From Flavobacteriaceae bacterium CG_4_10_14_3_um_filter_33_47 (GTDB lineage: Bacteria > Bacteroidota > Bacteroidia > Flavobacteriales > Flavobacteriaceae): a stretch of DNA of 35,469 nt. The stretch covers positions 1-35,469 of the forward strand of contig PFKE01000132.1 of the NCBI GenBank assembly GCA_002784145.1, written 5' to 3'. Position numbers and translations under genes: made by a program. Position 1 is the first letter of the stretch; the number at the start of each line of letters is the position of its first letter. This document shows positions 1 through 35,469 of this stretch, in pieces. The notes under the pieces were generated by a model. That model saw only the letters and a list, made by a program, of their open reading frames with translations, did no database searches and was not told the origin of the DNA.

Positions 1-65
1 AAAAAGTTTTTTTAAGTCCTTGAGAATTGCGTATTTGAAAAATCTCTCCGATACCTGTCCAAATA

Positions 66-104
66 AAAAAGAGGCTGTCTTGACTTTTCAGACAGCCTCT
101 TTTT
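66..104 (-). terminator. Rho-independent terminator downstream of groEL
   Basis: Perfect inverted repeat AAAAAGAGGCTGTCT / AGACAGCCTCTTTTT around a 9-nt loop; T-rich on the strand leaving groEL. Confidence 0.85.
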
Positions 105-128
105 AATATCATCTATGGCCATTAGCCA

Positions 129-1775
<1,647 letters not shown>

Positions 1776-1876
1776 TTAAAATTTTAAACTCTCAAATATC
1801 AAATTCCAATTTTGGAACTTTTAAATTATCAAGAATGTTTTTGGAATTTATTTTTTTTATTTTTTGGAATTTGCAA

Positions 1877-2152
1877 TTATATAATTGCTAGGATGTCGCT
1901 TTCGCGCATAATTAAATAATCTTTACCATCAAGTTTTAATTCTGTGCCAGCATATTTACCATATAAAACAGTATCACCAACTTTTACAGTGATAGGCTCA
2001 TCTTTGGTGCCTTTTCCAGCAGCAACAACTTTACCTCTTTGTGGTTTTTCTTTAGCATTATCAGGAATAATAATTCCGGATGCTGTTTTAGTTTCAGCTT
2101 CAGCAGGTTCGATAAGAACTCTGTCTGCTAATGGTTTAATGTTTAAGCTCAT
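1877..2152 (-). CDS. groES: Co-chaperonin GroES, 91 aa
   Basis: [44 protein letters not shown], the GroES signature including the mobile loop. Confidence 0.99.
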
Positions 2153-2246
2153 TTGTTATATTATTTTAATTAATATTTGTTGTTTAACGGAATTGAATCT
2201 TTCTAAAACTGTGCCAATAGTTGTTGACTGACAAACTTACAGTAAC

Positions 2247-2279
2247 AAAAAATGCCAACTTAAATAGTTGGCATTTTTT
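2247..2279 (-). terminator. Rho-independent terminator downstream of secG
   Basis: AAAAAATGCCAACT-TAAAT-AGTTGGCATTTTTT perfect hairpin between the secG stop and the groES 5' region. Confidence 0.85.
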
Positions 2280-2298
2280 GTTTTTTTATTGACAGCAT

Positions 2299-2652
2299 TT
2301 ATTGCACAGAATCTTTTGTTGTTGTAGCAGCATCTGTTGGTGTTTGAGCTGGTACTGCAGGTATAGATGTTGTCGTTTCGTCAGCATCCAATGCTTTTGA
2401 ATCGGCATTATTAGAGCCTCTGTTGATGGCAACATTAGATAATAATATTAATGCTAATAATAAGGTGGCTAAGGTCCAAGTGCTTTTGTCTAAAAAGTCA
2501 GTTGTTTTTTTAACACCACCTAATTGTTGTGTGCCACCTCCGCCAAAAGACGATGATAATCCTCCACCTTTTGGGTTTTGTACCATAATCACCACGACTA
2601 ATAAAAAGGCTACTGCAACAATTAAAACTAAAAATATTGTAAACGTACTCAT
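2299..2652 (-). CDS. secG: Preprotein translocase subunit SecG
   Basis: 117 aa with two hydrophobic segments; VVVIMVQNPKGGGLSSSFGGGGTQQLGGVKKTTDFLDKSTW is the SecG signature. Confidence 0.93.
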   Translation of the reverse strand: MSTFTIFLVLIVAVAFLLVVVIMVQNPKGGGLSSSFGGGGTQQLGGVKKTTDFLDKSTWTLATLLLALILLSNVAINRGSNNADSKALDADETTTSIPAVPAQTPTDAATTTKDSVQ

Positions 2653-3593
2653 TATTCTTTATTGTTTTGTTCTTGTAATTGTTCTACTGCTTTAATTTGG
2701 ATTGCAAAGAAACTACTTTTTTCTGGATATTTCAAACTTAATATCTTATAAGATTGAATTGCTTTTTTATAGTTTTTTTGCTCTACATATATACGAGCTA
2801 AGGTCTCTGTCATTAGCTCTTCTGGTTGTATTAAATGAACTTTGGCTAGATTCTGCGTTGATAAGTTTGGTTTTGAAGGATTTATCTTTGGGTTTTTTGC
2901 AATAAACTCGTCAATTAATTTAAACTTTTCATGCCTTTCAGTTTGTGATGTATTTTTTATGGTTGAGTTGTTTTCAGCTTCTTTATCATCACGCTTTATG
3001 GTTTTTAAACTCGCAAGTTTTAACCATTCATGAAATGAATGTGTTTCACGTTTGTTAAATTCCAAAGGTTTTCCTAAGTGCAGAATATCTTCTGCAGAAA
3101 CTTCTTGTGTTTTTGTTTCTGAAGTTACGTTTTCAATGGTTTCAGAATCATCCAATAAAAAATTTGTTGTTTTTTGGCGCTCAAATTTTGGTTGGAACAG
3201 TGATGGGTCTAATGATTGTAAGTTGCTTGTAATGTCTTGATTAGAAGTCTCATCAATGATTATTCTTTTGTTGATGGAAATATCCTCAACCGTAACACCC
3301 ATATCATGTAAATGTTCAGTATTGGTTTTAATAACCTGTGATATTTCATTTTGATTAAAAACATCTGAAGTTATAAAATCAAATAAAATACTTCTATCGG
3401 TTGTGTAAGCTGCTGTTGTTTTAAGTTCTTGATTGTATTTAAAACTTTCTTGATTTTTTAATCCTTTAAGATAGATGGCTCTGGCAGATTGAAAATATGG
3501 AAATTGATTGATGATAGATTTCACGTCTTCAGTTTGTTTGGGCGTTACCGTTTCTGGTTTTTGAAGTAAGTATGTGAAATTTTTATTATTCAT
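2652..3593 (-). CDS. Hypothetical protein with C-terminal TPR-like segment
   Basis: 313-aa ORF overlapping the secG start; the C-terminus ETLARIYVEQKNYKKAIQSYKILSLKYPEKSSFFAIQIKAVEQL resembles TPR helices. Confidence 0.8.
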   Translation of the reverse strand: MNNKNFTYLLQKPETVTPKQTEDVKSIINQFPYFQSARAIYLKGLKNQESFKYNQELKTTAAYTTDRSILFDFITSDVFNQNEISQVIKTNTEHLHDMGVTVEDISINKRIIIDETSNQDITSNLQSLDPSLFQPKFERQKTTNFLLDDSETIENVTSETKTQEVSAEDILHLGKPLEFNKRETHSFHEWLKLASLKTIKRDDKEAENNSTIKNTSQTERHEKFKLIDEFIAKNPKINPSKPNLSTQNLAKVHLIQPEELMTETLARIYVEQKNYKKAIQSYKILSLKYPEKSSFFAIQIKAVEQLQEQNNKE

Positions 3594-3630
3594 GGTTCCC
3601 TTTTTGGATGCTAATCAAAGCTAAATAGTA

Positions 3631-4137
3631 TTACCATTTGGCTAATGATGCATTAAAAATGTCTTGGGTTATGCGTTCAAATATTTCTGCAATGGCCGTG
3701 TCTTTTATACCACCTATAAGTTGAGAACTGCCTGCATAGTCATAAAAAAATGAAAAGGTTTGATCAAACTCAGCTTCTTCATCATGTTTGTCGTAAAAAT
3801 GAACTTTTACGCCTATCGTTAATCTGTTTTGAGCAGCAGTATTTGCTGATGTTGCTGTAGTTGGTGATATTCTGTATTGTGTAATTTCGCCTTCGTAAAC
3901 TAAATCACCATTGGATTTTACTAAACTTAAATTGGTCTGGTTTTGCAATAAATCAATGAGCGCATTGGTAAAATCTCTATCCAAACCAGGCTCAACTAAA
4001 ATGGCATTATTTTGAAAATAATTAACCTGAAAAGTTTTGGTCTCTGAGCCAACGGATGCACCGGTAAACGAGTAAGCTCCGCAACTAATAACAAGTATAG
4101 AAGAGAGTAAAAGAACTATATAATGTGCTATTTTCAT
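3631..4137 (-). CDS. lptE: LPS assembly lipoprotein LptE family
   Basis: The likely start is internal to the track ORF: MKIAHYIVLLLSSILVISCGAYSFTGAS has a signal peptide and lipobox. LptE-like beta-rich body of about 168 aa. Confidence 0.8.
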   Translation of the reverse strand: MKIAHYIVLLLSSILVISCGAYSFTGASVGSETKTFQVNYFQNNAILVEPGLDRDFTNALIDLLQNQTNLSLVKSNGDLVYEGEITQYRISPTTATSANTAAQNRLTIGVKVHFYDKHDEEAEFDQTFSFFYDYAGSSQLIGGIKDTAIAEIFERITQDIFNASLAKW

Positions 4138-4172
4138 GTGAAATAATTTAGATACTCTCATTAAACTAAAAT

Positions 4173-5435
4173 TTACAAATCATATTGTTTAATCTTTCTG
4201 TATAAGGTGCGTTCACTTATGCCTAATTCTTCAGCTGCTAATTTACGCTTTCCGTGGTGACGTTCAAGAGATTTTTTAATTAATTCCAATTCTTTGTCGT
4301 GTAAAGAAAGGGTTTCTTCTTCTTCAATCTCTTCGGCAAAATGATATTTGTCTTGGTTGTTGAAGGTTTCTTGTTTTTGGGTGTTATGTTCTGGAATTGA
4401 TAATACTTCTGGTTCGTCAATGGCTTCTTCAAAATCTGTCTCATCATTCGAACCGTAAATTTTTTGAATCAATCCTTGCTGCTCTTTTTCAACGTCTTTA
4501 GTGTTGCCCTTTTTCATGAGCTCCATGGTAAGCTTTTTCAAATCGTTCAAATCACTTTTCATATCAAAGAGTACTTTGTAAAGTATTTCGCGTTCACTGC
4601 TAAAATCTGAATCTGATTTAGAATGTTTAATAACCGCGGGCAAATTACTTCCAGAAGTGGGTAAATAGCCCTTTAAAGTTTCGGAAGTGATGGATCTATT
4701 TTGTTCAAGTACGGATATTTGTTCGGCAATGTTGCGTAATTGACGAATATTTCCGCTCCAGCGATGTTTTAAAAGCACTTCAATAGCATCATCGGTTAAT
4801 TTAATAGTTGGCATTTTATATTTCAAAGCAAAATCGCTTGCAAATTTTCTAAACAATAAATGAATGTCTTCTTGACGTTCTCTTAAAGGAGGCAAATGAA
4901 TATCAACGGTACTTAATCGATAATATAAATCTTCTCTAAATTGATCTTTTTTGATAGCTTCAAACATGTTGGCGTTGGTAGCGGCTACTATACGAACATC
5001 CGTTTTTTGAACCTTACTGGATCCTACTTTTAAAAATTCACCATTCTCCAGAACTCTTAATAAGCGTACTTGGGTTGTTAAGGGCAATTCGCCAACTTCA
5101 TCAAGAAAAATGGTTCCGCCATCGGCTACTTCAAAATAGCCTTCACGGGTTTGTGTAGCGCCAGTAAAAGATCCTTTTTCATGACCAAATAATTCGCTAT
5201 CAATGGTACCTTCTGGTATGGCACCACAGTTTACAGCAATATATTTTCCGTGTTTTCTGTGTGATAATTGATGGATAATTTTTGGAATACTTTCTTTCCC
5301 AACACCACTTTCGCCAGTTACCAACACAGAAATATCTGTAGGTGCCACTTGAATGGCTTTTTCAATGGCACGGTTAAGCGTTGGTGTATTTCCTATAATT
5401 CCAAAACGTTGTTTTATAACTTGAACAGATTCCAT
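4173..5435 (-). CDS. Sigma-54-dependent AAA+ transcriptional regulator without N-terminal sensor domain
   Basis: Walker A GESGVGKE, L1-loop motif GSFTGA, GGTIFLDEVGELP, and C-terminal Fis-type HTH RKLAAEELGISERTLYRKIKQYDL. Confidence 0.93.
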   Translation of the reverse strand: MESVQVIKQRFGIIGNTPTLNRAIEKAIQVAPTDISVLVTGESGVGKESIPKIIHQLSHRKHGKYIAVNCGAIPEGTIDSELFGHEKGSFTGATQTREGYFEVADGGTIFLDEVGELPLTTQVRLLRVLENGEFLKVGSSKVQKTDVRIVAATNANMFEAIKKDQFREDLYYRLSTVDIHLPPLRERQEDIHLLFRKFASDFALKYKMPTIKLTDDAIEVLLKHRWSGNIRQLRNIAEQISVLEQNRSITSETLKGYLPTSGSNLPAVIKHSKSDSDFSSEREILYKVLFDMKSDLNDLKKLTMELMKKGNTKDVEKEQQGLIQKIYGSNDETDFEEAIDEPEVLSIPEHNTQKQETFNNQDKYHFAEEIEEEETLSLHDKELELIKKSLERHHGKRKLAAEELGISERTLYRKIKQYDL

Positions 5436-5439
5436 TTAT

Positions 5440-5493
5440 AAAGTTAAAAGTTAAAAGTTAAAAGTTAAAAGTTGAAAGTTAAAAGTTGAAAGT
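5440..5493. repeat. 7-bp tandem repeat, (AAAGTTA/G) x about 7.7
   Basis: Units read directly: aaagtta x4, aaagttg, aaagtta, aaagttg, aaagt; starts 5 bp from the start codon of the 4173..5435 gene. Confidence 0.95.
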
Positions 5494-5531
5494 GATTTGT
5501 AAACCTATGGTAAGTCATCATTAATTTTGAA

Positions 5532-6980
5532 TTAAGCATTATTAATTGAATAACCAACGGCTTCACCTATAAGCGTTGCACTGGTACAATCTGTTACCTT
5601 AACATTCACAAAATCACCTATGTTGTAATGCTCTTTTGGGAATACAACTACGGTGCTTTGTGGATTTCTCCCAGACCAATGAGCTTTTGATTTTTTGGAC
5701 GATTTTTCAATTAAAACTTCAACTGTTTTACCTAAAAATTGCTCTGTTCTATATTGACTGTGTTTTTGTTGTAAAGCCACAATTTCAGCAAGACGACGTT
5801 TTTTAGTTTCTTCAGGCACATCATCATCCATTTTGCGCTCCGCCAATGTTCCTGGTCTTTCAGAATAGGCAAACATATAGCCAAAATGATAGATTACATG
5901 ATCCATTAAGCTCAAGGTCTCTTGGTGGTCTTCTTCGGTTTCCGTTGGAAATCCTACAATCATATCTTGACTTATGCCACAATCTGGAATTATTTTTCTA
6001 ATGTTATCAATCAATTCAAAATAGTCCTCGCGGGTATGCTGCCGGTTCATTTCTTTTAAAATGCGGTTGCTGCCACTTTGAACAGGCAAATGAATGTAAT
6101 TGCAAATATTTTCATACTGAGACATCGTTTTAACGACATCCATCGTCATATCTTGTGGATTTGATGTTGAGAAACGAATACGCATTTTTGGTTGGGCTTT
6201 GGCGCACATTTCCAATAAGTTGGAGAAACTAATAGCGGTAGCTTTTTGAATGTCTGAGGCTTTATCAAAATCTTTTTTCAATCCGCCACCATACCAAAGG
6301 TAACTGTCAACATTTTGACCAAGAAGGGTAACTTCTTTAAATCCTTTGCGCCATAAATCATTCACCTCTTCAAGAATACTTTGTGGGTCTCTGCTGCGTT
6401 CTCTTCCTCTGGTAAATGGCACCACACAAAAGGTACACATATTATCGCATCCACGCGTAATGGATACAAACGCTGTAACACCGTTGGAGTTTAATCTAAC
6501 AGGAGAAATATCGCCGTAAGTTTCATCTTTTGAAAGCATGACATTGATGGCATCTCTTCCTTCTTCAACCTCATTTAAAAGATTTGGTAAATCTTTATAA
6601 GCATCAGGTCCAACAACAAGATCCACAATTTTTTCTTCTTCTAAAAATTTACTTTTTAACCGTTCTGCCATGCAACCCAAAACACCAACCTTCATTCTTG
6701 GGTTAATTTTTTTAACAGCATTATACTTTTCTAGGCGTTTTCTAACGGTTTGTTCTGCTTTATCTCTAATAGAACAGGTATTCACTAACACTAAATCGGC
6801 GTCTTCCAAATGCTGTGTGGTATTGTAACCATTGTTTATTAAAATAGAAGCTACAATTTCACTATCGCTAAAGTTCATGGCGCAGCCGTAACTTTCAATA
6901 AAAAGCTTTTTAGTATTTTCTTTTTTTTGTTCTAATATAATAGATTCGCCTTGTTTATTTTCGTCTATAATCTTTTCCAT
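5532..6980 (-). CDS. miaB: tRNA-2-methylthio-N6-dimethylallyladenosine synthase MiaB (radical SAM)
   Basis: ESYGCAMNFSDSEIVASIL, radical SAM motif RGCDNMCTFCVVPFTRGRERSR, C-terminal TRAM-like region. Confidence 0.97.
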   Translation of the reverse strand: MEKIIDENKQGESIILEQKKENTKKLFIESYGCAMNFSDSEIVASILINNGYNTTQHLEDADLVLVNTCSIRDKAEQTVRKRLEKYNAVKKINPRMKVGVLGCMAERLKSKFLEEEKIVDLVVGPDAYKDLPNLLNEVEEGRDAINVMLSKDETYGDISPVRLNSNGVTAFVSITRGCDNMCTFCVVPFTRGRERSRDPQSILEEVNDLWRKGFKEVTLLGQNVDSYLWYGGGLKKDFDKASDIQKATAISFSNLLEMCAKAQPKMRIRFSTSNPQDMTMDVVKTMSQYENICNYIHLPVQSGSNRILKEMNRQHTREDYFELIDNIRKIIPDCGISQDMIVGFPTETEEDHQETLSLMDHVIYHFGYMFAYSERPGTLAERKMDDDVPEETKKRRLAEIVALQQKHSQYRTEQFLGKTVEVLIEKSSKKSKAHWSGRNPQSTVVVFPKEHYNIGDFVNVKVTDCTSATLIGEAVGYSINNA

Positions 6981-7130
6981 AATGTACTTGTAGAAATCAA
7001 AAAGTCAATAAGTGTGCAAAGATATGATTAATTTATGTTTTGTGACAAAGTGGCAGACGTAAAATTGTATTAAAATTGTGATATATATGATAAACTATTT
7101 ACTTTTAACCAAACCAAAAAAAAATAAAAA

Positions 7131-7901
7131 ATGAATGATGTTACCCATATTTTAGAAAAAATTAAGAGTGCAAAGGCTTTGGATTTTGGAGATATATTCA
7201 ATAAGTCTATTGAGTTGTATAAAAAGAGTTGGTTATATGGATTTTTGTTTCAAATTTTTGTTTTAATAGTTACCATGCCCTTTATCATTGTTTTATATGT
7301 TCCTTTTTTAATGGCTATCATTGCTGAGTCTGAAAAAGGAAATGTAAATCCTGATGTTTTTGAAACCTTGTTTGCAGGTTTTACAGGATTGTATCTTGTG
7401 TTTTTTATTTTAGGTATTTTGGCAGCTACGGTATTTCAACTAGCACTTCAGGCTGCTTTTTTTAGAATGATTAAGAACATTGATTATGGTATGGAAGTTA
7501 AGGTTAATGACTTATTTTATTTTTTGAAGGGACGTTTTTTTGGTAGCGTTACGTGGCTTACACTCGCTATTATTGGTATTTCAATTGTGGCGGCGTTACT
7601 ATGCTATTTACCATTAATATATGCCATCATTCCATTGTCATTTTTTACCATTGTGTTCGCTTTTAATTCTGAAATGTCTATTGGAGATATTGTAAAAGTT
7701 AGTTTTAATTTAGGAACTAAAAAATGGTTCATTTCTTTTGGGTTATTTTTTGTTACCTACTTAATCGTTGTTTTTTTAACCTTATTAACTTGTGGAATAG
7801 GATCGTTGTTTTTATCGCCTTTTATTTATTTGCCTTTTTATTTTGTGTATAAACAAGTGGTAGGTTTCGAAGAAAATAATCCTGTGGATTTAGTCGAATA
7901 A
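7131..7901 (+). CDS. Multi-pass membrane protein of unknown function
   Basis: 256 aa with several hydrophobic segments; no recognised catalytic motif. Confidence 0.85.
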   Translation: MNDVTHILEKIKSAKALDFGDIFNKSIELYKKSWLYGFLFQIFVLIVTMPFIIVLYVPFLMAIIAESEKGNVNPDVFETLFAGFTGLYLVFFILGILAATVFQLALQAAFFRMIKNIDYGMEVKVNDLFYFLKGRFFGSVTWLTLAIIGISIVAALLCYLPLIYAIIPLSFFTIVFAFNSEMSIGDIVKVSFNLGTKKWFISFGLFFVTYLIVVFLTLLTCGIGSLFLSPFIYLPFYFVYKQVVGFEENNPVDLVE

Positions 7902-7978
7902 ACACCATTTGCATTAAATTTTTCTGATGTGAAAAAACAGTTAATCCATAAAATTAGGCACATAAACTTTTTTTCCTA

Positions 7979-7986
7979 TACATTTG
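7979..7986 (+). promoter_or_regulatory. Bacteroidetes-type -7 element of the topA promoter
   Basis: TACATTTG matches the TAnnTTTG consensus, 20 bp before the topA start codon. Confidence 0.55.
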
Positions 7987-8005
7987 TAGCTTCAAAAAAT
8001 GACGT

Positions 8006-10495
8006 ATGGCTAAGAATTTAGTAATTGTAGAATCACCGGCTAAGGCTAAAACTATTGAAAAATTTTTAGGTAAAGATTTTATAGTAGAATCAAGTTTTGG
8101 CCATATTTCTGATCTTCCTTCTAAGGAATTAGGGGTTGATGTTGAAGGAGATTTTAAACCAAAGTATGAAGTTTCAAGAGATAAAAAAGCCGTTGTGAAA
8201 AAACTTAAAGATCTAGCCAAAAACTCCGATATGGTTTGGTTAGCAAGTGATGAGGATCGTGAGGGAGAAGCCATTGCGTGGCATTTAGCAGAGGCCTTAA
8301 ATTTAGATAAAGCTAAAACAAAACGTATTGTTTTTCATGAAATCACAAAAACGGCCATTTTAAAAGCTATTGAAAACCCTCGAGGCATTGATTATAATTT
8401 GGTAGATGCACAACAAGCACGTAGAGTTTTAGATAGAATTGTAGGTTATGAGTTGTCCCCTGTGCTTTGGAGAAAGGTAAAAGGAGGACTATCGGCAGGA
8501 AGAGTGCAATCTGTTTCAGTAAGGTTAATTGTAGAGCGTGAGCGCGAAATCCAAGAATTTAAGTCGGTGGCGTCTTTTAGAATTGATGCTGAGTTCTCCA
8601 ATGAAGCAGGACAGTCCTTCAAGGCAAAATTACCAAAGACCTTTTCAACGCAGGCCGAGGCTTATAAATTTCTGGAATCTAATATTAATGCAACTTTTAA
8701 AGTTTCAGAATTAGAAAAAAAGCCAGCTAAAAAATCACCAGCGGCACCATTTACAACATCAACACTTCAACAGGAAGCATCCAGAAAGCTGTATTTTTCA
8801 GTAAGTAAAACCATGACCATGGCTCAGCGTTTGTATGAATCCGGGCTAATTACATACATGAGAACGGATAGTGTTAATTTATCCAATGAAGCTAGAAAGG
8901 GTGCTCAAAATGAAATAGAATCTGCTTTTGGTTCAAAATATTCCAAACCCAGAAATTTTACTGGAAAATCAAAAGGAGCACAGGAAGCTCATGAGGCCAT
9001 AAGACCTACAGATTTCTCATTGCATTCTGTAGATATTGACTGGGATCAATCACGTTTATACGATTTAATTTGGAAACGAGCCATTGCATCACAAATGAGT
9101 GAAGCAGAATTAGAGCGTACCAATGTGAAGATAAATTCATCAACTCACAAAGAACAATTTAATGCAAATGGAGAAGTCATCACTTTTGATGGATTTTTAA
9201 AAGTATATTTAGAAGGCAATGATGATGAAGATTTAGAGCAAGAAGGTATGTTGCCCGCCATGAAAACCAATGAAACACTTATAAATAACTACATAACCGC
9301 TACTGAACGATATACGCGTCCGCCATATCGTTATACGGAGGCTTCTTTGGTTAAGCAATTGGAAGAATTAGGTATTGGCAGACCGTCAACGTATGCGCCA
9401 ACCATTTCAACCATTCAAAATAGAAATTATGTTGAAAAAGGCAGTGTGGAAGGTGTAGAGCGAAATTATACCCAACTAACACTTAAAAAAGGCGTTGTAA
9501 AAGATAAAATGCTAACTGAAAAGTATGGCTCAGATAAAGGAAAATTAGTTCCTACCGATATTGGAATGATCGTAACAGATTTCTTAGTAAATCATTTTGA
9601 ACATATTTTAGATTACAATTTTACCGCTAAAGTTGAAGAAGATTTTGATGATATTGCCGAAGGTAAAGAAGATTGGACTAAAGTGATGAAAAGTTTTTAC
9701 AAAGATTTTCATCCGCAAGTGGAGCATGTTCAAGAAAATGCCGACAGAGAATCTGGTGAACGTGTTCTGGGAACAGACCCAAAAACAGGTAAACAAGTGA
9801 GTGTTCGTTTAGGAAAATTTGGCCCTATGGTTCAAATAGGAACGGTTGATGATGATGAAAAACCGCAATTTGCCAGCCTTTCTCCAGACCAGCAATTAAA
9901 TACCATTACCTATAATGAGGCCATGGATTTATTTCAATTACCTAAAAGTTTAGGCGCTTATAAAGGGGAAGAATTGGAAGTCAATAACGGTAGGTTTGGT
10001 CCTTATATTAAATATGGTGAAAAATTTGTATCACTTCCAAAAGGACAAGACCCATTAAGCATAGAACTTCAAGATGCTATTGAATTAATAAAAGAAAAAG
10101 AGGAAGCAGATGCCCCTATTTACACCTATAAAAACCTGCCTGTTCAAAAAGGGAAAGGACGATTTGGGCCTTTTATAAAATGGAACAATACGTTTATTAA
10201 TGTTAACAATAAATATGACTGGGACAATTTATCAGATCATGATATTATAGAACTCATTGAAACAAAAATTCAAAAAGACATTGATAAAGTGGTGCATCAT
10301 TGGGAAGAAGAAGGTATTCGTGTTGAAAAAGCACGTTGGGGAAGACATACTATTTTCAAGGGAAAAACCAAGATTGAATTAGATAAATCTATTGATGCTA
10401 CTAAATTAACTTTAGATAAGGTCAAAAATATTATTGAAGAAAAAGCTCCAAAGAAAAAAGTTGCAAAGAAAAAATCACCAATAAAAAAGAAGTAG
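8006..10495 (+). CDS. topA: DNA topoisomerase I
   Basis: MAKNLVIVESPAKAKTIEKFLG, SDEDREGEAIAWHL, active-site region GLITYMRTDSVNLS, Lys-rich C-terminal tail. Confidence 0.98.
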   Translation: MAKNLVIVESPAKAKTIEKFLGKDFIVESSFGHISDLPSKELGVDVEGDFKPKYEVSRDKKAVVKKLKDLAKNSDMVWLASDEDREGEAIAWHLAEALNLDKAKTKRIVFHEITKTAILKAIENPRGIDYNLVDAQQARRVLDRIVGYELSPVLWRKVKGGLSAGRVQSVSVRLIVEREREIQEFKSVASFRIDAEFSNEAGQSFKAKLPKTFSTQAEAYKFLESNINATFKVSELEKKPAKKSPAAPFTTSTLQQEASRKLYFSVSKTMTMAQRLYESGLITYMRTDSVNLSNEARKGAQNEIESAFGSKYSKPRNFTGKSKGAQEAHEAIRPTDFSLHSVDIDWDQSRLYDLIWKRAIASQMSEAELERTNVKINSSTHKEQFNANGEVITFDGFLKVYLEGNDDEDLEQEGMLPAMKTNETLINNYITATERYTRPPYRYTEASLVKQLEELGIGRPSTYAPTISTIQNRNYVEKGSVEGVERNYTQLTLKKGVVKDKMLTEKYGSDKGKLVPTDIGMIVTDFLVNHFEHILDYNFTAKVEEDFDDIAEGKEDWTKVMKSFYKDFHPQVEHVQENADRESGERVLGTDPKTGKQVSVRLGKFGPMVQIGTVDDDEKPQFASLSPDQQLNTITYNEAMDLFQLPKSLGAYKGEELEVNNGRFGPYIKYGEKFVSLPKGQDPLSIELQDAIELIKEKEEADAPIYTYKNLPVQKGKGRFGPFIKWNNTFINVNNKYDWDNLSDHDIIELIETKIQKDIDKVVHHWEEEGIRVEKARWGRHTIFKGKTKIELDKSIDATKLTLDKVKNIIEEKAPKKKVAKKKSPIKKK

Positions 10496-10498
10496 TTC

Positions 10499-11665
10499 AT
10501 GAACTTTAATTTTCTATCGCCTGTTTCAGATTTTGTGTTGGCTCATAATGAGTTACTGTCTCAGCAATCACTTGGCAGAAAATTACGTGTTCATTCTAAA
10601 AAACATGGTATTCCAGATTTAGAAGGTGTTAATGTTGCTATTTTGGGAGTTCTGGAAAACAGAAACGACCATAATTACATTGGAGAAACATTTCATTTAA
10701 ATGACATAAGAAAAGCGTTTTATGCGCTATTCCCTGGAAGTTGGAATACTACTATCGCAGATTTAGGCGATATTAATAAAGGAGAAAGCGTTGAGGATAC
10801 TTATTTTGCGCTAAAAACTATCTTGGCAATTTTAATTGATAAGAAAATCATACCTATTATAATAGGAGGCACACAAGATTTAACCTACGCAAACTACAGG
10901 GCTTATGATTCCTTAATACCCATGGTTAATATGGTGAATATTGATAATAAGTTTGATTTAGGAGATTCTACCAAACCTATAAAAAATAATAGTTTTGTTG
11001 GTAAGATAATTTTAGACAAGCCTTACAACCTATTTAATTATGCAACCATTGGGTATCAAACCTATTTTAATTCGCAAGAAGAAATAGATTTAATGGATAA
11101 GCTTTATTTCGAATCGTATCGATTAGGGCAAATTTCAAAAGATGTAACGTTGGTAGAACCCGTACTTCGAGACGCAAATATTGTTAGTCTCGATTTAAAT
11201 TCTGTAAAAAGTTCTGAGGTTAGTTTAAATCAAAAATATTCACCCAACGGTTTTGATGGTAAAGAAATTTGTGCCATATCACGTTATGCAGGAATTAGTA
11301 ATAAAGTTTCATCCTTTGGAATTTATGAATACAAACCTTCAAAAGACGATGAAATTACCAGTATGCTAGTGGCGCAAATTATTTGGTATTTCATAGAAGG
11401 TGTTAATTACAGAATCAAGGATGATAATTTTACCGATGAAAATAATCATCAAAAATACATTACCTTAGTTGACGACCAAGAGCTCATCTTCTATAAGAGT
11501 AATAAAACAGGAAGATGGTGGATTGAAATTCCTTTTTTATTGGAGATAAATACTAAATTAAAGAGACATACGTTATTACCTTGCATGCATCAAGATTATT
11601 TAGACGCCTGTAATAATAAGGTTCCAGACCGTTGGTACAAAGCGTTTCAAAAAAATAGTATATAG
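10499..11665 (+). CDS. Arginase/formimidoylglutamase-fold family protein with degenerate metal-binding motifs
   Basis: 388 aa; arginase-fold landmarks at IIIGGTQDLTYANYRAY, MVNIDNKFDLGD and IVSLDLNSVKSSE; starts 3 nt after the topA stop. Confidence 0.8.
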   Translation: MNFNFLSPVSDFVLAHNELLSQQSLGRKLRVHSKKHGIPDLEGVNVAILGVLENRNDHNYIGETFHLNDIRKAFYALFPGSWNTTIADLGDINKGESVEDTYFALKTILAILIDKKIIPIIIGGTQDLTYANYRAYDSLIPMVNMVNIDNKFDLGDSTKPIKNNSFVGKIILDKPYNLFNYATIGYQTYFNSQEEIDLMDKLYFESYRLGQISKDVTLVEPVLRDANIVSLDLNSVKSSEVSLNQKYSPNGFDGKEICAISRYAGISNKVSSFGIYEYKPSKDDEITSMLVAQIIWYFIEGVNYRIKDDNFTDENNHQKYITLVDDQELIFYKSNKTGRWWIEIPFLLEINTKLKRHTLLPCMHQDYLDACNNKVPDRWYKAFQKNSI

Positions 11666-11690
11666 ATGTAAATACTGACTAAAAGATGAG

Positions 11691-11737
11691 TTTCATCGGT
11701 AAAATGTATTTTTTTTACGATGAAATGTATTTTTTTT
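11691..11737 (+). terminator. Hairpin plus T-run upstream of gldK (terminator or operator)
   Basis: TTTCATCG(g)TAAAA ... TTTTACGATGAAA inverted repeat with one bulged base, then TGTATTTTTTTTTC. Confidence 0.55.
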
Positions 11738-11820
11738 TCAAAAATAGTTGTTTTTTTAAAAATATATAAATATGTTTACGCTCTCAAAATGAAGCTTAAA
11801 TAATTAACCTCGAGTTTTCT

Positions 11821-13194
11821 ATGGATATGAAGAAGTTTATTTTATTAACTGTATTACTAGTACTACTAGCAAGTTGTGGCTCTAACGATAGAGGCGAATT
11901 AGTAGGCGTTCAAGGTAAGAAATGGCATCCAGAAAAGCCTTTCGGAATGGAACTTGTTCCTGGAGGCGCTTTTATAATGGGTAAAGCAGATGACGATTTA
12001 GCTGGTGTGCACGATGCATCTGCTAAAACAGTAACTGTTAGATCTTTTTATATGGATGAAACCGAAATAACTAACAGTGAATACCGTCAATTTGTAAATT
12101 GGGTAAGAGATTCAATTGTTAGAACCAAGTTAGCTATTTTAGCTGATGAAATTGGTAAAGTTCCAGATGATGGTGGTATTGGTGAGTATGCTTTTAAAGA
12201 TGCCGATACAGCCAATATGTCTGTGTATGAAAAGTATATGTTTGAAAACTATACAGGTTTAGGACCAACAGGATACGAAGGAAGAAAATTAAACAAAGAT
12301 GTTGATTTAATTTATGATACCGAAGATTATCCAGATGAGTGGTACACAGAAGTGATGGATACCATGTATCTTCCTATTGAAGAATCATATAACGGTCAAC
12401 GTACTTGGGATGTGAAGAAATTTCAATTCCAATACACTTATATGGATATTCAAAAAGCAGCAAAAAACAGAAATTTAAAGCGTAAAGACGTTTTGATTAA
12501 AGAACAGATTGAAGTTTATCCAGACACTACAACTTGGATTAGAGATTTCGCTTATTCTTATAACGAGCCCATGCATAACGATTATTTTTGGCACGATGCT
12601 TACAGCGATTATCCTGTGGTTGGCGTTACTTGGCAACAGGCCAAAGCATTTTGCCAATGGAGAACACTTTATAAAAATTCTTATCAAAAATCAAGAAAAG
12701 GAGCAGCTTTTGTAAATTCTTTCAGATTACCTTCTGAAGCTGAATGGGAGTACGCAGCAAGAGGTGGTTTGCAAGCAGCAACCTATCCTTGGGGCGATTA
12801 TTATACCAAGAGCGATAGAGGTTGTTTTATGGCAAACTTTAAACCGGTAAGAGGTGATTATGCAGCAGATCAAGCATTATACACTGTTGAAGCTAAATCT
12901 TATGAGCCTAACGATTATAACTTATATAATATGGCTGGTAACGTATCAGAATGGGTAAACGCTTCATACGATCCATCATCTTACGATTATGTTTCAACCA
13001 TAAATCCAAGTGTTAACGATAATAACAATCAGCGTAAAGTAGTTCGTGGCGGATCTTGGAAAGATGTTGCATATTTTTTACAAGTTAGTTCAAGAGATTA
13101 TGAATATGCAGATTCAGCAAGATCTTACATAGGATTCAGAACCGTTCAAGATTACATGGGGACTCAAGTAACCAAAAACGGAAAAAAGAATTAA
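11821..13194 (+). CDS. gldK: Gliding motility/T9SS lipoprotein GldK (FGE/sulfatase-modifying-factor fold)
   Basis: Lipobox LVLLASCGSNDRG; PGGAFIMGKADDD, SFRLPSEAEWEYAARGG, YNMAGNVSEWV, RKVVRGGSWKD; followed by gldLMN. An alternative ATG lies at 11827. Confidence 0.96.
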   Translation: MDMKKFILLTVLLVLLASCGSNDRGELVGVQGKKWHPEKPFGMELVPGGAFIMGKADDDLAGVHDASAKTVTVRSFYMDETEITNSEYRQFVNWVRDSIVRTKLAILADEIGKVPDDGGIGEYAFKDADTANMSVYEKYMFENYTGLGPTGYEGRKLNKDVDLIYDTEDYPDEWYTEVMDTMYLPIEESYNGQRTWDVKKFQFQYTYMDIQKAAKNRNLKRKDVLIKEQIEVYPDTTTWIRDFAYSYNEPMHNDYFWHDAYSDYPVVGVTWQQAKAFCQWRTLYKNSYQKSRKGAAFVNSFRLPSEAEWEYAARGGLQAATYPWGDYYTKSDRGCFMANFKPVRGDYAADQALYTVEAKSYEPNDYNLYNMAGNVSEWVNASYDPSSYDYVSTINPSVNDNNNQRKVVRGGSWKDVAYFLQVSSRDYEYADSARSYIGFRTVQDYMGTQVTKNGKKN

Positions 13195-13271
13195 TCAAAA
13201 ATTTTAAACAACAATTTAATACTATTAATTAACCTACTTAAGTATTTAACTTAAATTAAAAACCGAAAATT

Positions 13272-13913
13272 ATGGCACAGTCAAGAGCAAGTAAGAAATT
13301 TATGAATTTAGCTTACGGATTAGGAGCATCAATTGTAATCGTTGGAGCACTATTTAAAATCATTCACTTTGAAATTGGACCTTTAACAGGTAACGTTATG
13401 TTAACTATTGGTTTAGTTACAGAAGCAATTATCTTTGCAATATCAGCATTTGAACCAGTTGATAGCGAATTAGATTGGTCTCTAGTATATCCAGAGTTAG
13501 CTGGAGGAGAATCTACACACAGCAAAAAAGAATCAAAAGACGCCCAAGGTCTACTTTCAAAAAAATTAGATGAGTTATTAAAAGACGCTAAAATTGATGG
13601 CGAATTAATGGCAAGTTTAGGAGACAGCATTAAAAACTTTGAAGGCGCAGCAAAAAATATGGCACCAGCTGTAAATTCTATTGAAGCAACCAGAAAATAT
13701 GGTGAAGAATTATCATTAGCTGCTGCTCAAATGGAGTCTTTAAATAGCTTATATAAAGTTCAATTAGAAAGCATTAATCGTCAAGCATCAATTAATGAAG
13801 AATCAATTGAAAATGCCGCTAAATTAAAAGAACAAATGCAATCATTAGCATCTAACTTATCATCATTAAACGGTGTTTATGGTGGTATGTTATCTGCAAT
13901 GACTAAAAACTAA
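13272..13913 (+). CDS. gldL: Gliding/T9SS motor protein GldL
   Basis: Two N-terminal TM helices carrying K29 and E51 (GALFKIIHFEIGP, TIGLVTEAIIFAISAFEP), then a coiled-coil cytoplasmic region. Confidence 0.95.
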   Translation: MAQSRASKKFMNLAYGLGASIVIVGALFKIIHFEIGPLTGNVMLTIGLVTEAIIFAISAFEPVDSELDWSLVYPELAGGESTHSKKESKDAQGLLSKKLDELLKDAKIDGELMASLGDSIKNFEGAAKNMAPAVNSIEATRKYGEELSLAAAQMESLNSLYKVQLESINRQASINEESIENAAKLKEQMQSLASNLSSLNGVYGGMLSAMTKN

Positions 13914-13966
13914 TCATGGTTTTTTATACCCAAATTTTAATATTTAACCAAAAAACCTAATTAGAA

Positions 13967-15526
13967 ATGGCAGGAGGAAATTTATCACCCAGACAGAAAA
14001 TGATCAACTTGATGTATTTAATATTTATAGCCATGCTAGCGTTAAATATGTCAAAAGAAGTGCTTTCAGCATTTGGATTAATGAACGAAAAACTAACCGA
14101 GTCCAATGAAGCAGCTGCAGAACGCAATGCCGCTTTTATGGCCGGATTAGAGCAAAAAGCTAGTGAACAACCAGCTAAATACGAACCCTTAAAAGCACAA
14201 GCAAGTCAAATCAAATCATTGGCTAATAATTTTGATGCTTATTTAGAGAGTTTAAAAACTAAAATGATTGCCAAGATTGATAATCCTACAGACTATGAAA
14301 TCATGGATAAAGGAGATTATCTTGATGAAAATTTCTTTAAAGGAGACATCATCAAACCAGACGGAAAAGAATTTTTAAGTCAAATAGCAACCTTTAGAGA
14401 TGGCGTGGTTAAAGTGTTATCAAATCAGGAAGGCATGGAAGCTGTTATAGACGATGTTAAAAAGAAATTCAATACCGATGCTGTAAAGCGTGGCGCTGGA
14501 AAAGTTGAATGGTTAGACCACAATTTTAAAGGATTTCCTTTAGTGGCTTCGTTAACAAAAATGACCCAACTTCAATCTGATATTAAAACAACAGAATCTG
14601 AAGTGATGTCAACCATGTTAAAAGGTACACTAACCAGCGAAGTGTCTATGACCAACTATACAACCTTACTAGAAACCACAAAATCAGCTTACTTTAATGG
14701 CGAGCAGTTTGATGGTCAAATCGTGTTAGGAAGAAAAGATAATTCAACTAAACCTAACCGAGTAGAATTGACTTTAGACGGAAGAAAGCTTTCTGATAAA
14801 GAATATGCTATTGAAGAAGGAAAAGTAAAATTAAAAGTTGGAACCGGTAGTGTGGGAGAACATAAAATAGGAGGGAAATTGATTTTCGTCCAAGATGGTG
14901 AAGAAGTTGAAGTGCCTGTAGAACAATCATTTGCTACGGTTGCAAAACCAAATGCAGCTACCATTTCTGCTGATAAAATGAATGTGGTATATCGTGGTGT
15001 TAAAAACCCAATGACGATTTCATTTGCTGGAATAGCAGATAATAATGTAAAAGCTAATGCTCCTGGATTGACAAAAGTAAATGGAATTGGTAAATATGTT
15101 ATGGATGCTACACAAATTAAAGGCAGAGAAGTTACCATTAATGTTACTGGAGTTTTAGATGGTAAATCAATACCAGATAATGCAACATTCAGAATTAAAG
15201 ATTTACCAAAACCAACAGGTACTGTTCGAGGTGAAGATGGGTCTTTAAACATGCAACGTAATAGTCTTGAAATTTCAACCATTGGAGCAAAATTTGATGA
15301 TTTTGATTTTGAATTACCATTAAGTGTAACAGGATTTAAATTTAAAGTTCCAGGACAACCTACTATTGAGGTTAATGGTAATAAATTAGATACAAGAGCT
15401 AAACAAGCGTTAAGCAAAGCAAAACGTGGTAGTGGCATTCAGATTTTTGATATTGAAGCCAAAGCACAAGGAGTAAGTGTTATACTTAAAAAAGTATCGC
15501 CAGTATTTATTGAGCTTACAAATTAG
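13967..15526 (+). CDS. gldM: Gliding/T9SS motor protein GldM
   Basis: MAGGNLSPRQKMINLMYLIFIAMLALNMSKEVLSAFGLMNEKL is the GldM N-terminal signature; 519 aa. Confidence 0.97.
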   Translation: MAGGNLSPRQKMINLMYLIFIAMLALNMSKEVLSAFGLMNEKLTESNEAAAERNAAFMAGLEQKASEQPAKYEPLKAQASQIKSLANNFDAYLESLKTKMIAKIDNPTDYEIMDKGDYLDENFFKGDIIKPDGKEFLSQIATFRDGVVKVLSNQEGMEAVIDDVKKKFNTDAVKRGAGKVEWLDHNFKGFPLVASLTKMTQLQSDIKTTESEVMSTMLKGTLTSEVSMTNYTTLLETTKSAYFNGEQFDGQIVLGRKDNSTKPNRVELTLDGRKLSDKEYAIEEGKVKLKVGTGSVGEHKIGGKLIFVQDGEEVEVPVEQSFATVAKPNAATISADKMNVVYRGVKNPMTISFAGIADNNVKANAPGLTKVNGIGKYVMDATQIKGREVTINVTGVLDGKSIPDNATFRIKDLPKPTGTVRGEDGSLNMQRNSLEISTIGAKFDDFDFELPLSVTGFKFKVPGQPTIEVNGNKLDTRAKQALSKAKRGSGIQIFDIEAKAQGVSVILKKVSPVFIELTN

Positions 15527-15541
15527 AATAAAACAGATGAA

Positions 15542-15591
15542 ACATCCATAATTTAAATTTAGTATATATTAGCTAAATCCATTATGGATGT
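15542..15591 (+). other. Imperfect two-part stem-loop in the gldM-gldN intergenic region
   Basis: ACATCCATAAT / ATTATGGATGT perfect 11-bp outer stem; inner ATTTAG / CTAAAT stem; not followed by a T-run. Confidence 0.75.
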
Positions 15592-15627
15592 ATCCTCTAA
15601 TCATTGAATAACAATAAAAACATACAC

Positions 15628-16518
15628 ATGAAATTGAAAAGTTTTTTATTAACCGTTACAACCCTTTTTGCTATATCAGGGGTATTTGCCCAAGCAAATA
15701 TTCTTAATGCAAAAAGTCCTGAGGAAATTGGAGTTAGAACAGAGGCACAAAAAGCTATTGACAATGATAAACCATTGGAGTATGGTTATGTTGATGATAG
15801 AGATATCCTTTTTGCAAAAATGACTTGGGAAAAAGTGGTTCTTGATGAACGAGCTAACTTTCCATTATACTACCCCATTGACACCAATAATATAGGTAGT
15901 AACAGACGCTCATTATACGATGTTCTTATCAAGAACATTAAAAATGGGAATATAAAAAACATTTATGATGATTCTTATTTTACTGGAAAACGTACTTTAA
16001 AAGATATTCAATCTGCATTAGTTAAAATTGATACCACCGAATTAGGTATTGAGCAAATCAATGCTGGTGAAGAATTATCACCAGAATATATCAACAGGAG
16101 AGATATTACAGCTGCCGATATAAAAGAATATCGAATAAAAGGCTTGTGGTATTTTGATAAGCGTCAAGCTGAAATGAAATATAGACTTTTAGGAATTGCT
16201 CCAGTAGCGCCAGATGTTCAAACCATTGATCAAGAAACTCCAGATTTAGTGCCTTTATTTTGGGTGTTTTTCCCAGATGCCAGAAACGTATTGCACGAAG
16301 CCAAAGCTTTTAATAATGAAAACAGCACCATGCCTTTTTCATTTGATCATATTTTAAACGCAAGACGTTTTCATGGGTATATTTATAAAGAAGAAAATGT
16401 ACAAGGCGATAGAGCTATTACCGAGTACGTCTCACAAAATGCTTTAATGCAATTGTTAGAATCTGATAGGATTAAAGATAAGATTAGAGATTTTGAACTT
16501 GATATGTGGACTTATTAA
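15628..16518 (+). CDS. gldN: Gliding motility/T9SS protein GldN
   Basis: The track ORF begins at TTG 15604; the better start is ATG 15628 (MKLKSFLLTVTTLFAISGVFAQ signal peptide). Position and PLFWVFFPDARNVLHEAKAFN fit GldN. Confidence 0.94.
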   Translation: MKLKSFLLTVTTLFAISGVFAQANILNAKSPEEIGVRTEAQKAIDNDKPLEYGYVDDRDILFAKMTWEKVVLDERANFPLYYPIDTNNIGSNRRSLYDVLIKNIKNGNIKNIYDDSYFTGKRTLKDIQSALVKIDTTELGIEQINAGEELSPEYINRRDITAADIKEYRIKGLWYFDKRQAEMKYRLLGIAPVAPDVQTIDQETPDLVPLFWVFFPDARNVLHEAKAFNNENSTMPFSFDHILNARRFHGYIYKEENVQGDRAITEYVSQNALMQLLESDRIKDKIRDFELDMWTY

Positions 16519-16543
16519 TTAAATATCAGTCTTAAATAATTTT

Positions 16544-16572
16544 AAACCGCTCAAATTTTGAACGGTTTTTTT
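16544..16572 (+). terminator. Terminator of the gldKLMN operon
   Basis: AAACCGCTCAAA / TTTGAACGGTTT stem with one mismatch, followed by a T-run. Confidence 0.7.
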
Positions 16573-16612
16573 ATGACCAAAAAATAATAATCTGTGTATC
16601 TTCGTGCTTAAG

Positions 16613-17653
16613 ATGGAAGTAGATTTTATTATTGTAGGCAATGGTTTGGCCGGTATCAGTTTTTGTGAACAACTTAGAGCCCATCATAAAACATTTGTGG
16701 TTTTTGATAACCATTCTCAACAATCTTCTTTGGTTGCTGGCGGCTTGTATAATCCTGTCGTTTTAAAACGGTTTACACCCGTTTGGAAAAGTAAGGAACA
16801 ATTACAAATTGCCTTAAAAATGTATCATTCTTTAGAGGATGAATTTAATATAAAAATCGATTATAAAATGCCTGTTCTCAGAAAATTTTCATCCATGGAA
16901 GAACAGAATGATTGGTTTATTGCCTCAGATAAACCCATATTATCCGAATATCTTTCAATAAAGATTGTTAAGAATAAAAATCAACATATTAATGCTCCTT
17001 TTGGATTTGGAGAAGTTTTGCAAACAGGTAGATTGGATGTTAAAACCTTGATGGATGCTTACAAAGAATATTTGTTAAAACAGGAAAGATTTATTGAAAT
17101 AGCCTTTGATTATAAAGAATTGGAGATACTTGATAACGGATTTTCTTATCAAGGAATTACAGGTAAAAACATAGTGTTTGCAGAAGGTTACGGCCTTAAA
17201 AAAAACAGCTTTTTTAATAATTTACCTCTTGTGGGAACTAAAGGTGAATTATTAGTGATTCATGCACCAGATTTAAACATTGATTTTGTATTGAAAAGTT
17301 CCGTTTTTTTAATTCCGTTAGACAACCATTTTTATATCGTTGGGGCAACATACAATTGGGTTAATACCAGTAATGATATTTCTAAAGAGGCTGAAGAAGA
17401 GCTTTTAAGTAAATTAAAAACTTTTGTAACCTGTCCTTTTAAAATTATAAATCAGGTTGCAGGTATTAGGCCAACGGTTAAAGACAGACGTCCTTTGGTT
17501 GGGCAACATGCTATACATAAGGCTATGTATATCTTAAATGGATTGGGAACCAGAGGTGTTATGATAGGTCCTTATGTTGCTAAACAATTGTTTGATTTTA
17601 TTGAATATGGAAAACCTTTGGAAAACGACATAGATATTAAACGGTTTCAATAA
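16613..17653 (+). CDS. NAD(P)/FAD-dependent oxidoreductase (DadA-like)
   Basis: N-terminal dinucleotide-binding VDFIIVGNGLAGISFCEQL; C-terminal GIRPTVKDRRPLVGQH and NGLGTRGVMIGPYVA. The track start is GTG 16604; ATG 16613 is preferred. Confidence 0.88.
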   Translation: MEVDFIIVGNGLAGISFCEQLRAHHKTFVVFDNHSQQSSLVAGGLYNPVVLKRFTPVWKSKEQLQIALKMYHSLEDEFNIKIDYKMPVLRKFSSMEEQNDWFIASDKPILSEYLSIKIVKNKNQHINAPFGFGEVLQTGRLDVKTLMDAYKEYLLKQERFIEIAFDYKELEILDNGFSYQGITGKNIVFAEGYGLKKNSFFNNLPLVGTKGELLVIHAPDLNIDFVLKSSVFLIPLDNHFYIVGATYNWVNTSNDISKEAEEELLSKLKTFVTCPFKIINQVAGIRPTVKDRRPLVGQHAIHKAMYILNGLGTRGVMIGPYVAKQLFDFIEYGKPLENDIDIKRFQ

Positions 17654-18037
17654 CTATGTATTAGAGGCTTCTTTATCATAATGGATAAATAGGTTAATCC
17701 AAATATTTCTTGAAAGCCTCATAATAATGGGCATAAATACCACTAAAACCCCAACAATGGCTATAAAAGTAGTTTTTAAATCGGTGCTAAAAATTACATT
17801 TGTAATCACAAAGGTTGCCACAGCAAAAGCTATTCCTAAGGCATAACTAACGTACATAGCGCCATAAAAAAAAGAAGGTTCTAAACGGTATTTTGTATGG
17901 CATTTGGAGCAGCGATCGTTAATTTTTAGCGTATTTCCTAAATGATAAGGGTTCTTGTAAGTATACATAGATTCTTCATGGCACTTAGGACAATTCCCAG
18001 TTAGCATGCTGTATAATGCAGTTCCTTTTTTAAACAT
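17654..18037 (-). CDS. DUF983 family membrane protein
   Basis: Two zinc-ribbon CxxC pairs (CPKCHEES, CSKCHTKY) followed by two TM helices. Confidence 0.85.
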   Translation of the reverse strand: MFKKGTALYSMLTGNCPKCHEESMYTYKNPYHLGNTLKINDRCSKCHTKYRLEPSFFYGAMYVSYALGIAFAVATFVITNVIFSTDLKTTFIAIVGVLVVFMPIIMRLSRNIWINLFIHYDKEASNT

Positions 18038-18122
18038 ATAATTTAATGTATTTTTGCTTTCGCAATTTACGAGGTAAAAGTAAGTTTAAATTAATAACGC
18101 TTTGTAATATTAGTTACATTTT

Positions 18123-20027
18123 ATGATGAACATTCACAATTTATCAATTTCATTCCAAGGAGATTATCTTTTTGAAGACATTACCTTTAAGTTAGATAAT
18201 GGCGATAGAGTTGGGTTAATTGGTAAAAACGGCGCTGGGAAATCTACCATGCTTAAAATACTATCAAAAGAACTCGAGCCAGATTCTGGTCAGATTGCCA
18301 CAGATAAAACCCTTAAAATAGGATTTTTAAAACAAGATATTGACTTTGATTATGGTAGAACGGTACTGGAAGAAGCCTATGAAGCTTTTTTTGAAATAAA
18401 GCAAATAGAAATAAAAGTTGAAGACATCAATCAGCAACTCGCAGACCGAATCGATTATGAAAGTGAAGCCTATCACCAATTAATGGTGGATGTTAATGAA
18501 TATCATCATCAGTATGAAATTTTAGGGGGCTATAATTATCAAGGAGAAACCGAAAAAATTCTTCAAGGCTTAGGTTTTCAAAGAGCAGATTTTAACAAAC
18601 TTACAGAAACCTTTTCTGGTGGTTGGCGTATGCGTATAGAATTAGCAAAGCTCTTGTTGCAAAATAATGATATTTTGTTATTAGATGAGCCAACAAACCA
18701 TTTAGATATTGAATCCATCATTTGGCTCGAAGGGTTTTTAAACAATTATTCTGGGGCTGTTGTGATAGTCTCTCACGATAAAATGTTTTTAGATAATGTA
18801 ACCAATAGAACCATTGAAATTTCATTAGGTAGAATTTATGATTACCCTAAACCGTATTCAAAATATTTAGTACTGCGTCAAGAATTGAAAGTTCAACAGT
18901 TGGCTTCACAAAAAAATCAGCAAAAGCAAATAGAACAAACCGAGAAGCTTATCGAAAAATTTCGCGCCAAAGCTTCAAAAGCTACCATGGCACAATCTCT
19001 CATTAAAAAATTGGATCGTATTGATAGAATTGAAGTTGATGAAGACGATAACAGTGTCATGACGCTTAAGTTTCCTATTTCTATTACACCTGGAAAAGTC
19101 ATTGTTGAAGCGCATAATATTTCAAAAAATTATGGCGATAATCAAGTTTTAAAACATATTGATATTGTTATTGAACGCGATAGTAAAACAGCCTTTGTGG
19201 GGCAAAACGGGCAAGGTAAATCAACGCTTGCCAAAATTATGGTTGGAGACATCAAGTATGATGGCCATTTAAAATTGGGTCATAATGTACAAATAGGCTA
19301 TTTTGCCCAAAATCAAGCCGAATATTTAGATGGTAATAAAACCGTTTTAGATACCATGATTGATTCGGCCAATGAAACCAACAGGAGTAAGGTAAGAGAT
19401 ATTTTAGGCTCGTTTTTGTTCAGGGGCGATGAGGTTGATAAATATGTTAGAGTTTTATCTGGAGGAGAGAGAAACCGCTTGGCCTTAGCTAAATTATTGC
19501 TTCAGCCTTTTAATGTTTTAATCATGGATGAGCCTACCAATCATTTAGACATTAAATCAAAAAAGGTTTTAAAAGAAGCTTTAATAAAATTTGAAGGCAC
19601 TTTAATTTTAGTGTCCCATGATAGAGATTTTCTTCAAGGATTAACCAATAAAGTGTATGAGTTTAAAGATCATAAGATTAAAGAATATTTAGGAGATATT
19701 GACTTTTATTTAGAGCAACGTAACGTTCAAACCCTTAGAGAAGTTGAAAAACGTCAGGTTATTAAAGAAGCCCCAAAGGAAAAAAAGCAACAGTCTTATG
19801 AAGATCAAAAAAAAATAAAATCTTTAAACAATAAATTAAGTAACGTAGAAGCTCAAATTAGTCAATTAGAAAAAGAGATTAAAAACATTGATTTTTCACT
19901 GGAAATTAATTATGAAGAAGTAACCTCTAAGCCCAATTTTTTTGATAATTATCAAAAAAAGAAAACAACATTGCAAGAATTAATGCAAAAATGGGAAGCT
20001 ATTCAGATAGCTATAGAAAGTTTTTAA
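18123..20027 (+). CDS. ABC-F family ATP-binding protein
   Basis: Duplicated ABC domains: GLIGKNGAGKSTML and GQNGQGKSTLAK Walker A, FSGGWRMRIELAKLLL and LSGGERNRLALAKLLL signatures, LLLDEPTNHLD and LIMDEPTNHLD; no TM segments. Confidence 0.96.
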   Translation: MMNIHNLSISFQGDYLFEDITFKLDNGDRVGLIGKNGAGKSTMLKILSKELEPDSGQIATDKTLKIGFLKQDIDFDYGRTVLEEAYEAFFEIKQIEIKVEDINQQLADRIDYESEAYHQLMVDVNEYHHQYEILGGYNYQGETEKILQGLGFQRADFNKLTETFSGGWRMRIELAKLLLQNNDILLLDEPTNHLDIESIIWLEGFLNNYSGAVVIVSHDKMFLDNVTNRTIEISLGRIYDYPKPYSKYLVLRQELKVQQLASQKNQQKQIEQTEKLIEKFRAKASKATMAQSLIKKLDRIDRIEVDEDDNSVMTLKFPISITPGKVIVEAHNISKNYGDNQVLKHIDIVIERDSKTAFVGQNGQGKSTLAKIMVGDIKYDGHLKLGHNVQIGYFAQNQAEYLDGNKTVLDTMIDSANETNRSKVRDILGSFLFRGDEVDKYVRVLSGGERNRLALAKLLLQPFNVLIMDEPTNHLDIKSKKVLKEALIKFEGTLILVSHDRDFLQGLTNKVYEFKDHKIKEYLGDIDFYLEQRNVQTLREVEKRQVIKEAPKEKKQQSYEDQKKIKSLNNKLSNVEAQISQLEKEIKNIDFSLEINYEEVTSKPNFFDNYQKKKTTLQELMQKWEAIQIAIESF

Positions 20028-20111
20028 GAGTGTGTTTTTAAGTTTTTTTTAACACAAATCCATTAAACTTAACAATAGCTTTGTAGTCATACTACTTTAA
20101 CCCATCAACAA

Positions 20112-21224
20112 ATGCGAAAAATAATACTTTCCATTATAGGAATTTTACTTATAGTAATGTCCTTTTTTTTAGCAAAATCTTTAATAGCCAGTAAAAATAA
20201 ACCCAAACCTGTTCTTGAGAAAGTTATAAAAACAGTATTTGTTGATACCGTAAAAAATGGTCAAATACAAATACAGTTGCCTGCAAATGGTAGTTTGGTA
20301 GCTAAACGCCGTGTAGAAATTTACTCTGAAGTACAAGGAATTTTTAAAACAGGAAACGTTTTGTTTAAACCTGGTCAAAGATTCAGTGCAGGGCAAACAT
20401 TAATTCGTATAGATGCCTCAGAATATTACGCAAGTGTTCAATCTTCAAAAAGTAATTTGTACAATGCCATTGCTGCTATCATGCCAGATTTAAGATTGGA
20501 TTTTCCTGAGGTTTATCAAAAATGGCAAGACTATCTCAATTCTTTCGATTTAAGTAAATCTACACCAAAATTGCCCGAAATGTCTTCAGAAAAAGAAAAT
20601 TACTTCATAACAGGGCGAGGTATTGTATCAAATTATTACAATTTAAAAAACCTAGAGCAAAGACTCACTAAATATATCATTACGGCTCCTTTTTCTGGAG
20701 TACTAACGGAAGCTTTGGTAACAGAAGGCACTTTAATTAGAAACGGACAAAAGTTGGGAGAGTTTATAGATACTTCAGAATATGAAATGGAAGTAGCCAT
20801 TAGCAAATCATATGCTAATTTGTTAAAAGTAGGAGAAGAAGTAGCACTAAATAATTTAGATAATACAGGTCATTACGTAGGAACGATTTCCAGGGTAAAT
20901 GGCAGTGTAGATCAGGCAACCCAAACCATTACAGCCTATATTGATGTTAAAGACCCAAATTTAAAAGAAGGTATTTATTTAGAAGCTCATATAAAAGGAG
21001 AAACGGTAGAAGATGCTATTGAAATAGATAGAAATTTAGTGTTGGAAAGTCAGGAAATATTTATAGTAACTAATGAAACATTGGATGCATTACCTGTAAA
21101 ACCTATTTATTTTTCTGAAACAAAAGTGGTTATTAAAGGCGTTCCTGACGGAACCATTATTCTTAAAAAGGCTGTTCCTGGGTCGTATGCAGGTATGTTG
21201 GTTAAACCTTTTAAAGCTAACTAA
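20112..21224 (+). CDS. RND efflux periplasmic adaptor (membrane fusion protein)
   Basis: N-terminal TM anchor; ANGSLVAKRRVEIYSEVQGIFKTGNVLFKPGQRFSAGQTLIRID lipoyl-like half-motif; TAPFSGVLTEALVTEGTLI. Confidence 0.92.
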   Translation: MRKIILSIIGILLIVMSFFLAKSLIASKNKPKPVLEKVIKTVFVDTVKNGQIQIQLPANGSLVAKRRVEIYSEVQGIFKTGNVLFKPGQRFSAGQTLIRIDASEYYASVQSSKSNLYNAIAAIMPDLRLDFPEVYQKWQDYLNSFDLSKSTPKLPEMSSEKENYFITGRGIVSNYYNLKNLEQRLTKYIITAPFSGVLTEALVTEGTLIRNGQKLGEFIDTSEYEMEVAISKSYANLLKVGEEVALNNLDNTGHYVGTISRVNGSVDQATQTITAYIDVKDPNLKEGIYLEAHIKGETVEDAIEIDRNLVLESQEIFIVTNETLDALPVKPIYFSETKVVIKGVPDGTIILKKAVPGSYAGMLVKPFKAN

Positions 21225-21230
21225 TTTCCC

Positions 21231-24200
21231 ATGAGAAAAGTAATAGCCTATTTTATTAGATACCATGTTGCAGTAAATATTTTTATCATTGCTTTTTTTG
21301 CTTTTGGAATTATTGGATTATTGTCATTAAAATCGTCCTTTTTTCCTTTAACAGATTCTAAAATAATCAACATTAATATTGCCTATCCTGGTGCTTCACC
21401 ACAAGAAATTGAGGAAGGCATTGTTCTTAAAATTGAAGATAATTTAAAAGGATTAAAAGGGGTTGATAGAGTTACGTCGGTATCTAGAGAAAATAGCGGA
21501 ATCATAACAGTTGAAATTCAAAAAGGAGAAAACATTGATTTCATGCTTCTTGAAGTCAAAAACGCTGTGGACAGAGTACCGTCATTTCCAACAGGCATGG
21601 AGCCTTTAATTGTTGCTAAACGAGAAGAAGTCCGGCAAACTATCTCCTTTGCAGTAAATGGAAAAGATGTTCCATTGGCTACCTTAAAACAAATAGCAAG
21701 GCAAATTGAAAACGACCTGCGCACTATTGATGGGATTTCTCAAGTAGAATTATCGGGTTACCCAGTTGAAGAAATAGAAATAGCCGTAAATGAAACGAGT
21801 CTATTAGCTTATAATCTTACATTTGATGATGTTTCTCAAGCCGTTAGCGCCTCAAATATCTTGGTAACCGGCGGTAATATTAAGACAGATGCTGAAGAAT
21901 ATTTAATAAGAGCCAATAACAGAAATTATTATGGTGATGAGCTCTCAAATATTATTGTAAAAGCTTCAAATGATGGTAAAATTGTAAGGTTAAAGGACGT
22001 TGCCATCATTAGAGATCGTTTTGCTGAGACGCCTAATGCAGCTTATTTTAATCAACAGCTTTCAGTAAATATAACCATTACCAGTACTAATAGCGAAGAT
22101 TTAATTTCTTCGGCAGATCAAGTAAAACAATACATTGAAGCATACAACCAAAAGTATAACAATGTAAGGTTAGATGTTGTTAGAGATTTATCGATCACAT
22201 TAAACCAGCGTACTGAGTTGCTTACCAAAAATGCTATTGCAGGTATGTTATTGGTATTACTGTTTTTATCACTTTTTTTAAATACCAGAGTGGCTTTTTG
22301 GGTCGCTTTTGGGTTGCCTATATCCTTTTTGGGAATGTTTATTTTTGCAGGCCAGTTTGATGTTACCATCAATGTGCTTTCACTCTTTGGGATGATTATC
22401 GTGGTAGGTATTCTGGTTGATGATGGTATTGTGGTTGGTGAAAATATTTATCAACACTATGAAAAAGGGAAAAGCCCCATACAAGCTGCTATTGATGGAA
22501 CTATGGAAGTAATTCCACCAGTTGTTTCTGCCATTATCACCACCTTATTAGCCTTTTCACTGTTTTTGTTTTTAGATAGCAGGATAGGAGAGTTTTTTGG
22601 TGAGGTTTCCATCATAGTTATCCTAACGCTTTCCGTATCATTAATAGAAGCACTCATTATATTGCCAGCGCATTTAGCACATTCAAAGGCTTTACATAAA
22701 ATGGAAGTTGAAAAGCATCCATCAAAAATTAAGCAATTTTTTTCTAAGATGCGTGAAGTAAACAAATTGGGCGATAGGTTTATGCGTTATTTACGCGACA
22801 ACATGTATACGCCTACATTGGAATTTGTTTTAAAATTTAAAATGCTGGCCTTATCTATCTTCATAGTATTATTAATTTTAACATTCGGGTCAATAGGTGG
22901 CGGAATCATAGGTGTAACGCTGTTTCCATCCATTGCAAGTGATACAGTTTCTATAGAGCTAGATATGCCAAACGGAACCAATGTTAAGGTTACAGACTCT
23001 ATTATATCAATGATTGAAGAGAAGTCATTTATTGTGAACAAAGAATTTACGGAAAAATATTTAAAAGGAACCGATAAAGTGCTTTTTGAGAATACCATAT
23101 TATCCTTAAATAGTAGCTCAAGTGCACGATTAGAGATTAATTTATTGCCAGGTGAAGAACGTCCAGATGCTATCAACACCTCATTAGTGGCCAACAGATT
23201 AAGGGAATTGGTAGGCCCCGTTATTGGTGTAGAGCGATTAATTTTTGGCTCTGGTGGAAATTTTGGAGGAAGCCCGGTTTCTGTATCATTATTAAGCAAT
23301 AATATTTCTGAATTAAAAGCAGCTAAATTTGAGTTAAAAACGTTTCTTGAAAGTAATCCATTGTTAAAGGATATTGAAGATAATGATCCTGCTGGTATTA
23401 AGGAAATACGCTTAGAACTTAAAGAAAACGCTTATCTACTAGGGTTAGATTTAAGAACCGTAATGAGTCAAGTAAGAGCAGGATTTTTTGGTGTTCAGGC
23501 ACAACGTTTTCAAAGAGGTCAAGACGAGATTAGGGTTTGGGTAAGATACGACAGAAGTAATAGAGAATCTATCAACGATTTAGACAATATGCGTATTGTT
23601 ACACCAACTGGTGAGCGTGTTAATTTTAAAGATATTGCTACTTATACCATAGAAAGAGGCGATGTTGCCATAAACCATTTAGAAGGTCAAAGAGAGATTC
23701 AGGTATCAGCAGATTTAAAGGATCCTAGCAACAGTGCAACAGACATTCTGGACGATATTAGAACCATGTTTATCCCTGAATTACAATCAAAATATCCAAC
23801 CATTTCCGCTTCTTTTGAAGGACAGAACAGAGAAGCTACAAAATTATCTCGATCTTTAAAAAGTGCTGGTGGCATCATTCTTTTGCTTATTTATATTACC
23901 ATAGCCTTTACCTTCAGAAGTTATAGTCAACCTTTATTTCTCATTTTATTAGTGCCATTTAGTTTAACCGCTGTGGCTTGGGGTCATTGGTTATTAGGCT
24001 TTCCTGTGAATGTCATTTCACTTTTAGGAATTATTGCATTAATTGGTATCATGGTTAATGATGGTTTGGTGTTGATAGGTAAGTTTAATTCAAATTTAAA
24101 AGAAGGGATGAAGTTTGAAGAAGCACTTTTAAATGCGGGAAAATCAAGATTTAGGGCCATCTTTTTAACCTCACTTACCACCATAGCAGGGTTAGCACCA

Positions 24201-24428
24201 TTACTGTTGGAAAAAAGTCGTCAGGCGCAATTTTTAAAACCCATGGCAATATCCATTTCATTCGGAATTTTTTATGCAACCATTTTAACCTTATTGCTAT
24301 TGCCTGTATTATTATCTTTTAGTAACAGTATTAAACAAAATGTAAAATGGTTAGCTACAGGCAATAAAGTCACAAAAGAAGAAGTAGAACGTGCTATTAA
24401 AGAACAAATTGAAGAACATGAAAAATAG
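21231..24428 (+). CDS. RND efflux transporter permease (AcrB/MMPL-like)
   Basis: 1065 aa; YPGASPQEIEEGIVLKIEDNLKGLKGV, GILVDDGIVVGENIYQH, GIMVNDGLVLIGKFN. Confidence 0.97.
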   Translation: MRKVIAYFIRYHVAVNIFIIAFFAFGIIGLLSLKSSFFPLTDSKIININIAYPGASPQEIEEGIVLKIEDNLKGLKGVDRVTSVSRENSGIITVEIQKGENIDFMLLEVKNAVDRVPSFPTGMEPLIVAKREEVRQTISFAVNGKDVPLATLKQIARQIENDLRTIDGISQVELSGYPVEEIEIAVNETSLLAYNLTFDDVSQAVSASNILVTGGNIKTDAEEYLIRANNRNYYGDELSNIIVKASNDGKIVRLKDVAIIRDRFAETPNAAYFNQQLSVNITITSTNSEDLISSADQVKQYIEAYNQKYNNVRLDVVRDLSITLNQRTELLTKNAIAGMLLVLLFLSLFLNTRVAFWVAFGLPISFLGMFIFAGQFDVTINVLSLFGMIIVVGILVDDGIVVGENIYQHYEKGKSPIQAAIDGTMEVIPPVVSAIITTLLAFSLFLFLDSRIGEFFGEVSIIVILTLSVSLIEALIILPAHLAHSKALHKMEVEKHPSKIKQFFSKMREVNKLGDRFMRYLRDNMYTPTLEFVLKFKMLALSIFIVLLILTFGSIGGGIIGVTLFPSIASDTVSIELDMPNGTNVKVTDSIISMIEEKSFIVNKEFTEKYLKGTDKVLFENTILSLNSSSSARLEINLLPGEERPDAINTSLVANRLRELVGPVIGVERLIFGSGGNFGGSPVSVSLLSNNISELKAAKFELKTFLESNPLLKDIEDNDPAGIKEIRLELKENAYLLGLDLRTVMSQVRAGFFGVQAQRFQRGQDEIRVWVRYDRSNRESINDLDNMRIVTPTGERVNFKDIATYTIERGDVAINHLEGQREIQVSADLKDPSNSATDILDDIRTMFIPELQSKYPTISASFEGQNREATKLSRSLKSAGGIILLLIYITIAFTFRSYSQPLFLILLVPFSLTAVAWGHWLLGFPVNVISLLGIIALIGIMVNDGLVLIGKFNSNLKEGMKFEEALLNAGKSRFRAIFLTSLTTIAGLAPLLLEKSRQAQFLKPMAISISFGIFYATILTLLLLPVLLSFSNSIKQNVKWLATGNKVTKEEVERAIKEQIEEHEK

Positions 24429-25737
24429 ATGGATGTTTTTAATGGTTATGCTGGGTGTTTGTAATGCAATTGCCCAGCAAAAAATATTAACACCCAATGA
24501 GGCTGTTAAGCTGGCATTAGACAATAATTATGGAATTAAACTGGCAAACAACCAACTTGAAGTCGCCAAAAATAACGCAAGTATCTTAAACGCTGGGTAT
24601 TTGCCAAGCATAACCGGTAATGCAGGAGCTTCTATTGATAAACAAGATTCTGAAGGAGAACTAGCTAATGGAGAAGTAAGAAGTGCTAAAGGTGCAGAAA
24701 CAAGACGTTATAATGCGTCAATAAATTTAAACTATACCTTGTTTGATGGTTTAGGAAGAAGCTATGATTATAAACAACTTAAAGAACGTTATCAGTTAAC
24801 CGAGTTACAAGCCAAAGAAACCATTGAAAACACAGTTTTTCAATTATTTAGTATTTATTATGATGTAGCACAGTTAACAGAGAATACACTGGCTTTAGAG
24901 CAAACACTTACTATCTCTAATGATAGATTATTACGCGCCAAATACCAGTTTGATTATGGACAAAGCACTAAACTGGGTGTTTTAAATGCAGAGGTTGATA
25001 TCAATAATGACAGTATTAATTTAATTAATGCAAAACAACAATTAAAAAATTTTAAGCGCGATTTAAATGTAGTTTTAGGCAATGTTATTGCACATGATTT
25101 TGATGTAGACACTGCGATAAATTTTGATGTGTTGTTTATTAAAGAAGAACTTTTTGAAAAAGCCAAAACCAGAAATATTGCTTTATTACAAGTTGAAAAA
25201 AATATTAATATTAGTCAATTTGATATAAAAACCAATAAAGCACAATTATTTCCAACCATTGGCGTAGTGGGTTCTTATGGATGGAATGAATCTTCAAATA
25301 ACAGTCCATTAGCTTTTACCCTTCAAAACACAAGTTCAGGTGTTACTGGAGGATTAAATTTAACGTGGAATTTGTTTGATGGTGGAAGCACTATGACTAG
25401 AATAAAAAATGCGCAGATTAATTTAGAGAGTCAAAAACTTCAAAAAGAACAATTGCTTGATGATGTTGAAAGAAATTTTTATAATGCTTGGGATGATTAT
25501 CAAAATAAATATAATATTTATAAAATACAGGAAAACAACATTTTAACCTCGCAAAATAATTTTGATCGTACTCAAGAAAAGTTTAAGTTAGGTCAAGTAA
25601 ACTCCATTGAATTTAGGCAAGCGCAACTTAATCTATTAAATGCTGAATTAAGCCGAAATCAAGCCAAATATCAAGCTAAATTGGCCGAATTACAAATGCT
25701 TCAAATAAGTGGTGAGCTTTTGAATGTTAATTTTTAA
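24418..25737 (+). CDS. TolC family outer membrane efflux protein
   Basis: Start moved to ATG 24418 (MKNRWMFLMVMLGVCNAIAQQ signal peptide), overlapping the RND stop by 11 nt; paired TolC repeats with LTPNEAVKLALDNNYGIKLANNQLEVAKNN. Confidence 0.93.
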   Translation: MKNRWMFLMVMLGVCNAIAQQKILTPNEAVKLALDNNYGIKLANNQLEVAKNNASILNAGYLPSITGNAGASIDKQDSEGELANGEVRSAKGAETRRYNASINLNYTLFDGLGRSYDYKQLKERYQLTELQAKETIENTVFQLFSIYYDVAQLTENTLALEQTLTISNDRLLRAKYQFDYGQSTKLGVLNAEVDINNDSINLINAKQQLKNFKRDLNVVLGNVIAHDFDVDTAINFDVLFIKEELFEKAKTRNIALLQVEKNINISQFDIKTNKAQLFPTIGVVGSYGWNESSNNSPLAFTLQNTSSGVTGGLNLTWNLFDGGSTMTRIKNAQINLESQKLQKEQLLDDVERNFYNAWDDYQNKYNIYKIQENNILTSQNNFDRTQEKFKLGQVNSIEFRQAQLNLLNAELSRNQAKYQAKLAELQMLQISGELLNVNF

Positions 25738-25803
25738 TGGCTCAAAAAATCAATTTTTTATTAAAATTTTCTTTGTTTGATGTAATTTGTATATGGAGAG
25801 CAT

Positions 25804-25849
25804 GTAGTTCATCGACTCTTAAATGTTAAAAAAAGTTGTAGTTCATCGA
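25804..25849 (+). promoter_or_regulatory. Direct repeat GTAGTTCATCGA x2 upstream of the LRR gene
   Basis: Exact 12-bp copies at 25804-25815 and 25838-25849; a degenerate third copy (TAGTTTTTAATCG) near 25857. Confidence 0.6.
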
Positions 25850-25915
25850 ATAAAATAGTTTTTAATCGTATTTTTAGCTACTTTCGTTAAAGAATTAATC
25901 CCAAATTTATTCGAT

Positions 25916-26740
25916 ATGAAAATCTTTAACTACATAGCTGTCATATTTTTTGTATCAGCATTTACATTCGCAGGCGTATCTCCTAAAGAAAAAGAAGCAT
26001 TATTAGCTTTATATAATTCAACCAATGGAAAAGAATGGAATTCTACTTGGGATTTAAATGCCTCTGAAGACACTTGGTATGGTGTGAAAATTGAAAATGG
26101 CCAAATTGTAGAGTTAAATCTTCAGTTTAATAATCTTCAAGGAGAATTACCTCAAGAAATCGGTCATTTAACTGCCTTGAAAAAAATCAACTTTGGTTTT
26201 AACAAATTAACAGGTTCTTTACCAACCTCTATTGCTAATTTAAAGGAATTGACCTCTTTAGAATTATTTATGAATAGTTTAGAAGGTGTTATACCTTCAG
26301 AATTAGGAGCATTGAATAAATTAGAGTATTTAAAACTTTACAGCAATAAATTTACAGGAGAAATACCATCAACTTTAATGGGATTAACAAACCTAAAAGA
26401 ACTTTTATTAGGAAGTAATTTTTTAACAGGAACCATTCCTTCTCAAATATATGCCTTATCACAATTGAAAAAATTGAGTTTAATGGATAATAAATTGGAA
26501 GGAGAAATACCGATAGAATTAGCCCAACTTAAAGATTTAGAAGAATTAATATTATCTAGCAATCAATTAACAGGAGATTTACCGATGGCTTTTATGAATT
26601 TAACCAAATTAAACACCATCATGGTGAGTGATAATAAGTTAAACCAAGATTATGTTAGCATATCTGGAAAAAACCCACCAAGCTTAATGCAGCTTCAAAT
26701 ACAAAGCGCCACAGCTACTATGGATTTAGAAAAAGAATAG
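25916..26740 (+). CDS. Secreted leucine-rich-repeat protein (plant-type LRR)
   Basis: Signal peptide, N-cap SPKEKEALLALYNSTNGKEWNSTWDL...TWYGVKIENGQIVELNL, then LxxLxLxxNxLxGxIPxxL-type repeats. Confidence 0.9.
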   Translation: MKIFNYIAVIFFVSAFTFAGVSPKEKEALLALYNSTNGKEWNSTWDLNASEDTWYGVKIENGQIVELNLQFNNLQGELPQEIGHLTALKKINFGFNKLTGSLPTSIANLKELTSLELFMNSLEGVIPSELGALNKLEYLKLYSNKFTGEIPSTLMGLTNLKELLLGSNFLTGTIPSQIYALSQLKKLSLMDNKLEGEIPIELAQLKDLEELILSSNQLTGDLPMAFMNLTKLNTIMVSDNKLNQDYVSISGKNPPSLMQLQIQSATATMDLEKE

Positions 26741-26783
26741 TTTTGAATTAAGTTAGAGTTTTAGAGTTTACAAATTAATTTTT

Positions 26784-26818
26784 AACGGGTAACATACTAA
26801 TATGTTGCCCGTTTTTTG
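26784..26818 (+). terminator. Terminator of the LRR gene
   Basis: AACGGGTAACAT-ACTAAT-ATGTTGCCCGTT with one G-T pair, followed by TTTTTT. Confidence 0.8.
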
Positions 26819-26978
26819 TCTTTTTACACCATAACAAAGTATTGTTGTTATGTTTAGTTATTGGTTTCCTTCGGTTATAAGCTATCTCTTTTATACGTAA
26901 ATATTTTTTTAATATTCTCATGTTCATTCAAACAAAATAAATTTGTAAGTTAATATAAGTTAAAAATTTTTATTTTAT

Positions 26979-27010
26979 GTATTTCATCGAAAAAATTGGT
27001 ATTTCATAGG
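26979..27010 (+). promoter_or_regulatory. Direct repeat GTATTTCATCGA / GTATTTCATAGG, 20-bp period
   Basis: Copies at 26979-26990 and 26999-27010, immediately upstream of a TAnnTTTG element. Confidence 0.6.
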
Positions 27011-27019
27011 TTTTTTTTA

Positions 27020-27027
27020 TATTTTTG
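27020..27027 (+). promoter_or_regulatory. Bacteroidetes-type -7 element of the 27079 gene
   Basis: TATTTTTG matches TAnnTTTG; about 50 nt before ATG 27079. Confidence 0.5.
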
Positions 27028-27078
27028 TTTTATAATTATACGAAAACATATCTAGTTTTTAATTATAAAAATATAACC

Positions 27079-28404
27079 ATGAAAAAGTTTACAAATTTAA
27101 TATGGGTATTTCTTCTAATTTTTGGAAGCGTACATGCTCAGCAAGAAAAAGGAATTATAGGAACTAATAATTGGCTTTATGGTTGGACAGAATTTAAACC
27201 TAACTTAGAGAGATATGGTGAGCCTACCCAAATAATAACTGGAAACATTACTACAGACACTAAGCTTTCTAAAAGAGATATTTATTTGTTGATTGGTAAT
27301 GTGTTTGTTACCAATAAAGCGACACTTACTATAGAACCAGGAACTGTCATTCTCGGTGATTACAAATCTAATGCATCGCTTACCATTGCCAAAGGAGCAA
27401 AAATAATTGCCGATGGTTTAGAGACAGACCCTATTGTTTTTACCTCCAATAGTAGTTTAAAAAGATCGGGTGATTGGGGAGGAATTATTATACTTGGTGA
27501 TGCACCTACCAATAAATTCGGTAATGGTTCTGTCGCTTCATATTATTCAAATCTAAATAAAACAGATTATGTAAACACAAATTATGGTGGAGACAACGTG
27601 CAAAATGATGCCGGAATATTAAAGTATGTTAGAATAGAGTTTGCTGGGAAAAGACTTAAAGGTGGTGGTAACTTCAATGGTATACTGTTGGCTTGTGTTG
27701 GAAAAAAGACTGTTTTAGAAAACATTATGGTAAGCTACTCCGCTGGAAATTCTCTTGAGGTTATTGGAGGAGAAGTTTTTTTAAGCAAAATAGTTTCTTA
27801 CAGGTCCAATAGCAATGATTTTAAGTTTAATTATGGTACTCAATCCAGTTTAATTAATTCGCTAGCTGTAAGGTCTCCATATATATCTAATAGTTCGGGT
27901 GCAAGATGTATGCAAATTGTTTCGTATGATAAAGAAGAAGAAGTGGATTTTACAAAACCAGAAACTAATGTTGTTGCTAAAAATATAACACTGATCAATC
28001 AAAGTGAAAATTTAAATTCCGATATAGAAAAGGGTTTGGTTAAAGAGTCTGTTTATGTAGCAAAAAACACCAACTTAGAGATGAATAAAAGTGTTATTTC
28101 AGGTTTCAATCCAGCGGTTATATTCGAAGAAAAAATTATTGTTAACCAAGAAAGTCTAAAGAAAATTGTATTTACAGACATGTATTTTAACAACTGTAAC
28201 GGAAACATCTTTGTTGAGAATAATTCTAATAATGAGGACTTAGAAAACTGGTACGGCAATTCAGCATTTTTTAATGTGTATTCTAAGAGTTATAATTCTG
28301 AAACATTTATTGATTTGAATAACGAGAGTAGACCAGATTTCAGATTAAGAATTAACAAAATAATAGCAACAAACGATCTTGACCCTGATTTAAGAATGGA
28401 TTGA
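27079..28404 (+). CDS. Secreted beta-helix-like surface protein, function unknown
   Basis: Better start ATG 27079 (MKKFTNLIWVFLLIFGSVHAQQ signal peptide); LTIEPGTVILGDYKSNASLTIAKGAKIIADGLETDPIVFTSN repeat pattern typical of right-handed beta-helix proteins. No T9SS C-terminal domain seen. Confidence 0.8.
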   Translation: MKKFTNLIWVFLLIFGSVHAQQEKGIIGTNNWLYGWTEFKPNLERYGEPTQIITGNITTDTKLSKRDIYLLIGNVFVTNKATLTIEPGTVILGDYKSNASLTIAKGAKIIADGLETDPIVFTSNSSLKRSGDWGGIIILGDAPTNKFGNGSVASYYSNLNKTDYVNTNYGGDNVQNDAGILKYVRIEFAGKRLKGGGNFNGILLACVGKKTVLENIMVSYSAGNSLEVIGGEVFLSKIVSYRSNSNDFKFNYGTQSSLINSLAVRSPYISNSSGARCMQIVSYDKEEEVDFTKPETNVVAKNITLINQSENLNSDIEKGLVKESVYVAKNTNLEMNKSVISGFNPAVIFEEKIIVNQESLKKIVFTDMYFNNCNGNIFVENNSNNEDLENWYGNSAFFNVYSKSYNSETFIDLNNESRPDFRLRINKIIATNDLDPDLRMD

Positions 28405-28599
28405 GCGTAAAAAATTTAATAGTAGTTTAATAAAAACCATAGGTCTTTCTGTTATCATACATGATGTTCTTAAACACTAAAATTTCTTTTGATTTAATAG
28501 CAATTATTACAAACGTAATTTTAATTGTAACATAAGGCAGTGGTGTAAAAGCGATAATTGTTTCTAAAGGTTTTTGTTTGACTTAAGAAAAAATATCGT

Positions 28600-30039
28600 A
28601 TGAGACATTTTACCGTTTTTAAAATTGCTATTTTTGTAGCATTCCTTTTTTCTCAAATCATAAAGGCTCAAATAGTTATTGGCACACCCAATTTAGGTTT
28701 TAGTCAAGCCTGCGCTAGCAGCACTTTCAATACCTATAACGTTACTTTTTCTTTTTCACCAGAAACGGCCTTACTTGCATCAAATCAATTCATTATCGAA
28801 CTGTCTGATGCCACAGGAAGTTTTGCCAATGCAACTACTATTTATACATCAAATCCCGGAGCAGTAACCGTATCTCCAGCCACATTAAATTTTTCAATTC
28901 CAACTACAACAATTGGTGAAAGTTTTAGAATTAGAATTAAAAGTACTGCACCAGTAGCTACAAGTTCTAGTTCTGCAGTTTTTGCGGCCTATTTTAAACT
29001 TCAAGACACACCATTTACTATTAATAATTTAATTTCAACCGGAATTTATTGTGCGGGTGGAAGTTATTTGTTAACCATTGATAATCCCGGATTCGGATCT
29101 AACGATTCTCCTTTACAGTATCCTTCTCTAACCTTTAATTGGTATAAAGAAACCAGTGCCACAACCTCGGTTTTTGTGTCTAAAGGACCAAGTTTATCCG
29201 TTAATGAACCGGGGACTTATTTTGTTGAAACCGATTATGGTTCTTGTACTTCCAATTCATTTTCAAACCGTGTAACCGTAAGTGAATCTAGTTCTGCAAC
29301 TGCGGCTTCTATAAGCTCTAGTTTAGGTAATCCATATTGTTCAAATGATGGTGAAACTACCTTGAGCACTATCAATGCTTTAGGTTATCAATGGTTTAAA
29401 GATGGTGTAGCCATTTCTGGTGCAACAAATCAAATGTATAACACCAACGAATCTGCAAACTTTTCGGTAGCGATCAATTTAGGAGAATGCTCTACAAATG
29501 CTTCCATAAATCTTGTAAGTACTGGATTTAACAGCAGCATTGATGTTGAAGACATTAACCAACTTGAATCTGGAGAAACACTTATTGCTACCGTTACAAC
29601 AGATGCTATGAATCCTGAATTTAAATGGTTTTTAAACGCTATTGAAATATCTAGTGCGACTCAAAATTTTTATGAAATCTCCCAAACAGGTCAGTATAGA
29701 GTTGTTATTAATCAAACTACGGGATGCATTGCTTCAAATGAATTTTTATTTACGGTATCTGAGCCATTTCCAGATGTATCAAACATTCCCAATTTAATAA
29801 GTCCTAACGGCGATGGAATTAATGATACTTGGGTTATTCCGCAGGCTTACGTCAGTGGAACCAATACGGAAGTAATGATTATTAGTGCACAAGGAAACCT
29901 AGTTCTTAAAACCAATGACTATCAAAATAATTGGCCAGAAAATGATTTAGGATTTAAAGATGTAAACCCAGTGTACTACTATATCATAACTACTCAAAAC
30001 AACAAAACATTAAAAGGGTCCATAACCGTGATAAAATAA
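28600..30039 (+). CDS. T9SS type B secreted protein with gliding-motility-associated C-terminal domain (SprC-like by position)
   Basis: Signal peptide; Ig-like segments (GYQWFKDGVAISGATNQMYN, EFKWFLNAIEISSATQNFYEIS); C-terminus IPNLISPNGDGINDTWVIPQAYVSG...YYYIITTQNNKTLKGSITVIK is the type B sorting domain. Confidence 0.88.
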   Translation: MRHFTVFKIAIFVAFLFSQIIKAQIVIGTPNLGFSQACASSTFNTYNVTFSFSPETALLASNQFIIELSDATGSFANATTIYTSNPGAVTVSPATLNFSIPTTTIGESFRIRIKSTAPVATSSSSAVFAAYFKLQDTPFTINNLISTGIYCAGGSYLLTIDNPGFGSNDSPLQYPSLTFNWYKETSATTSVFVSKGPSLSVNEPGTYFVETDYGSCTSNSFSNRVTVSESSSATAASISSSLGNPYCSNDGETTLSTINALGYQWFKDGVAISGATNQMYNTNESANFSVAINLGECSTNASINLVSTGFNSSIDVEDINQLESGETLIATVTTDAMNPEFKWFLNAIEISSATQNFYEISQTGQYRVVINQTTGCIASNEFLFTVSEPFPDVSNIPNLISPNGDGINDTWVIPQAYVSGTNTEVMIISAQGNLVLKTNDYQNNWPENDLGFKDVNPVYYYIITTQNNKTLKGSITVIK

Positions 30040-32508
30040 ATGAAAAAACAGCTCTTACATATGGTGTTATTTTTTTGTTTTATACAGCAGTTCTATTCGC
30101 AAGAGAATGGCGTTGTTGCATTAAATTTGCCTGTAAGAAACTCTTTAAAATTTAATAGGTATGTCATTAATCCAACCTTTAGTTTTGTAAGAGAACAAAA
30201 TAAGTATGTTAGTTTTTCAAACAAAAGGGAATGGGTTCAATTTAATGATGCGCCACAAACCTACTTGTTTAGTTATTCAGGAAGATTTAGTGAAAATACA
30301 GGAGTAGGTATTGGGCTATTCCAACAAAACTATGGCGTCTTAACCACTTTTGGAGGTCTTTTGAATTTTGCTTACAATGCCGTGCTGGATAGAGATCAAA
30401 ATTTAACATTTGGTATGAATCTTGGGTTTTACAAAAGTGGCATTAATGAAGGTAATGTCATCACAAATTTTCCAGATCCTTCTCTAAATAATATCCCATC
30501 AAACGCTATTATTACCATAAACCCAGGAATTAATTACGGAACCACCTTTTTAGATTTTGGAGTGTCTTTAAACAATCTGGTTTCTTACAATTTAAATACG
30601 AGTAAGATCATTGAAGAAAATCCAGAACAAAGTTTACAAACCCATATCATGTATACTGGCTATCTTGAAAGCCCAGGGTTCTTTGATGAAAGTAAGTTTT
30701 CTGGTTTAATTAGGTCAGAATTTAAAAGAGATAAAACCATCATTTCAGGTATTTTAATGCTAAGCATACCTAAAGGCATGTGGGTTCAAGCTGGATATAA
30801 TTCTCTTTATGGTGCTTCAGGAGGTATTGGCTTTAACATAAGCAATCAAATTGCGATGGAATATAATTACGAAAAGGCTATTGGAGATTTGTCATCCTTT
30901 GGAAGTTCGCATGAATTTACTTTAGCTTATAAATTTAAAAAGAATTTCCGATATAATTATAGTGACTATGAAGAAGAGGGCGCGTTAATTCAACCTGCTA
31001 AAAAAGGAAATCGTGCGGTTGCAAAAAGAAATAGTAGTGGAAAAACAGACGAATACTTTAGAGCCAATAGAATTGAGAAAGCAAAACAGGTTGCTGAGGA
31101 AAAGGCTAGAGTGGAAGAAGTTGCAAGAATTAAGAAAGAACAAGAAGCTATTGCTAGTGCTACTGAAAAAACTCAAACCAATACAGAGGGACAAGAAACC
31201 GCTGAAAATAAAGAAGAAGCCAATGCACAAACCAAAGCAGAAGAGGATGCTAGAATAAAACTAGAGCAGGAAAATCTAGCCAAACAAGCTGCTGAAGAAA
31301 AAGCTAAAACCGAAACAGCCGAAAGAATCAAATTAGAACAAGTAGCTAAGGCAAAAGCTGAAGAAGAAGCTAAAATAAAGTTAGAACAGGAAAATAAAGC
31401 CAAACAAGCTGCAGAAGAAAAAGCCAAAGCAGAGACAGCGGCCAAAATTAAATTAGAGCAAGCAGCTAAGGCCAAAGCTGAAGAAGAAGCTAGAATAAAG
31501 TTAGAGCAGGAAAATCAAGCTAAGCAAATTGAAGAAGCACAAGCTAAGACAGACATAGAAAAAACAGCCAATGTTGCAGATAAAGAATCAGAAATTATAT
31601 CTGAGGAACTTGATGCTGTATTAATTCCTGTTGCAAATGATGAGACTTCTAAGTCAATGGAAAGCCTTACAAAATTAACAGCAGACACAAAAATTGAACA
31701 GCAAGATTTGCTTAAAAAGTTAGGCGAAACCATTGTGAATAAAGAAATAGACCTTAAAGATTTAAAAGAAGAAAATGATTTAAGCGAACAGGGAATATAC
31801 AAAGAGCCTAAACCATTTAAAAGTGTATCTGTAGAAAATGCGGCTTTAGAATCTTTGAAATTAGACATTGAAAGCTCCATAAATGCACAAAACCAAAAAA
31901 TTTCTCAATTAGAAAGTTTATATTCAGAAAGACTAAAAAATGTTCCTAATAAAAAAGATTCTATTAATTCTTTCTATTTTAATGCCATTGAACGTTTAAA
32001 ATCAGAACAACAGCAAACTATAAATGATAAAAACAGTTTATTTGAAGCTTTAGAAAATATTCAAGTCGCTACAGAGATTGAGCGAAAACGAAGAATTAAA
32101 CGAGCGGCTTATGATAATGAAGAGGATAGATATTTAAAAGACAGAGCAACGTTAAACATTATAAAACAGAATACACCAATAAGCCCATTAGCGCTTACAG
32201 AGAATGATTTCGATTTTGGAGAAGAGCAAAGTAATATACAAATTGTAAAATCGGTTAATAATGAAGAAAGTGGTTATTACTTGGTTGTTGCTGTGCATAC
32301 AGATGTTGAAAAACGCGATGAGTTTTTAAGAAAAACAGTATCGGCTGGACAAACAAATATTAACTTTTTCTATGACGTTAACTCTAGTAAATATTTTATT
32401 TATTATGAAAAATTTGATGATATTGAAAGTGCTAGTAAAGCTCTGGAATCTAACAAAGCAAACGAACCATACAATGCTAAAATGTCTATGGTAAAAATTG
32501 AAAACTAA
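30040..32508 (+). CDS. PorP/SprF family outer membrane protein with long coiled-coil and SPOR-like C-terminus (SprD-like by position)
   Basis: Signal peptide, PorP/SprF-type beta-barrel region of about 300 aa (RYVINPTFSFVREQNKYVSFSNKREWVQFNDAPQTYLFSYSG), Glu/Lys/Ala coiled coil, tail SGYYLVVAVHTDVEKRDEFLRKTVSAGQTNINFFYDVNSSKYFIYYEKF. Starts directly after the preceding stop codon. Confidence 0.88.
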   Translation: MKKQLLHMVLFFCFIQQFYSQENGVVALNLPVRNSLKFNRYVINPTFSFVREQNKYVSFSNKREWVQFNDAPQTYLFSYSGRFSENTGVGIGLFQQNYGVLTTFGGLLNFAYNAVLDRDQNLTFGMNLGFYKSGINEGNVITNFPDPSLNNIPSNAIITINPGINYGTTFLDFGVSLNNLVSYNLNTSKIIEENPEQSLQTHIMYTGYLESPGFFDESKFSGLIRSEFKRDKTIISGILMLSIPKGMWVQAGYNSLYGASGGIGFNISNQIAMEYNYEKAIGDLSSFGSSHEFTLAYKFKKNFRYNYSDYEEEGALIQPAKKGNRAVAKRNSSGKTDEYFRANRIEKAKQVAEEKARVEEVARIKKEQEAIASATEKTQTNTEGQETAENKEEANAQTKAEEDARIKLEQENLAKQAAEEKAKTETAERIKLEQVAKAKAEEEAKIKLEQENKAKQAAEEKAKAETAAKIKLEQAAKAKAEEEARIKLEQENQAKQIEEAQAKTDIEKTANVADKESEIISEELDAVLIPVANDETSKSMESLTKLTADTKIEQQDLLKKLGETIVNKEIDLKDLKEENDLSEQGIYKEPKPFKSVSVENAALESLKLDIESSINAQNQKISQLESLYSERLKNVPNKKDSINSFYFNAIERLKSEQQQTINDKNSLFEALENIQVATEIERKRRIKRAAYDNEEDRYLKDRATLNIIKQNTPISPLALTENDFDFGEEQSNIQIVKSVNNEESGYYLVVAVHTDVEKRDEFLRKTVSAGQTNINFFYDVNSSKYFIYYEKFDDIESASKALESNKANEPYNAKMSMVKIEN
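31231..31530 (+). repeat. 120-bp (40-aa) in-frame tandem repeat, about 2.5 copies
   Basis: CTAGAGCAGGAAAATCTAGCC at 31261, TTAGAACAGGAAAATAAAGCC at 31381, TTAGAGCAGGAAAATCAAGCT at 31501: exact 120-bp register. Confidence 0.9.
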
Positions 32509-32855
32509 ACCCATTTAATGCCGCGTTTTTATTAATTTGAAAAGGATATTTTACGCTAAACAACAATACTATATATTTAAGAGTTAATTATATTTTGTAT
32601 AAAAAATACTTCAATAGTTAAAATCAACATCGTTTAAATGCATTAGTAATACGATAAAAAGCTTAATTTTTGCTTTCTCCTTTTTCTATTTCAAAATAAT
32701 TCACGATATTTATACCGTTTATTGACATTAAATTTAGACCAAAAGTTTTATCTGAAGTAATTAGATTACAATCGGTTTGTTTATTGTGTTGAAAGTAAGT
32801 CATATTTCTTTTTGAAACGCCTCAAAACATAAAAGAAATACAAAATATAGCTATT

Positions 32856-35469
32856 ATGAAGAAACCTACTTTTTTAAAAATTGGAGTTTTAGCATTCATT
32901 TTATTATTAGGTTCAAACTCTTTTGCCCAAAATTATGTTCCGTTTACTTCTAGATTTAATCAGGATTTAAAAGGCGATATTGTTTTAATTGGTAATAATA
33001 TTTTAGGACCAAATAACAATGCGTTCAATAATAATGCTGTATATAACCATAATGTCAATATGGTTTATATTGATATTGATGGAGATCCAACAACCTTTAG
33101 CTCTTCAAGTGCAGATTTAGAAATTCAAAACCCTAATTGCTATAGAATTATTCATGCTGGTTTATATTGGGGAGCCGTTACAAATGGTTTGGAATCTATA
33201 ACCAACATAAAATTTAAAGGACCTACTGGTGGTTACAACGATGTTACGGGAACGGTTATTTTCGATGCAAACGGAACATCGGTTGATGGTGGTAATAGTT
33301 TTTCTTATGCTTGTTATGCAGATGTAACGTCTATTGTCACAGGTTTAACCAATGATTTAGGGACTTATACAGTTGCAAACGTATCTTCTGCTCAAGGTGA
33401 AACAGGCAGCTTTACACCTTTTAATGGTACTGGTTATTCAGCTGGTTGGTCTCTTTTTATTGTTTATGAAGATCCAACACTACCGGGAAAATCGATCACA
33501 AGTTTTGACGGTTTTACCGCTATTAGTGTCGCTGGAGGAAATCCTGCATTAGACATTCCTGTATCTGGATTTAGAACAGTTCCATCACCAACGCCCGTTA
33601 GAGCAAATTTTGCATTCGCAACGCTTGAAGGCGATAGTCCAATTTTAGGAGATAGATTGCTGCTTAACGGTGTTGTTTTATCCACCATAGATAGACCCGT
33701 TAATAATTTTTTCAATAGTTCTGTAACTCAGCTCAGTGCATTGCCAGTAAATAACAGAAATCCTAATAGTACAAACACGCTTGGGTTTGATACCGGTGTA
33801 ATGGTGGTTCCAAATCCATCAAATACGGTCATTGCCAATAATGCAACATCGGCAACGGTTAGATTAGAAACAAGCCAGGATACCTATTTTCAATATTTTT
33901 TCGCTTTAGCCGTAGATATCATTGAACCAAATATTGTTCTTACCAAAATTGTTGAAGATGTTTTGGGAAATGATATAGGAGGACAATTGGTTGACTTAGG
34001 AGACGAGTTATATTATACCATTGGATTTCAAAATACAGGGAATGACGATGCTACAGATTTCACTATCAGAGATATTCTGCCAATAAATGTTGTTTTTAAT
34101 TATCCTTCCGATATAGGTTTATTACCTCCAGGAGTTTCGGTAGAAAGTTATAACCCATTAACCAGAGAAATTGTATTTAGAATTGAAAATTCAGTGGTTG
34201 AAGAAAATGACCCGGTTTTAGAAATTCGTTTTAAAGTGACTGTTGTAAAAACATGTAGTTTATTAAACGATGCCTGCTCAAATATCATTACAAATCAAGC
34301 ATTTGCAACCTATAAAGGTACATTAAATCCATTGTTTACAATTTCAGACGATCCTAGTTTTAATAGTAATACAGGATGTTTATTAACGCCTGCGGCCACA
34401 AATTTTTTAGCAGATATTAATTGTACATTCGAAGAAGATGTTATTTTGTGTGGAGCAAGTGTTGAATTAAGTGCAGGGAATGGGTATGATGCATATTCAT
34501 GGTCAACAAGTCCATCTGGAACTCCAGTCATAGGAACAACACAAACCATTACAGTTACCAATCCAGGCACTTATTATGTGCACAATACAGCCACAGCACC
34601 TTGCCAGTCAATAGATCAAGTGTTTAATGTTATAACCTTTGGGGCAGGTGTAACAAATCCAGTAATTCCTTTTGCCGATGAGGTAGTTACCTGTCCTAAT
34701 GATGGAAAGCTGTTACCAAACATATTCATCTGTAGTATCAATGATGCCAGATTTATTCAAACAAATATTACCGATGCAACCTCTATAATTTGGGAAAAAT
34801 TAGATGAAACCAGCTGTTCCGCCGTTGCAGATCAAGATTGTGCCAATGAAAGTCCATCCTGTACTTGGAATCAAGTAGCAACTGGACCAGATTTTTTAGC
34901 TGATACCGCAGGACAATATAGACTAACATTAAACTATACTGGTGGATGTTTCAATCAATTCTATTTTAATGTTTACACCAACTTATTAGTTCCTACGGTA
35001 ACTTCAAGAGATATATTTTGTAGTACGCCCGGAGAGATAACTGTGGGTGGCGTTCCTAGTGGTTATGAGTACAGTATAGATGGTGTAAACTACCAACCAA
35101 GCAATGTGTTTTCCATTTCAACACCAAATGTTTACAGTGTTTATGTAAGACAAATTGGAGTATCTCCAAACCCATGTATATTTTCAGTACCAGACGTTCA
35201 GATTAGAGAACGAGATTTTACGGTTTCAACAGTTATTATACAACCATATTGCAATAGTGAAAAAGGAAGTGTGAAACTTTCAGCAAACGATGTACGTCCT
35301 CAATATTTCTATTCCATTTATCAAGGTGCTACCTTAATAAATAGTGTAGGACCTATTATGGATAGTGATTATACTTTTGCAAACCTTAACCCAGGAATCT
35401 ATACAGTCAATATATCTACTGAAGATGGGTGTACTTATACCGGAGATATTGAAATTATTGATCCTCCAT
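32856..35469 (+). CDS. sprB: 5' part of a giant cell-surface adhesin, probably SprB (open at window end)
   Basis: Open from ATG 32856 to the window end without a stop (871 codons plus 1 nt). Signal peptide MKKPTFLKIGVLAFILLLGSNSFAQ, NYVPFTSRFNQDLKGDIVLIGNNILGPNNN, DUF11-like ADLGDELYYTIGFQNTGNDDATDFTIRDILP-type domain, Ig-like and SprB-like repeats. Downstream of sprC/sprD-like genes. Confidence 0.75.
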   Translation, partial: MKKPTFLKIGVLAFILLLGSNSFAQNYVPFTSRFNQDLKGDIVLIGNNILGPNNNAFNNNAVYNHNVNMVYIDIDGDPTTFSSSSADLEIQNPNCYRIIHAGLYWGAVTNGLESITNIKFKGPTGGYNDVTGTVIFDANGTSVDGGNSFSYACYADVTSIVTGLTNDLGTYTVANVSSAQGETGSFTPFNGTGYSAGWSLFIVYEDPTLPGKSITSFDGFTAISVAGGNPALDIPVSGFRTVPSPTPVRANFAFATLEGDSPILGDRLLLNGVVLSTIDRPVNNFFNSSVTQLSALPVNNRNPNSTNTLGFDTGVMVVPNPSNTVIANNATSATVRLETSQDTYFQYFFALAVDIIEPNIVLTKIVEDVLGNDIGGQLVDLGDELYYTIGFQNTGNDDATDFTIRDILPINVVFNYPSDIGLLPPGVSVESYNPLTREIVFRIENSVVEENDPVLEIRFKVTVVKTCSLLNDACSNIITNQAFATYKGTLNPLFTISDDPSFNSNTGCLLTPAATNFLADINCTFEEDVILCGASVELSAGNGYDAYSWSTSPSGTPVIGTTQTITVTNPGTYYVHNTATAPCQSIDQVFNVITFGAGVTNPVIPFADEVVTCPNDGKLLPNIFICSINDARFIQTNITDATSIIWEKLDETSCSAVADQDCANESPSCTWNQVATGPDFLADTAGQYRLTLNYTGGCFNQFYFNVYTNLLVPTVTSRDIFCSTPGEITVGGVPSGYEYSIDGVNYQPSNVFSISTPNVYSVYVRQIGVSPNPCIFSVPDVQIRERDFTVSTVIIQPYCNSEKGSVKLSANDVRPQYFYSIYQGATLINSVGPIMDSDYTFANLNPGIYTVNISTEDGCTYTGDIEIIDPP

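Follow-up and report, generated by a model that had tools for sequence, protein, structure and literature searches.

A class-wide arginase-fold protein of Bacteroidia with a degraded metal site, probably retained as a pseudoenzyme

The locus and the gap ahead of gldK

The window analysed here is a stretch of 35,469 nucleotides from a Flavobacteriaceae bacterium. It carries an arginase-fold gene between topA and the gldKLMN genes, all on the forward strand, with two candidate regulatory elements in the gap before gldK:

8006..10495, + strand: topA, 3 bp upstream of the arginase-fold gene and in the same orientation
10499..11665, + strand: arginase-fold gene, 388 aa, probable pseudoenzyme with three of six metal ligands replaced
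11685..11739, + strand: TTTCATCG...CGATGAAA, a terminator-like hairpin with a T-run after it, 3' of the arginase-fold gene
11747..11779, + strand: conserved promoter-like block GTTGTTTTTTT...ATATATAAATATGTTTAC upstream of gldK
11821..16518, + strand: gldK, gldL, gldM and gldN, the neighbouring T9SS/gliding core, probably a separate transcription unit

The open reading frame is present as first described; 3 bases lie between the topA stop and its start, and 155 bases between its end and gldK. The order topA, arginase-fold gene, gldK was found in all 30 Flavobacteriales loci checked. In a class-wide sample of 51 loci, the genes near the family gene included those for PorP/SprF (n = 15), gldK (n = 17) and topA (n = 14), so that linkage to gldK was missing in about two thirds, and the direct abutment on topA seen in the window is not shared by most other families. 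Other neighbours vary across the class (PrmA, GcvT, MerR and RmuC). Where gldK was not adjacent, a divergent NAD-dependent epimerase/SDR gene adjoined the arginase-fold gene in 11 of the 51 loci (L174, L183, L184, L188, L189, L195, L205, L206, L208, L210 and L215). This gene was considered as a class-wide neighbour clue and set aside given its presence at those 11 loci only and the variable neighbours elsewhere, and no functional hint was drawn from it. No paper on the arginase-fold gene beside gldK was found in the literature searched, which lay mostly outside subscription journals.

The hairpin in the gap folds at -13.3 kcal/mol in the window (z -3.2), and a hairpin with a T-run precedes gldK in many, not all, relatives of the host species. 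The promoter-like block is almost invariant across 21 sequences. Its -7-like element, TATGTTTA, resembles TAnnTTTG, which we take to be the Bacteroidota consensus; a strict search for a consensus of this type did not match the element. RNAalifold, run on the alignment of the whole gap, recovered neither the hairpin nor any covariation, and the hairpin thus rests on single-sequence folds and on the conservation of its arms. A scan for sigma-70 promoters and terminators gave nothing above shuffled sequences, and the loop limit of that scan excludes the 11685..11739 hairpin. In the published treatment gldKLMN is an operon with a promoter predicted just upstream of gldK (PMC5879114). The arginase-fold gene and gldKLMN are probably separate transcription units in the host lineage. 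Between 11685 and 11820 of the window, the hairpin with its T-run and the AT-rich promoter-like block are followed by a conserved AACCTCGAGTTT leader ahead of gldK, an arrangement found in many Flavobacteriaceae.

Fold, former metal site and newly constrained residues

The 388-aa product matched the Pfam Arginase family (PF00491) at E 9.9e-14, with 51.9 bits against a cut-off of 22. Its score to NCBIfam hutG (TIGR01227) was 58.8 bits, far under the equivalog cut-off of 229.15, which places it outside the HutG equivalog. An AlphaFold2 model built with 57 orthologs as input reached a mean pLDDT of 92.8 and a pTM of 0.93, and the top PDB matches in Foldseek were the formiminoglutamases of T. cruzi and B. 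subtilis, along with metformin hydrolase (E ~1e-15; best E to a formiminoglutamase, 3e-16). The predicted structure confirms that the three-layer alpha-beta-alpha arginase fold is kept. Formimidoylglutamase HutG (TIGR01227; B. subtilis 3m1r, T. cruzi 4mxr) shares this fold and is the closest kin in sequence, and the SFDxDxxRSSDAPG-type motif of relatives outside the class matches the family consensus SFDxxAIRxSDAP. Unlike HutG, the window protein combines its sub-equivalog score with replaced metal ligands and an extra tail of ~85 residues.

The three motifs that hold the di-metal centre in active members are all recognizable and altered:

10865..10879, + strand: GGTQD (residues 123-127) at the site of the former GGDHS motif; the first His ligand is replaced by Q126
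10943..10957, + strand: DNKFD (residues 149-153) at the site of the former DAHxD motif; D149 and D153 remain and the second His is replaced by K151
11186..11218, + strand: SLDLNSVKSSE (residues 230-240) at the site of the former SxDxDxxDP motif; D232 remains and an Asp is replaced by N234

When the protein was aligned jointly with 18 outside-class relatives and 16 paralogs, the ligand positions (H-D-H-D-D-D) fell at Q126, D149, K151, D153, D232 and N234. This upholds the original prediction that three of six ligands, both His among them, have been replaced, and the window protein lacks the full set of six that characterizes the arginase/ureohydrolase enzymes. All six ligands were found in 13 of the 18 outside-class relatives and five in the remaining 5. 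Ligand loss recurred in every ortholog sampled: none of the 57 kept more than four, 39 kept exactly three, and 12 kept two or fewer. Outside the class the second His and last Asp are invariant; among the orthologs these positions vary (K/R/N/S and S/N/G/K, respectively), with K or R at the second His position in 38 of 57. The Asp ligands were mostly kept (D149 in 50, D153 in 47 and D232 in 52 of 57) and the first His was retained in 6/57; conservation of the guanidinium-side Glu (E277) is also relaxed. A substitute conserved His column was not found among the 57 orthologs, the maximum being 24/57 at residues 32 and 357. The placement of intact ligands elsewhere in the protein was ruled out, as His is conserved in no alternative column. 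Given the three Asp ligands left in most orthologs, the protein may bind one metal weakly.

Two other parts of the protein are constrained in this family in particular:

11120..11170, + strand: stretch with the family-specific residues R208, E220 and R224, unconserved in intact relatives
11408..11662, + strand: C-terminal extension (residues 304-388), unique to the family, with KSxxTxRWW and PCxxxDY motifs

Columns 151 and 234 are at the 100th percentile of conservation in intact relatives and at the 41st and 49th, respectively, in the family; R208, E220 and R224 are at the 4th-20th in intact relatives and reach the 97th-100th in the family. Tail residues F331, W340, W341, C362, D366 and Y367 lie at the 95th-100th percentile. 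Judged by these percentiles, the metal site has lost constraint, and R208, E220, R224 and the ~85-residue tail have gained it. In the 21 genomes searched, the tail was found once per genome and on this protein only. It matched nothing in Pfam, PDB sequences or PDB folds, and when modelled alone it gave moderate confidence (pLDDT 74.5).

The host genome also encodes a second arginase-fold protein (L251:313-1255, minus strand, contig C72), beside an arginine decarboxylase-like open reading frame. Its ligand motifs are altered differently, reading GGDQA, GAHTN and TLDLSALDI. The DxHxN form, with the last Asp ligand missing, is common to 7/7 genomes of the genus; the protein of this type in another genus of the family (L231) has an intact site, and the dN/dS values were 0.05-0.15.

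Distribution, selection and the question of gliding

At E 1e-5, 280 of the 296 Bacteroidia genomes had a match to the protein, a count in which a few of the weakest matches may be other family members. The protein occurs as one copy per genome and is kept in genomes of 1.5-1.9 Mb. Retention in 95% of the sampled Bacteroidia genomes, some of them small, points to a likely basic function for the class. The sampled orthologs form one clade (SH-aLRT 99, 61 rows, in a quick tree with several long branches), and in relatives belonging to other classes of the phylum the match stops at about residue 307 and the tail is missing. As the loss of metal ligands is common to one class-wide clade of orthologs, it goes far beyond chance. 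In the simplest history, the metal site was lost once and the tail was gained once, near the base of Bacteroidia.

Among six genomes of the genus, dN/dS was about 0.04 (0.03-0.06), ratios that are approximate because dS is near saturation in several pairs. Such strong purifying selection indicates a kept pseudoenzyme and not a decaying gene; with the ligand loss common to the sampled orthologs and no conserved substitute His, it bears out the pseudoenzyme reading proposed at the outset. Strongly diverged or shortened relatives were observed at six loci (L170-L173, L179 and L180), with open frames of 288-355 aa, nearly all former ligand motifs gone and part of the tail kept.

The original prediction had also offered a possible tie to gliding or the T9SS, and this half of it did not survive as an obligate role. 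An accessory of the T9SS/gliding machinery would act from the cytoplasm with GldKLMN, in assembly, regulation or energisation. Such a role is consistent with the adjacency to gldK throughout the Flavobacteriales loci checked and with the recurrence of topA, PorP/SprF and gldKLMN around the family gene in 13-17 of 51 class-wide loci. The presence of the protein and that of GldM were also associated over the 296 genomes (278/2/10/6, Fisher p 2e-7), although this table takes no account of phylogeny and gives weight to reduced genomes and to one family. Presence and absence nevertheless dissociate in both directions. In family f53 the protein was found in 61/61 genomes, though SprA is missing in seven; two of these (G264 and G594) are also without GldM, and they and the other five keep the protein at full length. 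Conversely, ten genomes have both SprA and GldM and no family protein (G056, G137, G193, G217, G238, G251, G288, G312, G323 and G329), and two more (G035 and G036) have SprA and no family protein. The family protein therefore does not follow the T9SS phyletically, a statistical association remaining, and an obligate gliding/T9SS role is rejected by the SprA and GldM patterns. With gldK linkage missing in most families, and with the hairpin, T-run and nearly invariant promoter-like block parting the family gene from gldK in relatives of the host, we regard even an accessory role as quite unlikely. GldK, GldL, GldM, GldN and PorP/SprF are genomic neighbours of the family gene in Flavobacteriales and several other lineages that have no sequence kinship with it and are separable from it in presence and, here, probably in transcription. 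Five complete or nearly complete genomes (G076, G593, G609, G618 and G632) have a GldM-like protein, and a SprA_N match was not found in them.

A retained ureohydrolase fold and its possible roles

We consider the protein to be a conserved housekeeping pseudoenzyme with a non-hydrolytic ureohydrolase fold, acting as a scaffold or a ligand-binding regulator (probability roughly 0.7). At or near the base of Bacteroidia, the di-metal centre of a formimidoylglutamase-like ureohydrolase would have been lost and the C-terminal extension gained, and the altered protein would have been retained since then as one copy per genome with its fold kept. The Lys or Arg at the second His position may form a salt bridge with the remaining Asp, standing in for the metal, and R208, E220 and R224 together with the RWW and PC..DY tail could be where a protein partner or small ligand binds. 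The protein would then work by binding and would hydrolyse neither guanidino nor formimino groups.

A new catalytic activity, with an active site of R208, E220, R224, C258, C362, D366 and Y367, would also account for these polar residues, which are invariant or nearly so in the 57 diverse orthologs, accompany the tail and lack conservation in intact relatives. We found no known enzyme with this arrangement, however; the tail alone matches no fold, and invariant Arg, Trp and Cys would fit a structural or interface role equally well, which makes new catalysis unlikely. It is very improbable that the protein is still a metal-dependent ureohydrolase with a non-standard or mononuclear site. The three Asp ligands kept in most orthologs and the occasional first His would suit such an enzyme, as would a formiminoglutamase that has Asn close to its first ligand, implied by the title of PDB entry 4myn (N114H variant); against this, the second His and the last Asp vary freely among orthologs, no conserved His column replaces them, and the guanidinium-side Glu is relaxed.

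The superfamily offers a precedent for inactive subunits: in metformin hydrolase, active and inactive arginase-fold subunits are paired, and MetCb/MfmB, the inactive one, carries an extended C-terminal loop and lacks five of six metal ligands (PMC11271267). MetCb/MfmB (8x3g, 8snf) resembles the family protein as an arginase-family pseudoenzyme without its metal site, and metformin hydrolase chains were among the top Foldseek matches. MetCb, however, is encoded beside its active partner, whereas the family gene is not adjacent to another arginase-family gene and the protein occurs class-wide, including in genomes with no other arginase-family protein. In two 99% complete genomes (G025 and G031) it is the only PF00491 protein at E 1e-5, leaving no intact partner of the MetCb type, and G010 and G029, which are less complete, show the same. 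An obligate arginase-fold partner is excluded by the nearly complete genomes with no second PF00491 protein, and we consider it extremely improbable that the protein serves, as MetCb does to MetCa, as the inactive subunit of a hetero-oligomeric ureohydrolase. A second parallel is the arginase-like protein of Trypanosoma brucei (4rhi, 4rhk, 4rhq and 4rhm), whose metal site is also lost. Judging by the title of its S149D/R151H/S153D/S226D mutant, it has Arg at the second His position, a feature shared with many orthologs of the family; this eukaryotic protein has lost a different set of ligands, with Ser at several Asp positions.

One further proposal is tentative and rather doubtful: that the dead ureohydrolase fold and the new tail domain together form a new ligand-sensing or catalytic site in an essential or near-essential core protein of Bacteroidia. 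Such a core role could have gone unnoticed because the gene resembles that of a formimidoylglutamase or arginase-family protein. The family name suggests a reaction that the protein very probably cannot catalyse. The T9SS neighbourhood hints at a motility role, and the phyletic test directs the search elsewhere. The family clearly illustrates how an enzyme fold can be repurposed a single time and then retained class-wide, with constraint visibly shifted to new residues.
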